DNA from: an uncultured Lachnospiraceae bacterium
Lineage (GTDB): Bacteria; Bacillota; Clostridia; Lachnospirales; Lachnospiraceae
Reading direction: 5' to 3'
Assembly: GCA_902787715.1 (NCBI GenBank)
Contig: CADAHQ010000003.1
Span: 1 to 64,000 of the forward strand
Length of the DNA: 64,000 nucleotides
Positions 1 to 64,000 of the stretch are shown here, one piece after another. Position numbers and translations under genes: made by a program. Positions within the stretch are counted from its first letter, which is position 1; each line of letters begins with the position of its first letter. The notes under the pieces are model-generated. The model saw only the letters and a program-made list of their open reading frames with translations, was not told the origin of the DNA and ran no database searches.

Positions 1-567
1 CGTTCCTATCATATCGGTAAGGATTTCGGCGTCACGGAAACGCTATCAAACGGCATATCTTCGATAAGAGGGGTGTTAATTCGTTATCCCGGAACAGTAC
101 TGAGAAAGATGCCGGATGATATGTATTACATGGCGTTCGAATCCGAGTCCGGAGATCGCGTTTACTATTTCGCTTCTGAAAAAACTGGGCTTCATACCAT
201 GATTGGATTACCTGTGCTTATCTGCGGTGAACTGAAAAAATACAGTGATTTTGCGGGCATTACTTTAGGTTGTACGCTTGATGACGTGTTAATGGTCGAT
301 TCGACGGTAGAGGAATATTATGATTTTTACTATCACATTTTAACACCTAATGAAGGCAACCTATGGGCAGGGACAAAAGCACTTCAATACACAACTGTAC
401 ACTATCTTGAAGACGGGATTCTTGTATTTGGATATGGCGCTCTGAATGACTCAGGGAAACTGGTGATTACAGAGATAAAGTACTCGCCGGAGTATACATT
501 AACGGATTGTCGGGGCAGGGATATTGTGTATAAGATTAATCCGTTGGATTTACCCTCTGTTGAATGA
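1..567 (+). CDS. Unknown protein, 3' part only (start lies before the window)
   Basis: The frame is open from base 1 with no stop until TGA at 565-567, so this is the C-terminal part (about 188 residues) of a longer gene. A GTG at 73 could start a 164-residue protein, but the frame upstream of it is also open and protein-like, and no good ribosome binding site precedes the GTG. I recognise no catalytic motif. A stretch around IGLPVLICGELKKYSDFAGI resembles the strand pattern of small OB-fold or SH3-like modules, which is only an impression. A terminator hairpin at 668-700 follows the gene. Codon use is AT-richer than in the genes downstream. Confidence 0.6.
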   Translation, partial: RSYHIGKDFGVTETLSNGISSIRGVLIRYPGTVLRKMPDDMYYMAFESESGDRVYYFASEKTGLHTMIGLPVLICGELKKYSDFAGITLGCTLDDVLMVDSTVEEYYDFYYHILTPNEGNLWAGTKALQYTTVHYLEDGILVFGYGALNDSGKLVITEIKYSPEYTLTDCRGRDIVYKINPLDLPSVE

Positions 568-619
568 TGTTCCGTAGATAATGATTGCGCGACACCGTTT
601 ATACGGTGGTAAAATAACC

Positions 620-648
620 TTGCACCCACAGTTGGTTTGTGGTAGAAT
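620..648 (+). promoter_or_regulatory. Candidate sigma-A promoter with an inverted repeat in its spacer
   Basis: TTGCAC (620-625), a 17-nt spacer and TAGAAT (643-648). The spacer holds an inverted repeat, CCACA (626-630) and TGTGG (638-642), which could be an operator. A transcript would start near 655, only a dozen bases before the terminator hairpin at 668. Confidence 0.5.
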
Positions 649-667
649 TCATATGATACGGTGAGAT

Positions 668-700
668 GCGGGACAGGAGCTCATCCTGTCCCGCCTTTTG
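668..700 (+). terminator. Rho-independent terminator or leader attenuator
   Basis: A perfect 11-bp stem (668-678 with 684-694) and 5-nt loop, followed by CTTTTG. It may end the gene stopping at 567. Because a promoter-like sequence lies just upstream at 620-648, it may instead sit in the leader of the gene starting at 747. Confidence 0.85.
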
Positions 701-746
701 CTTTGAATATCAATCAGTTTCAGGAAAGTGTCGGAGGTTTTTTGTT

Positions 747-1415
747 ATGGATTATCTGATGTCTCACAAGACGGGAATGATTCTTTTGTTTGTCGCGGCG
801 GTTGTCCTGGCGTTTACGTTCCAGTTCCGCCAGTGTCGTATCGAGCGCGACGGTAAGTCGGTTAGCCCCTGGTGGTATCGTATCATTCAGCTCGGCGGGC
901 TCGCTGCTTTTATCGTTCTTTTGATTGCCAACATCGGAACACTGGTTGGGTACCTGTCCAATTTCCTGAATCTTACGGGCGATGCCGTAATCGGTACGGT
1001 CGCCTACGCGGTGGTTATTGCAGCGGCATTTGTGGGCGCAGCCAAGCTCGGTGCGTATCTTGCCTCCCTCGGACAGCGCACGGAGGTGGATGCGAAGTTT
1101 GATGCCGATGAGGTTGTGCAGTACCTTGTGAAGGACGCAAATGCAGGCGCAAAGGAGATTCTCATCTTCCGAGACCGTTGCGAGGGACGCCGCAGTTATA
1201 CCTTTGATGTGGACGGCTATAACCATGCTGCATTTTCCGAATACGGCTGCAAGGAGCTTGCGGGTTATATCCAGCGCCACACGGAGACCAAGTACGAGAA
1301 GACCGTCTGCCGCGGACTTGCCGGCCCTCAGGGACCGCGCATCAACAACAATTCCGCAGGCGAAGGCGCGCAGTACAAGTTCTCGCATATGTTGCTTAAA
1401 AAAGTTGAGAAGTAA
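747..1415 (+). CDS. Small membrane protein of unknown function
   Basis: A 222-residue protein. ATG 747 was chosen because TCGGAGGT (731-738) sits at normal spacing before it, whereas the longer reading from 666 would run through the terminator hairpin. Three hydrophobic segments are visible, at about residues 11-27, 46-66 and 76-102, so the N-terminal half is membrane-embedded. The C-terminal half (about 112-222) is hydrophilic and probably cytoplasmic, with no motif I recognise. It stands alone between terminators at 668-700 and 1422-1446, so it is probably monocistronic and driven by the promoter at 620-648. No function is proposed. Confidence 0.8.
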   Translation: MDYLMSHKTGMILLFVAAVVLAFTFQFRQCRIERDGKSVSPWWYRIIQLGGLAAFIVLLIANIGTLVGYLSNFLNLTGDAVIGTVAYAVVIAAAFVGAAKLGAYLASLGQRTEVDAKFDADEVVQYLVKDANAGAKEILIFRDRCEGRRSYTFDVDGYNHAAFSEYGCKELAGYIQRHTETKYEKTVCRGLAGPQGPRINNNSAGEGAQYKFSHMLLKKVEK

Positions 1416-1421
1416 AATGGG

Positions 1422-1446
1422 AAGCGCCGGATATTCCGGCGCTTTT
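1422..1446 (+). terminator. Rho-independent terminator
   Basis: A 10-bp GC-rich stem (1422-1431 with 1435-1444), 3-nt loop and a TTTT run. It lies directly after the membrane-protein stop codon at 1415. Confidence 0.85.
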
Positions 1447-1471
1447 CGGTAAGTGAAACGGGGGTAGAAAA

Positions 1472-2770
1472 ATGAACAGGGGGAAGAAGGTTTTATTGGT
1501 TGTAAGCGGCTTGATAGCCGTCGCGGCCCTGGTGTTCGGAGTATTAATGATTGTGAAGGCGCTCGGCGGGAACAAGCCGGATTCGCCGGCACCCACGCCG
1601 ACCATTGCGATTCCGGAGGTTCCGGCGGGAAGTGTGCTTGTGTGGCGACTTGCGGAGGTTCATGAGAAACAGGAGTCGGAGGAAGACGGGATTATACAGT
1701 GGACGGAAAAGTTTACATACGATGATCTCGGCAGATGCACGGAACGTGTCACATTCACCGACGGTAAGGAGACGCGCCGCACGACTTATGTGTACGATGC
1801 AGCCTCAAAACATACGACGGTCACGGAGATTGACAGGGATTATTCCTGCCGGAAATCCGTGATAACCTATAACGCGAGTGGCAACATCCTTTCGGCGGAA
1901 TATTATGAGGATACCGGCTTCTCCGAGGATACAGAGGACTGGCGTCTGACCCGCCGGGATGAGCGTAGCTTTGTAGCGGCACCGGATGGCACGGAACATG
2001 AGGATTACCGGTCCACCTCCTATAACGGGAGCGGAACTGTGTTGACCGAGGAGTATTTATATTACGATTCGGAGCAGCGAAGAGAGGTTTATGCAAAACG
2101 GTTCGATGGAGCAGGTGAATGGCAAACGACTGCTGTGACGGAGTTCGATGAGCAAGGCAGGACGATTGCCGTGTATGATTTCTCCGAAGCCAAGGAACCG
2201 GATTACACGAATCCGGTTTACCTTCGGAACAGCTTCTCCTATCGGGAAGACGGTTCCCATACGATCAATACATACACGAACGGTATTCTTTCGTTCGTTT
2301 CGGAGAGAGACGCTGACGGTGTTACGCTGTGGACGGAGGAATATGACGAAAAAGGAAACAAAACTTCACGCAGGGAATGGACAAAGCAGCCGACCGAAGA
2401 CGGCTATTCCGTAAAGACGGAGAAACGCACCGCTGACGGAATTCTGGAATACCAGGCCATCGATGAGTACGACGGGAAGGGAACCATCCGGAAACGTTCG
2501 ATTATCAGGTCGGGAGAAAACGCATGTACGGATTATTTTGTGCGTGAGTTCGACGAGAAGGGCCGGATTGTGAAGGAAACCCGGTACGGTATCGAGACAA
2601 CAACATACGCGTATGATTCCTACGGAAACTGCGTGAAAGCCGACTTTACCCGTGTGGAGGACTCCCCGTGTACCATTGCACGGGAGTATGTATACGCGCC
2701 GATGGTTCTTACCGAGGCACAGGTGAAAGAAGCGGAAGAATATTACACCGAGAAGTATATTTTTCCGTAG
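1472..2770 (+). CDS. Membrane-anchored YD-repeat-like extracellular protein
   Basis: A 432-residue protein. The N-terminus has a basic MNRGKK start, one hydrophobic helix (about residues 7-30) and a Pro/Thr-rich stretch, so it is probably held at the outer membrane face by an uncleaved anchor. The rest holds about ten short imperfect units of the YDxxG kind, such as YDDLGR, YNASGN, FDEQGR, YDEKGN, YDGKGT, FDEKGR and YDSYGN. This is the pattern of RHS/YD-repeat proteins, which form beta-sheet shells. No toxin-like C-terminal domain is present: the protein ends soon after the last repeat. GGGGG before ATG 1472 can serve as ribosome binding site. I see no clear promoter between the terminator at 1422-1446 and the start. 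Function unknown. Confidence 0.8.
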   Translation: MNRGKKVLLVVSGLIAVAALVFGVLMIVKALGGNKPDSPAPTPTIAIPEVPAGSVLVWRLAEVHEKQESEEDGIIQWTEKFTYDDLGRCTERVTFTDGKETRRTTYVYDAASKHTTVTEIDRDYSCRKSVITYNASGNILSAEYYEDTGFSEDTEDWRLTRRDERSFVAAPDGTEHEDYRSTSYNGSGTVLTEEYLYYDSEQRREVYAKRFDGAGEWQTTAVTEFDEQGRTIAVYDFSEAKEPDYTNPVYLRNSFSYREDGSHTINTYTNGILSFVSERDADGVTLWTEEYDEKGNKTSRREWTKQPTEDGYSVKTEKRTADGILEYQAIDEYDGKGTIRKRSIIRSGENACTDYFVREFDEKGRIVKETRYGIETTTYAYDSYGNCVKADFTRVEDSPCTIAREYVYAPMVLTEAQVKEAEEYYTEKYIFP

Positions 2771-2829
2771 TCGGCAGGAGCCGGAAGCTGCTTGGCAGCG
2801 TCGGGGCAAAATACAGAAGGAAATATTCA

Positions 2830-2869
2830 AGGGGATGCTACACTGTGACAGTGCAGCATCCCCCTTTTG
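2830..2869. terminator. Bidirectional terminator between converging genes
   Basis: A long hairpin with an outer stem (2831-2838 with 2856-2863) and an inner stem (2841-2845 with 2849-2853), followed by CTTTTG on the + strand. It lies between the + gene ending at 2770 and the - gene ending at 2905. On the - strand the flank is less T-rich. Confidence 0.75.
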
Positions 2870-2904
2870 TGTCAGGTATTCATCTTGTCCGGCGAAGGCG
2901 TCTC

Positions 2905-4917
2905 TCAGCCCACATCCTGCGGCATCTCGTACGTGGTTGTAGCCTCGGCGAAGGGGCCGGGAAGGGCGGAAATACCCCGATGGTTGCCGAAGAAGTCGGA
3001 GTTGAAGACGATGGTGCTTCCGTCCGGATTCTCGAAGCGCTGCTCGGGTTCGAATGCGTAGCCCAAGGTGTCGCTGTCCACAATGGCGTCCCGGAAGTTA
3101 CCGAGAAGCTCGTAGATGTTGGTCTTTAAGGTGTATTGGCCGTTCTTCTCCACAAGCTGTACATACGCGCCGGTGGCCTCGTCCTTGAAGAAGTCGGACT
3201 CGTGCTCCCAGGCCTTGGCGCCGCCGAAGTAGGCGTTGCCGCGGCTCCATACGGGCAGGTGCGCAAAATGGTACTGTGCCATCTTGCCCATGTTGGCGGG
3301 CTGGTCGAGCTCGAACCAGTTGATCCATTCCTCGTAGGTCGGATAGCCATTGAAAATCGCGGTTCCCACGGTGGTGTTGTCACCGCGCTCGTAGCCGAGA
3401 CGGACCTTTGCGTCGTCATCGTCTGCATGATACGTCTGTAAGAAGATGTTGTTGTAGAAGCGGTTGTCGCCGTGCAGGATGCTCATGAAGCCCGCGACCT
3501 CGGTCCGATGGCGGATGTGGTACGGTGTGTAGCGCGGCTGGTTCTTGCCGTTTACGATGTTGTCCGTGCCTCCGCCGACGGAGGTGAAGGAGCCGGCGAT
3601 AAGGTTGTGCACGCAGGCGATGCCCTCGGTGGCGATGCGGATGCCGGCGCGGGAGAGCAGAATATTGTTGTCGATGAGCGTCGGGCCGTGGCCGACCTCG
3701 ACGAAGATGTCCTGTGCCATCATCGAGCCTGCCGCACGCGGCGTTCCCTCGGGCGCATGGTTGTCATGCAGGAAATTCTGCGTGATGCGGGTGCCCTGTG
3801 CCTGCCAGTCGCACCAGATACCCATGGTGGAGTGGTGGATGTGGTTGCGGCGGAAGACAACGTCGATGGCTGCGTGGAATTTGATTCCGGAGATCTCGGC
3901 ACCGCCCAGCTGCTGCATGTTGTTGATGTGATGGATGTGGTTGTCCTCAATCAGACTGAAGACGCAGCCCATGCGGCCGACGATGCCGGCCTGCTCGCAG
4001 TGGTGAATGTTGCAGCGGCGCAAGATGTGGCTTCCGACCTTCTCTTTGAGCCATCCGTGATATTGGCCGCGGCACACGGCGTCGCGCTCCATCTGCGTGG
4101 GGCTCTTGACGCGCTTTACGGTGAAGTAGTGATCGTTCTCCTCGTCGTAGTATTTGCCGAGGGAGATGCCGCAGCATTTGCTGTTATAGACCTCGCAATC
4201 CTCGATAATCCAGCCCTTCGACCAGTGCGGGCCGATCATGCCGTCCTGGAACGCCGCAGGCGGAGCCCAGGTCGTTGCGGCCTTCGACACCGTAAATCCG
4301 GAAAATGTGATATAGCCGATTCCGGTCTCCGAAGGGAAGAAGCAGTTGCGGCGCACGTTGATTTCCACGGTCTCTTTGTTCGGGTCATACCCCTGAAAAT
4401 TCGCATAAATCACGGTCTCGTCGCCCTCAACCTCCGCATACCACTGGTAGATTGACTCCTCCGGAACCCAGGAGGGTTTGTAAACCTCTGCTTTGATGCA
4501 GTCCTCCAGGGACTCCGCCTCGTAGAGCGCGCGGTCGTTTAAGTACACACAGCCGGTATGGCGGATTTCGGAACCGAAGTACCAGTCGCCGTACACCCGG
4601 GTGGTGTAGGGGTTGTAGCTTCCGAAGACACCGTTGTTCACGCGGGCAACCCAGACGGTTCCTTTGTAAGGCTTCCAGCCCGTCAGCACCTCGGCGCCGG
4701 TGATGTGGGCGCCCAGGGGGCTTGCGGAGCGGTAGGTGATGCGGGCGTCCTCCGTGCCGGCGAACCGGGGATTGACATACTCGCGGTAAATGCCGGGAGC
4801 GACGATGACTTCGTCCCCCGGACGTGCGATCTTCGCAGCATCATCGATGTGTTTAAACGGCATCTGGCGGCTTCCGTTGCCGTCTCTGCCGGCAGCAGCG
4901 TCAACATAATAAATCAT
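2905..4917 (-). CDS. GH120 family beta-xylosidase, intracellular
   Basis: A 670-residue right-handed beta-helix protein. It matches, from memory, the GH120 beta-xylosidase XylC of Thermoanaerobacterium: shared blocks include an NPY..VYGDW region near 102-112, an IYANFQGYDPN block near 170-180, and GPHWSKGWIIED near 229-240. The family catalytic pair appears conserved as Asp370 (in WCDWQAQG, nucleophile) and Glu407 (in IFVEVGHGP, acid/base). The family releases xylose from short xylo-oligosaccharides. No signal peptide is seen, so it should act on imported oligosaccharides. Start 4917 was chosen because GGAGGAGG lies just upstream on the - strand. The frame stays open to 6855, but that part is antisense to trx and the flavoprotein. 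A promoter candidate lies at 4980-5008 and a palindrome at 5015-5031. Confidence 0.9.
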   Translation of the reverse strand: MIYYVDAAAGRDGNGSRQMPFKHIDDAAKIARPGDEVIVAPGIYREYVNPRFAGTEDARITYRSASPLGAHITGAEVLTGWKPYKGTVWVARVNNGVFGSYNPYTTRVYGDWYFGSEIRHTGCVYLNDRALYEAESLEDCIKAEVYKPSWVPEESIYQWYAEVEGDETVIYANFQGYDPNKETVEINVRRNCFFPSETGIGYITFSGFTVSKAATTWAPPAAFQDGMIGPHWSKGWIIEDCEVYNSKCCGISLGKYYDEENDHYFTVKRVKSPTQMERDAVCRGQYHGWLKEKVGSHILRRCNIHHCEQAGIVGRMGCVFSLIEDNHIHHINNMQQLGGAEISGIKFHAAIDVVFRRNHIHHSTMGIWCDWQAQGTRITQNFLHDNHAPEGTPRAAGSMMAQDIFVEVGHGPTLIDNNILLSRAGIRIATEGIACVHNLIAGSFTSVGGGTDNIVNGKNQPRYTPYHIRHRTEVAGFMSILHGDNRFYNNIFLQTYHADDDDAKVRLGYERGDNTTVGTAIFNGYPTYEEWINWFELDQPANMGKMAQYHFAHLPVWSRGNAYFGGAKAWEHESDFFKDEATGAYVQLVEKNGQYTLKTNIYELLGNFRDAIVDSDTLGYAFEPEQRFENPDGSTIVFNSDFFGNHRGISALPGPFAEATTTYEMPQDVG

Positions 4918-4979
4918 AGTTTCGGACCTCCTCCGTGTTGTGTCGCCGGCGGTAGCCGCCGAGCATACTCTTACCGATA

Positions 4980-5008
4980 ATTTTACCATGTCATATCGCA
5001 ATTGTGAA
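4980..5008 (-). promoter_or_regulatory. Candidate promoter of the GH120 gene
   Basis: On the - strand, TTCACA (5008-5003), a 17-nt spacer and TAAAAT (4985-4980), about 60 bases before the GH120 start. The palindrome at 5015-5031 lies just upstream of its -35 box. Confidence 0.5.
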
Positions 5009-5014
5009 TGGAAT

Positions 5015-5031
5015 TTGTCAGCGTTTGACAA
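5015..5031. promoter_or_regulatory. Inverted repeat, possible operator between divergent promoters
   Basis: TTGTCA (5015-5020), GCGTT, TGACAA (5026-5031): perfect 6-bp arms with a 5-nt centre. It lies between the GH120 promoter candidate and the thioredoxin-operon promoter candidate. It resembles a binding site for a dimeric repressor or activator. No regulator gene is adjacent. Confidence 0.45.
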
Positions 5032-5055
5032 CCAGTTTTGCATCGAAAAATCCAG

Positions 5056-5084
5056 TTTACTTTCCCCTCCCCTCATGGTATTAT
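5056..5084 (+). promoter_or_regulatory. Candidate promoter of the thioredoxin operon
   Basis: TTTACT (5056-5061), a 17-nt spacer and TATTAT (5079-5084), about 95 bases before the thioredoxin start. The -35 match is moderate. Confidence 0.45.
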
Positions 5085-5179
5085 CATTATAGTGCGGTAT
5101 AGTATGCCGTGAGGTTTTTTTGCACAGCACACGAAGGGGCGGAGAACAGCCGTTCCGGGCGGTGAGAAAAGGAGAAGAG

Positions 5180-5491
5180 ATGGAGAATTTGAACGTCGGA
5201 AGAGCGGCCTTTGAGGAATTGATTGCCGGTGAGGTTCCGGTCCTTGTGGATTTCTGGGCTTCGTGGTGCGGTCCGTGCCGCATGATGGGCCCGATTGTGG
5301 AGGAGATTGCGAGAGAGCACACGGAGATTCGTGTCGCGAAGGTGAATGTCGATGACGAGCCGGAGCTCGCACAGATGTATAAGGTGATGAATATCCCGAC
5401 GCTTCTTTTGTTCCGCGGAGGCGACATCATCAAGAGACAGATCGGCGCGGTGAGCAAGAGCCGCCTTGAGGAAATATTGCGCGAGTTATAG
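5180..5491 (+). CDS. trxA: Thioredoxin
   Basis: A 103-residue protein of normal thioredoxin length. It has the classic active site WCGPC (Cys30 and Cys33), the buried acidic Asp24 and the cis-proline Pro73 in NIPT. It reduces disulfides in cytoplasmic proteins with electrons from a thioredoxin reductase that is not in this window. ATG 5180 was chosen because AAAGGAG lies just before it; a longer reading from 5120 adds an unconserved basic stretch. It is the first gene of the divergent operon, with the flavo-diiron gene starting 11 nt after its stop, which suggests a joint role in oxidative or nitrosative stress. Confidence 0.95.
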   Translation: MENLNVGRAAFEELIAGEVPVLVDFWASWCGPCRMMGPIVEEIAREHTEIRVAKVNVDDEPELAQMYKVMNIPTLLLFRGGDIIKRQIGAVSKSRLEEILREL

Positions 5492-5502
5492 GAGGAATCA
5501 GT

Positions 5503-7296
5503 ATGCCTGTGATTACCAAGGATATCGTTTACGTCGGAGTGAATGACCATGCGGTTGACCTCTTCGAGGGGCAGTACGATGTGCCTAACGGCATGGCGTA
5601 CAACTCCTATGTCATTCTCGATGAGAAGGTTGCGGTTATGGATACGGTGGACCGGAATTTTACGCACGAGTGGCTCGACAATGTGGCGGGCGCCCTGGGC
5701 GGACGGAAGCCGGACTACCTGATTGTACAGCACATGGAGCCGGACCACTCGGCGAATATCGTGAATTTTGCGAAAACCTACCCGACGGCGACGATTGTCT
5801 CGTCGGCGAAGGCGTTTGTCATGATGAAGAATTTCTTCGGAACGGACTTTGAGGACCGGCGTGTCGTGATTGGCGACGGGGATACGCTCTCCTTGGGACG
5901 TCACACGCTTACTTTCGTTGCGGCACCGATGGTGCATTGGCCGGAGGTTGTGATGACCTACGATTCCTGCGACAAGGTGTTGTTCTCCGCGGACGGCTTT
6001 GGCAAATTCGGAGCTCTCGATGTGGAGGAGGACTGGGCCTGCGAGGCGCGCCGGTATTATTTCGGCATCGTCGGCAAATACGGCGTCCAGGTGCAGAATG
6101 TCCTCAAGAAGGCCGCGGGGCTTGACATTCAGACTATCTGCCCGCTGCACGGGCCGGTGCTTTCCGAGAATCTCGGATATTATCTCGGGCTGTACAACAC
6201 CTGGTCGTCCTACACGGCGGAGACCGACGGCGTTGTGATTTGTTATACATCCGTGTACGGCAACACAAAGCAGGCGGCACTTCTTTTGGCGGATAAGCTG
6301 AAGGCGTACGGCTGCCCGAAGGTAGCGGTCAACGACCTGGCCCGTTGCGACATGGCGGAGGCGGTGGAGGATGCGTTCCGCTACGGCAAGCTGGTTCTGG
6401 CCACAACGACGTACAATGCGGACATTTTCCCCTTCATGAAGGAATTTGTGAACCATCTGACGGAGCGCGGATATCGCAACCGTACCATCGGTATCATTGA
6501 AAACGGTTCCTGGGCACCCCAGGCGGCGAAGACAATCCGAGCGATGTTCGAGGGAAGTAAGAATATTACGTTCACCGACACGACGGTGAAGATTATTTCG
6601 GCACTCAATGACGAGTCCAAGCAGCAGGTCGACGATCTTGCGAAGGAGCTGTGCGCCGAGTATCTTGCGATGCAGGGCGATAGCGTCACCAAGAACGATA
6701 TGACGGCTTTGTTCCGCATCGGCTACGGCCTCTACGTGGTGACTTCCCACGACGGCGCGAAGGACAACGGTTTGATTGTCAATACGGTTTCGCAGGTGAC
6801 CAGCACGCCGAACCGCGTGGCTGTGTGCATCAACAAGCAGAATTATTCGCATCACATCATCAAGCAGACGGGCGTGATGAACGTCAACTGTCTGTCGGTG
6901 GATGCACCTTTTGCAGTATTTGAAGATTTCGGTTTCCGCAGCGGACGAACCGTGGACAAATTCGAGGGCATGGAGACCATGCGCTCGGAGAACGGCCTGA
7001 TTGTGCTGCCGCGGTACGTGAACGCGTTCCTGTCCTTAAAGGTGGACCAGTATCTTGATCTCGACACCCACGGCATGTTTATCTGCTCCGTGACCGAGGC
7101 GAGAGTGCTTTCCGACCGCGATACCATGACGTATACATATTATCAGGACAACGTGAAGCCGAAGCCGCAGACGGAAGGCAAGAAGGGTTGGGTGTGCAAG
7201 GTGTGCGGCTATGTCTACGAGGGCGAGGAGCTTCCGGATGACATCGTATGCCCTCTGTGCAAACACGGCGCTGCTGACTTTGAGAAGATTCAATAG
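5503..7296 (+). CDS. Flavo-diiron protein fused to a flavin reductase/rubredoxin module
   Basis: A 597-residue multidomain reductase of O2 or NO. Residues 1 to about 240 form the metallo-beta-lactamase-like diiron domain with ligands His77, Glu79, Asp81, His145, Asp164 and His216. Residues about 243-385 form the flavodoxin domain, with the FMN loop TSVYGNT (249-255). Residues about 405-545 look like a flavin-reductase domain. The C-terminus is a rubredoxin with Cys565/568 and Cys583/586. The last two modules equal the separate high-molecular-weight rubredoxin (Hrb) that feeds electrons to FprA in Moorella, so donor and terminal reductase are fused here. It removes O2 to water or NO to N2O in anaerobes. 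A strong GGAGGA precedes ATG 5503. Confidence 0.93.
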   Translation: MPVITKDIVYVGVNDHAVDLFEGQYDVPNGMAYNSYVILDEKVAVMDTVDRNFTHEWLDNVAGALGGRKPDYLIVQHMEPDHSANIVNFAKTYPTATIVSSAKAFVMMKNFFGTDFEDRRVVIGDGDTLSLGRHTLTFVAAPMVHWPEVVMTYDSCDKVLFSADGFGKFGALDVEEDWACEARRYYFGIVGKYGVQVQNVLKKAAGLDIQTICPLHGPVLSENLGYYLGLYNTWSSYTAETDGVVICYTSVYGNTKQAALLLADKLKAYGCPKVAVNDLARCDMAEAVEDAFRYGKLVLATTTYNADIFPFMKEFVNHLTERGYRNRTIGIIENGSWAPQAAKTIRAMFEGSKNITFTDTTVKIISALNDESKQQVDDLAKELCAEYLAMQGDSVTKNDMTALFRIGYGLYVVTSHDGAKDNGLIVNTVSQVTSTPNRVAVCINKQNYSHHIIKQTGVMNVNCLSVDAPFAVFEDFGFRSGRTVDKFEGMETMRSENGLIVLPRYVNAFLSLKVDQYLDLDTHGMFICSVTEARVLSDRDTMTYTYYQDNVKPKPQTEGKKGWVCKVCGYVYEGEELPDDIVCPLCKHGAADFEKIQ

Positions 7297-7318
7297 GATT
7301 CCGAAAGGAGACGGCGTT

Positions 7319-8449
7319 ATGGAAAAACGAGTGATGGAAACAACGGGAACCGAGAACTCCCTGTTGGGATTCGGATGTATGCGGTTTCCGACGAAGGACG
7401 GCAAGATTGACAAAGAGCGCTCGGCGAAGATGATCGACATGGCTTACAAGGCCGGCGTGACATATTACGACGTGGCGTACCCTTACCACGGCGGGGAGGC
7501 GGAGCCGGTGCTCGGCGAGATTTTGAAGAAGTACGACCGGAGCACGTTCCACCTTGCGACGAAGCTTCCGTGCTGGGAAGTGCACAGCCTTGACGATGCG
7601 AAACGGCTGTTTGCATACCAGCTGGAGCGTCTTCAGGTAGACTATGTGGATTACTATCTTTTGCACGCGCTGGATATCAACCGGTTTCGTGAGATGGTTT
7701 CCTACGGTGTGCCGGAGTATCTTGCGGAGCTGAAAGAGCAGGGCAAGATTCGCAATCTCGGTTTTTCCTTCCACGACAAATATGAGTCCTTCGTGGAGAT
7801 TATCAACTACCGCGACTGGGATTTCTGCCAGATTCAGTATAATTACATGGACCGCTGGGAGCAGGCAGGTGACAAGGGCGTCGCGCTGGCGACGGAGAAG
7901 GGCATCCCGCTTGTCATCATGGAGCCCATTAAGGGCGGTACCCTTGCGACGCTTCCCGAGGAGGTCATGGCACCCTTCCGCGCGATTCGGCCCGATGCTT
8001 CCGCAGCGTCCTGGGCTTTGCGTTTCGTGGCGAGCAAGCCGATTATCAAGGTCATCCTAAGCGGCATGTCCGCCGAGGACCAGGTGCAGGACAACCTGAA
8101 TACGTTTATCAACTATGAGCCGCTGACCGAGGAGGAAGCCAAGGCGGTCGATGAGGTGACAGAACTAATCAAGGCGCGTGTTCACAACGGTTGTACGGGA
8201 TGCCGATACTGTATGCCGTGCCCGAACGGCGTGGATATTCCGAGAAACTTCTCCATCTGGAACCAGTTCGGTATGTACGGAAACGTGGGCAACATGAAGT
8301 GGAACTGGAGCCGTATGGAGGATTCCGCAAAGGCGAAAAACTGCGTGGAATGCGGTGCCTGCGAGGCGGCTTGCCCGCAGCATCTTTCCATCCGCGAGAA
8401 TCTCGCCGCGCTGCAGGCGGAGCTCGATGAGGCCTGCGCAAATGCTTAG
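7319..8449 (+). CDS. Aldo/keto reductase with C-terminal double 4Fe-4S motif
   Basis: A 376-residue protein. Residues 1 to about 280 are an aldo/keto reductase TIM barrel with the expected Asp51, Tyr56, Lys82 and His116 region. The C-terminus carries two cysteine clusters of ferredoxin type: Cys292/295/298/301 and Cys342/345/348/352. This is the COG1453-like class of predicted oxidoreductases common in anaerobes, which may pass electrons between ferredoxin and NAD(P)H or a carbonyl substrate; the substrate is unknown. ATG 7319 follows AAAGGAG at good spacing, 22 nt after the flavo-diiron stop. The longer reading from 7211 overlaps that gene and is rejected. Confidence 0.9.
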   Translation: MEKRVMETTGTENSLLGFGCMRFPTKDGKIDKERSAKMIDMAYKAGVTYYDVAYPYHGGEAEPVLGEILKKYDRSTFHLATKLPCWEVHSLDDAKRLFAYQLERLQVDYVDYYLLHALDINRFREMVSYGVPEYLAELKEQGKIRNLGFSFHDKYESFVEIINYRDWDFCQIQYNYMDRWEQAGDKGVALATEKGIPLVIMEPIKGGTLATLPEEVMAPFRAIRPDASAASWALRFVASKPIIKVILSGMSAEDQVQDNLNTFINYEPLTEEEAKAVDEVTELIKARVHNGCTGCRYCMPCPNGVDIPRNFSIWNQFGMYGNVGNMKWNWSRMEDSAKAKNCVECGACEAACPQHLSIRENLAALQAELDEACANA

Positions 8450-8452
8450 GAA

Positions 8453-9130
8453 ATGAGGTTTCTTTCGTTGCGTTGTAAGGCAGTGATTTTTGATTTGGAC
8501 GGTACACTGATCGACACCGAGAAGCTGTACCGGAAGTATTGGCCGGAGGCCCTTTTGCACTTCGGCTATGAGCTTTCCGATGAGCGGGCGTTGATGCTTC
8601 GCTCCCTGGGAAGACCTTTTGCACCGGAGCAGTTTCGCAAATGGTTCGGTGAGGATTTTGATTATCCGGCGGTGCGAGCGTACCGCGGCAAATTGATTGA
8701 GGCGCATATCGCAAGGGAAGGTGTGGCGGCGAAGCCCCACGCGAAAGAGGCGCTTTGCAAACTCCGGGAGAAAGGGTATATCGTGGCGATTGCCACGGCC
8801 ACCGATCCGGAGCGGACGGAGCGGTATCTTAAACTTGCAGGGCTTTCGGGACTGATTCCCACCGTCATCAGTGCGACGATGGTATCGCAGGGAAAACCGG
8901 CGCCGGATATTTATCTCTATGCATGCAGGGAACTCGGCCTTGCGCCGGGGGAGTGCATTGCGGTTGAGGATGCGCCGAACGGCGTAAAAAGCGCTTATGA
9001 AGCCGGCCTTAAGGTCGTCATGATTCCCGACCAGACAGAGCCGGAAGAGGATTTGCAGCGCATGCTGTATGCCTGCGCGGGTTCCTTGGCGGAGATTTCG
9101 GACCTGGCGGACGGCATGAGAGAAGCGTAA
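8453..9130 (+). CDS. HAD-family hydrolase, beta-phosphoglucomutase/phosphatase-like
   Basis: A 225-residue HAD superfamily protein. Motif I is FDLDGTL, with nucleophile Asp14 and acid/base Asp16. Motif II is the Thr of ATAT near residue 120, motif III the Lys of QGKPAP, and motif IV the acidic VEDAPNG. A helical cap follows motif I, as in subfamily I phosphatases and beta-phosphoglucomutases. The substrate is probably a sugar phosphate or other small phosphate ester and cannot be told from sequence. It starts 3 nt after the aldo/keto reductase stop, so the two are probably translationally coupled, and it precedes the GH5 gene by 16 nt, which fits a sugar-related role. Confidence 0.88.
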   Translation: MRFLSLRCKAVIFDLDGTLIDTEKLYRKYWPEALLHFGYELSDERALMLRSLGRPFAPEQFRKWFGEDFDYPAVRAYRGKLIEAHIAREGVAAKPHAKEALCKLREKGYIVAIATATDPERTERYLKLAGLSGLIPTVISATMVSQGKPAPDIYLYACRELGLAPGECIAVEDAPNGVKSAYEAGLKVVMIPDQTEPEEDLQRMLYACAGSLAEISDLADGMREA

Positions 9131-9146
9131 GCTTTCGGAGAAAGCG

Positions 9147-10271
9147 ATGGGAGAGGAAAACTATCGGGAAGCGGACAGGGCTTCCGGTACGGGGCCCGGA
9201 AACGACGGCGCTCCGGGCGAGATTAATGCAAAGAAAGCAGCGGAAATGCTGGGCCTTGGGTGGAACCTCGGCAACAGCTACGACTGCCACGGCACATGGT
9301 TTGACAACGTGCGGATGGAAACGGCGTGGGGCAATCCGATTGTCACACGGGACCTGATTCATTTTGTTGCACAGACAGGCTTTTCTACGGTGCGTGTTCC
9401 GGTTACCTGGTACATGCACATGGATGAGAACGGCGTTATCGCCGAGGACTGGCTTAAGCGGGTGCGAAGGACGGTTCGCATGATTCTTGCGGAGGGGATG
9501 TGCTGCATCCTCGACTGCAAGCATGACTGCGGCGCTATGGTTTCCTACGGCGGAGGCTGGATTCAGGCGACGCGGGAGAATTTTACGAAAAACCGCGAGC
9601 GGGTGCAGCGCATGATTACGCAGATCGCGTCCTGTTTTGCGGAGGAGCCGCAAACGCTTCTGTTCGAGGGCCTCAGCGAATGCATGAACGCCGAGTGTGA
9701 GCAGTTCATGCCCTCTCAGGAGGAGACCGAGGTTGTGAACGATTGGAACCAGCTCTTCGTGGACGCGGTGCGGGGCACCGGCGGCAACAACGCCGTGAGA
9801 AATCTGATTGTCACGCCGTATGCATCCGGCGCCACGCCCTATCTTTTGAGCGGATTCCGGGTGCCGAAGGACACGGCGGAGAACCGGCTTCTTCTGGGGG
9901 TTCATCTGTATGTGCCCCTTGGATTTACGTCCCGGGCGGCGACCTGGGCGCGGCAGACGGATGAGTTCGACTGCCTGTGCGAGGAAGAGTTAGAGAGGGC
10001 ATTTGACGATATCGTAAGCGGGGCGGAGCCCTTCGGGCTTCCGGTCGTGATTACGGAGTTCGGTGCGATGGACCGCTCCAACACCCCGGAGCGGGCGAGG
10101 TATTGCGGGTGTGTCGTCGACTTTGCGCATTCACGGGGGATTCCGTGCATGTACTGGGATGACGGCAAGGGGTATGAGGTGATCAGGCGCGCGGAGCGGG
10201 AGGTTCGCTTCCCGGGTATCGTTGCAGCCATGATGACAGCCGAGCGGCTTACGCCGAGCGGGCTTTTCTAA
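9147..10271 (+). CDS. GH5-family glycoside hydrolase, cytoplasmic, with atypical acid/base motif
   Basis: A 374-residue protein with the GH5 cellulase-like plan. An N-terminal GLGWNLGNS is followed by VRVPVTW with Arg83, a DCKHD block with His126, HLYVP with His253 and Tyr255, VITEFG with nucleophile Glu304, and Trp337 near the C-terminus. At the acid/base site GH5 enzymes normally have Asn-Glu-Pro; here the sequence is FEGLSEC with Glu178 flanked by Ser177 and Cys179. There is no signal peptide, so it would act on imported glucan, mannan or related oligosaccharides, or have changed function. GGAGAAA precedes ATG 9147. It belongs to the operon starting with trxA. Confidence 0.88.
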   Translation: MGEENYREADRASGTGPGNDGAPGEINAKKAAEMLGLGWNLGNSYDCHGTWFDNVRMETAWGNPIVTRDLIHFVAQTGFSTVRVPVTWYMHMDENGVIAEDWLKRVRRTVRMILAEGMCCILDCKHDCGAMVSYGGGWIQATRENFTKNRERVQRMITQIASCFAEEPQTLLFEGLSECMNAECEQFMPSQEETEVVNDWNQLFVDAVRGTGGNNAVRNLIVTPYASGATPYLLSGFRVPKDTAENRLLLGVHLYVPLGFTSRAATWARQTDEFDCLCEEELERAFDDIVSGAEPFGLPVVITEFGAMDRSNTPERARYCGCVVDFAHSRGIPCMYWDDGKGYEVIRRAEREVRFPGIVAAMMTAERLTPSGLF

Positions 10272-10331
10272 GAGCGGTGTCGCGTGCGCGATGAAACAAA
10301 CGCGATGCAAATAAACGGTGAGGAGGACGGT

Positions 10332-11552
10332 ATGGTTAACAAGAGGGAGTTGCTTGACAACATGTGGGACAAAGTCGCGGACATCAAGGACGGGATGAGT
10401 GAGATTGAAGAGAATATCTACACGATTTCCGATTGTATCGATGCGAAGAAATTTTTTGCCCCGGAGGCAGCGGAGACGGTGATGAAGAATCTGGGAAAAA
10501 TCGAAGAGGCGAGCGCGTATTGCAAGGACAATTACGAGGCGTTGAGCGGCGAGGAATTTACCTTCGACGAGATTGAGAGCCTGGAGAAGAGCCTGAAGGA
10601 GATCGACATTCTCCTCAACAACCAGGATGAGGTTGAGGCGGCCAAGCGCTTCCTTTCGCTCTCCTGCGCGGACGAGATTGCCCGCCCGTATCTCACGGAG
10701 GAGCAGGAGAAGCTTGCCGGAATTCTCGGGGAGGACGACTCGTTTACGGTTGCCCGCGACCTGACCCGCCTTGCCGGACTGCGCCCGTATGCGCGGTATC
10801 TGAAGGCATACGACGAGAAGCGTATGGTGTCGGTTCTCGATTACATCGCGGAGCTTCGCGAGCGCTTCCACGACGAGCTGGTAGCTGCGCTTCTTGACAA
10901 GCAGATTTCGGAAGCGAAGGCGGACGCCGGTGAGCCCGAGGTGGAGATTCCCGTAGAGTCGGCAGAGGCTGAGGAAGCGGGGACGGCAATCCCCGTAGAG
11001 ACCGCAGAGGCTGAGGAAGCTGCGGAGCCGGAGATTCCGGAACCTGTTGATACGGCGGATGAGGAGGTTGCCGAGATCGCCATTGAGACGCCCGAGGATG
11101 TTGACGCAGACATCGAGGAGCCTGTGATTGAAGTGCCGGAAGCGGAAGCGGACATCGAGGAGCCTGCGATTGAGGCACCCGAGGCGGATGCGGACATCGA
11201 GGAGCCCGTGATTGAGGCGCCCGAGGCGGATGCGGACATAGAGGAGCCTGTGATTGAGGCACCCGAGGCGGATGCCGATGTCGTTGAGCCCGAGATTGAG
11301 ATTCCGGTAGATTTGGATGAGGAGTCCGATGCGGAGTCCGAGATTTCCATCCCGATTGACACTACGGAGCCCTGGAGCGACGAGATTGAGACCGTAGCTG
11401 CGGATGCAGCGGACACGATTGAAGAGGTTGCTGCAGATGCCGAGGATGCGATTGAGGCTGTTTCCGAGGATGTTGCCGAGGCGGCGGAAACCGTGAAGGC
11501 AGAGGAAGAGAAGCCGAAGGAGAGCACCGGGTTCTTCGGACGCTGGTTCTAA
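10332..11552 (+). CDS. Acidic protein with tandem 14-residue repeats, function unknown
   Basis: A 406-residue protein. ATG 10332 was chosen for the strong GAGGAGG eight bases upstream; a start at 10284 has no such site. Residues 1 to about 195 look globular and helical. Residues about 200-390 are extremely rich in Glu, Asp, Ala, Pro and Ile and contain four near-identical 14-residue units (core ADIEEPVIEAPEA) encoded at 11103-11270. The protein ends in a short basic/aromatic tail, GFFGRWF, which may be a docking or membrane-touching motif. No signal peptide or transmembrane segment is seen. It is the last gene of the operon, before the terminator at 11571-11616. No family is recognised. Confidence 0.8.
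   Translation: MVNKRELLDNMWDKVADIKDGMSEIEENIYTISDCIDAKKFFAPEAAETVMKNLGKIEEASAYCKDNYEALSGEEFTFDEIESLEKSLKEIDILLNNQDEVEAAKRFLSLSCADEIARPYLTEEQEKLAGILGEDDSFTVARDLTRLAGLRPYARYLKAYDEKRMVSVLDYIAELRERFHDELVAALLDKQISEAKADAGEPEVEIPVESAEAEEAGTAIPVETAEAEEAAEPEIPEPVDTADEEVAEIAIETPEDVDADIEEPVIEVPEAEADIEEPAIEAPEADADIEEPVIEAPEADADIEEPVIEAPEADADVVEPEIEIPVDLDEESDAESEISIPIDTTEPWSDEIETVAADAADTIEEVAADAEDAIEAVSEDVAEAAETVKAEEEKPKESTGFFGRWF
11103..11270 (+). repeat. Four tandem 42-bp coding repeats
   Basis: Units start at 11103, 11145, 11187 and 11229, with a degenerate fifth from 11271. Each encodes 14 residues of the type DADIEEPVIEAPEA. The third and fourth units are nearly identical in DNA, which suggests recent duplication and possible copy-number variation. 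Confidence 0.9.
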
Positions 11553-11570
11553 ACAATTCTGAAATGCATG

Positions 11571-11616
11571 CGGGTGGCTGTTCCGGTTTGAAACGACGGA
11601 CGGCCGCCCGTTTTTG
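11571..11616 (+). terminator. Rho-independent terminator of the trxA operon
   Basis: A 10-bp stem with two G-U pairs (11571-11580 with 11601-11610), a large loop with an inner 4-bp pairing, and a TTTTT run. It ends directly at the -35 box of the next promoter. Confidence 0.7.
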
Positions 11617-11644
11617 TTGACATTTGCCGCGCTTGTGATACAAT
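11617..11644 (+). promoter_or_regulatory. Promoter of the cation antiporter gene
   Basis: A consensus TTGACA (11617-11622), 16-nt spacer and TACAAT (11639-11644), 38 bases before ATG 11683. Confidence 0.8.
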
Positions 11645-11682
11645 AAGCAAGGTTGTTAATATTGTGCGGAGGTGCCTTGTAT

Positions 11683-12771
11683 ATGGTTTCCTTTTTGAAG
11701 ATTTCGTTCGATTGGATTTCAAATCCGACATTGCTTAAAATCGTGACCAATCCCTACCTTCTGTTCGCCATCGGACTCGTCCTTCTCATCAAGGGCGGCG
11801 ACTGGTTTGTGGACGGAGCGTCGGGAATCGCCCAGAAATTCCATGTGCCGGAGATTCTCATCGGTGCGACGGTGGTTTCCATCGGAACAACGCTTCCGGA
11901 AGTCATGGTTTCGGCCGGTGCGGCATTTCGCGGAAACAGCGGCATTGCCTACGGTAACGCCCTCGGGTCCATCATCTGCAATACGGCGTTGATTGCGGCG
12001 CTCACAATCGCCATCCGGCCTTCGAAGGCCGATCGGAAGCCGTTGATTCTGCCGGTTGTATTCTTCTTCCTTGCGGCAGCGGTGTATGTGGCTGTTGCGT
12101 ATGTGACGAAGGATTTTTCGAGAGGCGTCGGAATCCTTTTGTTAGTCATGTTCGTTGTGTACATGACCCTGACGGTGCGCCAGGCGGTCCGCGGAAGCGG
12201 AGCGAAGAAGGCCGCGGCGGAGGCGTCCGCGGAAGACGGTGCCGGGAAGAGCGAAGAGAGTGAAGAAAAGAGCGAAGAGAAGCCGCGCGCACTGTGGTTT
12301 CTGCTCGTTCTGCTTGTCGTCGGCGCGGCGCTGATAGCCGTCGGTGCAGACCTTTTGGTGGATAATGCGGAGATTATCGCATCCCGCTTCGGCGTTCCGG
12401 ATTCGGTCATCGCACTCACCATCGTAGCTCTCGGAACATCCCTTCCGGAGCTTGTGACGGCCATCACGTCCCTCATCAAGGGCCACAGCTCGCTGTCCCT
12501 TGGCAACATCATCGGTGCGAACCTCTTTAACATCGTTTTGGTCAGCGGAACGGCCATCACTATCCGTCCCTTCGGTCTTCCCTGCGACAAATCCATCGCC
12601 GGTATCAACTCATCCCTTCTGGTTGATATCCCCGTGGTCCTTTTCGTCATGCTCGTGCTGACGATTCCGACACTTCGCAGAGAGCGCCTGAGCCGTGTGC
12701 AGGGTATCGTCCTGTTGGCGACATATGCGGCGTTTATCACCTTCCAGGTGATCTCCGCAGTGTGTCTGTAA
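11683..12771 (+). CDS. Ca2+/cation antiporter (CaCA family, YrbG-like)
   Basis: A 362-residue integral membrane protein with about ten hydrophobic segments in two inverted halves. The signature alpha repeats are visible: the first with SIGTTLPE (about residues 65-75) and the second with ALGTSLPE (about 247-257), each followed by a GN..G(S/A)...N block that binds the cation. The halves are joined by a charged cytoplasmic loop near residues 167-205 rich in Lys, Glu and Ser. Family members exchange Ca2+ or K+ for Na+ or H+; the ion is not decidable here. ATG 11683 was chosen over 11653 because GCGGAGG (11666-11672) fits it. It is a single-gene unit with its own promoter and a terminator hairpin at 12816. 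Confidence 0.92.
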   Translation: MVSFLKISFDWISNPTLLKIVTNPYLLFAIGLVLLIKGGDWFVDGASGIAQKFHVPEILIGATVVSIGTTLPEVMVSAGAAFRGNSGIAYGNALGSIICNTALIAALTIAIRPSKADRKPLILPVVFFFLAAAVYVAVAYVTKDFSRGVGILLLVMFVVYMTLTVRQAVRGSGAKKAAAEASAEDGAGKSEESEEKSEEKPRALWFLLVLLVVGAALIAVGADLLVDNAEIIASRFGVPDSVIALTIVALGTSLPELVTAITSLIKGHSSLSLGNIIGANLFNIVLVSGTAITIRPFGLPCDKSIAGINSSLLVDIPVVLFVMLVLTIPTLRRERLSRVQGIVLLATYAAFITFQVISAVCL

Positions 12772-12815
12772 GCACAAAGAAGTCTTAAAAAATGCGAAAA
12801 ATGCAAGAAAATCAT

Positions 12816-12863
12816 GCCGCCGCAAGGTCTTTTTCAGACTGAGCGGCGGCTTCCGTGTTTTAT
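12816..12863 (+). terminator. Terminator-like hairpin after the antiporter gene
   Basis: GCCGCCGC (12816-12823) pairs with GCGGCGGC (12843-12850), with an inner GTCT/AGAC stem. The downstream T-run is interrupted (TTCCGTGTTTTA), so termination may be partial. Confidence 0.55.
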
Positions 12864-12906
12864 TCGTGAATTATGCAATATTTATATGCATCAATCGAAA
12901 ATGTTC

Positions 12907-12935
12907 TTTTCTTTTCCTGAGATTTTTGGTATACT
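12907..12935 (+). promoter_or_regulatory. Weak candidate promoter of the Asp23-nusB operon
   Basis: A good -10 box, TATACT (12930-12935), with a poor -35 TTTTCT (12907-12912) at 17-nt spacing. It is the only promoter-like sequence between the hairpin at 12816 and the gene at 13002. Confidence 0.4.
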
Positions 12936-13001
12936 GACTATGATTGTGAGTATGCCCGAAAGTCGATTCGGACATCACCAGAATGAATCGGAGGTTTTGC
13001 C

Positions 13002-13394
13002 ATGAGCAGCAAGGATACGAAGGCGCCTGTATATGAGGCGGAAATCGAGATAGAAGGAACGGAAGGGCAGGCTGTCGTGTCGGATGACGTCATCGCGACC
13101 GTGGTCGGTCTTGCCGCAGCCGAGGTGGAAGGCGTTGCGCATCTGCCCGGCAATATGACGAAGGAGCAAATCGGCCGCAACGGCATCAAGAACAACTCCA
13201 AGGGCGTCCGCATCAGCTTAAACGAGGGACGCGTTGCCACGGAGCTTTCGGTGTGCGTACAGTACGGCTACAGTGTTCCGAAGGTTGCAAAGAACGTTCA
13301 GGAGAAGGTTCGTCAGGCAATCGAGAGCATGCTCGGATTTGCCTCGGACAAAGTAACCCTGCATGTGGTCGGCGTAGACCTGGACCGCAAGTAA
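13002..13394 (+). CDS. Asp23/Gls24 family envelope-associated protein (YqhY-like)
   Basis: A 130-residue protein covering the whole Asp23 (DUF322) domain: a VVSDDVIATVVGLAAAEVEG block near residues 25-45 and repeated V-rich strands toward the end. No signal or membrane segment is visible. Bacillus YqhY, also encoded next to nusB, is the closest positional match; there it is linked to control of fatty-acid synthesis. CGGAGG precedes ATG 13002. nusB starts 13 nt after the stop, so the two are co-transcribed. The molecular function of the family is not settled. Confidence 0.9.
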   Translation: MSSKDTKAPVYEAEIEIEGTEGQAVVSDDVIATVVGLAAAEVEGVAHLPGNMTKEQIGRNGIKNNSKGVRISLNEGRVATELSVCVQYGYSVPKVAKNVQEKVRQAIESMLGFASDKVTLHVVGVDLDRK

Positions 13395-13407
13395 TCCCGG
13401 AGGCAGT

Positions 13408-13917
13408 ATGACGATGGAAAACAACAACGTTTCCCCGGAAGCAGCGGAAACCGAGGAGCTTCGCTCCCGCATTTCGGCGCGCGAGTTGCGCCGCCACACC
13501 TTTGTGACGCTGTTCCTCACGGGCTTCCATGAGAACGCGGAGCGCGAGGAGATGGCGAGACGGTATCTCGAGGATCTCCCCTATGTGCCGGAGGTTTTGG
13601 AGCGCATCTATACACGCTACCGTCTGGTTGCGGAAAAGATCAGTCTCATCGATCCCATGATCGGAAAGTCTTCTCACGGCTGGAACCTGCGCCGCATCGG
13701 CAAGGTGGAGCTGAACCTGATGCGCGTCGCGGTGTATGAATTGTATTATGACGAGACAATCCCCGCAAGCGTTGCCATCAACGAGGCGGTGGAGCTCGGC
13801 AAGCGGTACGGCGGAGAGAACTCGCCGGCATTTATCAACGGAATTCTCACCGAGGTGATCCGCAACTATCCTCTGCCGGAGAAGACCGCAGCGGAGGAGA
13901 CGGAGGAGAGCCGGTAA
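13408..13917 (+). CDS. nusB: Transcription antitermination protein NusB
   Basis: A 169-residue all-helical NusB domain. It binds boxA RNA with S10/NusE and supports antitermination of rRNA operons. Typical features are the N-terminal SARELRRHTF, the central RIGKVELNLMRVAVYE and the C-terminal INEAVELGKRYGGENSPAFI block. The N-terminal 15-20 residues and the acidic tail after about 158 are extensions. GGAGG (13399-13403) is close to ATG 13408 and better spaced for ATG 13414, so the true start may be two codons later. It lies between Asp23 and xseA in the usual Firmicutes order. Confidence 0.95.
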   Translation: MTMENNNVSPEAAETEELRSRISARELRRHTFVTLFLTGFHENAEREEMARRYLEDLPYVPEVLERIYTRYRLVAEKISLIDPMIGKSSHGWNLRRIGKVELNLMRVAVYELYYDETIPASVAINEAVELGKRYGGENSPAFINGILTEVIRNYPLPEKTAAEETEESR

Positions 13918-13956
13918 GACTTTCCCGGCCAAAGAACGACTGCGAGGGGGCGGACG

Positions 13957-15240
13957 ATGGAACGTACATTTCGGGTTTCCCAGGTGAATGCATATGTCCG
14001 CAATCTTTTGGAGGGAGACCGGTTACTGTCCCGGATTACGGTGGAGGGAGAAGTCTCCAACTGCAAATACCACCCGTCGGGACATGTGTATTTTTCGCTG
14101 AAGGAACAGGATGCGCAGCTTGCCTGCGTAATGTTTGCCTCCGCAAGAGTGCGGGGGCTTACCTTTGCGATGAGGGACGGCATGCAGGTGCTTGTCACCG
14201 GGCGGATCTCCCTGTATGACCGCGACGGACGGTGCCAGCTGTATGCGACTTCGGTGCAGCCCGCAGGCATCGGGCTTTTGTTCGAGGAACTGGAGAAGCG
14301 CAAGAAGGCGCTTTATGAAGAGGGCCTCTTCGATGAGGCACATAAAAAGCCTCTGCCTCCGTTGCCGCGGCGGATCGGAATCGTCACGGCGGAGAAGGGA
14401 GCGGCATTGCAGGACATCCTGCAGATTCTTAGGAGACGCAATCCGTACCTGCAGCCGGTGTTATCGCCGTGCCAGGTGCAGGGCGAAGGGGCTGCGGCCT
14501 CCATCTGCCGGGCGCTTCGGCGCATCGAGAAGGCGAACGTCGATGTGATCATCGTCGGTCGCGGCGGCGGGTCCATCGAGGATCTGTGGGCATTTAACGA
14601 AGAATGTGTTGCCCGGGCCGTGTACGCCTGCGGGATTCCCGTGGTTTCCGCGGTGGGGCATGAAATCAATACAACACTGATTGACTACGTGGCGGATGTG
14701 GTGGCGCCGACGCCCTCTGCCGCAGCGGAGCTTGTTTCGTACAAGAGCGAGGAGCTGACGGCGCGGCTGGTGGACTGTCACGCGGCATTGTTCCGGGCGA
14801 TGCAGAAGTGCATCGAGCAGGAGCGGGCGAAGACGGAGGCGCTTGCCGCACGGCTTAAGTTTGTGAGTCCCGCGAACCGCCTTGCGAGGGACCGCGAGTC
14901 CCTGACGGCTTCGGCGGAACGGCTTCGGTGGCTGATGCGCAGGGCGCTTACGGACGAGAGGACGGCACTGGTCCTTACGGAGGAACGGCTTCGGAAGGTT
15001 CTTCCGATGCGGCTTCGGGAGGCGCGCTCGGACCTCGGGGTCTTGGCGGCGCGGCTGGAGGGACTTTCCCCGGCGAAGGCGCTGTCCAAAGGATACGCCT
15101 ACGTGACCACGGAAAGCGGACCGGTTACGGGAGTTGCCGCGTTAAAGCGGGGCGGCAGGATTCGCGGGTATGTCTCGGACGGAAGCTTTGAGGCGGAGGT
15201 TACCCGCATCTTCGAAAATGAGGGGAAGAACAATGAGTGA
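13957..15240 (+). CDS. xseA: Exodeoxyribonuclease VII large subunit
   Basis: A 427-residue protein, within the family range. Residues about 5-100 form the OB-fold DNA-binding domain (TVEGEVSN, YFSLKEQ). The catalytic core follows, with IGIVTAEKGAALQDI near 137 and the glycine-rich VGRGGGSIEDLWAFNEE near 197. A long helical coiled region (about 265-370) precedes a short C-terminal segment with AKALSKGYAYV. With XseB it degrades single-stranded DNA to oligonucleotides in mismatch and recombination repair. GAGGGGG precedes ATG 13957. Its last codons overlap the xseB start (ATGAGTGA), indicating coupled translation of the two subunits. Confidence 0.96.
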   Translation: MERTFRVSQVNAYVRNLLEGDRLLSRITVEGEVSNCKYHPSGHVYFSLKEQDAQLACVMFASARVRGLTFAMRDGMQVLVTGRISLYDRDGRCQLYATSVQPAGIGLLFEELEKRKKALYEEGLFDEAHKKPLPPLPRRIGIVTAEKGAALQDILQILRRRNPYLQPVLSPCQVQGEGAAASICRALRRIEKANVDVIIVGRGGGSIEDLWAFNEECVARAVYACGIPVVSAVGHEINTTLIDYVADVVAPTPSAAAELVSYKSEELTARLVDCHAALFRAMQKCIEQERAKTEALAARLKFVSPANRLARDRESLTASAERLRWLMRRALTDERTALVLTEERLRKVLPMRLREARSDLGVLAARLEGLSPAKALSKGYAYVTTESGPVTGVAALKRGGRIRGYVSDGSFEAEVTRIFENEGKNNE

Positions 15241-15481
15241 TACAAAGAAACCGGCTAAGAGCGCAAAGAAGGCGGAGAGTGAAGCAAAGGAACTGACCCT
15301 TGCGGAAGGAATGCAGGAGCTCTCCGAGATTATCCGGCAGATGGAGGAAGGCGGACGGTCTTTGGAGGAGACCTTCGCGCTGTACAAGGAAGGACTTACC
15401 CATCTCTCGCGGTGTAACGCACAAATCGACCGCGTGGAGAAGGAATTGGAGATACTGGAGGAAGGCGGCACCGATGACTGA
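15233..15481 (+). CDS. xseB: Exodeoxyribonuclease VII small subunit
   Basis: An 82-residue protein with the XseB core (GMQELSEIIRQMEEGGRSLE, YKEGLTHLSRCNAQID), a helical hairpin that coats the coiled region of XseA. The start is ATG 15233, which overlaps the xseA stop; a longer reading from 15170 lies wholly inside xseA. The N-terminal 20 residues are Lys-rich and precede the conserved part. Its stop overlaps the ispA start by 8 nt (ATGACTGA), giving a chain of coupled genes. Confidence 0.95.
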   Translation: MSDTKKPAKSAKKAESEAKELTLAEGMQELSEIIRQMEEGGRSLEETFALYKEGLTHLSRCNAQIDRVEKELEILEEGGTDD

Positions 15482-16382
15482 GAACAGGCAGACGCGGGCG
15501 GAGCTTGCGGAGGAAATCACAGAGCGAATCCGGCCCTTTGTACCGGCGACGGAGGAGTACCAGAAGACGCTTACGGAGGCCATGGCCTACAGCGTTTTCA
15601 ATGGCGGGAAGCGCGTTCGTCCGATGCTTCTGCTTCTCACGTACCGCGCCCTCGGCGGGGACCGGGCAGCGGAGGCGACGCTTGTGGACCCGTTCCTTGC
15701 GGCCATTGAAATGATTCATTGCTACTCGCTGGTTCACGACGATTTGCCGGCGATGGACAACGACCGGTTCCGCAGGGGTATTCTTACGACCCACGCCAAA
15801 TTCGGCCACGCCATGGGAATTCTTGCCGGCGACGGCCTTTTGAACGCCGCATTTGAAGCGGCACTTTCGGCACGGGAGCCTGCGGGCTGCGAAGGACGGA
15901 TTCTTGCCGCGATGCGGATTTTGGCGCGGAGAGCGGGAGCCTTCGGCATGGTCGGCGGACAGACCGTGGATGTGGAGAAGACAGGACAGCCCATGACCGA
16001 GGAGGAGCTTGTCTTTGTATATCGCTTAAAGACCGGGGCGCTGCTTGCAGCTGCCATGCAGGTCGGAGCGGTGCTTGCGGGCGCGCCCGCGGAAACGATT
16101 GATGCGGTGGGAGAAATTGCAGAGAGAGTCGGTCTTGCGTTCCAGATTCAGGACGATATTCTCGACGTGGTAAGCACGACGGAGGAGCTCGGTAAGCCCG
16201 TCGGAAGCGATGAGAAGAACCACAAGACCACATATGTTACGTTGCACGGTATGAGAGAATCCCGGGAGACCGAGGAGCGGCTCTCCGAGGAGGCGCTCGC
16301 CATTTTGGAGAACATCTCCGGCGGAGGGGACAAGGAGCCCTTAGCGGAGCTGATCACCTCCCTTGTGGGAAGAACCGTGTGA
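15474..16382 (+). CDS. ispA: Farnesyl/geranylgeranyl diphosphate synthase
   Basis: A 302-residue trans-prenyl diphosphate synthase. The first Asp-rich motif is DDLPAMD (Asp89-Asp95) and the second DDILD (227-231); both bind Mg2+-diphosphate. GGKRVRP near 44-50 binds isopentenyl diphosphate. The two residues between the Asp pairs of the first motif mark the bacterial short-chain FPP synthase type. It condenses IPP with DMAPP and GPP to make farnesyl diphosphate, the precursor of undecaprenyl phosphate. It is coupled to xseB by overlap and is followed by dxs, the first enzyme of the same isoprenoid route. Confidence 0.95.
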   Translation: MTENRQTRAELAEEITERIRPFVPATEEYQKTLTEAMAYSVFNGGKRVRPMLLLLTYRALGGDRAAEATLVDPFLAAIEMIHCYSLVHDDLPAMDNDRFRRGILTTHAKFGHAMGILAGDGLLNAAFEAALSAREPAGCEGRILAAMRILARRAGAFGMVGGQTVDVEKTGQPMTEEELVFVYRLKTGALLAAAMQVGAVLAGAPAETIDAVGEIAERVGLAFQIQDDILDVVSTTEELGKPVGSDEKNHKTTYVTLHGMRESRETEERLSEEALAILENISGGGDKEPLAELITSLVGRTV

Positions 16383-16401
16383 GAAAGAGGATGCACGATA
16401 C

Positions 16402-18258
16402 ATGACAGAAGTTTTGTCGACAATCAAAGGGCCGAACGATGTGAGAAACGTCCCCGAGGAGCGGCTGCCGCGTCTTGCGGCGGAGATTCGCAAGGAGATT
16501 CTCACCACCGTAAGCCACAACGGCGGGCACTTAGCGTCCAACCTGGGCGCGGTGGAGCTGACCATTGCCCTGCACCGGTTTTTGAATTTTCCGGAGGATA
16601 AACTGATCTGGGACGTGGGGCACCAGTGCTATGCCCATAAGATTCTTACGGGGCGGAAGGAACAGTTTTCCACCCTTCGGAAGAAGGACGGCATAAGCGG
16701 ATTCCCGAAGACTGACGAGAGCGCCTGCGATGCCTTTGACACCGGGCACAGCTCGACATCGCTCTCCGTTGCGGCGGGCATGGCAAAAGCGCGGGATCTC
16801 TGCGGGGGAACCAACAAGGTCGTGGCGGTCATCGGCGACGGCTCCCTCTCAGGCGGCATGGCCTACGAGGCTTTAAACAATATCGGACGGTTCCACACCA
16901 ACGTGATTGTTGTCTTAAACGACAACGAGATGTCCATCTCCAAAAATGTGGGCGGACTCGCCAACTACTTAGGGCACCTTCGCATGTCCCAGGGGTACCT
17001 GAACTTAAAGGACAATGTGGAGCGGAAGCTGAGCAAGACCAACATCGGTGAAGTGCTCGCAAAGGGAATTCGCAAAACCAAGGATTCCATCCGGCAGATT
17101 ATGATTCCCGGAGACTTTTTCGAGGAACTGGGATTGACCTATTTTGGTCCGGTGGACGGACATTCCGTCGCCGACATCACAATGGCGCTGCAGGCGGCTT
17201 CCAAGATTCGCGGCGGCGTGCTGATTCACGTGATTACCAAGAAGGGAAAAGGCTACTCCTATGCGGAGGAGTCCCCCAGCCGTTTCCACGGCATCGGACC
17301 GTTCCGCGTGACCACGGGGCAGCTGCGGTACCCTTCCACGGAGCCTTCCTACACTGAGGTGTTTAAGGAGACCGTGACAGAGCTTGCGGCAGAGTATCCG
17401 GACCTGGTGTGCGTGACCGCCGCAATGACCGGCGGGACGGGGCTTTCCGAGATGGCAAGACGCTTTCCGAAGCGGTTCTTTGACGTGGGAATCGCGGAGG
17501 AGCACGCGGTGACATTTGCCGCGGGGATGGCGGCCAGCGGACTGCTTCCGGTGGTGTGCATCTACTCTACCTTCCTGCAGCGGGCCTATGACCAGATTTT
17601 GCACGATGTCTGCCTGACCCGGCAGCATGTGATATTTGCCATCGACCGCGCCGGTTTCGTTGCGGACGACGGCGAGACCCACCAGGGACTGTTTGATATC
17701 GGTTTTCTTTCGCAAATGCCCGGCATGACGGTGATGGTTCCTGCGAACGGGGAGGAGCTTCGGCGGATGTTCGCGCTGGCGGTGCACATGGACGGACCGG
17801 TCGCAATCCGGTACCCGAAGGCAACGCAGGATTGTTCGCTTCCCTGCGGTTCGGACATTGTTTCGGGCCGGTGTGAGGAGCGGAAGCGCGGTTCGCGGGT
17901 GGCAATCAGCTTCTTAGGGCCGTTTGCTTCCATGGCGGATTCGGTGTGTGAAATCCTGGCAAAGGACGGAATCGCGCCGACGGTTGCCAACGCGCGGTTT
18001 GTGGCGCCCTTTGATACCGAGTGGATCCGCGGCCTTGCGGAGTCCCATGAGCTTTTGGTAACCGTCGAGGAAGGTTCGGCGGGCGGCGGATACGGCGAGG
18101 CGGTTGCGGCCTGGTGCTGCGAGAACAACGTGCCGCTTCGGGTGGTCAATGTCGCGGCGCCGAAGGCATTTCTCGCGCATGCGTCGCGGGAGGAGCTGCT
18201 GGAGGCCTGCGGGCTGACGGCGGAGGCTGTGGCTGCGAAGATTCGGGGGCTTTTGTGA
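16402..18258 (+). CDS. dxs: 1-deoxy-D-xylulose-5-phosphate synthase
   Basis: A 618-residue thiamine diphosphate enzyme that joins pyruvate and glyceraldehyde 3-phosphate in the first step of the MEP isoprenoid route. Visible motifs are WDVGHQCYAHKILTGR (about 70-85), the ThDP/Mg motif GDGSLSGGMAYEALNN (about 139-155), the transketolase-type pyrimidine domain from about 310, and DRAGFVADDGETHQG near 418-432. ATG 16402 was chosen because AAAGAGG precedes it and the N-terminus then matches the family. Its last four bases, GTGA, are shared with the tlyA start, so translation is coupled. Confidence 0.97.
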   Translation: MTEVLSTIKGPNDVRNVPEERLPRLAAEIRKEILTTVSHNGGHLASNLGAVELTIALHRFLNFPEDKLIWDVGHQCYAHKILTGRKEQFSTLRKKDGISGFPKTDESACDAFDTGHSSTSLSVAAGMAKARDLCGGTNKVVAVIGDGSLSGGMAYEALNNIGRFHTNVIVVLNDNEMSISKNVGGLANYLGHLRMSQGYLNLKDNVERKLSKTNIGEVLAKGIRKTKDSIRQIMIPGDFFEELGLTYFGPVDGHSVADITMALQAASKIRGGVLIHVITKKGKGYSYAEESPSRFHGIGPFRVTTGQLRYPSTEPSYTEVFKETVTELAAEYPDLVCVTAAMTGGTGLSEMARRFPKRFFDVGIAEEHAVTFAAGMAASGLLPVVCIYSTFLQRAYDQILHDVCLTRQHVIFAIDRAGFVADDGETHQGLFDIGFLSQMPGMTVMVPANGEELRRMFALAVHMDGPVAIRYPKATQDCSLPCGSDIVSGRCEERKRGSRVAISFLGPFASMADSVCEILAKDGIAPTVANARFVAPFDTEWIRGLAESHELLVTVEEGSAGGGYGEAVAAWCCENNVPLRVVNVAAPKAFLAHASREELLEACGLTAEAVAAKIRGLL

Positions 18259-19085
18259 AGATTCGGCTGGATGTTTGTATGGTGAACCGTTCCCTTGCGG
18301 CGTCTCGGGAGAAGGCGCAAAACCGAATCCGCGCGGGCGAAGTGAAGGTCGACGGCACCGTGGTGACGAAACCGGGAACCATGATCCCCGCGGAGGCTTC
18401 CATCGAGCTTTCCGGAAACGGCGAACCCTTCGTCGGACGGGGCGGAAGGAAGTTGGAGAAGCTTCTTGCGGAGTTTAAACCGTCTCTTGCGGGACTTGTC
18501 TGCATCGATGTCGGGGCTTCCACGGGTGGATTTACCGACTGCATGTTACAGCGCGGCGCGGCGAAAGTATTCGCCGTGGACGTGGGAACGGAGCAGCTGG
18601 CGGACTCCCTTCGCAAAGACCCGAGAGTGGTGTCCATGGAGCAGACGGATATCCGGACGGTCTCGGCGGATACGCTTGGGTGTAGGGCGGATTTTGCGGG
18701 GATTGACGTCTCGTTCATTTCCCTTGCGAAGATTCTGCCGGCGGTGGCTTCGTTGTTAGCGCCGGGTGCGGAACTCGGAGCCTTGGTGAAACCGCAGTTT
18801 GAGGTCGGAAGAGAGCATATCGGCAAGCACGGGATTGCGGTGCGCGATGAGCGCGTCCATCGGGAAATGCTTGTGAATGTGCTCGCGGCTGCCAGAGCAG
18901 CCGGATTTTGTGTGAGGGGGCTGTCGTTCTCCCCGATTCAGGGCGGCAGCGGAAACCTGGAATATCTTCTGTACGCGGTCTACGCGCCGGGGGCGGTCGA
19001 GGATGCCTCGGGAGATGCGGGAATCGCGGAAAGGACGGTACATGAAGCGTTTTTGTATTACTGCCAACCTGGAGAAAGATCCTGA
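18255..19085 (+). CDS. tlyA: TlyA-family rRNA methyltransferase (hemolysin A homologue)
   Basis: A 276-residue protein with an N-terminal S4 RNA-binding domain (residues about 2-60) and an FtsJ-like SAM methyltransferase domain, with the SAM site VCIDVGASTGGFTDCML near 82-98 and the substrate-side DVSFISL. TlyA proteins methylate the ribose of rRNA residues in 16S/23S. The start is GTG 18255, overlapping the dxs stop; the frame continues upstream to 18114 only as a shadow of dxs. The 3' end overlaps nadK by 44 nt. The tlyA-nadK-argR order is the usual one in Clostridia. Confidence 0.93.
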   Translation: MKIRLDVCMVNRSLAASREKAQNRIRAGEVKVDGTVVTKPGTMIPAEASIELSGNGEPFVGRGGRKLEKLLAEFKPSLAGLVCIDVGASTGGFTDCMLQRGAAKVFAVDVGTEQLADSLRKDPRVVSMEQTDIRTVSADTLGCRADFAGIDVSFISLAKILPAVASLLAPGAELGALVKPQFEVGREHIGKHGIAVRDERVHREMLVNVLAAARAAGFCVRGLSFSPIQGGSGNLEYLLYAVYAPGAVEDASGDAGIAERTVHEAFLYYCQPGERS

Positions 19086-19878
19086 GGGCAGATTCACCGC
19101 GGAGCTTGCGGAGTTTCTGCGTTCGCAGGGTTGTTCGGTGTGCATCTGCGACCCGTTAGTTCCCGGGGAGGATGCGGCAACGCGTCTTCGTGACATTCCG
19201 AAGGACACGGAGTGTGTGGTTGTGCTCGGCGGCGACGGAACGTTTTTGCATGCAGCGAAGGCCATGCTTTCCTCGGATGCGGCGATTCTGGGAATCAATC
19301 TCGGGACCCTCGGATTCCTTACCGCGGCGGAGTACCACGGGGCGAGAGAAGCCCTTCTGTGCGTGATTCGGGACGAGTATTCGGAGCTTTCGCTCCGGGC
19401 CCTTACGCTTACCATGGGCGGCAGAGAGTATGACGCTGCCGCGTTAAATGAGATCGTCGTTTCCCGGAACGGCTTCTCGCGACTGATTCGCCTGCAGGTG
19501 GTTAGCGGCGGTCAGATTGTCTCGGATTATCTGAGCGACGGTGTTATTGTTTCCACCCCAATCGGGTCCACGGGGTACAGTTTGAGCGCAGGCGGTCCCA
19601 TTGTGCAGCCGCATGCGAGAGTTTTGCTGATCACGCCGATTTGCCCGCACAACCTGCAGGCGCGGCCTTTGGTGGTGTCGGATGAGGACGTGATTACGGT
19701 ACGGGTCCTTAAGGGCTCGCGGTCGATTCCCGAGGAGGCGGTGGTTTCCGCCGACGGCGATGAAATCGGCAAATTGAATGTGGGTGAAGAAATTACCATT
19801 CGTCTGGGAGTTTCGGCGGCACGTGTTCTGCGTGTCGGAAGCGTCACTTTTTGGGAAAGAGTTAAGAGCAAGTTGTAA
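19042..19878 (+). CDS. nadK: NAD kinase
   Basis: A 278-residue ATP-NAD kinase that makes NADP+. The hallmark motifs are VVLGGDGTFLHAA (about 58-70), LGINLGTLGFLT, the NE motif in AALNEIVVSR and the Gly-rich TPIGSTGYSLSAGGPIV near 170-190. ATG 19042 was chosen from AAAGGA and the typical KRFCITAN strand that starts the fold; the upstream reading to 19003 lies inside tlyA. The overlap of 44 nt with tlyA is long for this region and suggests translational coupling. Confidence 0.96.
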   Translation: MKRFCITANLEKDPEGRFTAELAEFLRSQGCSVCICDPLVPGEDAATRLRDIPKDTECVVVLGGDGTFLHAAKAMLSSDAAILGINLGTLGFLTAAEYHGAREALLCVIRDEYSELSLRALTLTMGGREYDAAALNEIVVSRNGFSRLIRLQVVSGGQIVSDYLSDGVIVSTPIGSTGYSLSAGGPIVQPHARVLLITPICPHNLQARPLVVSDEDVITVRVLKGSRSIPEEAVVSADGDEIGKLNVGEEITIRLGVSAARVLRVGSVTFWERVKSKL

Positions 19879-19922
19879 TGTGTTGAAGGCACCCATGTGG
19901 GGGTGCAGAAAGGAAGATGAAG

Positions 19923-20435
19923 ATGAAGTATAATCGACACAAGTTGATTCTCGAGTTGGTAGCACAGAGAAACATTGAGACCCAGGAGGAGCTGGCATCG
20001 CTTCTTCAGGAGCAGGGCATGAAGGTTACGCAGGCGACCGTATCCCGCGACATCCGTGAGCTGAACCTCACGAAGGTGACCGGTGAGAACGGAAAGCAGA
20101 AGTATATCGTACTTGACGCAGCGGGAATTCCCAACGCCATGGGACGGTACGCGAGACTCTTAAGCGAGGCGCTGGTGTCCGTGGACACCGCGAAGAATCT
20201 TTTGATTCTCCGCACGAATCCCGGCCTTGCCTCCGCGGTCGGCGCAGCCGTGGATACCCTGGGGCTGACGGGCCTTGTGGGAAGCCTTGCAGGCGATGAC
20301 ACCGTGTTCTGTGCATTCAAGGAGGACGAGGATGCATTGGCCGCGATGGAGGAGCTGCAGACGAAGATTGCCAACGGCTTGGAGCGCGAGGAGGCCAAGA
20401 AAAGCCGCCGCAGAAGAAGCCGCAACGCGGAGTAA
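19923..20435 (+). CDS. argR: Arginine repressor ArgR
   Basis: A 170-residue regulator. Residues 1 to about 70 form the winged helix-turn-helix (QATVSRDIRELNL). Residues about 75-150 form the arginine-binding trimer domain with GLVGSLAGDDTVF, where the Asp pair contacts arginine. ATG 19923 is preferred to ATG 19917 because AAGGA (19910-19914) is then properly spaced; the difference is two residues. After the usual end there is a basic tail of about 20 residues, KKSRRRRSRNAE, that most ArgR proteins lack. ArgR controls arginine biosynthesis and catabolism; no arg genes lie in the window. A short GCACCC/GGGTGC hairpin (19889-19906) precedes the gene. Confidence 0.95.
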   Translation: MKYNRHKLILELVAQRNIETQEELASLLQEQGMKVTQATVSRDIRELNLTKVTGENGKQKYIVLDAAGIPNAMGRYARLLSEALVSVDTAKNLLILRTNPGLASAVGAAVDTLGLTGLVGSLAGDDTVFCAFKEDEDALAAMEELQTKIANGLEREEAKKSRRRRSRNAE

Positions 20436-20441
20436 CGAGAC

Positions 20442-20481
20442 GCGGGAACGCCCGCGGATACGCCCGCGAAAATGCGCGGGT
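20442..20481 (+). other. Two GC-rich hairpins in the argR-yebC gap
   Basis: CGCGGG (20442-20447) pairs with CCCGCG (20452-20457), and a second CCCGCG (20464-20469) pairs with CGCGGG (20476-20481). The arms are interchangeable, so alternative folds are possible. No T-run follows, so this is not a simple terminator. It may mark RNA processing or stability between argR and yebC. Confidence 0.5.
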
Positions 20482-20555
20482 ATGAGAGGGAAAGCAGATG
20501 CCGCAGCGCGGCTTTGCGATATAGAATTTTGTATCAAAAAGACAGGAGATAGTTT

Positions 20556-21290
20556 ATGTCAGGACATTCCAAATTTGCCAACATCAAGCACAAGAAAGAG
20601 AAGAATGACGCCGCGAAGGGTAAGATCTTCACGCGCCTCGGCCGTGAGATTGCCGTAGCCGTCAAGGAGGGCGGCCCGGACGTCAACAACAACTCGAAGC
20701 TGAAGGATATCGTTGCAAAGGCCAAGTCCAACAACATGCCCAACGACACCATCGAGCGCAGCATCAAAAAGGCTGCCGGTGACGCGAACTCCGTAAACTA
20801 CGAGTTCGTTTCCTACGAGGGTTACGGCCCGAAGGGAACCGCCATCATCGTCGATGCTCTCACGGACAACAAGAACCGCACGGCCGCTAACGTGCGTGCA
20901 GCTTTCACGAAGGGACAGGGAAGCGTCGGTCCCATGGGCTGCGTGTCCTACATGTTCGACGAGAAGGGACAGATCATCATCGACAAGGAAGACTTCGACA
21001 TGGATCCGGATGAGCTGATGATGCTTGCCTTGGACGCCGGCGCGGAAGATTTTGCGGATGAGGAGGACTCCTACGAGATCATCACCGCTCCGGACGATTT
21101 CTCGGCGGTTCGCGAGGCTTTGGAGGCTGCCGGGGTTCCGATGCTCGAGGCGGAAGTGACGAAGATTCCGCAGACCTATGTGGATCTCACGGATGAGAAC
21201 GATATCAAGCTGATCACGCGCATCATCGACCTTTTGGAGGACGACGATGACGTGCAGGAGGTATACACCAACTGGAGTGACCAGGAATAA
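20556..21290 (+). CDS. yebC: YebC/PmpR family protein (TACO1-like)
   Basis: A 244-residue protein with the unmistakable YebC start [20 protein letters not shown] and the three-domain plan (Lys-rich N-terminal helices, then two alpha/beta domains with [19 protein letters not shown] near 88-106). The family has been described as transcription regulators and, more recently, as ribosome-associated factors easing translation of proline-rich stretches. CAGGAG precedes ATG 20556. It interrupts the widely conserved argR-recN neighbour pair. Confidence 0.96.
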
Positions 21291-21337
21291 TCACAAGACA
21301 CGGATTCCGAATCCCCCGGAGAAAGGGAAAGGATTAT

Positions 21338-23014
21338 ATGCTGTCTGAATTACATGTAAAGAATTTTGCGATTCTCGACGAGGTTTCGGTGGAGTTCGGC
21401 AAGGGCTTAAACGTCCTTACGGGCGAGACCGGAGCCGGCAAATCGCTGTTGCTGGGGTCGGTAAATGCCGCCCTCGGCGGCAAGGTCTCGAAGGATTTTC
21501 TGGGGTCAAACGGGGACTACGCTTTGGCGGAGCTTCTGTTCGACAACGACGCCTGCGTTCGCGACCTTTTGGAGAAGTATGAACTTCCCGAATCGGACAT
21601 GCTGGTGATTTCGAGACGCATCACTGACACGGGGCGGAGCGTCAGCCGCATCAACGGCGAGACGGTAAATGCATCCATCGTAAAGGAAATCGCTTCCCGC
21701 CTCTTCGACGTCCACGGTCAGCACGATCATCAGACCTTGCTGTATCCGGCCAAGCAGCTGGCTTTGCTGGACCGCTACGCGGGGGCAGAGGCGCTTGAAG
21801 AGGCCGCAGCGGTACGGGCCCTTGCACGGGACTACCGGGCGGCGAAGAAGGAGCTTTCGGATGCCTCCGAGCACGGCGCAGCGAGAGCGAGAGAGCTCTC
21901 CATGGCGCAGTATGAGTACGATGAGATTATGGCCGCGAGACTGGTGGCGGGCGAGGATGATCTTTTGGAGGAGCGCTTCCGGGTTCTCTCAAACCGGGAG
22001 AAGCTGACGGAGGCCTGTGCCGAGGCGGACTCGGTGCTCTCGACGGATGCGACATCCGTAACGACGGGCATCGGAAGGGCGCTTCGGAAGCTTTCCAAGG
22101 CATCCTCCCTGGACCCGAAACTTGAGTCGATTTACGAGGAACTGCGGCTTGCGGAGGAGCAGGTGGGCGACATCGCGGCGCGGCTTTCGGACTACCTCTC
22201 GGAGATTACCGGGACGGAGGCGGAGCTCAACGAAGTCGGGGAGCGGCTGGATGTGATCAACCGCTTAAAATCCAAATACGGCCGCACCATTGAAGCGATT
22301 CTTGCATATGCCGAAGAGGCGGAGCGGACCATCGCGAAGCTGTCGGATTTCGACGGCTATGTCGCCGCCCTCACCGAAAAGGTGAAGAAGTCGGAGCAGG
22401 CGCTCCGAAACGAGGCTGCGAAGCTTACGGCGATTCGCAAAAAAGCCGCGGACGAGCTGTCCGCGAAGGTACGCGCATCCCTCTCGGAACTGAATTTCTT
22501 AAACTCCGAATTTACCGTGGAATTCCGCGAGCTGGAGGAGCCGGGGGAGACCGGAGCCGAGGAGGCGGAGTTCATGATCTCGGCGAACCCCGGAGAACCG
22601 CTCCGGCCCCTGGCGAAGATTGCAAGCGGCGGCGAGCTGTCCCGCGTGATGCTTGCCCTAAAGACGGCGAGCTCGGGAAAAGACGAGATTGAGACTGTAT
22701 TTTTCGACGAGATCGATGCGGGAATCAGCGGCCGCACCGCGCAGAAGGTTGCCGAGAAACTTGCGACCATCGCGCAGACGAAGCAGGTCATCTGCATCAC
22801 GCATCTGCCGCAGATTGCAGCGATGGCGGACTGCCATTTTGAGATTTCCAAATCTGCGGAGAACGGCAAAACCCGGACAACGCTGCAGAAGCTTACGGAG
22901 GACGAGGTGCCGAGGGAGCTTGCCCGCATGTTGGGCGGCGCGGAGATCACGGATTCCGTGATGGCCAACGCCCGGGAGATGCGGGAACTCGCACGGAAGA
23001 AACGGGATTCGTAG
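21338..23014 (+). CDS. recN: DNA repair protein RecN
   Basis: A 558-residue SMC-like ATPase. Walker A is GETGAGKS near residues 30-37. A long coiled-coil middle (about 150-370) follows, then the ABC signature IASGGELSRVMLA near 428-440 and Walker B VFFDEIDAGISG near 454-465. RecN acts early at DNA double-strand breaks, bridging ends for recombination. The spacing from yebC is 47 nt, with AAAGGGAAAGG before ATG 21338. In Bacillus recN is LexA-controlled; I see no LexA-type box directly upstream here. Confidence 0.97.
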   Translation: MLSELHVKNFAILDEVSVEFGKGLNVLTGETGAGKSLLLGSVNAALGGKVSKDFLGSNGDYALAELLFDNDACVRDLLEKYELPESDMLVISRRITDTGRSVSRINGETVNASIVKEIASRLFDVHGQHDHQTLLYPAKQLALLDRYAGAEALEEAAAVRALARDYRAAKKELSDASEHGAARARELSMAQYEYDEIMAARLVAGEDDLLEERFRVLSNREKLTEACAEADSVLSTDATSVTTGIGRALRKLSKASSLDPKLESIYEELRLAEEQVGDIAARLSDYLSEITGTEAELNEVGERLDVINRLKSKYGRTIEAILAYAEEAERTIAKLSDFDGYVAALTEKVKKSEQALRNEAAKLTAIRKKAADELSAKVRASLSELNFLNSEFTVEFRELEEPGETGAEEAEFMISANPGEPLRPLAKIASGGELSRVMLALKTASSGKDEIETVFFDEIDAGISGRTAQKVAEKLATIAQTKQVICITHLPQIAAMADCHFEISKSAENGKTRTTLQKLTEDEVPRELARMLGGAEITDSVMANAREMRELARKKRDS

Positions 23015-23066
23015 AATCAGCGTATATAAACAACAGCCCGCACAGGCGGGAGGTAAAGAGGTTACT

Positions 23067-24503
23067 ATGAAAAAGATTTTGTTTGCGGCATCGGAATGTG
23101 TTCCGTTCATCAAGACGGGCGGTCTTGCGGATGTGGTCGGGTCGCTCCCGAAGTACATCAACAAGGATGAATTTGACGTGCGCGTCATTCTGCCCAAGTA
23201 TATGGCGATTCCGCAGAAGTACAAGGAGCAGATGAAGTTTGTCACGAATTTTACGGTGAATCTCTCCTGGAGAAGCCAGTACGTCGGACTGTTCGAGCTG
23301 GAGTACGAGGGCGTGCGGTTCTACTTCGTGGACAACGAGTTCTACTTCGCGGGCAACCATCCTTACGGCTACATCCACGAGGACATCGAAAAATTCGCCT
23401 TCTTCTGCAAGGCGGTCCTCTCGGCATTGCCGGCACTTGATTTCCGCCCGGATATCATTCACTGCCATGACTGGCAGACCGGTCTGATTCCGGTTATGCT
23501 TCACGACCGCTTCCAGGACAACGAGTTCTTCCGCGGCATCAAGACCATCATGACCATTCATAACTTAAAGTTCCAGGGCATCTGGGACAAGAAGTCGGTC
23601 ATGGATATCACCGGCCTTTCGGAGTACTATTTTACGCCGGATAAGCTGGAGGCCTACGGTGACGCGAACTACTTAAAGGGCGGTCTTGTGTATGCGGACC
23701 GCATCACCACCGTGAGCAACACCTACGCAAATGAGATTAAGACGCAGTTCTACGGCGAGGGTCTGGACGGCCTTATGAACGCCCGCAGCAACTGCCTTAC
23801 GGGTATCGTCAACGGTATCGACTACAAGGAGTACGACCCGGCTACGGATCCGCTCATTTACAACAATTACGACGCCATCACGTTCCGCAAGGAGAAGAGC
23901 AAGAACAAGCGTGCTCTTCAGCAGGAGCTGGGGCTGGATGTCAACGAGAAAATCTTCATGATGGGCGTGGTTTCGCGTCTTACGGACCAGAAGGGCTTCG
24001 ATTTGATCGATTACGTGATCGAGGAAATCTGCGCCGAGGATACGCAGTTCGTCGTGCTGGGCACGGGCGATCCGAAGTATGAGAATCTCTTCCGTCACTA
24101 CGAGTGGAAATACAAGAACCGCGTGTCGGCAAGCATCTATTATAACAACGAGCGGTCCCACCGCATCTATGCGGCGTGCGACGCGTTCCTGATGCCTTCG
24201 CTGTTTGAGCCCTGCGGCCTTTCGCAGCTCATGGCGCTTCGCTACGGCACCGTGCCGATCGTCCGCGAGACCGGCGGTTTGCGCGATACGGTGGAGCCGT
24301 ACAACCAGTACGAAAACCGCGGAACCGGCTTCGGCTTCTGCAACTACAACGCCCATGAGATGTTGGCGACGATCCGCTACGCAAAGAGCGTATATTACGA
24401 TCACCGCCGCGAGTGGAACAAGATCGTGGACCGCGGAATGGCGATGGATTTTTCGTGGACCAATTCCGCGAAGCAGTATGAGGATTTGTACCGGTACATG
24501 TAA
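23067..24503 (+). CDS. glgA: Glycogen synthase (GT5, ADP-glucose type)
   Basis: A 478-residue GT-B glycosyltransferase. The N-terminal K16TGGLADV motif binds ADP-glucose and the C-terminal PSLFEPCGLSQL block holds the conserved Glu of family 5 near residues 374-385. It extends alpha-1,4-glucan chains for glycogen storage. GGGAGG and AGAGG lie before ATG 23067. No other glg genes are nearby. It ends with a hairpin terminator at 24549-24587 and may be the last gene of the upstream operon, since I see no clear promoter in the 52-nt gap after recN. Confidence 0.96.
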   Translation: MKKILFAASECVPFIKTGGLADVVGSLPKYINKDEFDVRVILPKYMAIPQKYKEQMKFVTNFTVNLSWRSQYVGLFELEYEGVRFYFVDNEFYFAGNHPYGYIHEDIEKFAFFCKAVLSALPALDFRPDIIHCHDWQTGLIPVMLHDRFQDNEFFRGIKTIMTIHNLKFQGIWDKKSVMDITGLSEYYFTPDKLEAYGDANYLKGGLVYADRITTVSNTYANEIKTQFYGEGLDGLMNARSNCLTGIVNGIDYKEYDPATDPLIYNNYDAITFRKEKSKNKRALQQELGLDVNEKIFMMGVVSRLTDQKGFDLIDYVIEEICAEDTQFVVLGTGDPKYENLFRHYEWKYKNRVSASIYYNNERSHRIYAACDAFLMPSLFEPCGLSQLMALRYGTVPIVRETGGLRDTVEPYNQYENRGTGFGFCNYNAHEMLATIRYAKSVYYDHRREWNKIVDRGMAMDFSWTNSAKQYEDLYRYM

Positions 24504-24548
24504 GCAGGAGCCACTGTTTACGCAGACGGTGACAAAGGTTTGAGAATC

Positions 24549-24587
24549 AATCCCACAGCATCGGGTGTTGTGGGATTTGCCTCTTTT
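24549..24587 (+). terminator. Terminator after glgA
   Basis: A 12-bp stem with one G-U pair (24549-24560 with 24566-24577), 5-nt loop, then TGCCTCTTTT. The T-run is imperfect, so it may be leaky. Confidence 0.6.
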
Positions 24588-24641
24588 CGGGGGTATACGG
24601 CGCCGGCCGCTTAGGCGGTTTTCGGCAGATCGGAGGAAACT

Positions 24642-26126
24642 ATGGAAGAGCGGAAACTTTTAAGTGCATTACTTGCGGAAGTTCCGCATACAATCGTGTC
24701 GGGTTCGGTGGATATTCCGGTGACGGGAGTCACCTCGGACAACCGGAAGATTACCGGCGGCGAGGTGTTCGTGTGTATCGCGGGCACGGTGGTGGACGGA
24801 CATTCCTTCATTCCCCAGGCGGTGGCCGCAGGGGCTTCGGCGGTGGTTGTGACGAAGGATGTCGCGGTTCCTGAGGGCGTGACGGTAGTTCGCGTGGAGG
24901 ATGACCGCAAGGCCCTTGCGTTGATGGCGAAGGAGTGGTTCGGGCGGCCGTCCGAGTCGTTGATTACCATCGGAATCACGGGCACTAAGGGCAAGACCAC
25001 CACGGCGTACATGATTTACAACATCTTAAACGGCGTCGGAATCCCGTGCGGTTTGATCGGTACGGTGGAGAATATTATCGGTGACCGCCACATTTCGGCG
25101 GCCCACTCCACACCGGAGTCGATTGTCATTCAGGAGTATATGGCGCAGATGCGCGATGCGGGCTGCAAGGCGGTTGTCATGGAGGTTTCGTCCCAGGGCC
25201 TGAAGATGGACCGCGTTCACGGAATCACCTATGATTACGGCTTGTTTACAAACCTTGAGCCCGACCATATCGGGGGCAACGAGCACCCGGATTTCGAGGA
25301 TTACCGGGACTGCAAGAAGAAGTTGTTCCGCATGTGCAAAAAGGGCATCTTCAATGCGGACGATTCGCATTTTCCGGAGATGATTAACGGTTGCACCTGC
25401 GAGGTTGTCACCTACGGGACGTCTGAGGGCGCGGGCTACCGCATGACGGAGACAAGCCTTATAAACGAGCCCGGCAAAAAGGGTGTTGCCTACCGCGTGG
25501 AGGGCAGACGGAACCTCGCGGTGGAAGTGGATATTCCGGGGCGGTTTAACATGTTTAACAGCCTTGCCGCGGTGACCCTCGGATGCGAGATGGGACTCGA
25601 TGTGACGAAGCTTCTCGTGATTCTTAAAAATGTGCACGTGCGGGGCAGAGTGGAGAGCGTTCCGGTGTCGGACAAATTTACGGTACTTCTGGACTACGCC
25701 CATAACGGCATGGCCCTGCGGAGCCTTCTTTCCACCTTGCGGGAGTATCAGCCGAAGCGCCTCGTGTGCATGTTCGGCTGCGGCGGAAACCGCGCGAAGG
25801 ACCGGCGTTACGACATGGGCGAGATCTCCTCGAAGATGGCGGATTTCACCATCGTGACTTCGGACAATCCCCGCTTTGAGGAGCCGGAGGACATCATCCG
25901 CGATATTTTGGTGGGCGTTGCGAAGGGGCCCGGCGAATATGTGACCGTGCCGGACCGAAGAGAGGCCATTGCCTACGCCCTTGCCCATGCGGAAGCGGGC
26001 GATTGCATCGTGATTGCGGGCAAGGGACACGAGGATTATCAGGAGATTCGCGGCGTCAAATACCCCATGGACGACCGGCAGATGATTCTCGAGGAAGCCG
26101 CACGTCTCGGGCTTAGCGGAAAGTAA
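24642..26126 (+). CDS. murE: UDP-MurNAc-tripeptide ligase MurE (diaminopimelate type)
   Basis: A 494-residue Mur ligase. The ATP site is GITGTKGKTTT near residues 110-120, the central domain has SAAHSTPES and EVSSQGL, and the C-terminal domain carries TSDNPRFEEP near 405-414. The DNPR box is the mark of MurE enzymes that add meso-diaminopimelate, not lysine, as third residue. It acts in the cytoplasm on UDP-MurNAc-L-Ala-D-Glu. CGGAGGAAAC precedes ATG 24642. It starts the 24.6-38.3 kb gene run with murF 24 nt downstream, separate from the division cluster at 43 kb where it usually lies. Confidence 0.96.
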   Translation: MEERKLLSALLAEVPHTIVSGSVDIPVTGVTSDNRKITGGEVFVCIAGTVVDGHSFIPQAVAAGASAVVVTKDVAVPEGVTVVRVEDDRKALALMAKEWFGRPSESLITIGITGTKGKTTTAYMIYNILNGVGIPCGLIGTVENIIGDRHISAAHSTPESIVIQEYMAQMRDAGCKAVVMEVSSQGLKMDRVHGITYDYGLFTNLEPDHIGGNEHPDFEDYRDCKKKLFRMCKKGIFNADDSHFPEMINGCTCEVVTYGTSEGAGYRMTETSLINEPGKKGVAYRVEGRRNLAVEVDIPGRFNMFNSLAAVTLGCEMGLDVTKLLVILKNVHVRGRVESVPVSDKFTVLLDYAHNGMALRSLLSTLREYQPKRLVCMFGCGGNRAKDRRYDMGEISSKMADFTIVTSDNPRFEEPEDIIRDILVGVAKGPGEYVTVPDRREAIAYALAHAEAGDCIVIAGKGHEDYQEIRGVKYPMDDRQMILEEAARLGLSGK

Positions 26127-26150
26127 GTTGCAGAAAGGACAGAGAGTTCG

Positions 26151-27599
26151 ATGAGCTATACAGTGAGCGAGATTGCAAAGGGCATGGGAGCCAGACTTCT
26201 GTGCGGCGACGCAACCCGCACCGTCAGCAAATGGACGTTCTCCTCAAAGGAGGGGGACGCGGACACCATGTTTGTGCCCATGAAGGGAGAGCGGGTGGAT
26301 GCCCACGATTTCATCGCGGATGCGTATGCCCACGGGATTCGCGTCACCACGACGGAGCGCGGGGAGATTGTGCCGGGGACGCCGGAGATGACGTACCTTG
26401 TCGTCGACGACGCAAGGGCTTCCTGGCAGAAGCTCGGCGCTTACTGGAGACTGCAGCATGCGGCGGTTCCGATGATTGCCGTCACCGGAAGCGTCGGAAA
26501 GACCACCACGAAGGAACTGACGGCGACGGCCCTTGCCCCCATGGGGAAGGTGCTTCGCACCGGCGGCAACAAAAACGGCCAGCTCGGGGTTCCGCAGATG
26601 ATGGCGGAGCTTTCGGACGACACTGACGCTGCCGTGATTGAGATGGGTATGAGCCTTCCCGGGGAGATGGGACGGATCGCCGCTGTGGCGATGCCGACCC
26701 ACGCGGCCATCACAAACATCGGTGTGTCGCACATCGGTAACTTGGGCTCCCAGGAGGCAATCCGCCGCGAGAAGCTCGCGATTGTCAACCACCTGCAGGA
26801 GGGCGGAATTTTGTTTGTAAACGGGGACGACCCGCTTTTGGCGGTGCTGTGCCCCGACTGTCCCGACTACGCCGGGACGGAGGATATTCTGATGTACGAG
26901 GAGACCCGCAGCCGCTTTGCAACCCTTACGGTGAAGGCATACGGCGCAGCGGAGTGGTGCACGTACCGCTACAAGGATGAGGTTCTCTCCGAGGAGGGGG
27001 CTGCATTTGTCTGCGAAGGGCCCTTCGGAAAGGTTGCGGTTTCCCTGCCGGTGGCGGGACATCACAACGTTTCCAACGCCACCCTTGCCATTGCCGTTGC
27101 CACGACCTTCGGAGTCGCTCCGGAAGCTTCTGCGGAGGCTTTGTGCGGGTATCGTCCCATGGCGATGCGCGGCGGCAGAGAGGAACTTCCCGGCGGTATT
27201 ATTCTTCTCGATGACACGTACAATGCGAGCCCCGACTCCATGAAGAGCGGGCTTTCGGTACTGTGTGCAACGAAGGCAAAGCGGCGCATTGCAATGCTCG
27301 GAGATATGTTCGAACTCGGGGATCACAGCGAGGCGGCACACCGGAGTGTGGGCGCCTGCGTTGCGGAGCTTCCCGTGGATATTTTGCTTGCGATCGGGGA
27401 AGCCTCGGAGGCCATGGCGGAGGAGGCTACGGCCCGGGCCGCAGAGCACGGACGGAAGCTTAGCGTGTATTCTTTCCGGACGAAGGAGGAGGGGCAGGAG
27501 AAGCTCTTCTCGCTCTTACGGTCCGATGATGCCGTTCTGTTAAAGGGGTCCCGCGGAATGGGGCTCGACACGGTGGCAAAGGCTCTCCGGGAGCGCTGA
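26151..27599 (+). CDS. murF: UDP-MurNAc-tripeptide:D-Ala-D-Ala ligase MurF
   Basis: A 482-residue Mur ligase that adds D-Ala-D-Ala to complete the UDP-MurNAc-pentapeptide. The ATP site is VTGSVGKTTTKEL near residues 107-119. Then come ALIEMG-like EMGMSLPGEM, a conserved HNVSNA block near 305 and LDDTYNASPDSM near 349-360, all typical of MurF. AAAGGA precedes ATG 26151 and the gene follows murE closely, so the last two cytoplasmic steps of stem-peptide synthesis are co-expressed. Confidence 0.96.
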   Translation: MSYTVSEIAKGMGARLLCGDATRTVSKWTFSSKEGDADTMFVPMKGERVDAHDFIADAYAHGIRVTTTERGEIVPGTPEMTYLVVDDARASWQKLGAYWRLQHAAVPMIAVTGSVGKTTTKELTATALAPMGKVLRTGGNKNGQLGVPQMMAELSDDTDAAVIEMGMSLPGEMGRIAAVAMPTHAAITNIGVSHIGNLGSQEAIRREKLAIVNHLQEGGILFVNGDDPLLAVLCPDCPDYAGTEDILMYEETRSRFATLTVKAYGAAEWCTYRYKDEVLSEEGAAFVCEGPFGKVAVSLPVAGHHNVSNATLAIAVATTFGVAPEASAEALCGYRPMAMRGGREELPGGIILLDDTYNASPDSMKSGLSVLCATKAKRRIAMLGDMFELGDHSEAAHRSVGACVAELPVDILLAIGEASEAMAEEATARAAEHGRKLSVYSFRTKEEGQEKLFSLLRSDDAVLLKGSRGMGLDTVAKALRER

Positions 27600-27692
27600 G
27601 ACGCGGCGCGAGCCGTGCGGGAAGTTGCGGCGGAAATCCCGCGGAAGACGCGTCGGAAAATGCAGCCACCCGGTGAAGGATGAGGTTTTGAC

Positions 27693-29885
27693 ATGGCTTT
27701 GTATGCGGATGTTATAATCGATATCTCCGCTCCGACACTGGATCGGACGTTTCAGTATTCGGTGCCGGAGGAACTCTCGGAGCGCGCCGTGACCGGGGCG
27801 CCGGTGCTGGTGCCCTTCGGAAAGGGCAAGGCGCCGCGGCGGGGGTATATTGTGGGAATCTCCGGGGAGCTCAAGGTGGCACCCGAGAAGATCCGGCCCA
27901 TCGCGGAGATTCCGAAGAAAGACCTGACAATCGAAGACTCCCTGGTAAACCTTGCCTACCGGATGAAAGAGCGGTACGGCGGTTCCCTGTATGACGCCCT
28001 TCGGACCGTAATCCCTTCGAGACAGAAGGTGGAATCGGTCCGGAAGCGGGTGGTGAAGCGGGCGGTTTCCGCGGAGGAACTCCTCGCCCTTTGCGAGAAG
28101 CTCACGGGCCGGGAGACCGCAAAAGCAAGGCTTTACAAAGCTCTTGCGGAAGCTCCGGAGATTCCTTATGAGCTTGTAACGGGCAAGCTGAAGCTTACGA
28201 AGGCTTCCCTTGACAAGGCGCAGGAGGAGGGAATCCTCTCCGTGGAGGAAGCGGAGGAGGGGAGTTTTTACGAAGGGGAAGGTCTCACGGTTACGCTCAA
28301 TGAGGAGCAGGAAGCAGCAGCGAGAGAAGTGCTTGCCGCCGACGGCCATGAAGTATTTGTCCTGCACGGAATCACCGGAAGCGGAAAGACGGAGGTGTAC
28401 CTCCGGGTGATTTCCGATGTGATTGCCCGGGGGAAGCAAGTGATCGTGCTGATTCCCGAGATTGCGCTTACGTATCAGACCGTGATGCGGTTTTACCGAT
28501 GCTTCGGCGACCGGGTGGCATTTGTCCACTCCAAGATGTCGGCGGGGGACCGCTACCGAATGCGCGAGCGGGCGCGAAACGGCGAGATTTCCATCATGAT
28601 CGGACCTCGGTCCGCGTTGTTTACGCCGTTTCCGAACCCGGGACTGTTCATCGTCGACGAGGAGCATGAGACCTCGTACCGGAGCGAGTCGACACCGCGG
28701 TATCACGCGGTGACGGTGGCGGTGATGCGGGCGAAGGAGTGCGGTGCGAAGGTGATTCTCGGCTCCGCGACGCCGTCCCTGGAAACTTACTATCTCTGCG
28801 AAACCGGCAGCTACAAGCTGCTTTCCCTTCACCGGCGCGCCAAGGAAGGCGCGGTGCTTCCGAAGGCGGAGATTGTGGACCTTCGGGAAGAGCTTGCCGC
28901 CCACAACTATTCCGTGATCAGCCGGCGGCTTCACGCAGCGATCACGGACCGGCTTTCCCGCGGAGAGCAGGTGATGCTGTTTATCAACCGCCGCGGATAT
29001 GCGGGGTTTGTATCCTGCCGGGCCTGCGGCGAGACAGCGGTGTGCCCGCACTGCGACGTGTCCCTTACGTACCATAACGACGGCACCCTGCGGTGTCATT
29101 ACTGCGGATACCGCCGCCGCTACGAAAAGGTGTGCCCGGCCTGCGGCTCCAAATACTACCTTCCCTTCGGGCGGAGCGGAACCCAGAAGATTGAGGAGCT
29201 GGTGGAGAAGGAATTTCCGAAGGCCCGGGTGCTTCGCATGGATGCGGACACCACAAAGGCTGCGGAGGATTACGAGACGATACTCACCGAATTTGCCGAA
29301 GGGCGGGGCGATATCTTAATCGGCACCCAGATGATTGTGAAGGGGCATGATTTTCCGAATGTCACCTTGGTGGGGGCTCTTGCGGCGGATCTCTCGCTGG
29401 GAGTTCCCGAGTACAACAGCGCGGAGCGGACCTTTGACCTTTTGGCCCAGGCAGCCGGAAGAGCCGGGAGAGACAAAATCCCCGGGGAGGTCATCATTCA
29501 GACATACCGGCCGGATCATTACGCGGTGACGGCAGCTGCCGCCGCGGATTATCAGGCATTTTACGATACGGAGATTGCATACCGGAGGGCTTGCGGGTAT
29601 CCGCCGGTGCGGCATCTTCTGACCATCGTCGGTGCGGACCGCAGGGAAGCGGTTCTGGAGACGGCGATGGACGAGCTGGCGGAGCTTCTTCGGAAGACCT
29701 GCCGCGACAGCGGTGCGGCGGTTATCGGGCCCGCGCCGGCGGGACTTCGCAAGAAGCGGGATTTGTACTACCGCGTGCTCTACGTTAAGCACGGCGACAT
29801 CGACGCCCTTGTGGGCGCGAAGGATGCCGCGGAGAGCTGGATGCACGGCCCGGGCGGGGTCGGATTGACGTTCGATGTAGACTGA
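27693..29885 (+). CDS. priA: Primosomal protein N' (replication restart helicase PriA)
   Basis: A 730-residue superfamily 2 helicase. The N-terminal DNA-binding domain covers about 1-110. Walker A is GITGSGKT (226-233) and the DEEH box is at 322-325. The helicase core is interrupted by the PriA zinc region with Cys442/445, 451/454, 468/471 and 481/484. It reloads the replisome at stalled or repaired forks. ATG 27693 follows GAAGGATGAGG. A 93-nt gap separates it from murF, and def starts 32 nt after the stop, the usual priA-def-fmt order. Confidence 0.97.
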   Translation: MALYADVIIDISAPTLDRTFQYSVPEELSERAVTGAPVLVPFGKGKAPRRGYIVGISGELKVAPEKIRPIAEIPKKDLTIEDSLVNLAYRMKERYGGSLYDALRTVIPSRQKVESVRKRVVKRAVSAEELLALCEKLTGRETAKARLYKALAEAPEIPYELVTGKLKLTKASLDKAQEEGILSVEEAEEGSFYEGEGLTVTLNEEQEAAAREVLAADGHEVFVLHGITGSGKTEVYLRVISDVIARGKQVIVLIPEIALTYQTVMRFYRCFGDRVAFVHSKMSAGDRYRMRERARNGEISIMIGPRSALFTPFPNPGLFIVDEEHETSYRSESTPRYHAVTVAVMRAKECGAKVILGSATPSLETYYLCETGSYKLLSLHRRAKEGAVLPKAEIVDLREELAAHNYSVISRRLHAAITDRLSRGEQVMLFINRRGYAGFVSCRACGETAVCPHCDVSLTYHNDGTLRCHYCGYRRRYEKVCPACGSKYYLPFGRSGTQKIEELVEKEFPKARVLRMDADTTKAAEDYETILTEFAEGRGDILIGTQMIVKGHDFPNVTLVGALAADLSLGVPEYNSAERTFDLLAQAAGRAGRDKIPGEVIIQTYRPDHYAVTAAAAADYQAFYDTEIAYRRACGYPPVRHLLTIVGADRREAVLETAMDELAELLRKTCRDSGAAVIGPAPAGLRKKRDLYYRVLYVKHGDIDALVGAKDAAESWMHGPGGVGLTFDVD

Positions 29886-29917
29886 AAATGCAGTTTTGAT
29901 TACAGGAGGAGACACAT

Positions 29918-30451
29918 ATGGCATTGCGAAAGATTCGGATTCAGGGGGAGGAGATCCTTTCGAAGAGAGCCAAGGAGATTCCCGAGATTACGCCGCGGAT
30001 TAAGGAGCTCGCCGCGGACATGATCGAGACGATGTACGACGCGGAGGGCGTCGGGCTTGCGGGGCCGCAGGTCGGCATCTTAAAGCGGATTGTCGTGATC
30101 GATGTGTCCCCGGAGCAGGACAGCCCCATGGTGCTCATCAACCCGCGGATTGTGAAGACGGACGGTTCCCAGACCGGCTGGGAGGGCTGCTTAAGCGTTC
30201 CCGGAAAGAGCGGCCAGGTGACGCGCCCGATGAACGTCACCGCGGAGTATACCGACCTTGACGGCAATGCGGTTACGCTGGAGGCGGAAGGATTTCTCGC
30301 GCGGGCCGTGTGCCACGAGCTCGATCATCTGGACGGGCATCTGTATGTGGAGAAGGTCGAGGGGCGTCTGTATGACAACTCGGAGCTTCGCGACGATTCG
30401 GAGGAAGAGGATGCCGCAGACAAGGTGTCCCCGGTCGGTGAGAATAAGTAA
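29918..30451 (+). CDS. def: Peptide deformylase
   Basis: A 177-residue metalloenzyme that removes the formyl group from new proteins. All three family motifs are intact: GVGLAGPQ (44-51), EGCLS with metal ligand Cys91, and HELDH with His133, Glu134 and His137. The C-terminal 25 residues are acidic and variable. AGGAGG stands before ATG 29918. The fmt gene, which performs the matching formylation, starts 14 nt after the stop. Confidence 0.97.
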   Translation: MALRKIRIQGEEILSKRAKEIPEITPRIKELAADMIETMYDAEGVGLAGPQVGILKRIVVIDVSPEQDSPMVLINPRIVKTDGSQTGWEGCLSVPGKSGQVTRPMNVTAEYTDLDGNAVTLEAEGFLARAVCHELDHLDGHLYVEKVEGRLYDNSELRDDSEEEDAADKVSPVGENK

Positions 30452-30465
30452 CGGAGGTGCGTTTC

Positions 30466-31458
30466 ATGCGTATCGTTTACATGGGAACGCCGGAGATTGC
30501 GGCGGTTATTTTAGAGAGGCTTCTTGAGGAGCCCTATGAAGTGGTACTGGCGGTGACCCAGCCCGACCGGCCCAAGGGGCGCGGCAAGGCCATGGCGTGC
30601 TCGCCGGTGAAGGAGCTCGCCGTATCCCGCGGGATTCCGGTGTTTACGCCGGAGAAGCTCCGTCTTCCGGAAAATGTGGAGGTCATCCGCGAGGCGGCGC
30701 CCGACATGATTGTGGTCGCGGCCTTCGGACAGATTCTTCCGAAGAGTGTTCTGGAGATTCCGAAGTACGGCTGCGTCAATGTGCACGCATCGCTTCTCCC
30801 GAAGTACCGCGGGGCTGCGCCCATTCAGTGGAGCATCCTCGACGGAGAGAAGGAGACCGGAATCACCATCATGTATATGAATGAGGGCCTTGACACCGGC
30901 GATATTCTCCTGCAGAAGGTCGTTCCGATTTCGCCGGAGGAGACCGGCGGGTCGCTGCACGACAAACTTGCAGTGGCGGGCGCGGAGGCCCTTGTGGAGG
31001 CAATCCCGGGCATCTGCGACGGGACTTTGGTGCCGGTGCCCCAGGGGGAGATGACGACGCCCTACGCAAAGCAGCTCACAAAAGAGATGGGCAAACTTGA
31101 TTTTACGAGGGAAGCGGCGGAGCTTGCCCGCTACGTGCGGGGCTTAAACCCGTGGCCCGGAACCTATACCTACCGCGACGGCGCGATGCTTAAGATTTGG
31201 AAGGCGGACGCTTCAGAGATTTCCGAAGCATGCGATTGCGGCGCAGATGCGGCAAATCCATCCGCAAAGGCAGACGCAATCCCCGGGACGGTTGTGCGGG
31301 TTACGAAGACGCAGTTTTTTATCGCTACGGGATGCGGGTTGCTTTCGGTTTCCGAGGTGCAGCCGGAAGGGAAGCGCCGCATGAGCGCGGAGGAGTATCT
31401 CCGCGGATACGCGCTTGTGCCGGGAACGGTGCTCGGTGAGAAACGGGAGGACGTATGA
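30466..31458 (+). CDS. fmt: Methionyl-tRNA formyltransferase
   Basis: A 330-residue enzyme that formylates initiator Met-tRNA with 10-formyl-tetrahydrofolate. The catalytic triad Asn105, His107 (NVHASLLPKYRGAAPI region) and Asp143 (GLDTGD) is intact. The C-terminal OB domain starts near 208 and contains an Ala/Asp-rich insertion near 251-270 that looks low-complexity. ATG 30466 was chosen over GTG 30457 because GGAGG (30453-30457) is then well placed. The stop overlaps the rsmB start (ATGA). Confidence 0.96.
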   Translation: MRIVYMGTPEIAAVILERLLEEPYEVVLAVTQPDRPKGRGKAMACSPVKELAVSRGIPVFTPEKLRLPENVEVIREAAPDMIVVAAFGQILPKSVLEIPKYGCVNVHASLLPKYRGAAPIQWSILDGEKETGITIMYMNEGLDTGDILLQKVVPISPEETGGSLHDKLAVAGAEALVEAIPGICDGTLVPVPQGEMTTPYAKQLTKEMGKLDFTREAAELARYVRGLNPWPGTYTYRDGAMLKIWKADASEISEACDCGADAANPSAKADAIPGTVVRVTKTQFFIATGCGLLSVSEVQPEGKRRMSAEEYLRGYALVPGTVLGEKREDV

Positions 31459-32864
31459 CGGCCAGAGAGATGGTTTGGGATGCGCTCTCGGAAGTCAATG
31501 AAGCCGGCGGAATGTGTCACAAGGTGCTGGCGGAGGCCATTTCGAAGAGCACGCTGACCGAGGCGGACCGGGCATTTGCCACACGGCTGTTCCATGGGAC
31601 GCTGGAGCGGCAGATCACGTTGGATACGGTGATTGCGGCATCCGCGGGACGGCCGGTTTCGAAAATCAAGCCGAGAGTTCTGGAGCTTTTGCGGCTCTCC
31701 GCATACCAGCTGTTGTTTTTAAAGAGCGTTCCGGTGTCGGCGGCCTGCAACGAAGCCGTTTCCATGGCAAAACGCCGGGGTCTCGCGGGGCTTTCGGGCT
31801 TTGTGAACGGTGTGCTGCGGGGGCTTGCGCGGCGGATTTCCGCCTGCGGCGGGACGCAGGAGTTTCTGGCGGACACCGCGGCAACCATGTCCTACGAGGA
31901 GGCGCTTTGCTTCCGGTACGCCGTGCCGGCGTGGCTGGCGGCCCTTTGGAGGCGGGATTTTCCGGAGACGGACATTGAGACGATGCTTGCGGCAACCCTC
32001 GGGGAGGGTGCCGTTACCATAAGGTTAAATGAGAGCCGGGCGACCATGGAGGAGTTGGTCGCTTCCCTCACGGCAGAAGGGGCGGACGTAAAGCCGGGAG
32101 CCCTTCCCAATTGCCTTCGCATCGGCGGCAGCGGAAATCCGGGACGGTACCGCGCCTACGCCGACGGCTGGTTCAGCGTGCAGGACGAAAGTGCGGTTTT
32201 GGCGGGGAATCTCCTTCCGCTTTCCGCGGGAATGCATGTCCTTGACATCTGTGCAGCACCCGGCGGAAAGACCGTCCATGCGGCGGACCGGCTGACGAAG
32301 TTAGCGACGGAACATCCGGAGGCGGGTGAATTTGCCGTCGAAGCGAGAGACGTCAGTGCCGCGAAGCTTCCGGCGATCTTGGAGCAGCTCGCCCGGGTAG
32401 GGCTTTCCGGGGTCACCTGCAGGGAGGCGGATGCCTCCGTTTACGACCCGGACCTTGCGGAGTGGGCGGACGTGGTCATCGCCGATGTGCCCTGCAGCGG
32501 ATTGGGGGTGCTTCGCCGAAAGCCGGACGGCAAGACGAAGACGAAGCCGGAGGACATTCCGGCCCTTGCGGCGCTGCAGCGGGAGATTGTGGCGCAGGCC
32601 GTTCGATATGTTAAGCCCGGCGGGTATCTCGCCTATTCCACCTGCACGGTGAACCGCGCGGAAAATGCATCCATAGCCGCATTTATCGCAGACGAGCTCG
32701 GGCTTGTCCCGGTGGATCTGCGCGGGAAGCTTCCGGAGGAACTCCTGGAATCGGCCTACCAGAGAAGCGGGCAGAGGCCGGACGGAATCCAGATTTTCCC
32801 CGAGGAAGGGAAGTGGGACGGCTTTTATATCGCAGGTTTCCGAAAGCCCGCGGAGCAGAAATAA
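31455..32864 (+). CDS. rsmB: 16S rRNA m5C967 methyltransferase RsmB
   Basis: A 469-residue protein. The N-terminal 130 residues are a NusB-like RNA-binding domain (VLELLRLSAYQLLFL). The SAM domain has LDICAAPGGKT (263-273). The two m5C-type cysteines are Cys347 in ADVPCSGLG (general RsmB/NSUN role: product release) and Cys397 in AYSTCTV (nucleophile). It methylates the 30S subunit. The C-terminal PUA-like part of some family members is not obvious. Translation is coupled to fmt by the 4-nt ATGA overlap. Confidence 0.95.
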   Translation: MTAREMVWDALSEVNEAGGMCHKVLAEAISKSTLTEADRAFATRLFHGTLERQITLDTVIAASAGRPVSKIKPRVLELLRLSAYQLLFLKSVPVSAACNEAVSMAKRRGLAGLSGFVNGVLRGLARRISACGGTQEFLADTAATMSYEEALCFRYAVPAWLAALWRRDFPETDIETMLAATLGEGAVTIRLNESRATMEELVASLTAEGADVKPGALPNCLRIGGSGNPGRYRAYADGWFSVQDESAVLAGNLLPLSAGMHVLDICAAPGGKTVHAADRLTKLATEHPEAGEFAVEARDVSAAKLPAILEQLARVGLSGVTCREADASVYDPDLAEWADVVIADVPCSGLGVLRRKPDGKTKTKPEDIPALAALQREIVAQAVRYVKPGGYLAYSTCTVNRAENASIAAFIADELGLVPVDLRGKLPEELLESAYQRSGQRPDGIQIFPEEGKWDGFYIAGFRKPAEQK

Positions 32865-32898
32865 GAAAAGATGTAAGAAACAAGGAGTCGGACGTCGG

Positions 32899-33942
32899 AT
32901 GGACATTAAGAGCATGACAATCGAAGAGCTCTCGGAAGTGCTGCGCGGGCTGGGTCAGCCGGCGTACCGCGCGAAGCAGCTCTATTCGTGGCTGCATGTG
33001 CGGCTTGTGTCCGATTACGGGGAGATGAGCAACCTTCCGAAGGACCTTCGGGAAGCCCTTACGGCGGAGTATCCCCTCACGGTGCTTACGAAGGTGGTGA
33101 GGCTGGATTCGGCTCTCGACGAGACGAAGAAATATCTCTTCCGCCTGCCGGACGGCAATGTGATTGAGAGTGTGCGGATGGAGTACCACCACGGGGTTTC
33201 GGTGTGCATTTCCTCCCAGGTCGGGTGCCGGATGGGCTGCTCGTTCTGCGCCTCCACCATCGGCGGGCTGGTGCGGAACCTAACGCCGTCGGAGATGCTT
33301 GAGCAGGTGTACGCCATCACGAGAGACTCCGGCGCGAGAGTGGACAACATCGTGGTCATGGGCTCCGGCGAGCCCCTTGACAACTACGAAAATCTCCTTC
33401 GTTTTATAAAGATGGTGACGGATGAAAACGGCCTGCACATAAGCCAGAGAAACATTACGGTGTCCACCTGCGGATTGGCGCCGATGCTTCGGAAACTGGC
33501 GGAGGAGCACCTGGCCATCACGCCGGCGGTTTCCCTGCATGCGCCCAACGATGAGCTTCGGAAACAGCTCATGCCGGTGGCGAAAGCTTACTCTTTGCGG
33601 GAGCTCATGGCGGCCGCGTGGTATTACGCAGAGACCACGGGACGGCGCATGACATTTGAGTACAGTCTGATCGAGGGAGTGAACGATACACCGCAGCTTG
33701 CGAAGGAGCTTGCAGGCCTGTTAAAGGGGCGTCCGGCGCATGTAAACCTGATCCCGGTGAACCCCGTTACGGAGCGAAATTACCGCCGTTCACTTGTTAA
33801 AAATGTTTTACAATTTCAAAAAATGCTTGAAAACGAAGGAATTCATGTTACTATTAGGAGAGAACTTGGCTCGGATATCGATGCCGCATGCGGGCAGCTG
33901 CGGCGGCATTACGAGGAGAGCAAACAGGAGTTAAAGGTGTGA
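32899..33942 (+). CDS. rlmN: Dual-specificity RNA methyltransferase RlmN (23S A2503 / tRNA A37)
   Basis: A 347-residue radical SAM enzyme. The cluster-binding cysteines are Cys110, Cys114 and Cys117 in GCRMGCSFC. The MGSGEPLDNY motif near 154-163 binds SAM, and the conserved C-terminal Cys in the last 20 residues (DAACGQL) fits the methyl-carrier. It makes 2-methyladenosine in 23S rRNA and some tRNAs. ATG 32899 with AAGGAG upstream is chosen; the longer frame from 32704 overlaps rsmB. prpC follows after only 4 nt. Confidence 0.96.
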   Translation: MDIKSMTIEELSEVLRGLGQPAYRAKQLYSWLHVRLVSDYGEMSNLPKDLREALTAEYPLTVLTKVVRLDSALDETKKYLFRLPDGNVIESVRMEYHHGVSVCISSQVGCRMGCSFCASTIGGLVRNLTPSEMLEQVYAITRDSGARVDNIVVMGSGEPLDNYENLLRFIKMVTDENGLHISQRNITVSTCGLAPMLRKLAEEHLAITPAVSLHAPNDELRKQLMPVAKAYSLRELMAAAWYYAETTGRRMTFEYSLIEGVNDTPQLAKELAGLLKGRPAHVNLIPVNPVTERNYRRSLVKNVLQFQKMLENEGIHVTIRRELGSDIDAACGQLRRHYEESKQELKV

Positions 33943-33946
33943 TTGT

Positions 33947-34669
33947 ATGAGGGTGAGCGGAAAGACGGACAAGGGCCGGAAACGGTCCATGAACCAGGAC
34001 GTGTTCTTCACAAGCGACTCCCCGGTGGGGATTCTGCCGAACCTTTTCATCGTCGCAGACGGTATGGGAGGACAGAACGCCGGAGACATCGCAGCGCGGT
34101 TCTGTGTGGAGCGGTTCACCGAGCTGGTTCGTTTTTCAAAGGAGCGCACGCCGATTCAGACCATTGAGAAGGCGATTCGCCAGACCAATGAGGATCTGAT
34201 CGCCAAGGCGAAAAATGCGCGTGAACTGGATGGTATGGGGACGACGTTCGTGACAGCAACGCTGGAAGCGGACAATGTGCTGCTGGTATCCAACATCGGA
34301 GACAGCAGGCTCTATCTGATCAACGAGAGAATTACACAGATTACCCAGGATCATTCGCTGGTGGCGGAGATGGTTCGAAACGGGGAGATTCGCAAAGAGG
34401 AAGCGAGATTTCATCCGAACAAGAATGTGGTCCTGCGGGCGCTGAGCACACAGGGCGTTGTAAGCCCGGATTTCTTCCGGGTGAATGTGCATCCCGGAGA
34501 TTTCGTCCTGCTGTGCAGCGACGGACTTTCGGACATGGTGGAGGAATCGGAGATTCTGAAGCTCGTGAGTGAGTATGATGAGGTGGAGGATATCACGGAC
34601 CGGTTGGTGGAGATGGCCAACGAAAACGGCGGCAAGGATAACATTACGCTGGTCCTGTTGAAGATTTAA
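33947..34669 (+). CDS. prpC: PP2C-type Ser/Thr phosphatase (PrpC/Stp)
   Basis: A 240-residue PPM phosphatase. The metal ligands lie in MNQD (Asp18), VADGMGG (Asp38), the SDG-type LLCSDGLSDMV block near 186-196 and the C-terminal GGKDNITLV. It reverses phosphorylation by the neighbouring PASTA kinase. It starts 4 nt after rlmN and ends 38 nt before prkC, the standard arrangement of this signalling pair in Firmicutes. Confidence 0.95.
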   Translation: MRVSGKTDKGRKRSMNQDVFFTSDSPVGILPNLFIVADGMGGQNAGDIAARFCVERFTELVRFSKERTPIQTIEKAIRQTNEDLIAKAKNARELDGMGTTFVTATLEADNVLLVSNIGDSRLYLINERITQITQDHSLVAEMVRNGEIRKEEARFHPNKNVVLRALSTQGVVSPDFFRVNVHPGDFVLLCSDGLSDMVEESEILKLVSEYDEVEDITDRLVEMANENGGKDNITLVLLKI

Positions 34670-34707
34670 AGGCACATCGGAATGCCGGAAAGGTTGGGAA
34701 GTAATTT

Positions 34708-36672
34708 ATGAGTATGATCAAGCCGGGAACGTTTATCGGCGATCGCTATGAGATCCTTGAGAAAATCGGATCCGGCGGTATGGCAGACGTTTACAAAGCC
34801 AAATGCCACCGCTTAAACCGTCTTGTGGCGATTAAGATTCTTAAGCCGGAATTTTCCGGGGATAAGAATTTCGTGACGAAATTCCGTGGCGAGGCGCAGT
34901 CCTGCGCCGGTCTGACGCATCCGAACATCGTCAGCGTGTACGATGTCGGCGACGACGGGGACCTTCATTATTTTGTTATGGAGTACGTGGAGGGTATCAC
35001 CCTGAAGCGGTTCATCGAGAGAAAGGGCAAACTCGACATCAAGGAAGCTGTCGGTATTGCCATTCAGATTGCACAGGGTCTCGACGTTGCACACCAGAAC
35101 CATGTGGTGCACCGCGACATCAAGCCGCAGAACATCATCATTTCCAAGGAAGGCAAGGTCAAGGTCGCGGACTTCGGCATCGCCCGCGCGGTGACGGCTA
35201 CGACCACGACCCACGAGGCACAGAACATCGGTTCCGTGCATTACCTCTCGCCGGAGCAGGCAAGAGGCGGCTACAGTGACGAGCGAAGCGACATCTATTC
35301 CCTCGGCGTCACGATGTACGAGATGCTTGCCGGTCGCGTTCCCTTCACGGGCGACAATGCGGTTTCCGTCGCACTTCTGCACATTCAGGGCGAGGCTACG
35401 CCGCTGTCGGAGATCAACCCCGAGGTGACCCCGAGCCTTGAGAAGATTATCGCCAAATGCATGCAGAAGAAGCCGGAGCGCCGTTACATGTCCACAACGG
35501 AGCTCATCGCGGATCTGAAGGCGGCGATTGTCAACCCGACCGGTGATTTCGTGAAGATGATGCCGGTGGTAAACGATTCGCCCACGAAGAATTTTACGGC
35601 GAGCGAAATGAGCGAGATTCATGCCGCAACTGCGCACAGTGAGGCATTTGACGACGATGAGGACGTGGAGGAACAGCGCCCTTCGAAGACCTTTACGGAG
35701 GCGAAGCGCCGCAGAATCGAAGAGGACGACGAGGACGATGAAGATCTCGATTCGATGGGCGGCAACATGGAGAAGATTCTGCTTCTTCTGAGCGTTTTCA
35801 TGGTTCTGATTGTGGCTATTGGAGCCATCTACGGAATCTCCCGCCTGATGAAGGGCGGCTGGTCGCTCTTCCCGAGTAACTCCGGACTGGTTCTCACCGC
35901 GACACCGACGATGTCGGCAACCCCGACGCCGACGGAGATGGTTCAGACCGTAGCCATCGGCAACTATAAGGGACAGGATTACAACATCGTAATTCAGAAG
36001 CTGGAGAGCCAGGGCCTCCTTGTGGAGTACGAGCCCTCCGACAAATACAGCGAAGACTATGATCCCGGTACTGTCGTTTCCCAGATTCCCGAGGCGGGAA
36101 GCATCCTACTTGTGGGCGATACGGTGAAACTGATCTACAGTATCGGTAAGGAGCCGTTCACCATCGGCAATTACAAGGGATACACGGAGCAGCAGGTTCG
36201 CTCCACCGTCGGTAACAAACTGAGCCTCCGCTTCGAGTGGATGGAGAGCGACGAGGTTGAGGACAACCACGTCATCAAGACGGAGCCGAAGGCAGGAGAG
36301 CAGCTGAAGGTCGGCGAGACTCTCATTGTGTACCTGAACTCCGGCAACACGAAGGTTACGGAAGTTCCGAATGTCATCGGCAAGAAGGAAGTCGACGCCA
36401 TGGCTGCGCTGATTTCCGCGAAACTGAAGTATGATGTAAAGCATGAATACAGCAGCTCGGTTCCGGCCGGCAACGTCATTTCCCAGACGCCTGCTGCAGG
36501 CGGCGGAAAGGTCAACAAGGATTCGGTTGTCACGCTCATCGTGAGCGACGGCCCGGAGCCGACCCCGTCACCGACACCTACGCCGGTACCGACCAGCACA
36601 CCGACAACCGCACCGACCAGCACACCGACTCCGGTTCCGTCCGAGGGTGACGGCGGCGGGGAAGGTGCCTGA
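34708..36672 (+). CDS. prkC: PASTA-domain Ser/Thr protein kinase (PrkC/Stk)
   Basis: A 654-residue membrane kinase. The kinase domain (about 12-275) is complete: GSGGMADVYK loop, Lys43, HRDIKPQN with Asp137 and DFG at 155-157. A charged juxtamembrane linker (about 300-352) leads to one transmembrane helix (about 355-377). Outside follow three PASTA repeats (about 412-480, 481-548, 549-617) that bind muropeptides or lipid II, and a Pro/Thr-rich tail. It senses cell-wall state and phosphorylates division and wall-synthesis proteins. AAAGGTTGGGAAG precedes ATG 34708. The tail's regular TPTP pattern suggests a flexible wall-spanning stalk. Confidence 0.97.
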   Translation: MSMIKPGTFIGDRYEILEKIGSGGMADVYKAKCHRLNRLVAIKILKPEFSGDKNFVTKFRGEAQSCAGLTHPNIVSVYDVGDDGDLHYFVMEYVEGITLKRFIERKGKLDIKEAVGIAIQIAQGLDVAHQNHVVHRDIKPQNIIISKEGKVKVADFGIARAVTATTTTHEAQNIGSVHYLSPEQARGGYSDERSDIYSLGVTMYEMLAGRVPFTGDNAVSVALLHIQGEATPLSEINPEVTPSLEKIIAKCMQKKPERRYMSTTELIADLKAAIVNPTGDFVKMMPVVNDSPTKNFTASEMSEIHAATAHSEAFDDDEDVEEQRPSKTFTEAKRRRIEEDDEDDEDLDSMGGNMEKILLLLSVFMVLIVAIGAIYGISRLMKGGWSLFPSNSGLVLTATPTMSATPTPTEMVQTVAIGNYKGQDYNIVIQKLESQGLLVEYEPSDKYSEDYDPGTVVSQIPEAGSILLVGDTVKLIYSIGKEPFTIGNYKGYTEQQVRSTVGNKLSLRFEWMESDEVEDNHVIKTEPKAGEQLKVGETLIVYLNSGNTKVTEVPNVIGKKEVDAMAALISAKLKYDVKHEYSSSVPAGNVISQTPAAGGGKVNKDSVVTLIVSDGPEPTPSPTPTPVPTSTPTTAPTSTPTPVPSEGDGGGEGA

Positions 36673-36693
36673 TTCCGCATCGGGACGCAAGGT

Positions 36694-37605
36694 ATGAAGG
36701 AATGTAACGGAAAAATTATCAAGGGTGTCGGCGGGAGCTACGACGTCTATGTCACGGGGCGCGGTGTCGTGTCCTGCAGCGCCCGCGGCAACCTGCGATA
36801 TCTCAGAACGAAGCCGCTGATCGGCGACGATGTCGCCCTCTCGGTTTCGGAGGACGGCACGGGGCATATCCTGCGCATTGAAAAGAGGCGGAACGAGCTG
36901 GTCCGGCCGGCGATTGCCAATGTGGACCAGGCGCTTTTGGTGTGCGCGGTGCGTGACCCCGAGTTTCATCCGAATCTTTTGGACCGCTTTTTGATTTTGA
37001 TGGCACGCCAGAACGTTCCGGTTCTGGTGTGCTTTAACAAGACGGACCTGGCGGAGGACGGGGAGATCGCGAAGCTCACGGACATGTACCGGGGATGCGG
37101 CGCGAAGCTCTTTGTCACCCAGGCCAGTGAGCCTGCGACTCTTGCGCCGCTTCGGGAGGCTTTGCGCGGACGGACCACCGTCCTTGCCGGACCTTCCGGC
37201 GTCGGCAAATCCACCATCATGAACGCGATGCAGCCGGAAGCCAACATGGAGGTCGGCGAGCTCAGCGAGAAGATTCGGAGGGGCAAGCAGACCACACGGC
37301 ACACGCAGCTGTTCTTCGTGGAGGAGAACACCTACCTCTGCGACACGCCGGGATTCAGCTCCCTGTATCTTCCGGAGGTGAAGCCGGAGGAGTTGGCGGG
37401 GTATTTTCCGGAGTTTACGGAGGCGGCACGGGAGTGCCGGTATCCGGACTGCCGTCATTTGAAGGAGCCCGAGTGCGCCGTCAAGCAGGCGGTGGAGGAA
37501 GGCAGAATTGCGCGGGAGCGCTATGACAGTTATCTTTTGTTGTACGACGAGATTTCCGGCACGCGGATCATCTATTCGCGGAAGCCGAAACATGAGGAGC
37601 AATAG
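36694..37605 (+). CDS. rsgA: Ribosome small-subunit-dependent GTPase RsgA
   Basis: A 303-residue circularly permuted GTPase that checks late 30S maturation. An N-terminal OB domain (about 5-70) is followed by G4 NKTD (115-118), G1 GPSGVGKST (166-174) and G3 DTPG near 217-220. The C-terminal zinc site is Cys248, Cys253, His255 and Cys261. The Shine-Dalgarno sequence is weak (GCAAGG). It follows prkC by 21 nt, and rpe follows by 3 nt, matching the usual prkC-rsgA-rpe order. Confidence 0.96.
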   Translation: MKECNGKIIKGVGGSYDVYVTGRGVVSCSARGNLRYLRTKPLIGDDVALSVSEDGTGHILRIEKRRNELVRPAIANVDQALLVCAVRDPEFHPNLLDRFLILMARQNVPVLVCFNKTDLAEDGEIAKLTDMYRGCGAKLFVTQASEPATLAPLREALRGRTTVLAGPSGVGKSTIMNAMQPEANMEVGELSEKIRRGKQTTRHTQLFFVEENTYLCDTPGFSSLYLPEVKPEELAGYFPEFTEAARECRYPDCRHLKEPECAVKQAVEEGRIARERYDSYLLLYDEISGTRIIYSRKPKHEEQ

Positions 37606-37608
37606 GTT

Positions 37609-38289
37609 ATGAATTGGTTGTCACCGTCCATTTTGGCGGCGGATTTCAATCGGCTCGGGGAGCAGATCCGGATTGTGCAGGACTGCGGTTCCCAGGCACT
37701 GCACTTCGATGTGATGGACGGCCTGTTTGTGCCGAGCATCAGCTTCGGCATGCCGGTGCTTGCTTCCATTCGCAAGGAGACCGACCTCTTTTTGGATGTT
37801 CATCTGATGATTCGGGAGCCGGTCCGCTATATCCGGGAATTTACCGAGAGCGGAGCCGATCTGATTACGGTGCATTATGAGGCCTGCAGCGATGTGGCGG
37901 CGACGCTTCGCGCCATTCGCGAAGCCGGCGTGAAAGTCGGCATGTCCATCCGCCCGGAGACTCCGGTTTCCGTGCTTCGCCCCTTTGTGAAGTCCCTTGA
38001 CCTGATTTTGATCATGTCGGTCAACCCCGGTTTCGGCGGGCAGAAATTCATGGAAGGCACCTACGCAAAACTTTCCGAGGTCCGGCAGATGTATGCCGAG
38101 GTCTTCGGACATGCATACGGGGACGATGTGCCGCGGCTTGAGGTCGACGGCGGAATCAACCTGCAGAATGTGGCATCGGTTCTTGCGGCGGGCGCGGACA
38201 CCATCGTGACCGGAAGCGCCGTGTTCCGCGGAGATATTGCGGACAATACCCGGAGATTTCTTTCGATTCTCGCCGGGGAGAAGGAGTGA
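37609..38289 (+). CDS. rpe: Ribulose-phosphate 3-epimerase
   Basis: A 226-residue TIM-barrel enzyme that interconverts ribulose 5-phosphate and xylulose 5-phosphate in the pentose phosphate route. The conserved blocks are SILAADF near the start, MDGLFVPSISFG (about 38-49), VHLMI, MSVNPGFGGQKF (about 138-149) and the phosphate-binding DGGIN..G. It starts 3 nt after rsgA and ends the long murE-rpe run at a strong terminator (38294-38324). Confidence 0.96.
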   Translation: MNWLSPSILAADFNRLGEQIRIVQDCGSQALHFDVMDGLFVPSISFGMPVLASIRKETDLFLDVHLMIREPVRYIREFTESGADLITVHYEACSDVAATLRAIREAGVKVGMSIRPETPVSVLRPFVKSLDLILIMSVNPGFGGQKFMEGTYAKLSEVRQMYAEVFGHAYGDDVPRLEVDGGINLQNVASVLAAGADTIVTGSAVFRGDIADNTRRFLSILAGEKE

Positions 38290-38293
38290 ATTT

Positions 38294-38324
38294 CCGCAGA
38301 GGGGCGACTCTCTGCGGCTTTTTC
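38294..38324 (+). terminator. Rho-independent terminator after rpe
   Basis: CCGCAGAG (38294-38301) pairs perfectly with CTCTGCGG (38310-38317), followed by CTTTTTC. Confidence 0.87.
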
Positions 38325-38353
38325 TTGAAAAAATGCACGGTTTGTGCTAAGGT
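38325..38353 (+). promoter_or_regulatory. Candidate promoter of ychF-lgt-feoAB
   Basis: TTGAAA (38325-38330), a 17-nt spacer and TAAGGT (38348-38353), directly after the rpe terminator and 57 bases before ychF. Confidence 0.55.
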
Positions 38354-38409
38354 ATCAAAGGCTGTGCGGTTTCCCGCACGGCGGCAAGAAACACTGAAGG
38401 AGTACGTTC

Positions 38410-39507
38410 ATGAAACTCGGTATCGTAGGACTTCCCAACGTCGGGAAGAGCACCCTTTTCAATTCGTTGACCAAGGCGGGCGCAGAGTCCGCCAACTATC
38501 CGTTCTGCACCATCGACCCCAACGTCGGTGTCGTCACCGTGCCGGATTCCCGGCTGCAGGTTCTGACGGACATGTACCAGTCCAAGCGGACCATCCCGGC
38601 GGTCGTGGAGTTCGTCGACATTGCGGGCCTTGTCAAGGGCGCCAGCAAGGGCGAGGGTCTCGGCAACCAGTTCCTCTCGCACATCCGCGAGACGGACGCC
38701 ATCGTGCATGTGGTGCGTTGCTTCGAGGACGGAAATATCATTCATGTGGACGGTTCCGTGGATCCGATCCGCGACATTGAGACCATCAATCTCGAGCTGA
38801 TTTTCGCCGACCTTGAGACCGTGGAGCGCAGAATCGCCCGCGTCTCCAAGGGTGCAAGCTACGACAAGGCTCAGGCCAAGGAGCTTGAGATGCTGAAAAA
38901 GATCAAGGACCTTCTCGAGAACGGGCAGAAGGCTTCCGCCTACGAGACCGACGACGAGGATGAGATCGGATGGCTTCGCGGCTATTCGTTCCTGACGAGA
39001 AAGCCCGTCATCTACGCCGCCAACGTCTCCGACGACGATATTGCGGACGACGGCGCGAACAATGCATTCGTAGCGAAGGTACGTGCATTTGCCGCGGAAG
39101 AGGGCTCGGAGGTGTTCGTCATCTGCGCAAGACTCGAGGAGGAGATTTCCGAACTTGAGGAGGACGAGCGCAAGGAGTTCCTGACGGAGATGGGCTTGGA
39201 GGAAGCCGGCCTTGAGAAGCTGATTCGCGCAAGCTACCATCTGCTCGGACTCATCAGTTTCTTAACCACGGGTCCCGATGAGACCAGAGCCTGGACCATC
39301 ACAAGAGGCATGAAGGCTCCGCAGGCGGCAGGTAAGATTCACACCGACTTTGAGCGCGGCTTCATCCGCGCCGAGGTTGTGGCATACGACGACCTGGTGA
39401 GCTGCGGCGGCATGCTGCAGGCCAAGGAGAAAGGACTTGTTCGCTCCGAGGGCAAGGAATATGTTGTTAAGGACGGCGACGTCATCCTGTTCCGATTCAA
39501 CGTCTGA
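38410..39507 (+). CDS. ychF: Redox-regulated ATPase YchF (OLA1 family)
   Basis: A 365-residue P-loop protein with G1 GLPNVGKS (residues 6-13), G3 DIAG and an altered G4 region near 206 that gives the family its ATP preference. A helical hairpin insertion (about 130-200) and a C-terminal TGS domain (about 280-363, ending [10 protein letters not shown]) complete the usual plan. It binds ribosomes and is tied to stress responses. AAGGAG precedes ATG 38410. lgt follows after 13 nt. Confidence 0.96.
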
Positions 39508-39520
39508 TACGGAGGATACC

Positions 39521-40531
39521 ATGGGAAACCTTCTTACATTCTTAGAGGAAACCGAGACCAAGACCGACATCATCTTCCCGCACCTGGGGATTGCCCTTCG
39601 CAAGGTGGGAAGCTATGTCACCGTCTTCGGAATCAAGATCATGTTCTACGGGATTGTCATCGGTCTCGCCATGATTATCGGATATCTCATGGCCGAGCAT
39701 ATGGCGAAGAGGACGGGGCAGAATCCCGAGCCGTATCTTGACTTTACCATCATCGCCGTGATTGTCTCGGTGTTCTGCGCAAGACTTTACTATGTCATTT
39801 TCAACTGGAGTCAATACAAGGACAACTTCTGGGATGTCTTCAACATCCGCGCCGGCGGCCTGGCCATCTACGGCGGCGTCATCGGCGGTATTCTGACGGC
39901 GGTTGTCTTCACGAAGATCCGCAAGCTTCCGCGGTATCAGTTTCTTGACACCGCAATTCTCGGCCTTCTGACCGGCCAGATCATCGGCCGCTGGGGCAAC
40001 TTCTTTAACCGCGAATGCTTCGGTACCTACACGGACGGCCCCTTCGCGATGCTTGTGGACACCCGCGACGTGAGCCCGTATTTCAATCCCGCCACCAGCC
40101 AGAAGATGGTGGAGAATGTGTACGCCGGCAAGACCCGCGCCCTGGAGAGAGTCCTCGAGATCCGGAACAACGCCGTGGTTCGGGACGGAGCTACCTACGT
40201 GAGCGTTCATCCCACCTTCCTGTATGAGTCTCTCTGGAATCTGGTGCTTTTGGTGTTCCTTTGCTTCCGCATCCGCAGAAAGAAGTTCGACGGAGAAATC
40301 CTCCTTTTGTATCTGTTCGGATACGGCCTCGGCCGATTCTGGATCGAAGGACTCCGCACCGACCAGCTGTTTTTGTTCAACACGCCCATAGCCGTGTCGC
40401 AGCTTTTGAGCGCGATTCTGGTTGTCGGCAGTGCGATTGCCTACGTTATCCTTTGGCGGAAGAACAGCGAAAAGAAAGAATCCGCAAAGGAAACTGTGAA
40501 AGAATCTGCGAAAAAGTCCCCGGAGGAGTAA
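39521..40531 (+). CDS. lgt: Prolipoprotein diacylglyceryl transferase
   Basis: A 336-residue membrane enzyme with about seven transmembrane helices. The signature GRWGNFFNRECFG lies near residues 155-167, and the conserved YGGVIGG region and HPTFLYES near 230-237 are also present. It transfers diacylglycerol from phosphatidylglycerol to the lipobox cysteine, the first step of lipoprotein maturation. The C-terminus is a Lys/Glu-rich tail of about 25 residues. ATG 39521 directly follows GGAGGATACC; the longer frame from 39437 lies in ychF. Confidence 0.95.
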   Translation: MGNLLTFLEETETKTDIIFPHLGIALRKVGSYVTVFGIKIMFYGIVIGLAMIIGYLMAEHMAKRTGQNPEPYLDFTIIAVIVSVFCARLYYVIFNWSQYKDNFWDVFNIRAGGLAIYGGVIGGILTAVVFTKIRKLPRYQFLDTAILGLLTGQIIGRWGNFFNRECFGTYTDGPFAMLVDTRDVSPYFNPATSQKMVENVYAGKTRALERVLEIRNNAVVRDGATYVSVHPTFLYESLWNLVLLVFLCFRIRRKKFDGEILLLYLFGYGLGRFWIEGLRTDQLFLFNTPIAVSQLLSAILVVGSAIAYVILWRKNSEKKESAKETVKESAKKSPEE

Positions 40532-40534
40532 TCC

Positions 40535-42898
40535 ATGACATTGCAGGATCTGAAAATCGGACAAAGCGCGGTTATCACGGTGCTCGGAGGAGAGGGCGCC
40601 CTGCGCCAGCATATGCTTGACATGGGACTTCTCCCGGGTGAAGTCGTGACGCTGAAGCAGTTCGCGCCGATGGGAGATCCGATTGAGGTGAACATCCGCG
40701 GGTATGAGCTCACCCTTCGCAGAAGCGACGCCGCGAACATCTCGGTGGAGCCCGTACCGGAGGACGCCGCAGGCAGCGAGCCCGAGGAGGAGCAGCGGAA
40801 GAGAAAGGAACCCCCGATGGTTCCGGATCATCCGGGTCTCGGCGAGGAAGGCAAATACCACGTCAAAGCGGACGAGAATCCGGTTCCCAAGGGGACCGTG
40901 CTCACCTTTGCCCTCGCGGGAAACCAGAACTGCGGAAAGACGACTTTATTTAACCAATTGACGGGAGCCAATCGGCACGTGGGGAATTTTCCGGGCGTGA
41001 CGGTGGACCGTGTGAGCGGCGAGATCCGGGGCTATCCGGAGACCTCCGTGACCGACCTCCCGGGCATTTATTCCCTCTCGCCGTACACCTCGGAAGAGAT
41101 TGTGTCCCGCGAGTTCATTCTGAAGGAAAAACCCACCTGTATTATCAATATTGTGGACGCCACCAACATCGAGCGCAACCTGTATCTGACGCTGCAGCTG
41201 ATGGAGCTTAACGTCCCCATCGTTTTGGCTCTCAACATGATGGACGAGGTGCGCGGCAACGGCGGCACCATCCGCATCAACCTGATGGAGTCCATGCTGG
41301 GGATTCCCGTGGTTCCCATCGCCGCCGCGAAAAATGAGGGCGTCGACGAGCTGATTAAGCACTGCATTCACGTCGCCAAATACCGTGAGCGCCCCGGCAG
41401 AAACGACTTCTGCGGCCGCGACGAAAACGGCGGTGCGGTGCACCGGTGCCTGCACGGCATTATGGCATTTATCGAGGATCACGCCGAGGCGGCGGAGATT
41501 CCGCTGCGGTTTGCCGCCAGCAAGCTTGCGGAGGGCGATAAGCTGGTACTGGATGCTCTTGCCCTCAGTGAAAATGAGAAGGAAACCGTGGAGCACATGA
41601 TTGTCAACATGGAGCAGGAGCGCGGCATGGACCGCGCGGCCGCCATCGCCGACATGCGCTACACTTTTATACGAAACGTCTGCAACGCCACGGTGGTGAA
41701 GCCCCGCGAGAGCAAGGAACACCGCCGCAGCCGCGCCATCGACAAGGTGCTTACGGGCCGCTTTACGGCGATCCCCGTGTTCATCGTCATCATGGCACTC
41801 ACCTTCTTTTTGACCTTTAACGTCATCGGCGCGTGGCTTCAGGGGCTTTTGGAGACCGGCATCGAAAAACTGCAGGGGCTGGCGGAGCGCGGCATGGATG
41901 CCGGCAATGTCAATCCGATCCTAAGGTCTTTGGTGGTGGACGGAATCTTCGGAGGCGTCGGAAGCGTCATCAGCTTCGTGCCCATTATCGTTGTGTTGTT
42001 CTTCTTCCTCTCAGTGCTTGAGGACAGCGGCTACATGGCCCGCGTCGCCTTTGTGATGGACAAGCTGCTTCGAAAGATCGGTCTGTCCGGGCGAAGCATC
42101 GTGCCGATGCTCATCGGCTTCGGCTGTACGGTTCCGGGCGTCATGGCGTCGCGAACCCTGCCCAGTGCCCGTGACCGCAAGATGACGATTCTTCTCACGC
42201 CCTTTATGAGCTGCACCGCTAAACTGCCGATCTACGGCTTTTTCGCCCACGCCTTCTTCCCGCGTTACAGCGGGCTTGTGATGGTGGGGCTGTACCTGTT
42301 CGGCATCGTGACGGCGATTCTGATTGCCCTTGTGGCAAAGACCACGTTCTTCCGCGGCGAGGCGGTTCCCTTCGTTATGGAGCTGCCGAACTACCGGTTG
42401 CCGGGCCTCAGAAGCGTGGGAATGCTTCTGTGGGACAAGGCGAAGGATTTCCTGCAGAGAGCGTTTACGGTAATCTTTATCGCAAGTCTTTTGGTGTGGT
42501 TTTTGCAGACCTTTGACTTCGGCTTTAACATGGTGGAGGATTCGAAGGACAGCATCCTTGCAAGCCTTGCCGGAATCCTCGCACCGGTGTTTGCGCTGCA
42601 CGGCTTCGGCGAGTGGCGCGTGGTGACCGCGTTGATCACCGGATTTATCGCGAAGGAGAGCGTGGTGTCCACGCTCATGATTCTGTACGGCGGATCGGCA
42701 GCGGTGACGGCGGTTCTGTCCCCTGCTACAGCCCTGGCACTTTTGGTGTTCTGCCTTCTGTACACGCCCTGCGTTGCGGCGGTGGCGTCCATCCGAAGGG
42801 AGCTCGGCCGCAAATGGGCGGCAATCATCGTGTTGGAGCAGTGCGCCGTGGCGTGGGTTCTGTCCCTGCTTGTGGCCGGTATCTGCGCGATTTTCTGA
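40535..42898 (+). CDS. feoB: Fused FeoA-FeoB ferrous iron transporter
   Basis: A 787-residue protein. Residues 1 to about 74 are a complete FeoA (SH3-like) domain, followed by a charged linker (about 75-120). The FeoB G domain has G1 GNQNCGKTT (129-137), G3 DLPG (174-177) and G4 NMMD near 231-234. The membrane part has two gate repeats, including GFGCTVPGVMASRTL near 528-542. It brings Fe2+ into the cell under anaerobic conditions. It starts 3 nt after lgt with CGGAGGAG upstream. No separate feoA or feoC is adjacent. I see no convincing terminator after it. Confidence 0.95.
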   Translation: MTLQDLKIGQSAVITVLGGEGALRQHMLDMGLLPGEVVTLKQFAPMGDPIEVNIRGYELTLRRSDAANISVEPVPEDAAGSEPEEEQRKRKEPPMVPDHPGLGEEGKYHVKADENPVPKGTVLTFALAGNQNCGKTTLFNQLTGANRHVGNFPGVTVDRVSGEIRGYPETSVTDLPGIYSLSPYTSEEIVSREFILKEKPTCIINIVDATNIERNLYLTLQLMELNVPIVLALNMMDEVRGNGGTIRINLMESMLGIPVVPIAAAKNEGVDELIKHCIHVAKYRERPGRNDFCGRDENGGAVHRCLHGIMAFIEDHAEAAEIPLRFAASKLAEGDKLVLDALALSENEKETVEHMIVNMEQERGMDRAAAIADMRYTFIRNVCNATVVKPRESKEHRRSRAIDKVLTGRFTAIPVFIVIMALTFFLTFNVIGAWLQGLLETGIEKLQGLAERGMDAGNVNPILRSLVVDGIFGGVGSVISFVPIIVVLFFFLSVLEDSGYMARVAFVMDKLLRKIGLSGRSIVPMLIGFGCTVPGVMASRTLPSARDRKMTILLTPFMSCTAKLPIYGFFAHAFFPRYSGLVMVGLYLFGIVTAILIALVAKTTFFRGEAVPFVMELPNYRLPGLRSVGMLLWDKAKDFLQRAFTVIFIASLLVWFLQTFDFGFNMVEDSKDSILASLAGILAPVFALHGFGEWRVVTALITGFIAKESVVSTLMILYGGSAAVTAVLSPATALALLVFCLLYTPCVAAVASIRRELGRKWAAIIVLEQCAVAWVLSLLVAGICAIF

Positions 42899-43011
42899 AT
42901 CGTCGGAAAGGTTTCCGGAAGAGCTTATAAAAGGGCCCGTCGGAACGGCAAATTCACCCCCGCGTGGAGCGCGGTGATACAATCGAAGAGAGTTTGACCG
43001 GTTTTTTGCGA

Positions 43012-43031
43012 AAAGTGGAGGCCGGTGGAGG
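43012..43031 (+). promoter_or_regulatory. Upstream MraZ-box-like pair
   Basis: Two 10-bp units in tandem, AAAGTGGAGG and CCGGTGGAGG, keep the GTGG core at exact 10-bp spacing. They lie over 120 bp upstream of the mraZ promoter and are weaker than the proximal boxes. Confidence 0.35.
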
Positions 43032-43046
43032 CATTTTCAGCGTTTT

Positions 43047-43074
43047 CGAACACATGTTCCCGAACATATGTTTG
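43047..43074. promoter_or_regulatory. Two abutting LexA (SOS) box-like palindromes
   Basis: CGAACACATGTTCC (43047-43060) and CGAACATATGTTTG (43061-43074) each match 13 of 14 positions of the Gram-positive LexA consensus CGAACRNRYGTTCG and touch end to end. They lie about 80 bp upstream of the mraZ -35 box, so the mode of control is open. Confidence 0.6.
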
Positions 43075-43154
43075 AAAATGCAGAAAATGTCTCTTTTTTT
43101 GACGAAAAACCGATAAAAAATTGAAAAAAGTTTGAAAAGAATGCGAATTCCCTG

Positions 43155-43183
43155 TTGCAATCTTAAAAAAAGTGCTCTATAAT
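43155..43183 (+). promoter_or_regulatory. Promoter of the mraZ division/cell-wall operon
   Basis: TTGCAA (43155-43160), a 17-nt spacer and the perfect -10 TATAAT (43178-43183). The MraZ-type boxes begin 6 bp downstream, where repressor binding would block the start site. Confidence 0.9.
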
Positions 43184-43188
43184 TCAAA

Positions 43189-43249
43189 CAAGTGGTGAAA
43201 AGTACCATCTTTTACCATCATAAACCACAAAAGTGGTGGAAAGTGGAGA
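43189..43249 (+). promoter_or_regulatory. MraZ-binding boxes (autoregulation)
   Basis: Tandem 10-bp units: CAAGTGGTGA (43189) and degenerate AAAGTACCAT (43199), then AAAGTGGTGG (43230) and AAAGTGGAGA (43240). The best two match the AAAGTGKN3 box known for MraZ in Mollicutes. The last unit overlaps the mraZ ribosome binding site. Confidence 0.7.
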
Positions 43250-43254
43250 ATTTC

Positions 43255-43695
43255 ATGCCGAACTACTTCAACGGAAAGCAGATTCACAGCATTGATGCCA
43301 AGGGCCGCGTCATTGTTCCCGTGAAGTTTCGTGAGAAACTCGGGGAGCAGTTCATCGTTGCGCTTGGTATTGACCGTTGCCTGAATCTCTATCCGATGGA
43401 CGAATGGCAGAAGTTGTTGGAGAAGTTGGACCAGAACCTTCCGGGAACGGACGAGGGCAGACTTCTTCTCACGTTCCTCTCCGCGAATTCCGAGCCGGTA
43501 GAGATGGACAAGCAGGGCAGAGTGATCCTGCCGCAGGAACTTCGGGACAGCGCAGGCATTACCAAGGATGTGGTTTCCGTCGGCGCCCTGGACAAGATCA
43601 AGGTGTTCCCGAAGGATGTGTGGGACGAGTACAACAAGAGCGTATCGCTCCGGGAGATTGCTTCCACGGCAGCAACCTACGGAATCCGCCTGTAG
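43255..43695 (+). CDS. mraZ: Transcriptional regulator MraZ
   Basis: A 146-residue protein with two SpoVT/AbrB-like halves, each with the conserved D-x-K-GR core: IDAKGRVIVP (about 15-24) and MDKQGRVILP (about 84-93). It forms a DNA-binding ring that regulates its own division/cell-wall operon. ATG 43255 is chosen because GTGGAG precedes it and the protein then starts at the usual place; a longer frame from 43192 would run through the operator repeats. rsmH starts 18 nt after its stop. Confidence 0.96.
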   Translation: MPNYFNGKQIHSIDAKGRVIVPVKFREKLGEQFIVALGIDRCLNLYPMDEWQKLLEKLDQNLPGTDEGRLLLTFLSANSEPVEMDKQGRVILPQELRDSAGITKDVVSVGALDKIKVFPKDVWDEYNKSVSLREIASTAATYGIRL

Positions 43696-43713
43696 CGGTA
43701 ACGGAGGGAAGCC

Positions 43714-44685
43714 ATGGAGGAGTTCAAGCATACATCGGTGCTTTTGGAGGAGACGATCGAGGGGCTTTCCATCCGGCCGGACGGCATCTATGTGGACGGA
43801 ACCCTCGGAGGCGCGGGACATTCGGAACAGATTGTCCGCCGCCTGACAACGGGCCGGCTGATCGGAATCGATCAGGACGGCGATGCGATTGCCGCAGCAA
43901 CCGAGAGACTTCAGCCGTACGGCGAGCGGGTCACGATTGTTCGCAGCAATTACGAGAACTTCGAAATTATTCTAGACAACCTTCAGATCGGGCAGGTGCA
44001 CGGCATTCTGCTTGATCTGGGGGTTTCCTCCTACCAGTTGGATACGGCAGTTAGGGGATTCTCCTATATGGAAGACGCACCCCTTGACATGCGGATGGAC
44101 GATCGCGGGGAGCGAACCGCGGCGGACATCGTCAACGGATACTCCCAGGCCGAGCTGGCCCGGGTGATCCGCGAATACGGAGAGGATTCCTTCGCGAACA
44201 ACATCGCAAAGCACATCGTGAGAGTGCGGGAGGAACATCCGATTCGCACCACGGGCGAACTTGCCGAGATCATCAAGGCGGCCATTCCGGCGAAGGTCAG
44301 AGCCGGAGCGGGACATCCCGCCAAGAAGACGTTTCAGGCGATTCGCATCGAATTAAACCGGGAACTCACGGTTCTCACCGAATCCCTGGACGGGATGATC
44401 CGGAGACTGGCACCCGGCGGAAGAATCTGCGTAATCACTTTCCACTCCCTGGAGGACCGGATCGTGAAGCAGTGCTTCCGAAAGAACGAATCACCGTGCA
44501 TTTGCCCGCCGGGCCTGCCGGTGTGCATGTGTCACCGCAAATCTTTGGGAACGGTGATCACGAAAAAACCGATTCTTCCCTCGGAGGAAGAACAGAGGAG
44601 AAACACGAGATCGCGGAGCGCGAAACTTCGCATCTTCGAGCGCAATGAGGAAAAGGCGGACACGGAGGAGAGGAAACTTCCGTAG
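43714..44685 (+). CDS. rsmH: 16S rRNA m4C1402 methyltransferase RsmH (MraW)
   Basis: A 323-residue SAM methyltransferase. The motif [13 protein letters not shown] (about 27-39) binds SAM. The later [11 protein letters not shown] and [10 protein letters not shown] (about 249-258) blocks are diagnostic of RsmH. It modifies C1402 in the ribosomal P site. GGAGGG precedes ATG 43714. It is the second gene of the mraZ operon, as in most bacteria, with ftsL starting 28 nt downstream. Confidence 0.97.
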
Positions 44686-44713
44686 GAGATGCCGCCGGAC
44701 GGGGTATTTTACG

Positions 44714-45262
44714 ATGAAGACGACAAGAAACAGCACGGAAGCAAGAGAATTGGCGAGACGCAGCGGGTATATGACTGACAATCTGGCGAGAGCGACGGCA
44801 CAGCCGGCGTACCGTCCGGACCAGCAGACACGCCCGGAGCGCAAGCGCCGCACAGCGACCCAGAGCGCACCGGTGATCGGTATCCGGAAGAGCATGGGCT
44901 TTTTTGCGTGCGCGGTGATGCTTGCAAGTCTGTGCGTTATACTGTATAATGCAGTGTTGTTTGCAAATGTCAGAGCGAAGACCAACGAACTTGACCGGGA
45001 GATTTCAGCCCTTAACAACGAATACGCGAACCTGTACCGCACCAACGATGAAGCTGAGCAGGCAATCGCCTCGAGCGTAGACATCAACCGCGTCTACGAA
45101 GTCGCGGTCGGACAGTACGGAATGGTGTACCCGAAGGACAACGAAATCATCGTCTTCGATTACAAGGGAGAAGGCTACGTCAGACAGTATTCGCCGGTAG
45201 CGGCGGAAGAGAAGCCGGAAGAATCCGTAGTGGAACGGATCCTCGGAAAGATTATGGAATAA
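44714..45262 (+). CDS. ftsL: FtsL-like cell-division protein
   Basis: A 182-residue bitopic membrane protein. Residues 1-58 are basic and cytoplasmic, one transmembrane helix spans about 61-81 (FFACAVMLASLCVILYNAV), and a short coiled-coil (about 85-115, NELDREISALNNEYANL) follows. This is the build of FtsL, which joins DivIB/FtsQ and DivIC to activate FtsW and the division PBP. Sequence identity in this family is low, so the call rests on shape and on position between rsmH and the PBP gene. ATG 44714 has a weak ribosome binding site. The C-terminal region is longer than in most FtsL proteins. Confidence 0.82.
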   Translation: MKTTRNSTEARELARRSGYMTDNLARATAQPAYRPDQQTRPERKRRTATQSAPVIGIRKSMGFFACAVMLASLCVILYNAVLFANVRAKTNELDREISALNNEYANLYRTNDEAEQAIASSVDINRVYEVAVGQYGMVYPKDNEIIVFDYKGEGYVRQYSPVAAEEKPEESVVERILGKIME

Positions 45263-45279
45263 CGAAAAACCGACCCGGT

Positions 45280-45304
45280 AAGGAGCAACAGACGGTTGCT
45301 CCTT
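45280..45304 (+). other. Hairpin between ftsL and the PBP gene
   Basis: A perfect 10-bp stem (45280-45289 with 45295-45304) and 5-nt loop. It is followed by TCCGTG, not a T-run, so full termination is unlikely. It could slow transcription or protect one side of the mRNA. Confidence 0.5.
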
Positions 45305-45339
45305 TCCGTGCGTCTTACTTTCGGTAACGGAGATGTCCC

Positions 45340-47283
45340 ATGAGCAGGAAGCGAGTCAGCATACGTAACATATTTACAACAGCGCGGCATCAATACCGGG
45401 TGCTGCTTGTGATGGGCGTAATGGCTGCATTCCTGCTGTTTTTGATTGGTAAAATCGCATATTGGCAGCGCACCATGGGCAGCAAATACCAGAACGCCAT
45501 TCAGGATCAGGGCTACAACTCCACGGTGGGCGCAACCATCCCGTTCCAGCGCGGCACCATCACGGACCGCAATGGCACGGAGCTTGCGGTGAGCACGAAG
45601 ACTTACAACGTCATCCTGGACCCGAAGGTCATCAAGTCCAGCGAGACCTACATGAAATACACCTTTGCCGCACTGCAGAAGGCCTTCGGCACGACGCAGG
45701 AGGAATTTGACAAGGCGATGGAGCAGAAGAACAGCAACTACTATGTTCTCTATCGCAAACAGCCCTACGACACCATCGCGGAGTTCAAGCGGCTGCAGGT
45801 CAGCACGGAGACCGAGGACCACAAATTCATCAAAGGCGTATGGTTCGAGACGGAGTACGAGAGATCCTATCCCTACAAGAGCCTGGCATCTCATGTCATC
45901 GGCTTCGTGAACGACGGTAACGTCGGAACCTGGGGGATCGAGCAGCAGTACAATTCCTACTTAAACGGAACGGACGGCCGCGTCTCCGGATATTATGATT
46001 CCGAGCTCAACCTTGTCACCAACACCTGGGAGGCAATCCCGGGCAATACCATCGTCTCCACCATCGACGTGTTCGTTCAGCAGAAGGTGGAGAACCGTAT
46101 CGCCGAGCTTTTGGACACCTACTCGGTGAAAAATGTCGGAGTTATCATTATGGACGCGAACAACGGCGAGATTCTTGCCATGGCGTCCAATGCAGGATAT
46201 GATTTGAACAACCCCCGTGAGCTTCCCCCGCTTCTTGACGAGAACAACGAGGAAGTGGAGCGCACGGCGGACGAGAAGCTGGCGGCCCTCAACAAGATGT
46301 GGCGTAACTTCTGCGTCAACGATGCCTACGAGCCGGGTTCCACCTTCAAGTGTCTCACGGTTGCGGCGGGACTCGAGGAGGCGGTAATCACCCAGGACGA
46401 GCAGCTGCACTGCGGCGGCCATGTAAAAATCAGCGGCGCCGACATCCATTGTAACCTCCACAGCGGCCACGGAACCATATCCTTGACCGAGGCGGTTATG
46501 AAGTCCTGTAACATGGCGTTGATCTCCATCGCGGAAAAACTCGGCAAATCCGTCTTCCGCTATTATCAGACCCACTTCGGTCTCGGCAGCAAGACCGGCA
46601 TCGACCTCCCGGGCGAGGCCACCGGCAAGCTCCTCGATGAGACGGCCATCCGTGAGGTGGAGCTGGCAACCGAGAGTTTCGGACAGGGATTTACCGTGAC
46701 GATGCCCCAGATGGTGGCAGCGTACGCGTCCATCGTAAACGGCGGCTTTTACTATCAGCCCCACGTGGTGAAGCAGATTCTCAACGAGGAAGGCGCCACC
46801 GTGTACGATGCGTCGAACCTTCTGGTGCGCAAGACCGTGAGCGCGGAGACCTGCGAGTTCATGCGAAACGCCACCTATATGACCGTCAAGTCCGGAACCG
46901 CGAAGCCCGCGCAGGTGGCAGGATATCTGGTGGGCGGAAAGACCGGTACCGCACAGAAGCTTCCCAGAAAAGACAAGAAATACGTGGTTTCCTTCATCGG
47001 CAGCGTGCCGGCGAACAACCCGCAATATATCATTTACGTAGTCATCGACGAGATCGACGATCCGAAGATGTACAACTCAAGCCGCCCTGCAACCGAGCTC
47101 ACCAGCAAGATCTTGGGCGACATCCTTGCATACCTTCGCGTGTACCCGGCCGGCGACATCAAGTACGGCGTGGAGTACACCGGAATCATCGAGGATGACG
47201 AGGTGAACGAGGGAGCCCTGACCGACGACGAGGGCACTACCGAAAACGGTGGAAACGGCGGAGCCGGCGGCGGAAGCGGCTGA
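45340..47283 (+). CDS. ftsI: Division-specific class B penicillin-binding protein (FtsI/PBP2b type)
   Basis: A 647-residue peptidoglycan transpeptidase. One N-terminal transmembrane helix (about 20-40) precedes the dimerisation domain, which starts with RGTITDRNG (71-79). The catalytic motifs are STFK (Ser334 active site, Lys337), SCN (389-391) and KTGTA (534-538). The C-terminus is a Gly/Asn/Glu-rich tail with no PASTA domain, unlike SpoVD and some division PBPs. It crosslinks septal wall with FtsW and sits in its usual place after ftsL. AACGGAG lies before ATG 45340. Confidence 0.95.
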   Translation: MSRKRVSIRNIFTTARHQYRVLLVMGVMAAFLLFLIGKIAYWQRTMGSKYQNAIQDQGYNSTVGATIPFQRGTITDRNGTELAVSTKTYNVILDPKVIKSSETYMKYTFAALQKAFGTTQEEFDKAMEQKNSNYYVLYRKQPYDTIAEFKRLQVSTETEDHKFIKGVWFETEYERSYPYKSLASHVIGFVNDGNVGTWGIEQQYNSYLNGTDGRVSGYYDSELNLVTNTWEAIPGNTIVSTIDVFVQQKVENRIAELLDTYSVKNVGVIIMDANNGEILAMASNAGYDLNNPRELPPLLDENNEEVERTADEKLAALNKMWRNFCVNDAYEPGSTFKCLTVAAGLEEAVITQDEQLHCGGHVKISGADIHCNLHSGHGTISLTEAVMKSCNMALISIAEKLGKSVFRYYQTHFGLGSKTGIDLPGEATGKLLDETAIREVELATESFGQGFTVTMPQMVAAYASIVNGGFYYQPHVVKQILNEEGATVYDASNLLVRKTVSAETCEFMRNATYMTVKSGTAKPAQVAGYLVGGKTGTAQKLPRKDKKYVVSFIGSVPANNPQYIIYVVIDEIDDPKMYNSSRPATELTSKILGDILAYLRVYPAGDIKYGVEYTGIIEDDEVNEGALTDDEGTTENGGNGGAGGGSG

Positions 47284-47379
47284 TCCGAAACGCGGTGGCG
47301 GAAACCGCAGAAGAGGCCCGTCGGCAAATGCATCCGGGCCGAAAGAAAACGACAGTAAGCGCGAAAGCGAGGATTTACG

Positions 47380-48744
47380 ATGGAAATCGGAAGAAACATT
47401 CTGATTATCGGAGCAGGCAAGAGCGGCATCGCTGCCTGTAATCTCTTAGCGGAGGAGGAGAAGGACGCGAAGCTCTGGCTCTTTGACTCCGACGCCTCCA
47501 AGTCGAAGGAGGAAGTGAGAGAGAAGCTTTGCGAAGCATTTGCCGGAGAGATTGTTCTCGGAGAATTGCCGGAAGCGTTGTATGAGAGCACGGATCTCGT
47601 GGTCATAAGCCCCGGTGTGCCGACGGACCTTCCGATGGTGGAGAGACTCCGCAAAAACGGCATCCCGATCTGGGGCGAGGTGGAGCTTGCATACCGCTAC
47701 AGCCACGGCAAGCTGGTTGCCGTGACCGGAACCAACGGCAAGACCACGACCACCGCACTCATCGGCGAGATTATGCGCCAGGCGTACACCAACGTGGAAG
47801 TTGTCGGAAACATCGGCATCCCGTATACCGAGATGGCCAGACAGACCACCGAGGACGGCGTGACCGTGGCGGAGATGAGCAGCTTCCAGCTGGAGTCCAT
47901 CGAAGCGTTCCATCCGAATGTTTCCGTGATTCTGAATATTACGCCGGACCACCTGAACCGGCATCACACCATGGAGGCCTATGCGGAGGCGAAGTTCAAT
48001 ATCGCCCGCAACCAGACTCCGGGAGAAGTTTGCATCTTAAACTACGAAGATGAGCGCCTTCGCGAGATGAGCGCATCCTTAAAGACGAAGATTTTCTGGT
48101 TCTCCTCGGGACGCGTTTTAAAGCGCGGTTTGTACCTGCGGGGTGACAAGATTTGTATGAACGACGGCGTGGCCGAGACCGAGGTCATCGATGTGCATGA
48201 GATGAACATCATCGGCCGTCACAACTACGAAAATGCCATGGCTGCCATCGCGGCGGGCGTCGCTTTATCGGTGCCGATGGACCGCATCCGCGAGGCGCTT
48301 CGCACCTTCGTTGCAGTGGCACACCGGATTGAGTATACCGCCACCAAAAACGGCGTTTTGTACTATAACGACTCCAAGGGAACCAACCCCGACGCCTCCA
48401 TCCAGGCGGTTCGGGCCATGGACCGGCCGACGATTCTCATCGGCGGCGGATACGACAAGGGCTCGGAGTACGACACCTGGATTCAGGAGTTCCCGGGCAA
48501 GGTGAAGACGCTCCTTCTGATGGGCCAGACGGCCGACAAGATCGAAGCGACGGCGAGGAGCATGGGATTTACCGCGATTGAGCGCGTGAACTCGATGCAG
48601 GAAGCCGTGGAGCGTGCACACGCCCTCGCACAACCCGGCGAGGCGGTGCTTCTGTCCCCCTGCTGCGCGAGCTGGGGAATGTTCAAGAATTATGAGGAGC
48701 GCGGAGACCTGTTCAAGGCGCTCGTTCGGGCACTTCCGGACTGA
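47380..48744 (+). CDS. murD: UDP-MurNAc-L-Ala:D-Glu ligase MurD
   Basis: A 454-residue Mur ligase that adds D-glutamate to UDP-MurNAc-L-Ala. The N-terminal Rossmann part has IIGAGKSG; the ATP site is VTGTNGKTTT near 114-123; then EMSSFQLE near 166-173, NITPDHLNRH, and the C-terminal NDSKGTNPDA and LLSPCCASWGMF blocks that single out MurD. GCGAGGAT precedes ATG 47380. mraY, which normally lies just upstream of murD, is absent from this position. Confidence 0.96.
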   Translation: MEIGRNILIIGAGKSGIAACNLLAEEEKDAKLWLFDSDASKSKEEVREKLCEAFAGEIVLGELPEALYESTDLVVISPGVPTDLPMVERLRKNGIPIWGEVELAYRYSHGKLVAVTGTNGKTTTTALIGEIMRQAYTNVEVVGNIGIPYTEMARQTTEDGVTVAEMSSFQLESIEAFHPNVSVILNITPDHLNRHHTMEAYAEAKFNIARNQTPGEVCILNYEDERLREMSASLKTKIFWFSSGRVLKRGLYLRGDKICMNDGVAETEVIDVHEMNIIGRHNYENAMAAIAAGVALSVPMDRIREALRTFVAVAHRIEYTATKNGVLYYNDSKGTNPDASIQAVRAMDRPTILIGGGYDKGSEYDTWIQEFPGKVKTLLLMGQTADKIEATARSMGFTAIERVNSMQEAVERAHALAQPGEAVLLSPCCASWGMFKNYEERGDLFKALVRALPD

Positions 48745-48814
48745 CGGACAAATCCCCGGTCCCGCCCGTGATTTGAGGACCTGACGGAATACGGAAGAGA
48801 GGAGGAGACCCGGG

Positions 48815-50332
48815 ATGGAATCAGGCGGTAACGGATACCTGTTTTCAGGCGACAAGAAAAAGCGGTACTATGACTTTACCCTGTTGTTCATGGTCATCGC
48901 CCTGATGCTCGTCGGCATTCTGATGATTGCCAGCATCAGCCCCTACAACGCCGCCAAATACCTCGGCAACTCCACCTTTTACACCTCCCGCCAGATTCGC
49001 TACGTCATCATCGGCGTCGCAGGTATGATCGGTATCTCCCTCGTGGACTACCGGCTTTACGCCATGGAGACCCCGCGCCGCAAATGGCCGATTCTCCTCC
49101 TGCTTGCCTACGTTGTCATCGTGGCATTGGAAGTCGCGGTTATCGCCGTGGGACGAACCGACTCGGAATTGAGCGGCGCTACCAACGGTGCCGCCCGCTG
49201 GCTGGCCATCGGACCTCTCAAGCTGCAGCCGGGTGAATTTGCCAAGCTGTTTATGATTGTGATTGCGGCCTACGCCATGTGCCGCGTGAATACGAAAACC
49301 AACCGGATTCAGGCCCTTGCGGTGGCGTTGGTTCTGCTGGGCGTCATCGGCGCCCTGGCGGCGAAGGAGAGTATGACCACCGGTATCATTCTCTTTGCGA
49401 TTCTCGGCGGCCTCATCTTTGTCTGCTCGAAGAAGAAGCTGTTGTTTGTGATACTGGCCGTTGTGGGCGTATTTGCCGTGATTTTGCTGATTCGCTACGT
49501 GGACAACGCAGGCGCAACGGGCGGTTTCCGTTTCCGCCGTATCTACGAGTGGCGGCATCTTAAGGACGAAACCAATGTGGGCCAGGTGAAACAGGGCCTG
49601 TATGCGCTGTCCTCGGGCGGCCTCTTCGGAAAGGGCCTCGGAAACAGCGTTCAGAAGCTCGGGCATATCCCCGAGGTCCACACGGATATGATTTTCGCCT
49701 GCATCGTCGAGGAACTCGGACTCGTGGGCGGCGCGGCACTGATTATTCTGTTTTTGCTTTTGCTGTGGCGTATCGCCATTGTGGCAATCAACGCGCCTGA
49801 CTTGTACGGAACCCTGCTTTGCTACGGTGTTATGATTCACATCGGGCTGCAGGTTTGCATCAATATCGCCGTTGTGACCGGCACGTTCCCCTCCACGGGT
49901 GTTACGCTTCCGTTCATCAGTTACGGCGGATCCTCCCTTTTGGTGCTGTGCGCCGAATGCGGAGTGGTTTTGAACATCTCCCGAAACATCGGCTACCGGA
50001 AGCGCATCGCCATCGCGGAGCCGGAGGACGGAGAGGGAGAGCGGGAGCCTAAAACCACGCGGCCGAAGGCGGCAAATGCCACCCGCAAGCCCTTCGGCGG
50101 CCTTCGCAAGGTCAAGGACGACCACAAGAGAAAGCGCCCCACCGAGAGAGGCTCGGAGCGGTCCAAAAAGCGCCGCGCCGAAGAGGAACGAATGCGCAAA
50201 AAGAGTGCGGAGCGGAGAGAAGAGCCGGAGAGCACAACCCGAGACGAGACACCGGCGTCCGGCGGCTACCGCATGGATGTCGTCCTCGGACAACCCTCGC
50301 GGAAAGACCGCGACGGGGAAGATGACAGGTAG
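48815..50332 (+). CDS. ftsW: Septal peptidoglycan polymerase FtsW (SEDS family) with long basic tail
   Basis: A 505-residue SEDS glycosyltransferase with about ten transmembrane helices in residues 20 to 395. Family blocks include PLKLQPGEFAK near 131-141, the RIYEW..HLKDE loop, GGLFGKGLGNSVQKLGHIPE near 268-287 and GVTLPFISYGGSS near 364-376. It polymerises lipid II at the septum with the upstream PBP. After the last helix comes a hydrophilic tail of about 110 residues, full of Lys, Arg and Glu, much longer than in typical FtsW. GAGGAGG precedes ATG 48815. murG, often adjacent, is absent. Confidence 0.94.
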   Translation: MESGGNGYLFSGDKKKRYYDFTLLFMVIALMLVGILMIASISPYNAAKYLGNSTFYTSRQIRYVIIGVAGMIGISLVDYRLYAMETPRRKWPILLLLAYVVIVALEVAVIAVGRTDSELSGATNGAARWLAIGPLKLQPGEFAKLFMIVIAAYAMCRVNTKTNRIQALAVALVLLGVIGALAAKESMTTGIILFAILGGLIFVCSKKKLLFVILAVVGVFAVILLIRYVDNAGATGGFRFRRIYEWRHLKDETNVGQVKQGLYALSSGGLFGKGLGNSVQKLGHIPEVHTDMIFACIVEELGLVGGAALIILFLLLLWRIAIVAINAPDLYGTLLCYGVMIHIGLQVCINIAVVTGTFPSTGVTLPFISYGGSSLLVLCAECGVVLNISRNIGYRKRIAIAEPEDGEGEREPKTTRPKAANATRKPFGGLRKVKDDHKRKRPTERGSERSKKRRAEEERMRKKSAERREEPESTTRDETPASGGYRMDVVLGQPSRKDRDGEDDR

Positions 50333-50345
50333 GAGATAGTCGGAG

Positions 50346-51179
50346 ATGGCAGTCATTCAAACAGAAAAACGAAGCACCCGGATCATCCGGAGAGTCACGA
50401 TTCTGGTGATTTTGGCTGTCCTTGCGGCACTGGCCTGGAGATGGTTCCGAAACACTTACAAGATCAACCGGGAGACCGACGTCCGGGTGACGATTTTGGG
50501 ATTTTCCGAGCGGTACACCGAGGAGGAGATCCGCGACCACGTGCTTTCGCACTGGTACGACGACTACTCGATCCTCGTCAAATTCATCTACCGCTACCGG
50601 AAAGTGGAGACCATGCCGTTCCTCGAAAAGATTACCATCGAGGTCGGGGAGGGCAACCAGATTCTGATTAAAGCGTACGAGAAGCCGCCCATCGGCTGCC
50701 TGTACGATATGGGATACTATTTGTATTTCAACCGCGACGGCGAGATTGTCTCGTCGCGGAAGACCAATGTGGAGGAACTTCCGGTGGTCACGGGGCTTGT
50801 GTATACGAACCTCACGATGTACCAGAAGTTCGAGACCCAGGACGACAAGCTGTTCGATGTGATTCTGAACATCGTGTTCCAGCTGCAGAAGAACGAGGTC
50901 ACCATCGACGAGATCCGGTTCGGCAAGGACAAGGCCGTCACGCTGATCATGCAGGGGAACGAATACCGGCTCGGCGTCCGGGAGATGTACGACGTGCAAA
51001 TCTCCATGATTCCGGACGTTGCAAGGGAGCTTGCAGCGCGGAACCAAAACCTCGGAAAACAGTGCACCTACGACATCAACATGGAGGGCGTATTCACGAG
51101 TTCGGACGAGTTTTACGCCAAGGTTCTTTCCGAGGAACCGACCCTTACGCCGGAACCGGACGACGAGGGAACAAAATGA
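50346..51179 (+). CDS. ftsQ: Cell-division protein FtsQ/DivIB
   Basis: A 277-residue bitopic membrane protein: a short basic cytoplasmic end, one helix (about 16-34), then a POTRA-like domain (about 45-115; VTILGFSERYTEEEIRDHV) and a beta domain to about 235, with a Glu/Pro-rich end. FtsQ/DivIB bridges FtsL-DivIC to the septal synthases. It follows ftsW by 13 nt and precedes ftsZ, the usual place. Sequence identity in the family is low, so the evidence is topology plus position. The ribosome binding site is weak (GGAGAT). Confidence 0.88.
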   Translation: MAVIQTEKRSTRIIRRVTILVILAVLAALAWRWFRNTYKINRETDVRVTILGFSERYTEEEIRDHVLSHWYDDYSILVKFIYRYRKVETMPFLEKITIEVGEGNQILIKAYEKPPIGCLYDMGYYLYFNRDGEIVSSRKTNVEELPVVTGLVYTNLTMYQKFETQDDKLFDVILNIVFQLQKNEVTIDEIRFGKDKAVTLIMQGNEYRLGVREMYDVQISMIPDVARELAARNQNLGKQCTYDINMEGVFTSSDEFYAKVLSEEPTLTPEPDDEGTK

Positions 51180-51242
51180 ACCCGGAATGCTGAAAAAAAC
51201 GCATTTTTCGACGGTTTTTTGCCGTAATCCACGAAAAAATGC

Positions 51243-51271
51243 TTGCCTTTTTCGGCATTTGAATATATCAT
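51243..51271 (+). promoter_or_regulatory. Candidate promoter of ftsZ
   Basis: TTGCCT (51243-51248), a 17-nt spacer and TATCAT (51266-51271), 45 bases before the TTG start of ftsZ. The 51180-51250 stretch just upstream is rich in A and T runs and short inverted repeats and may also end the upstream operon. Confidence 0.6.
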
Positions 51272-51316
51272 AGACGGTGGGTAATAGGAATATTATGCAA
51301 AAAGGAGGATACAACG

Positions 51317-52618
51317 TTGGTTGAAATCAAAGGAGAAGAGAACGAAGCTGCTGCTAAGATATTGGTAATCGGTGTCGGCGGCGCGGGCAACAACGCGGTG
51401 AACCGTATGATCGAAGAGGGGATCGTGGGCGTTGAATTCGTTTGCGTCAACACGGACAAGCAGCATCTGAAGAACTGCAGAGCTCCTCAATGCATTCAGA
51501 TAGGTGAGAAATTGACGAAAGGTCTCGGCGCAGGTTCCCAGCCCGACGTTGGAGAGAAGGCTGCCGAGGAGAGCAAGGAAGAACTGACCCAGATTATTAA
51601 GGGTGCTGATATGGTCTTCGTCACCTGCGGTATGGGCGGCGGTACCGGTACCGGTGCGGCTCCTGTTGTTGCGCAGATTGCGAAGGAAATGGGCGTATTG
51701 ACGGTCGGTATCGTTACGAAGCCGTTCCGTTTTGAGGCAAAGCAGCGTATGGCGAATGCCCTCTCGGGTATTGAGCGTCTGCGCCAGGCTGTGGATACCC
51801 TGATTGTTATTCCGAATGACCGTCTCCTGGAGATTGTCGATCGTCGCACGACGATGCCGGAAGCTCTCCGCAAGGCGGATGAGGTTTTGCAGCAGGGTGT
51901 TCAGGGTATTACCGACCTCATCAATGCTCCGGCACTCATCAACCTCGACTTTGCCGATGTTGAGACGGTTATGAAGGACAAGGGCGTTGCCCATATCGGT
52001 ATCGGTTACGGTTCCGGTGATGACAAGTGCATGGAGGCCGTAAAGCAGGCCACCACATCACCGCTTCTCGAGACCAACATCGAGGGCGCAAGCCACGTCA
52101 TCCTTCATATCGCAGGCGCGGTAAGCCTTATCGAGGTTAACGAGGCAGCTACCTACGTACAGGAGCTTGCCGGCGACGAGGCGAACATCATCTTCGGTGC
52201 CATCTACGATGAGACGGCTCCCGATCAGTGCCGCATCACGGTTATCGCAACGGGCCTTGAGGAGCATCCGAACACGAATGCTTCCGGCGCTGCAAACCGT
52301 CAGGGATACACGCAGAAGAAACAGGCGCAGCAGGGCGCTTACACCGGCCTCGGCTTTGTGAATCGTCCGAACGCAGGCGGCCCCGCAGCAGGCGCTACCG
52401 CAACCCAGACGAGACCGAGCTACGCAGCTCCGTCCCAGCCTTCGTATGCAGCACCTTCGCAGCCCGCTTACACGGCACCCGCACAGCCTGCTTACACCGC
52501 ACCGGTGCAGCCGGAGCCTCAGGCATACGCCGCTCCGACGTACCAGAAGCCGTCGAACTCCGACAGTACGACCGGCGGTATCAAGATTCCGGATTTCCTG
52601 CAGAAGAACAGAAAATAA
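51317..52618 (+). CDS. ftsZ: Cell-division GTPase FtsZ
   Basis: A 433-residue tubulin homologue. The GTP signature [10 protein letters not shown] lies near 107-116 and the synergy-loop region near 203-215. Residues about 335-415 form the flexible linker, with four 8-residue units of the type SYAAPSQP. The conserved C-terminal peptide is [12 protein letters not shown]. It forms the Z-ring. The start is a TTG codon at 51317, fixed by the perfect AAAGGAGGAT 7 nt upstream and by the normal N-terminus. It has its own promoter candidate at 51243-51271. ftsA is not adjacent, so the membrane tether must be SepF or an FtsA elsewhere. Confidence 0.97.
52418..52513 (+). repeat. Four tandem 24-bp repeats in the FtsZ linker
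   Basis: Units begin at 52418, 52442, 52466 and 52490 and encode [24 protein letters not shown] and AYTAPVQP. They lie in the disordered linker, which tolerates length change. Confidence 0.85.
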
Positions 52619-52652
52619 TTCCGGAGAGACGTAGGAACAGTGCGAAACGGTT

Positions 52653-52711
52653 CGATACGGTATCGCTTTTGTCAAAATTGCACAAATTCAGTGCGATTTC
52701 TTGTGCATTTT
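52653..52711 (+). terminator. Candidate termination region after ftsZ
   Basis: A small hairpin CGATA/TATCG (52653-52665) is followed by CTTTTG. A second, TGCACAA/TTGTGCA (52679-52685 with 52701-52707), is followed by TTTT. Neither is strong alone. Confidence 0.45.
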
Positions 52712-52791
52712 GAAGATAGTGTTTCATTTGGGCTTTTGCTAAAATGAACGTAAGTGAATTCACAACTTTATCCTTAAGGAGGTAACTTTTT

Positions 52792-53322
52792 ATGAAAAAG
52801 TTATTGAGAATCGCCCTTGCAGTTGCTTTGGTAGCTGTGATGGCAATCGGAACAGCTTTTGCTGCCGACACCGTTCTTCTCGAGGGAACCAACGGTGAGG
52901 TTACGGATGCGATTAACAACGCTCCGGAAGGCGCAAAGATCGTTTGTACTGTAAAGTACGATCCCGAGAATGCTAACAATGGTGAGACCACCGGCAATGG
53001 CTGGGGTATCGGCGGTATTGTTACCGACGGTAGCTGGACTGTTGGTACTGATTTCCAGGCAACGTACTCCAGCGACGGCGATTTTTCGCTTGAGCCCGGT
53101 GAGGTTAAGACCTACACCTTCGATGCTGATGCTGTTAAGAAGGCTGCTACCGGCGCAATCCAGATCAACTTCTACAATGGCTGGATTCTTCAGAAGGCAG
53201 TTCTCCGCACGAGCGACGGCGGTGCAGCTAAGACGGCTGATACCACGACCGTAGTTCTGTTCGGTGCTGCTGCGGTTGTTGCTCTTGTTGCAGTTGTTGC
53301 ATCCAAGAAGGCACGCGCATAA
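52792..53322 (+). CDS. Small exported protein, probably cell-surface anchored
   Basis: A 176-residue protein. Residues 1-24 are a clear signal peptide (MKKLLR, hydrophobic core, cleavage near AFA-AD). The middle (about 25-140) is a Gly/Thr/Asn-rich beta-type domain with GNGWGIGGI and NFYNGW blocks that recall small carbohydrate-binding or Ig-like folds; this is weak. The C-terminus has KTADTT (about 145-150), a hydrophobic helix and a basic end SKKARA, the layout of a sortase sorting signal, but without the usual Leu-Pro before the Lys-Thr. AAGGAGG precedes ATG 52792. Codon choice (GCT, GGT, GTT) differs from its neighbours and may reflect high expression. It is a single-gene unit. Confidence 0.85.
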   Translation: MKKLLRIALAVALVAVMAIGTAFAADTVLLEGTNGEVTDAINNAPEGAKIVCTVKYDPENANNGETTGNGWGIGGIVTDGSWTVGTDFQATYSSDGDFSLEPGEVKTYTFDADAVKKAATGAIQINFYNGWILQKAVLRTSDGGAAKTADTTTVVLFGAAAVVALVAVVASKKARA

Positions 53323-53339
53323 TCATTGCAAAGGCGAAA

Positions 53340-53369
53340 AGTCCCCGACATGTTCGGGGACTTTTTTTG
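53340..53369 (+). terminator. Strong rho-independent terminator
   Basis: A perfect 9-bp stem (53340-53348 with 53354-53362), 5-nt loop and seven Ts. It isolates the exported-protein gene from the operon that follows. Confidence 0.95.
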
Positions 53370-53424
53370 TGCATTTTTCACGCGATTACGCACAACTTTC
53401 GGGCATCTTTTCGGAAAATGCAGT

Positions 53425-53453
53425 TTGACTTTACAGGCGAGGAGTGTTACACT
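53425..53453 (+). promoter_or_regulatory. Promoter of the Mrp/Mbh-like operon
   Basis: TTGACT (53425-53430), a 17-nt spacer and TACACT (53448-53453), 67 bases before the first gene. It is the only convincing promoter for the ten-gene run to 63360. Confidence 0.8.
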
Positions 53454-53520
53454 AATCGCGTATTTTTATTTCAGTGAGAAGCCCCGGTGATGCGGGGGCA
53501 CAACGATTCGGAGGCAGAAC

Positions 53521-54021
53521 ATGTTCGCATGGTTTCTTGTCATTTGGATAATCCTGAACGGTCGCCTGACCTGGGAGGTTTTTGCAATCGGCGTTGTGCT
53601 TTGCGTCCCCTTAGGGCTTTTTTGTGTGTTCTTTTTGGGATATTCGTTGCGCAGGGAATTGCGTATCATCAAGCATATTCCGTGGTGCATCCACTATATC
53701 GTCGTGCTTCTGTCGGAGATTGTGAAGGCGAATTTTGCGGTTATGCGGCTGATTCTTTCCAATCGTCTTGAGCCGGAGCCGGTGCTTTTTACCTTCCGCA
53801 CGAAATTAAAGAGCGAGGCGGCCAAGGTGTTGCTCGCAAACTCCATCACCCTGACCCCGGGAACCATCACGGTGAAGCAGACCGGGGACCGCTTTGTCGT
53901 GCATGCCCTTGACCGGGAGATCGCCGAGGGCACGGAGAACAGCGTGTTCACCGAGATGATCCTTGCGGCCGAGAACGACACGGACGCCGATGCGGCGGAC
54001 GGAAAGGAGGCCCGGGCATGA
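53521..54021 (+). CDS. MrpE/MbhA-type antiporter subunit
   Basis: A 166-residue membrane protein of the MnhE/MrpE family: two or three N-terminal helices (about 1-40 and 58-80) and a cytoplasmic domain with the family block SITLTPGTITV near 108-118. It is an accessory subunit of multisubunit Na+/H+ antiporters and of Mbh-type complexes. The last 20 residues are Asp/Ala-rich and extend past the usual end. GGAGG precedes ATG 53521. Its stop overlaps the next start (ATGA). Confidence 0.93.
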   Translation: MFAWFLVIWIILNGRLTWEVFAIGVVLCVPLGLFCVFFLGYSLRRELRIIKHIPWCIHYIVVLLSEIVKANFAVMRLILSNRLEPEPVLFTFRTKLKSEAAKVLLANSITLTPGTITVKQTGDRFVVHALDREIAEGTENSVFTEMILAAENDTDADAADGKEARA

Positions 54022-54395
54022 CGATTTCCACTGCGTATGATATCCTTTTCGGCGGCGCGGTTGTCGCCATCATTCTGATCATGTTCGGCTGCCTGATCCG
54101 CGCGATCCGCGGACCGGAGATTGCGGACCGCATCGTGTCCGTCAATATGCTTGGCACGCTGACCATCATGATCATCTGTATTCTCTCTCTGTGGCTTAAG
54201 CAAAGTTATCTTTTGGATGTTGCGCTGATCTATGCGATGATCAGCTTTCTTGCCGTGGTCGTTCTGGTGCGCGTGTACTTGGGCGTCCACCGTGAGCACC
54301 TTCGCATGCGCGGCCTCTCCGACAAGCCGGAGGGAATCCTGCGCGACGAGCCGGAGGCCTCTGAGGAGTCCCCGGAGGACGGAGGTGCGAAATGA
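54018..54395 (+). CDS. MrpF/MbhB-type antiporter subunit
   Basis: A 125-residue protein with three transmembrane helices (about 7-28, 36-58, 64-86) and the family features RGPEIADRIVSVNML (about 32-46) and DVALIYAM. MrpF supports assembly of the antiporter complex. The C-terminal 35 residues form a Glu/Asp/Pro-rich cytoplasmic tail that typical MrpF proteins, about 90-95 residues long, do not have. Its stop overlaps the mrpG-like start by 4 nt. Confidence 0.93.
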   Translation: MTISTAYDILFGGAVVAIILIMFGCLIRAIRGPEIADRIVSVNMLGTLTIMIICILSLWLKQSYLLDVALIYAMISFLAVVVLVRVYLGVHREHLRMRGLSDKPEGILRDEPEASEESPEDGGAK

Positions 54396-54736
54396 TGGAG
54401 TGGATTCGTTTCATTGTCGGCGGACTCTGTATCCTTGCGGGAATCGCCACCGCGGCCATCGCGGTCTACGGACTGTTCAAATTCCATTTTGCCATGAACC
54501 GCATGCATGCGGCAGCGACGACGGACACCCTGGGAATTCTTTTAGTCCTCCTCGGGCTGATTGTGATTCGCGGCGCCGCTTGGGATGCTTTGAAACTTGC
54601 GTTGATTATTTTGTTCTTCTGGTTCGCGAGCCCCGTTTCCAGCCATCTGATTGCGGGACTTGAGGTGGAGATCAGCGACCGGCTGCCCGAAAACTGCGAA
54701 ATCGAAGAGGAAGAGCGCGGAGGTGATGCGTCATGA
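54392..54736 (+). CDS. MrpG/MbhC-type antiporter subunit
   Basis: A 114-residue protein with three hydrophobic helices. It has the MrpG block YGLFKFHFAMNRMHAAATTD (about 26-45) followed by LGILLVLLGL, and FASPVSSHLIA near 78-88, which match the family closely. The C-terminal tail is Glu-rich (EIEEEERGG). It overlaps the preceding and following genes by 4 nt each, so stoichiometric translation is likely. Confidence 0.93.
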   Translation: MMEWIRFIVGGLCILAGIATAAIAVYGLFKFHFAMNRMHAAATTDTLGILLVLLGLIVIRGAAWDALKLALIILFFWFASPVSSHLIAGLEVEISDRLPENCEIEEEERGGDAS

Positions 54737-55098
54737 CAAAAGCCATCATCCTTCTTCTGGTATGCTTCTTAATCATCTGCGCCATCGCGGTGAGCTTTAC
54801 GAAAAACCTTCTCGGGTCGGTCATCATCTTCATGTCCTACAGCCTTGTCATGTCCATCGTCTGGATCTTCCTGGAGTCCCCGGACCTTGCCATCACGGAG
54901 GCCGCCGTGGGCGCCGGAATCACCAGCGTTTTGTTCTTCGTCACCCTTCGAAAGATTGACGCTGTCGAGGAGGAGCCGGAGGACGCAGCCGCGGAGACTT
55001 CCGAAGACGCGGAAGCCGCCGTAACCTCGGAAAATCCATCCGAAGCTGCAACAAAATCGCAGAAACCTTCGGAAGACGTGTCGGGAGGTGAAGTATGA
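54733..55098 (+). CDS. MbhD-like subunit (equals part of the MrpA C-terminus)
   Basis: A 121-residue protein with three helices and the conserved SPDLAITEAAVGAGITSVLF block (about 50-69), the mark of the MbhD/DUF4040 family. In canonical Mrp this segment is the C-terminal part of MrpA; in archaeal Mbh and Mbx it is a separate subunit, as here. The last 45 residues are a hydrophilic Glu/Ala/Ser/Pro-rich tail. Overlaps of 4 nt tie it to both neighbours. Confidence 0.9.
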   Translation: MTKAIILLLVCFLIICAIAVSFTKNLLGSVIIFMSYSLVMSIVWIFLESPDLAITEAAVGAGITSVLFFVTLRKIDAVEEEPEDAAAETSEDAEAAVTSENPSEAATKSQKPSEDVSGGEV

Positions 55099-56114
55099 GC
55101 CGGATACGCAAAGATTATGAGAAAACCAAAACCGCCAAATTCCTCTCCTTCGTGCGCGGCGATAAGCCGGTGGTGGAAGAGGACCGCACGGAAGAGTGGA
55201 GACGCCGCGTGGAGGAAGTCGCGGAGGCGGATGCCGCGGAAAATGCCAGCTACTTGGAGCTCCCCGACACCGACCTGCAGGCGGACCGCCGGCTGACGCG
55301 GATGGGCGGCATGCGGGTGATGCGCCGCATCTACTACGCGCTCGCCCTTTTAATGTGTTTTTTGATTGTGGGGTTGTTGATTTTGAATATCGCTTATATG
55401 CCGCCTTTCGGAAGCGCGGATACCCCGGCCAACAATGAGGTGTCCGAGCGGTATCTGGAGAAGGGCGGGGAGGAGACCGGCGTTGTGAACACGGTCACCG
55501 GTATGATACTGCAGTACCGCGCCTTCGATACTTTCGGCGAGACCAACGTGCTCTTTATCGGTGCATGCTCGGTTATCATCCTTCTGTTGCACCGGGAGGG
55601 CGAGAAGGACAAGAGAAGACTGCAGTCGGAGAGCGTTTCCGACGGCGGGGACGAGTCCGAGTGGACGCGCGTAACCTACAACCCGGAGTATGACCGGAAG
55701 GGAGACGCGATTCTGCAGACCATCGCGAAGCTGGTGGTGCCGATTATTTTCCTGTTCGGACTGTATATCCTCTTAAACGGGCATTTGTCGCCGGGCGGCG
55801 GATTCTCGGGCGGCGCGGTCTTGGGCGCCGGACTGATTTTGTACAACCAGGCCTTCGGTTTCCGCAGAACCGAGCGGTTCTTCGACGAAAAGATTTATGA
55901 CATCATCAAAGTCGGGTCGCTGTGCCTGTATGCGATGGTGATTGCCTACTATTTGTTTACGGGAGCGAACGGGATTCCGTCCATCGTTCCGTTAGGGCGC
56001 CTCGGGGACATCTTAAGCTCCGGTCTGATTTTGCCGATCAACCTTTTGGTGGGGTTGGAGGTGGCCTGCACGATGTATGCATTTTACGCATTGTTCCGAA
56101 AGGGAAGCTTTTAA
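55095..56114 (+). CDS. MbhE-MrpB (MbhF) fusion subunit with charged N-terminal extension
   Basis: A 339-residue protein. Residues 1 to about 72 are a charged cytoplasmic extension rich in Arg, Lys and Glu. Residues about 75-175 look like MbhE: a helix at about 82-102, an extracellular part with NTVTGMILQYRAFDTFGE and a second helix. Residues about 205-339 are a full MrpB domain with NGHLSPGGGFSGGAVLGAG (about 235-253), which is diagnostic. It thus joins two subunits that are separate in Mbh and split between MrpA and MrpB in Mrp. It is linked to the MbhD-like gene by a 4-nt overlap. Confidence 0.9.
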   Translation: MSRIRKDYEKTKTAKFLSFVRGDKPVVEEDRTEEWRRRVEEVAEADAAENASYLELPDTDLQADRRLTRMGGMRVMRRIYYALALLMCFLIVGLLILNIAYMPPFGSADTPANNEVSERYLEKGGEETGVVNTVTGMILQYRAFDTFGETNVLFIGACSVIILLLHREGEKDKRRLQSESVSDGGDESEWTRVTYNPEYDRKGDAILQTIAKLVVPIIFLFGLYILLNGHLSPGGGFSGGAVLGAGLILYNQAFGFRRTERFFDEKIYDIIKVGSLCLYAMVIAYYLFTGANGIPSIVPLGRLGDILSSGLILPINLLVGLEVACTMYAFYALFRKGSF

Positions 56115-56150
56115 CGTTCGGCCGATGCAGCCGGTATTTCGGAGGTTGGT

Positions 56151-56528
56151 ATGCTTGAATTACTGACACAAAACTATCTCTCGGTTGTCTCCATGGTGCT
56201 GTTCGGCATCGGATTCGGCAATCTTTTGCTGCAGAAGAATCTGATCAAGAAAATCATCGGGCTAAACATCATGGACACCGCGGTCTATCTGTTCCTGGCG
56301 TCCATGGGCTTTATCGCGGGGCGGCTTGCGCCCATCACCGTGGACGGGGACACCGATGCGTCGCGCTATATCAACCCGATTCCCAGCGGCCTGGTGCTTA
56401 CGGGCATTGTGGTTTCCGTGAGTGTGACGGCCCTTATGCTGGCTCTCACGGTGCGGCTTTACCGGAGATACCGGACGCTGGATATCGACGTGATCACGGT
56501 AATGGTACAGAGAGAGCATCTCGAGTAA
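56151..56528 (+). CDS. MrpC/MbhG-type subunit (NuoK-like)
   Basis: A 125-residue protein with three transmembrane helices and the MrpC/NuoK-like block GLNIMDTAVYLFLASMG (about 37-53), followed by PIPSGLVLTGIVVSVSVTA (about 76-94), which is nearly invariant in MrpC. It corresponds to NuoK of complex I and is needed for ion translocation. The extra turn GDTDASRY between helices is variable. CGGAGG precedes ATG 56151; the gap after the previous gene is 36 nt. Confidence 0.93.
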   Translation: MLELLTQNYLSVVSMVLFGIGFGNLLLQKNLIKKIIGLNIMDTAVYLFLASMGFIAGRLAPITVDGDTDASRYINPIPSGLVLTGIVVSVSVTALMLALTVRLYRRYRTLDIDVITVMVQREHLE

Positions 56529-56558
56529 CGATACAAAGTTTTTGGGAGTAGAAGCAGT

Positions 56559-58055
56559 ATGGAATGGGTACGCAATTTCCCGTTCATCGCCATTATGTTG
56601 GCGATGGTTTCGGGACCGGTTTCCTCGGTTCTTCCGGGGCGGTATGCACGCCGTGTGAGTTTCCTCGTCGTCATTACGTCGGGGCTTCTTTCCGTGTGCG
56701 TTCTTGCGTACGTGCTGCAGACCGGGGAGGCATTTACATACAAGATGGGTGCATTTCCCGCACCCTTCGGAAACGAAATTCGCGCGGGTGTTCTGGAAGC
56801 GATGATGGCCACGTTCTTCTGCTTCATCATGCTGCTGTCTTTGGTGGGCGGCTACCGCTTTACCGCGGTGGACATCGCCGAGGACCGCGAGAACATGTTC
56901 TACATCCTCATTAACCTTCTTCTCGCGTCCCTGATGGCGCTGATTTACACCAACGACCTCTTTACGGGTTACGTTTTCATCGAAATCAATACGATTGCCG
57001 CGTGCGGACTTATCATGATCCGCGGGTGGGGCCGGAACCTTCTCGCCGCCACCAAATACATGATCATGTCCCTTCTCGGCTCCGGTCTTTTGCTGATTTC
57101 CATCGCGATTCTCTACGGAATCACGGGACACCTTCTCATGGTGCCGATGCATGAGGCCATCGTCAAAATAGCGGAGCAGGGAACCTTCACGGAGCCTTTA
57201 ACGGTAGCCGTCGGACTGTTCTGCGTCGGTATCGCCATCAAGTCGGCGCTGTTCCCGTTCCACGCGTGGCTGCCCGACGCCTACGGCTATTCCACCTGCT
57301 CGGCCAGCGCGATTCTCTCGAGCCTCGTCTCGAAGGGATACATTTTCCTTTTGATCAAGTTTTTCTACCGCGTCATCGGCGCGGAGCTCATCCACACGAT
57401 TCAGGTCGACGACGTTTTGTTCGTCTTCGGAATCGCCGGCATGATCTTCGGCTCGGTGAGCGCCATCCGCCAGACCGATGTGGGAAGAATGATTGCCTTC
57501 TCCTCGGTGGCGCAGATAGGCTACATCTACATGGGATTCGGCCTGAATACCGAGGCCGGAATGATCGCTTCGATTTTCCACATCTTAGCGCATTCCGCCG
57601 GCAAATCCCTCCTCTTTGTCTCCTTAAACGGCCTCTCGGGCGGCAACTGGGAGAATATGAACTATCGAAAACTCCGCGGCGCGGCGTACCGGAACAAGAT
57701 TGCCGGCGTGGGCTTTGCGGTGGGATCGCTTTCCATGGTGGGTATTCCGCTTTTGGCGGGCTTCACCTCGAAGGTGTATTTTGCGCAGGCGGCCTTCGGC
57801 GTGAGCTCGGACGTAAAGATGCTCGTCACCCTGGTCGCCCTTGCGGTCAGTACGATTTTAAATGCCATGTATTTCATCGGGCAGACGATCAATATTTACA
57901 CGCCGCTCACCCGGGCGGAGAGCCGTCCTTCCGTGAAGGTCGGTTACGCAATGTGGACGGCCATCGTCCTGTTCATCGCGGTGAACCTGCTGCTCGGCAT
58001 CGGATCGGAGCCGATTTTTGAGTGGATTGAGCAGGGACTTGCCCTGTTCGGGTAA
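56559..58055 (+). CDS. Antiporter-like subunit 1 (MrpD/MbhH, NuoN/M-like)
   Basis: A 498-residue membrane protein with about 14 helices. The ion-path residues of this family are present: Glu142 in FIEINT (helix 5), Lys228 in AIKSALFPFHAWLPDAYG (helix 7), Lys259 in VSKGYIF (helix 8) and Lys405 in GFTSKVYF (helix 12). FPFHAWLPDA is the signature of proton-translocating NADH-quinone/Mrp subunits. By position, directly after the MrpC gene, it corresponds to MrpD/MbhH. A second antiporter-like gene follows after 37 nt. Confidence 0.93.
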   Translation: MEWVRNFPFIAIMLAMVSGPVSSVLPGRYARRVSFLVVITSGLLSVCVLAYVLQTGEAFTYKMGAFPAPFGNEIRAGVLEAMMATFFCFIMLLSLVGGYRFTAVDIAEDRENMFYILINLLLASLMALIYTNDLFTGYVFIEINTIAACGLIMIRGWGRNLLAATKYMIMSLLGSGLLLISIAILYGITGHLLMVPMHEAIVKIAEQGTFTEPLTVAVGLFCVGIAIKSALFPFHAWLPDAYGYSTCSASAILSSLVSKGYIFLLIKFFYRVIGAELIHTIQVDDVLFVFGIAGMIFGSVSAIRQTDVGRMIAFSSVAQIGYIYMGFGLNTEAGMIASIFHILAHSAGKSLLFVSLNGLSGGNWENMNYRKLRGAAYRNKIAGVGFAVGSLSMVGIPLLAGFTSKVYFAQAAFGVSSDVKMLVTLVALAVSTILNAMYFIGQTINIYTPLTRAESRPSVKVGYAMWTAIVLFIAVNLLLGIGSEPIFEWIEQGLALFG

Positions 58056-58092
58056 AAAGAGCAGTCGGAAAATCCTATCGGAGGAAGCTACT

Positions 58093-59604
58093 ATGGAATT
58101 GTTATTGCCCCTCACCATTGTGATCCCGGTCGCGGGTGCGATTATCATCGCCCGGAGCAAGACGCTACGGACGTCCCTTCGCGCGCTTCACATCGCGATG
58201 TTTTCCTTCGTCGCGGCGACAGCGGCCTGTGTGGTTCTGCTTGCCACGCAGGAGGGGACGGAGATTGCGCTGTTTGAATTTCTGCCGGAGGTTCCGCTCT
58301 ATTTCCGCGTCGACCTCGTCTCCATCCTGTTCTCGCTTCTTACGGTGGCAATGTGGCTTGGTTCCACATTGTTTTCCTTCGATTACCTCTCCCACGGAGA
58401 GCGGGAGGACCGCTACGACATCTTTTCGCTCCTGGCTCTCGGCGCCCTCATGGGCGTGTGCTTCTCGGGCAATCTGGTGACCACGTATATTTTCTATGAG
58501 ATGATGACCCTTGCGACGTTCCCTCTTGTCATGCACGAGCAGACGAAGGAAGCGGTTTCCGCAGGTATGACCTATTTGTATTATTCCCTGGCGGGGGCGT
58601 TCCTCGGCCTCGTCGGAATCTTTTTCCTGTACACCTACGCAGCGCCTGCGACACGCACCGGCGGTGTGGTTTCCTACGTTGCCGGCGGCTTTTTGAACTA
58701 CGGAACCGACAGCACCGGCCTTCAGGTCGCGGTATTTTTGATGCTTGTGGGCTTAGGCTCCAAGGTCGGTATGTTCCCGTTGCACGGATGGCTTCCAAAA
58801 GCGCATCCCGTGGCGCCGGCACCGGCTTCGGCCCTTCTGTCCGGCAACATCACGAAGATGGGCATTCTGTTTATCATCCGCGTTGTGTATTACAGCGTGG
58901 GACCGCAGTATCTGTGGGGAACCTGGATGCAGACGGCGCTTTTGACCCTGGTCCTGATCACGATTTTCCTAGGGTCCATGCTTGCTTTCCGCGAGAAGGT
59001 AATGAAGAAACGACTGGCGTACTCCACCGTGAGCCAGACTTCCTATATTCTTGCGGGAATCTATCTGTGCTGCAATGTCGGAACCGCCGCAACCGGCGCA
59101 ATTTTGCATATCGTGTTCCACTCGGTGATTAAAAACCTTTTGTTCCTCTGCGCCGGTGCCGTGATTTACAAGACCGGAAAGACGAGAGTGGAGGAGTGGA
59201 AGGGCTTAGGCCGGCAAATGCCCGTCACCATGACCGCATTTACCATCGGCGGTCTGGCCCTTGTGGGAATTCCTCCCCTTGCGGGATTTGTCAGCAAATG
59301 GCAGCTGGCTACCGGTGCCCTTGACACGGGACTTCCGTATTTCGAGTATCTGGTGCCCGCGATGCTTCTTGTGAGCGCGCTGCTGACCGCCGGATATCTG
59401 ATGGGACCTGCAGCGGACGCGTGGTTTGTCGCAAAGAGCGAGGAGAGCGGAGAGGAAAAGTGCGAGGTGTCGTGGCGCATGCTTGTCCCGCTTTGCGTTC
59501 TCGCTGCAGCGGCGATTCTCTTCGGATTGTTCCCGAAGGAGTTGACGAATTTTGCGAATTATCTTGTTGACACGGTGATGACATTCTCATTCCCCGTGAA
59601 ATAG
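58093..59604 (+). CDS. Antiporter-like subunit 2 (NuoL/M/N-like)
   Basis: A 503-residue membrane protein with about 14 helices and a complete set of key residues: Glu136 in FYEMMTL, Lys224 in GSKVGMFPLHGWLPKAHP, Lys255 in NITKMGILF and Lys402 in GFVSKWQ. The WLPKAHP form of the signature is closer to MrpA/NuoL-type subunits than the WLPDA of subunit 1. ATG 58093 was chosen from GGAGG upstream; a frame from 58018 lies in the previous gene. It has no extended C-terminus, so it could stand for the N-terminal two thirds of MrpA. Confidence 0.92.
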   Translation: MELLLPLTIVIPVAGAIIIARSKTLRTSLRALHIAMFSFVAATAACVVLLATQEGTEIALFEFLPEVPLYFRVDLVSILFSLLTVAMWLGSTLFSFDYLSHGEREDRYDIFSLLALGALMGVCFSGNLVTTYIFYEMMTLATFPLVMHEQTKEAVSAGMTYLYYSLAGAFLGLVGIFFLYTYAAPATRTGGVVSYVAGGFLNYGTDSTGLQVAVFLMLVGLGSKVGMFPLHGWLPKAHPVAPAPASALLSGNITKMGILFIIRVVYYSVGPQYLWGTWMQTALLTLVLITIFLGSMLAFREKVMKKRLAYSTVSQTSYILAGIYLCCNVGTAATGAILHIVFHSVIKNLLFLCAGAVIYKTGKTRVEEWKGLGRQMPVTMTAFTIGGLALVGIPPLAGFVSKWQLATGALDTGLPYFEYLVPAMLLVSALLTAGYLMGPAADAWFVAKSEESGEEKCEVSWRMLVPLCVLAAAAILFGLFPKELTNFANYLVDTVMTFSFPVK

Positions 59605-59643
59605 CAAGCAGTTTTTTTTCTTGTCGAAAGGAGCCTGCAACTC

Positions 59644-61161
59644 ATGAGCGTTTATGTTCTCCTGATTCCGATTCTTCTGCCGATTCTCGGCGGGGCGACT
59701 CTCGGAATCTGCAGAGTGCAAAACCGAAAGCTTCGGGAGGTCATCACCATGGCGATGGTCCTTCTTACTTCCGCATGCGTTGCGGTGGCGCTTGTGACGC
59801 GCCCGGAAGGCTCTGCGACGGTACTGACGCTGGCGGGAAGTCTCGCGGTCAAATTCCGCCTGGACGGCATGTCCTGCGTATTTGCCGCACTTGTGTCGGT
59901 GCTGTGGCCTCTGGCCACATTGTATGCCTTTGAGTATATGGAGCACGAGGGCAATACCAACACCTTCTTTACGTGGTATACCATGACCTACGGGGTGACC
60001 CTCGGAATCGCATTTGCCGGCAATTTGATGACCATGTACATGTTCTATGAGATGCTCACTCTGGTGACCATCCCTCTGATGATGCACGGCAGAAGCTACA
60101 AGGCGATGTTGGCCACCAGAAAATACGTCCGGTATTCCATCGGCGGGGCGGCATTTGCCTTCATCGGATTCATCGCCATTGCGGTGTACGGCGAGACTCT
60201 CGATTTCCGCATGGGCGGTGTTTTGACCGAGGGCAGCGGAAGCCGCACCATGCTTTTGATTGTCTACGGCATGACCGTTCTCGGATTCGGCGTCAAATCC
60301 GCCATCTTCCCGTTCCACGGCTGGCTTCCCACGGCATCGGTGGCACCGACGCCCGTGACGGCTCTTTTGCATGCGGTGGCGGTGGTAAAGGCCGGCGCCT
60401 TTGCGATTATGCGTGTTACGTACTATAGCTTCGGGAAGAATTTTCTGCGGGGAACCTGGGTGCAGTACACGGTGATGATGTTCGCCGTTGTGACCATGGT
60501 GTACGGCGCGGTGAAGGCCGTGAAGGAGCAGGACTGCAAGCGAAGGCTCGCCTACTCCACCGTAAGCAATCTGTCCTACATCATCTTCGCGGCGTCCCTG
60601 ATGCGGAGCTCCGGAATGCAGGCGGCAATGCTGCACATGCTGTTCCACGGATTGATGAAGATTACGCTGTTCTACTGCATCGGCGCTGTGATGGTGAAGG
60701 CCGGAAAGCGCTATGTGTGGGAGATGGACGGCATGGGAAGAAAGATGCCGCTGATTTTTGCGGTGTACACGGTGGCAGGCATCTCCTTGATCGGCATTCC
60801 GCCGCTGGCGGGATTTGCCAGCAAATGGTACATCGGCACCGCTGCGGTTTTGGCGGACACCGGCTTCGGGTATGTCGGACTCGGTGCGCTCATTCTTTCG
60901 GCGTTGCTCTCGGCGGCCTACATCCTTGAGGTTGTGGTGAGAGCATGGCTTCCGCGAAAGGACACCGCAGGGGGAGAGCATTCGGAGGATTCGTCCGCCT
61001 CGGAGACGGAGCCTGCGGCGGGAACCCCGGAGGAGCCGGCGAAGGTAGGGCTGCGCATGGCAATTCCCTTGGTTATTCTGATGATTTTGATTATCCTGTG
61101 CGGCGTCGCATCGACGCCTGTCGCGGAGTTTTTGGCGGATGTCGCGTATGACGTCTTCTGA
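59644..61161 (+). CDS. Antiporter-like subunit 3 (NuoM/L-like)
   Basis: A 505-residue membrane protein with about 14 helices, similar in plan to subunit 2. Key residues are Glu136 in FYEMLTL, Lys218 in GVKSAIFPFHGWLPTASVAP, Lys249 in AVVKAGAF and Lys394 in GFASKWY. The HAVAVVKAGAF form at helix 8 is typical of the NuoL/MrpA branch. A hydrophilic loop rich in Glu, Ser and Thr (about 440-472) sits before the last helix. AAAGGAG precedes ATG 59644. It follows subunit 2 by 39 nt and is probably a duplicated paralogue. Confidence 0.92.
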   Translation: MSVYVLLIPILLPILGGATLGICRVQNRKLREVITMAMVLLTSACVAVALVTRPEGSATVLTLAGSLAVKFRLDGMSCVFAALVSVLWPLATLYAFEYMEHEGNTNTFFTWYTMTYGVTLGIAFAGNLMTMYMFYEMLTLVTIPLMMHGRSYKAMLATRKYVRYSIGGAAFAFIGFIAIAVYGETLDFRMGGVLTEGSGSRTMLLIVYGMTVLGFGVKSAIFPFHGWLPTASVAPTPVTALLHAVAVVKAGAFAIMRVTYYSFGKNFLRGTWVQYTVMMFAVVTMVYGAVKAVKEQDCKRRLAYSTVSNLSYIIFAASLMRSSGMQAAMLHMLFHGLMKITLFYCIGAVMVKAGKRYVWEMDGMGRKMPLIFAVYTVAGISLIGIPPLAGFASKWYIGTAAVLADTGFGYVGLGALILSALLSAAYILEVVVRAWLPRKDTAGGEHSEDSSASETEPAAGTPEEPAKVGLRMAIPLVILMILIILCGVASTPVAEFLADVAYDVF

Positions 61162-61194
61162 GTCTTGAATTTTCTTCGGGAAAGGAGCATCGGT

Positions 61195-63360
61195 ATGGAG
61201 GGCAGAGGAATTCTTTTATTGTTCCTGTTGCTTCCCCTTGCGGGAGGCTTGCTTTCCTGCGCCCTGAAACCGGCGGAGCGGAAGTTCGGAGAGCGGGGCA
61301 AGATGATCTCCGCGGGCGTTCTCTTCGCTGTTCTTGCGGCCGTGTTCGGGCTTTCGTTGTGGGCCGTTGCTGCGGTTACGAAGGGTGCGGAGGACCTCAC
61401 GCTGTATGTTCCGAATGTGTGCGGGTACGGTCTGAATCTTACGGTGGACGGCTTCCGGGCGGTGTATCTGACGGTGGCGTCCTTTGCGTGGCTTGTGTCG
61501 GGCGTATTTTACGCGTGGTACGGAAGCCACGATGCGTCGGCGCTCCGGTATCAGGTGTTTACGATGGTGACGCTGTCGTGCACCCTGGGCGTCCTTTTGT
61601 CCGCTGATCTGTTCACGCTGTTTATCTTCTTTGAGGGCATGTCCCTCGCGTCCTATGTGTGGGTAGCCCATGAGCGCACGGCCGAGGCCATCCGCGCATC
61701 AAAAACCTACCTTACGGTGGCGGTCATCGGCGGCATGGTGCTTTTGATGGGCATCTTCCTTCTGTACCGCGAGGCCGGGACCCTTTTCATCAACAATCTC
61801 ACGCTCCGGTATTACTTTGCGGAGAATCCGCGGGCTGCCTGGGCTGCGGGGCTTTGCCTGTTGTTCGGCTTCGGCGCGAAAGCAGGCGGTTGGCCGCTTC
61901 ACATCTGGCTTCCCAAGGCGCATCCCGAGGCACCGGCCTCCGCGTCGGCGCTTCTGTCGGGCATCCTCACAAAAACCGGCGTGTTCGGTATCTTCGCCGT
62001 GTGCGGAAGATATTTCCTCTACAACGCAGACTGGGGCCGCCTTGTGTTCTGGATCGGTATTGTCACCATGCTCGTGGGTGCAATCCGTGCTCTCGGCTCC
62101 ATCGACATCAAGCACATGCTTGCCTGCTCATCGGTTTCCCAGATCGGCTTCATCCTGGTGGGAATCGGCGCCGCCGGCATCATGGAGTCGGATAATGCCA
62201 TGGCTGTCACGGGCAGCATCCTTCATATGCTCAACCACTCGGCGTTTAAGCTGATTCTGTTCCTGTGTGCGGGCATCGTCGTTCACCGGCTTCACACCCG
62301 GGATTTCAACAAGATCCGCGGCTTCGGGCGGAACCATTACGGTTTGATGATTCTAATGCTGATTGCGTCCTTAGGCATCGCCGGCATTCCGATTTTCTCC
62401 GGCTATGTCTCAAAGACGCTGATTCACGAGTCCATTGTGGAGATTTACCACGCCAGCGGAAGCGGAATATACAAGTTTGCAGAGCACCTGTTCCTGTTGG
62501 CCGGCGGTTGCACCTTTGCGTATATGGTGAAGCTTTTCGTGGTTCTGTTTGTCCGGGAGCCTTCTCCGGAAGTTCAGGCGGCGGAGCTTGGGCGGGGTCC
62601 GAAGGACATGCCCCGGGCGAGCATGGTGCTTCTCTTTGCAACGGCATTTTTGATTTTCATCTTCGGCGCCATGCCGGAGGTTTCCATGATTCCCATCGGG
62701 CGGCTTGCCTCGGATGTTTTGCCGTACGGAACCCTGCATCATGTGCCGGAGTTCTTCGGCCCGGAATGCCTTAAAGGGTTCGTTTATACGGTGGCGTACG
62801 GACTCCTCATTTTAGGGGTGGAAACCGTCCTTGTGAGACGGAAGCGCGTGTCTTTGCGGACCACGCCGGAGTATGTGGACCGCATGGAGAAGCTGCCGAC
62901 TCTTGAGGACAATCTCTACCGACCGCTTTTGTTCCGCGTCTTCCCGGCGGTTTTCGGAACGCTGATGCGGGGACTTGAGAAGTTTACGGAATACACGGCG
63001 ATCGGCGTGTTCGGGTTCTGCAAGGCGGTCCTTGCCGTTTGCGACAAGGTGGTCGACGCTTTGATTCTTCTGCTGCGAAGAACAGTGCTTGCGCCGGTGG
63101 TGGAGCAGCGGAGCATCACCCTTGCGGAGGCGATTTGCAACCCCATCGGCCATATCGGAAACGGTTTCCGAAAGTTATGGAACCTGACCTTCGGCCGCAA
63201 ATCCCCGAAGGAGGGCGACTGCGTGGAAGCAATCAACCGCGCCCGCGTGGGCATTGCGGACAGTGTAAAACTGGTGTCGCGAAGCCTTTCCTACGGTCTG
63301 ATGACCTTCTGCATCGGTCTGTTGATTTTGATGGTGTATCTGCTGTGGAGTTTCTTTTGA
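61195..63360 (+). CDS. Antiporter-like subunit 4 with long C-terminal extension
   Basis: A 721-residue membrane protein. The core (about 1-510) has the usual 14 helices and key residues Glu147 in FFEGMSL, Lys229 in GAKAGGWPLHIWLPKAHPE, Lys260 in LTKTGVFG and Lys407 in GYVSKTLI. After it come about 200 more residues: a helix near 545, long amphipathic helical stretches (about 580-690) and a final hydrophobic helix at the very end. This recalls the lateral helix of NuoL, but I cannot align it. AAAGGAG fixes ATG 61195; the frame from 61165 begins with an unsupported TTG. It is the last gene of the operon, before a strong terminator. Confidence 0.92.
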   Translation: MEGRGILLLFLLLPLAGGLLSCALKPAERKFGERGKMISAGVLFAVLAAVFGLSLWAVAAVTKGAEDLTLYVPNVCGYGLNLTVDGFRAVYLTVASFAWLVSGVFYAWYGSHDASALRYQVFTMVTLSCTLGVLLSADLFTLFIFFEGMSLASYVWVAHERTAEAIRASKTYLTVAVIGGMVLLMGIFLLYREAGTLFINNLTLRYYFAENPRAAWAAGLCLLFGFGAKAGGWPLHIWLPKAHPEAPASASALLSGILTKTGVFGIFAVCGRYFLYNADWGRLVFWIGIVTMLVGAIRALGSIDIKHMLACSSVSQIGFILVGIGAAGIMESDNAMAVTGSILHMLNHSAFKLILFLCAGIVVHRLHTRDFNKIRGFGRNHYGLMILMLIASLGIAGIPIFSGYVSKTLIHESIVEIYHASGSGIYKFAEHLFLLAGGCTFAYMVKLFVVLFVREPSPEVQAAELGRGPKDMPRASMVLLFATAFLIFIFGAMPEVSMIPIGRLASDVLPYGTLHHVPEFFGPECLKGFVYTVAYGLLILGVETVLVRRKRVSLRTTPEYVDRMEKLPTLEDNLYRPLLFRVFPAVFGTLMRGLEKFTEYTAIGVFGFCKAVLAVCDKVVDALILLLRRTVLAPVVEQRSITLAEAICNPIGHIGNGFRKLWNLTFGRKSPKEGDCVEAINRARVGIADSVKLVSRSLSYGLMTFCIGLLILMVYLLWSFF

Positions 63361-63372
63361 TTTTGCAACATG

Positions 63373-63404
63373 AGGGAAATCCGGAAAGGATTTCCCTTAT
63401 TTTC
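63373..63404 (+). terminator. Rho-independent terminator of the Mrp/Mbh-like operon
   Basis: A perfect 10-bp stem (63373-63382 with 63388-63397), GGAAA loop and a TATTTT run. It shows that the operon ends with subunit 4. Confidence 0.87.
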
Positions 63405-63424
63405 GTCCGTGCGGCAAATTTTCC

Positions 63425-63453
63425 TTGTACAGCGCGGCGGCTTGGGGTATAAT
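63425..63453 (+). promoter_or_regulatory. Promoter of folD
   Basis: TTGTAC (63425-63430), a 17-nt spacer and a perfect TATAAT (63448-63453), 50 bases before ATG 63503. Confidence 0.83.
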
Positions 63454-63502
63454 CATCCTTGTATGCGACCGCGGCAAAGCGCGGCAGGAGTGGAGGATAT
63501 AC

Positions 63503-64000
63503 ATGGCTATCAGAATTGACGGAAAAGCAATCTCAACACAGATTAAGGACGAACTGAAGGAGCGCGTTGCGCAGCTCGCGGCCGGGGGGAAGGAAATCTG
63601 CCTCGCGGTGATTCAGGTCGGTAACGATAAGGCTTCGACGGTCTATGTGTCGAACAAAAAGAAGGCATGCGAGTACATCGGAATCAAGTCCCTTGCCTAT
63701 GAACTTCCTGAGGAGACTACCACGGAGGAGCTTCTGGCAATCATTGAGGACTTAAACGCCCGCGCGGATGTCAACGGCATCCTCGTGCAGCTGCCGGTTC
63801 CGAAGCATATCGATGAGGAGAAGATTCTTCTCGCCATCTCGCCGGACAAGGATGTGGACGGTTTCCACCCCGTGAGCGTGGGACGTTTAAACATCGGGCA
63901 GAAAGGCTTCCGCTCCTGCACGCCCGCAGGCGTCATCCAGCTTCTTAAGCGCACGGGAATCTCCATCGACGGTAAGGAGTGCGTGGTTATCGGCCGCAGC
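63503..64000 (+). CDS. folD: Methylenetetrahydrofolate dehydrogenase/cyclohydrolase FolD (3' end cut off)
   Basis: The first 166 residues of a protein of usually about 280-290. The catalytic block YVSNKKKACEYIGI (Tyr48, Lys52) is present, as are GILVQLPVP near 92-100, DKDVDGFHP near 114-122 and CTPAGV near 139-144. The NADP-binding part (VVIGRS) is reached as the window ends. It interconverts methylene-, methenyl- and formyl-tetrahydrofolate, supplying the formyl donor used by Fmt. GGAGG precedes ATG 63503, and it has its own promoter. Confidence 0.95.
   Translation, partial: MAIRIDGKAISTQIKDELKERVAQLAAGGKEICLAVIQVGNDKASTVYVSNKKKACEYIGIKSLAYELPEETTTEELLAIIEDLNARADVNGILVQLPVPKHIDEEKILLAISPDKDVDGFHPVSVGRLNIGQKGFRSCTPAGVIQLLKRTGISIDGKECVVIGRS

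Follow-up and report, generated by a model that had tools for sequence, protein, structure and literature searches.

The closest studied stand-alone relative of the locus described here is the group 3 Mrp of Pyrococcus furiosus, mrpEFGBB'CD, which has one antiporter-like subunit according to an excerpt of PMC8415708; the same excerpt counts one such subunit in MBH and two in MBS. Canonical Mrp (Bacillus, Anoxybacillus; CPA3 groups 1 and 2) has MrpA as one fused protein and two antiporter-like subunits, the number given in the original prediction, which left out published three-subunit clusters such as mrpFGBCDDAE (PMC5703873). Four ion-pumping subunits are described for the 2M complex I of Nitrospira, in which NuoM is doubled, and for rhizobial green complex I (excerpt of PMC9040806).

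The window, the whole 64,000-nucleotide stretch of Lachnospiraceae DNA that was analysed, holds ten adjacent ORFs that resemble the P. furiosus group 3 Mrp in their Mbh-like order without mrpA or a redox module; Na+, the coupling ion in P. furiosus, is counted as a further, presumed shared feature (excerpt of PMC8415708). The locus differs in having four large subunits instead of one, and in fusing MbhE to MrpB where the P. furiosus system fuses MbhD to MbhE. A redox-free Mbh-like order, remarked on in the original prediction, is already known from mrpEFGBB'CD, as excerpted. The literature searched, with some search terms strict, yielded no description of a complex that has this set of subunits; such a complex had been named as a finding that would refute the prediction.

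A ten-gene cluster with four antiporter-like subunits

All ten ORFs lie on the plus strand, and all ten products pass curated Pfam cut-offs in profile searches. The small subunits come first, with an MrpE/MbhA-like subunit (53521..54021; PF01899, MNHE, E 3e-30), an MrpF/MbhB-like subunit (54018..54395; PF04066, MrpF_PhaF, E 6.3e-14), an MrpG/MbhC-like subunit (54392..54736; PF03334, PhaG_MnhG, E 2.4e-19), an MbhD-like subunit equivalent to the first part of the MrpA C-terminal domain (54733..55098; PF13244, MbhD, E 5.2e-21), an MbhE-MrpB(MbhF) fusion (55095..56114; PF20501, MbhE, E 1e-7, and PF04039, MnhB, E 4.1e-24) and an MrpC/MbhG/NuoK-like subunit (56151..56528; PF00420, Oxidored_q2, E 1.3e-21). 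Four full-length antiporter-like subunits follow, labeled A7 to A10 in gene order. A7 is placed by tree as the proximal subunit, on the MbhH/MbxH/NuoN side (56559..58055; PF00361, Proton_antipo_M, E 1.8e-52), whereas A8 (58093..59604; E 5e-55) and A9 (59644..61161; E 3.2e-56) are middle subunits that trees point to as duplication copies 1 and 2. The distal A10 (61195..63360; E 1.5e-60), whose longest ORF begins at TTG 61165, carries a C-terminal extension that is NuoL/MrpA-like by hydropathy, with TM15, a long linker and a last TM. These four are the only Proton_antipo_M proteins in the whole genome.

A terminator-like inverted repeat with a T-rich tail occupies the gap between the operon and folD (63374..63403, plus strand) and reads by eye as GGGAAATCC-GGAAA-GGATTTCCC followed by T-rich sequence. 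A terminator-like hairpin and T run, also read by eye, separates the upstream small ORF from mrpE (53340..53368, plus strand). Both hairpins are absent from the automated scan's list, and promoter-like sites show no excess (7 found, 5.1 +/- 2.0 expected by chance). The ORFs and Pfam matches bear out the predicted order from MrpE to three extra NuoL/M/N-like subunits, Mbh-like and free of redox genes at the locus, and the terminator foreseen ahead of folD corresponds to the repeat seen by eye, on which the scan is silent.

The cluster unites homologues of MrpB, C, D, E, F and G in irregular order, a feature of group 3 CPA3. MrpA as one polypeptide is absent, with MbhD, the MbhE-B fusion and A10 each carrying part of its domains; since the P. 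furiosus group 3 Mrp, as excerpted, also does without mrpA, a one-piece MrpA does not define group 3. Canonical Mrp shares the E, F, G, B, C and D homologues and a distal NuoL-like subunit with a lateral helix (PMC7419157). Like P. furiosus MBH and MBS, the cluster contains an Mrp module, and MbhH (6cfw_H) is the best PDB match for each of the four profiles of the large subunits, tied with MrpA in the case of A9; unlike them, it is without a hydrogenase or sulfane reductase module.

The Glu/Lys/Lys/Lys ion-path residues predicted in all four large subunits are E142/K228/K259/K405 in A7, E136/K224/K255/K402 in A8, E136/K218/K249/K394 in A9 and E147/K229/K260/K407 in A10; the numbering is right with A8 and A10 starting at 58093 and 61195, the alignment references being 1 and 10 codons longer. 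Among full-length orthologues from 80 genome loci, the four residues are kept in 71/71 A7, 71/71 A8 and 77/77 A10 proteins. A9 retains the Glu and first Lys in 77/77, with 67 Lys and 10 Asn at K249 and 76 Lys and one Arg at K394.

In the small subunits, MrpF keeps D37-R38 and has Asn43 aligned at the Asp taken as D35 in P. megaterium MrpF, a residue reportedly essential in the Anoxybacillus Mrp. Asn at this position is common to most of the related anaerobe clusters aligned. MrpG conserves SPVSSH, including Pro81, in an alignment that holds no MrpG reference. The conserved TEAAVGAG of MbhD includes Glu56, which aligns with a Gln of MrpA, the MrpA Glu aligning instead with Gly60, and the conserved Asp145 and Glu149 of the MbhE motif FDTFGE line up with FDTLFE in P. 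megaterium MrpA. MrpC conserves N39 and D42, where P. megaterium has Ser and His, at positions taken as N34/D37 of MbhG. Set against the Mrp and MBH cation-path positions given in PMC7419157, MbhE Asp145/Glu149, MbhD Glu56, MrpC N39/D42 and MrpG Pro81 appear to fit, partly by counting; the mismatches are MrpF D35, here N43, and MbhG His41, whose counterpart is Tyr46 as matched by counting with no MBH reference aligned.

Occurrence of the cluster and origin of the fourth subunit

The identical ten-gene order recurs in 13/13 same-genus clusters fetched, drawn from the 20 matching genomes of the genus (A9 is broken in one), and in two clusters from other families. Across genome loci it was found in 67 of 80, and 10 of the other 13 are cut by contig ends; at locus L117, no A9 is recognisable within 671 bases 5' of A10. 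In the flanks, no neighbor family exceeds 19 of 100 loci. By record titles, many of the hosts are gut and rumen bacteria.

Three-subunit Mbh-ordered clusters occur in Peptoclostridium acidaminophilum, Rubrobacter radiotolerans, Halomicrococcus (haloarchaea) and other Clostridia. They share E-F-G-MbhD/E-B(-C), followed by the antiporter-like subunits, although MrpC is unannotated and the long subunit stands first in the Rubrobacter record, and the G-like ORF of Halomicrococcus is visible by profile only. P. acidaminophilum and the other Clostridia have orthologues of A7, of a middle subunit and of A10, with one middle subunit in place of A8 and A9. In trees, A8 and A9 form sister clades (bootstrap/SH-aLRT 100/99), and together they nest with the lone middle subunit sequences that come from three-subunit clusters (98/98), which differs from the refuting outcome once envisaged, with all four large subunits in characterised MrpA/MrpD clades. 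An origin of A8 and A9 by duplication of the middle subunit in a three-subunit cluster is well supported by these phylogenies. One other family (f44) probably gained its fourth subunit independently, as trees that force its additional subunit to group with either A8 or A9 are disfavored (AU p 0.020 and 0.037). A single origin for all fourth subunits was rejected on this test, which is moderate evidence because the groupings to compare were chosen with the first tree already in view.

The expectation that the A10 TM15-TM16 linker lengthens with subunit number was tested against the complex I criterion, including 2M, of a lateral helix about 26 aa longer per added subunit. The linker measures 80 residues in E. 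coli NuoL, 44 in P. megaterium MrpA and 125-158 in A10 orthologues (median 131, 57 rows), in keeping with that expectation. A wider sample gave 43-162 residues for three-subunit clusters (median 95.5, 18 rows) and 96-206 for four-subunit clusters (median 130, 21 rows), and f44 alone fits the rule cleanly (139 versus 188 and 206). Linker length as a ruler of subunit number was dropped as general evidence, since the three- and four-subunit ranges overlap across families, and the same overlap leaves bracing of the entire row by A10 unproven.

Proposed working and its alternatives

The cluster probably encodes a stand-alone, Mbh-ordered group 3 Mrp-type Na+/H+ antiporter whose antiporter-like subunits rose from three to four when the middle one was duplicated in tandem, in line with the stand-alone option of the original prediction. 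In this antiporter, the small subunits E-F-G-MbhD-MbhE/B-C would form the cation path; A7 would adjoin MrpC, A8 and A9 would make up a doubled middle and A10 would lie distally, its long C-terminal linker bracing the row of large subunits. At the MrpC/MbhD/A7 junction, proton flow along the row would be coupled to that of cations, and the cell could use the exchange to interconvert H+ and Na+ gradients. We infer assembly as one complex and its stoichiometry, as well as cation specificity, direction and an H+ to Na+ ratio above that of Mrp. In the Rnf-less own genus, the exchange may run between an H+-type and an Na+-type F-ATPase: two F-ATPase c subunits are present in 19/20 complex-bearing genus genomes and one in 2/2 without the complex (Fisher p 0.013, n=22 genus genomes, kinship uncorrected).

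The machine could run the other way, as an acid-stress proton extruder taking Na+ in and driving H+ out, which is the direction proposed for the P. furiosus Mrp from deletion strains (excerpt of PMC8415708) and would suit the many hosts whose record titles place them in gut and rumen. Extruding several H+ per Na+ would require an Na+ gradient far above the proton motive force, and we consider this use possible but rather doubtful. Separate assemblies, in which the small subunits and A7 form an Mbh-type Mrp while one or more of A8-A10 are independent transporters, have a precedent in the lone MrpA-like proteins that reportedly exchange Na+/H+ in Natranaerobius and Methanosarcina acetivorans (PMC5703873), but are unlikely given that the ten genes and their order are conserved over many loci and that A10 keeps its NuoL/MrpA-type C-terminal extension. 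The products may also form two small complexes with shared subunits.

For a redox partner encoded elsewhere, the other option of the original prediction, three families were searched in the own genome. Profile searches there found no PF00346 (NuoD/hydrogenase-large) or PF01058 (NuoB/hydrogenase-small), and Rnf/Nqr was absent from it and from 22/22 genus genomes, so a complex-I-type partner elsewhere is not supported. Such a partner is out for NuoD/NuoB types in this genome, for PF00346 in 37/38 A10-positive genomes (1/38 has it) and for Rnf/Nqr in the genus. Within the order, Rnf is present in 36/38 A10-positive and 131/158 A10-negative genomes (counted from lists), so most hosts already own a redox-driven pump; a role for Mrp as a substitute for Rnf was rejected at this level. 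In the own genus, which lacks Rnf, the kinds of primary redox pump tested have no known member. That the cluster is the membrane arm of a redox-driven pump, with its electron-transfer module elsewhere or of unknown type, is therefore highly unlikely, even though MBH and MBS employ the same small subunits (PMC8415708, excerpt), MbhH is the best or tied PDB match and Rnf is missing from the genus; no neighbor gene is widely shared either.

Meaning of a four-channel variant

For complex I and Mrp, the number of protons moved per antiporter-like subunit and the way these subunits are coupled are still debated. The stand-alone antiporter reading places four channel subunits, instead of one to three, in a system apparently acting alone, and so offers a natural test of each added channel: in a redox-free family whose channel count runs from one to four, channel number is separated from electron transfer, making H+/Na+ ratios comparable with channel number. 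It shares four ion-pumping subunits with 2M and green complex I, but those are redox-driven and NuoB/NuoD are missing here. A more tentative proposal, which we hold at somewhat less than even confidence, is that a non-redox antiporter paralleled 2M by doubling a middle channel, that the fourth channel had at least two origins in Clostridia, and that the outcome is a geared four-channel Na+/H+ exchanger in a stand-alone series of one, two, three and four channels, with the H+/Na+ ratio rising per channel. A ten-gene machine with four channel subunits is carried by many gut and rumen bacteria, which suggests a route of H+/Na+ gradient exchange for gut and rumen Lachnospiraceae.

Architecture and conservation of the ten-gene cluster

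The ten genes originally predicted at positions 53521-63360 are borne out: all open reading frames (ORFs) lie on the + strand and their families were confirmed by Pfam, every subunit scoring above the curated cut-offs (MNHE, MrpF, MrpG, MbhD, MbhE plus MnhB, Oxidored_q2 and four Proton_antipo_M). These four Proton_antipo_M proteins are the proximal A7, the middle A8 and A9 and the distal A10 subunits; the assembly (2.48 Mb, 97.5% complete) encodes no others. Judged from the coordinates, 4-base overlaps occur at all four junctions among the first five genes, and later genes are 30 to 39 bases apart when 61195, the most likely start, is taken for A10; A8 starts at 58093, and the reference ORFs used in the analysis were taken from 61165 (A10) and 58090 (A8). 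The best NCBIfam matches were mostly monovalent cation/H+ antiporter subunits, with a DUF4040 protein for MbhD and hydrogenase 4 subunit B for A10, and none among the matches listed (the best 25 for each of the four large subunits) reached the curated cut-off. The ORF immediately preceding mrpE (52792-53322) encodes a small protein that looks exported and has a hydrophobic C-terminal end, and a family that probably includes it occupies that place in 7 loci.

The ten-gene cluster is real, widespread and conserved. Matches to A10 were found in 20 of the 22 genomes of the genus, with none in G006 and G017, and are in pieces or partial in G011 and G020; across the order, A10 is present at E <= 1e-70 in 38 of 196 sampled genomes that are at least 90% complete. 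The neighbourhood survey recovered the predicted ten-gene order in 15/15 clusters (13 of the 20 genus clusters and 2 from other families), one of which carries A9 split into three pieces (L037). A scan of genome contigs, from which the best 80 loci of at least 579 relatives were kept (most labelled Lachnospiraceae, 6 being contigs reached as genus genomes too), showed the exact order in 67 loci; a contig end cuts 10, a split or extra ORF occurs in 2, and at L117 A10 lies at 672-2777 with A9 not recognisable in the preceding 671 bases.

Ion-path residues

The Glu/Lys/Lys/Lys ion-path residues claimed for all four large subunits are kept in 71/71, 71/71 and 77/77 full-length orthologues of A7, A8 and A10, respectively. 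The A9 orthologues retain the Glu and the first Lys in 77/77, K394 is Lys in 76 and Arg in 1, and K249 is Lys in 67 and Asn in 10. Since Lys249 is replaced by Asn in 10 of 77 sequences, the proton path of one duplicated middle subunit may be changing.

For the small subunits (41 rows each), we compared conserved residues with the path that excerpts of PMC7419157 give for the cation in Mrp and MBH, matching residue numbers by spacing and counting because the alignments contained no reference for MBH or MrpG. MbhE has a conserved Asp/Glu pair, aligned to FDTLFE of P. megaterium MrpA, MbhD a Glu conserved within TEAAVGAG and MrpG a conserved Pro; MrpC has Asn and Asp at the positions of Ser and His in P. 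megaterium. The match is imperfect: Asn43 stands at the place of MrpF Asp35, which is essential in the system of PMC7419157, and Asn also occupies that position in most related anaerobe clusters aligned. Likewise, Glu56 of MbhD lies opposite a Gln of MrpA and the Glu of MrpA opposite Gly60.

Origin of the four large subunits

The surprise lies in finding the middle subunit duplicated where there is no redox arm; the gene order itself is not surprising. Excerpts of PMC8415708 describe a stand-alone group 3 Mrp in P. furiosus (mrpEFGBB'CD), with proposed Na+/H+ exchange for pH homeostasis, and those of PMC5703873 show that additional D subunits occur within group 3, as in mrpFGBCDDAE of Microbacterium and mrpCD1D2EFGAB of Aphanothece. 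Excerpts of PMC9040806 report complex I with four pumping subunits for the 2M and rhizobial green types, and with five for Manganitrophaceae. Among the matches listed for open-licence PMC literature, no title or abstract beginning describes four antiporter-like subunits in a stand-alone Mrp.

The four predicted antiporter-like subunits were placed in a quick-search tree of 94 rows with SH-aLRT support. A7 and A10 group with the first and the last large subunit, respectively, of three-subunit clusters, A7 lying beside MbhH/MbxH/NuoN. A8 and A9 are sisters (SH-aLRT 99) and branch among the middle subunits, of which such clusters have one each. A careful 37-row tree recovered A8+A9 (100/99) and joined the pair to the middle subunits that clostridial clusters with three large subunits carry (98/98), with its nearest sister not separable; deep branches are weak in these trees, which include some long rows and some of unusual composition.

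Across a sample of the class, A5, the alignment of A10 orthologues, gave matches at E <= 1e-90 in 23 of 292 genomes. Loci examined from 19 of them hold four large subunits in 5 cases, one with its small subunits beyond the contig end (L138), and three in 13, with 1 cut; three of the 13 (L148, L149, L151) combine A7 with two long A10-like subunits and have no middle subunit. Another host family, f44, contains both three- and four-subunit clusters, its fourth antiporter-like subunit being encoded at L152:10560-12005 and, broken into two ORFs, at L150:5658-7252. This extra subunit falls outside the A8/A9 pair (AU p 0.020 when joined to A8, 0.037 when joined to A9) and is apparently of separate origin, suggesting that the fourth subunit probably arose twice.

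Smaller and related arrangements occur elsewhere. Among plasmid records, Mbh-ordered clusters with three large subunits are present in Peptoclostridium, Rubrobacter and Halomicrococcus; downstream of the one in Peptoclostridium acidaminophilum lie a two-component system, a malic enzyme-like gene and a 2-hydroxycarboxylate transporter (L131:10961-15920). Mbh-like-ordered clusters of other relatives have one large subunit (L040, L043, L044) or two (L042), and L041 has two large subunits without any small ones. At L040:723-12838 (genome G039), three such clusters, each having one large subunit, are arranged in tandem, MrpE not being recognised in the middle one.

Redox partners and ion currency

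The ten-gene complex is best read as a stand-alone Mrp. The original prediction had also considered a membrane arm docking a redox partner encoded elsewhere, which found no support from PF00346 (NuoD/hydrogenase-large) and PF01058 (NuoB/hydrogenase-small): neither has a match in the genome (G000), and both were detected in 11/14 control genomes. Of the 38 genomes with A10, 1 has a match to PF00346, the family of hydrogenase or complex I large subunits (G166 C62:18242-18958; L127, L128), and A10 lies on a different contig there. PF02508 (Rnf/Nqr) has no match in G000 or in any of the 22 genus genomes; it was detected in 4/14 controls and, across the order, in 167 of 196 genomes. Among the 38 A10-positive genomes 36 have it, the two without it being G000 and G220 (all order-wide figures counted from lists). 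Counting ORFs of at least 100 aa, no neighbour family is shared by more than 19 of 100 loci, 19 of which are from the genus itself (two of them duplicates). Two families in 19 loci and two in 18, folD among them, are limited to these own-genus loci, and one further family in 19 loci is scattered.

Two F-ATPase c subunits bear on the ion currency of this putative stand-alone Mrp. They are encoded in G000 at C1:376535-376723 and C16:37926-38114 (L125, L126); in one, the positions of the Na+ ligands, as given in excerpts of PMC2359735, are occupied by Gln, Glu and Thr (GIGQG...AETTG), and the other lacks the Gln and Ser/Thr ligands (GIGIG...AEATA). From these motifs, the two F-type ATPases are predicted to differ in coupling ion. 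Within the genus, 19 of the 20 A10-positive genomes have two c subunits, the exception (G015) being 80% complete; both types were read as sequence in 9 of the 19, and in the other 10 the H+-type sequence was read and the second c subunit assigned from score class alone. Both genus genomes without A10 have a single c subunit, which is of the Na+ type in G017 and apparently of the H+ type in G006. The association between A10 and two c subunits gives a Fisher p of 0.013, uncorrected for kinship and resting on two negative genomes. This two-c-subunit pattern fits a machine linking H+ and Na+ circuits.
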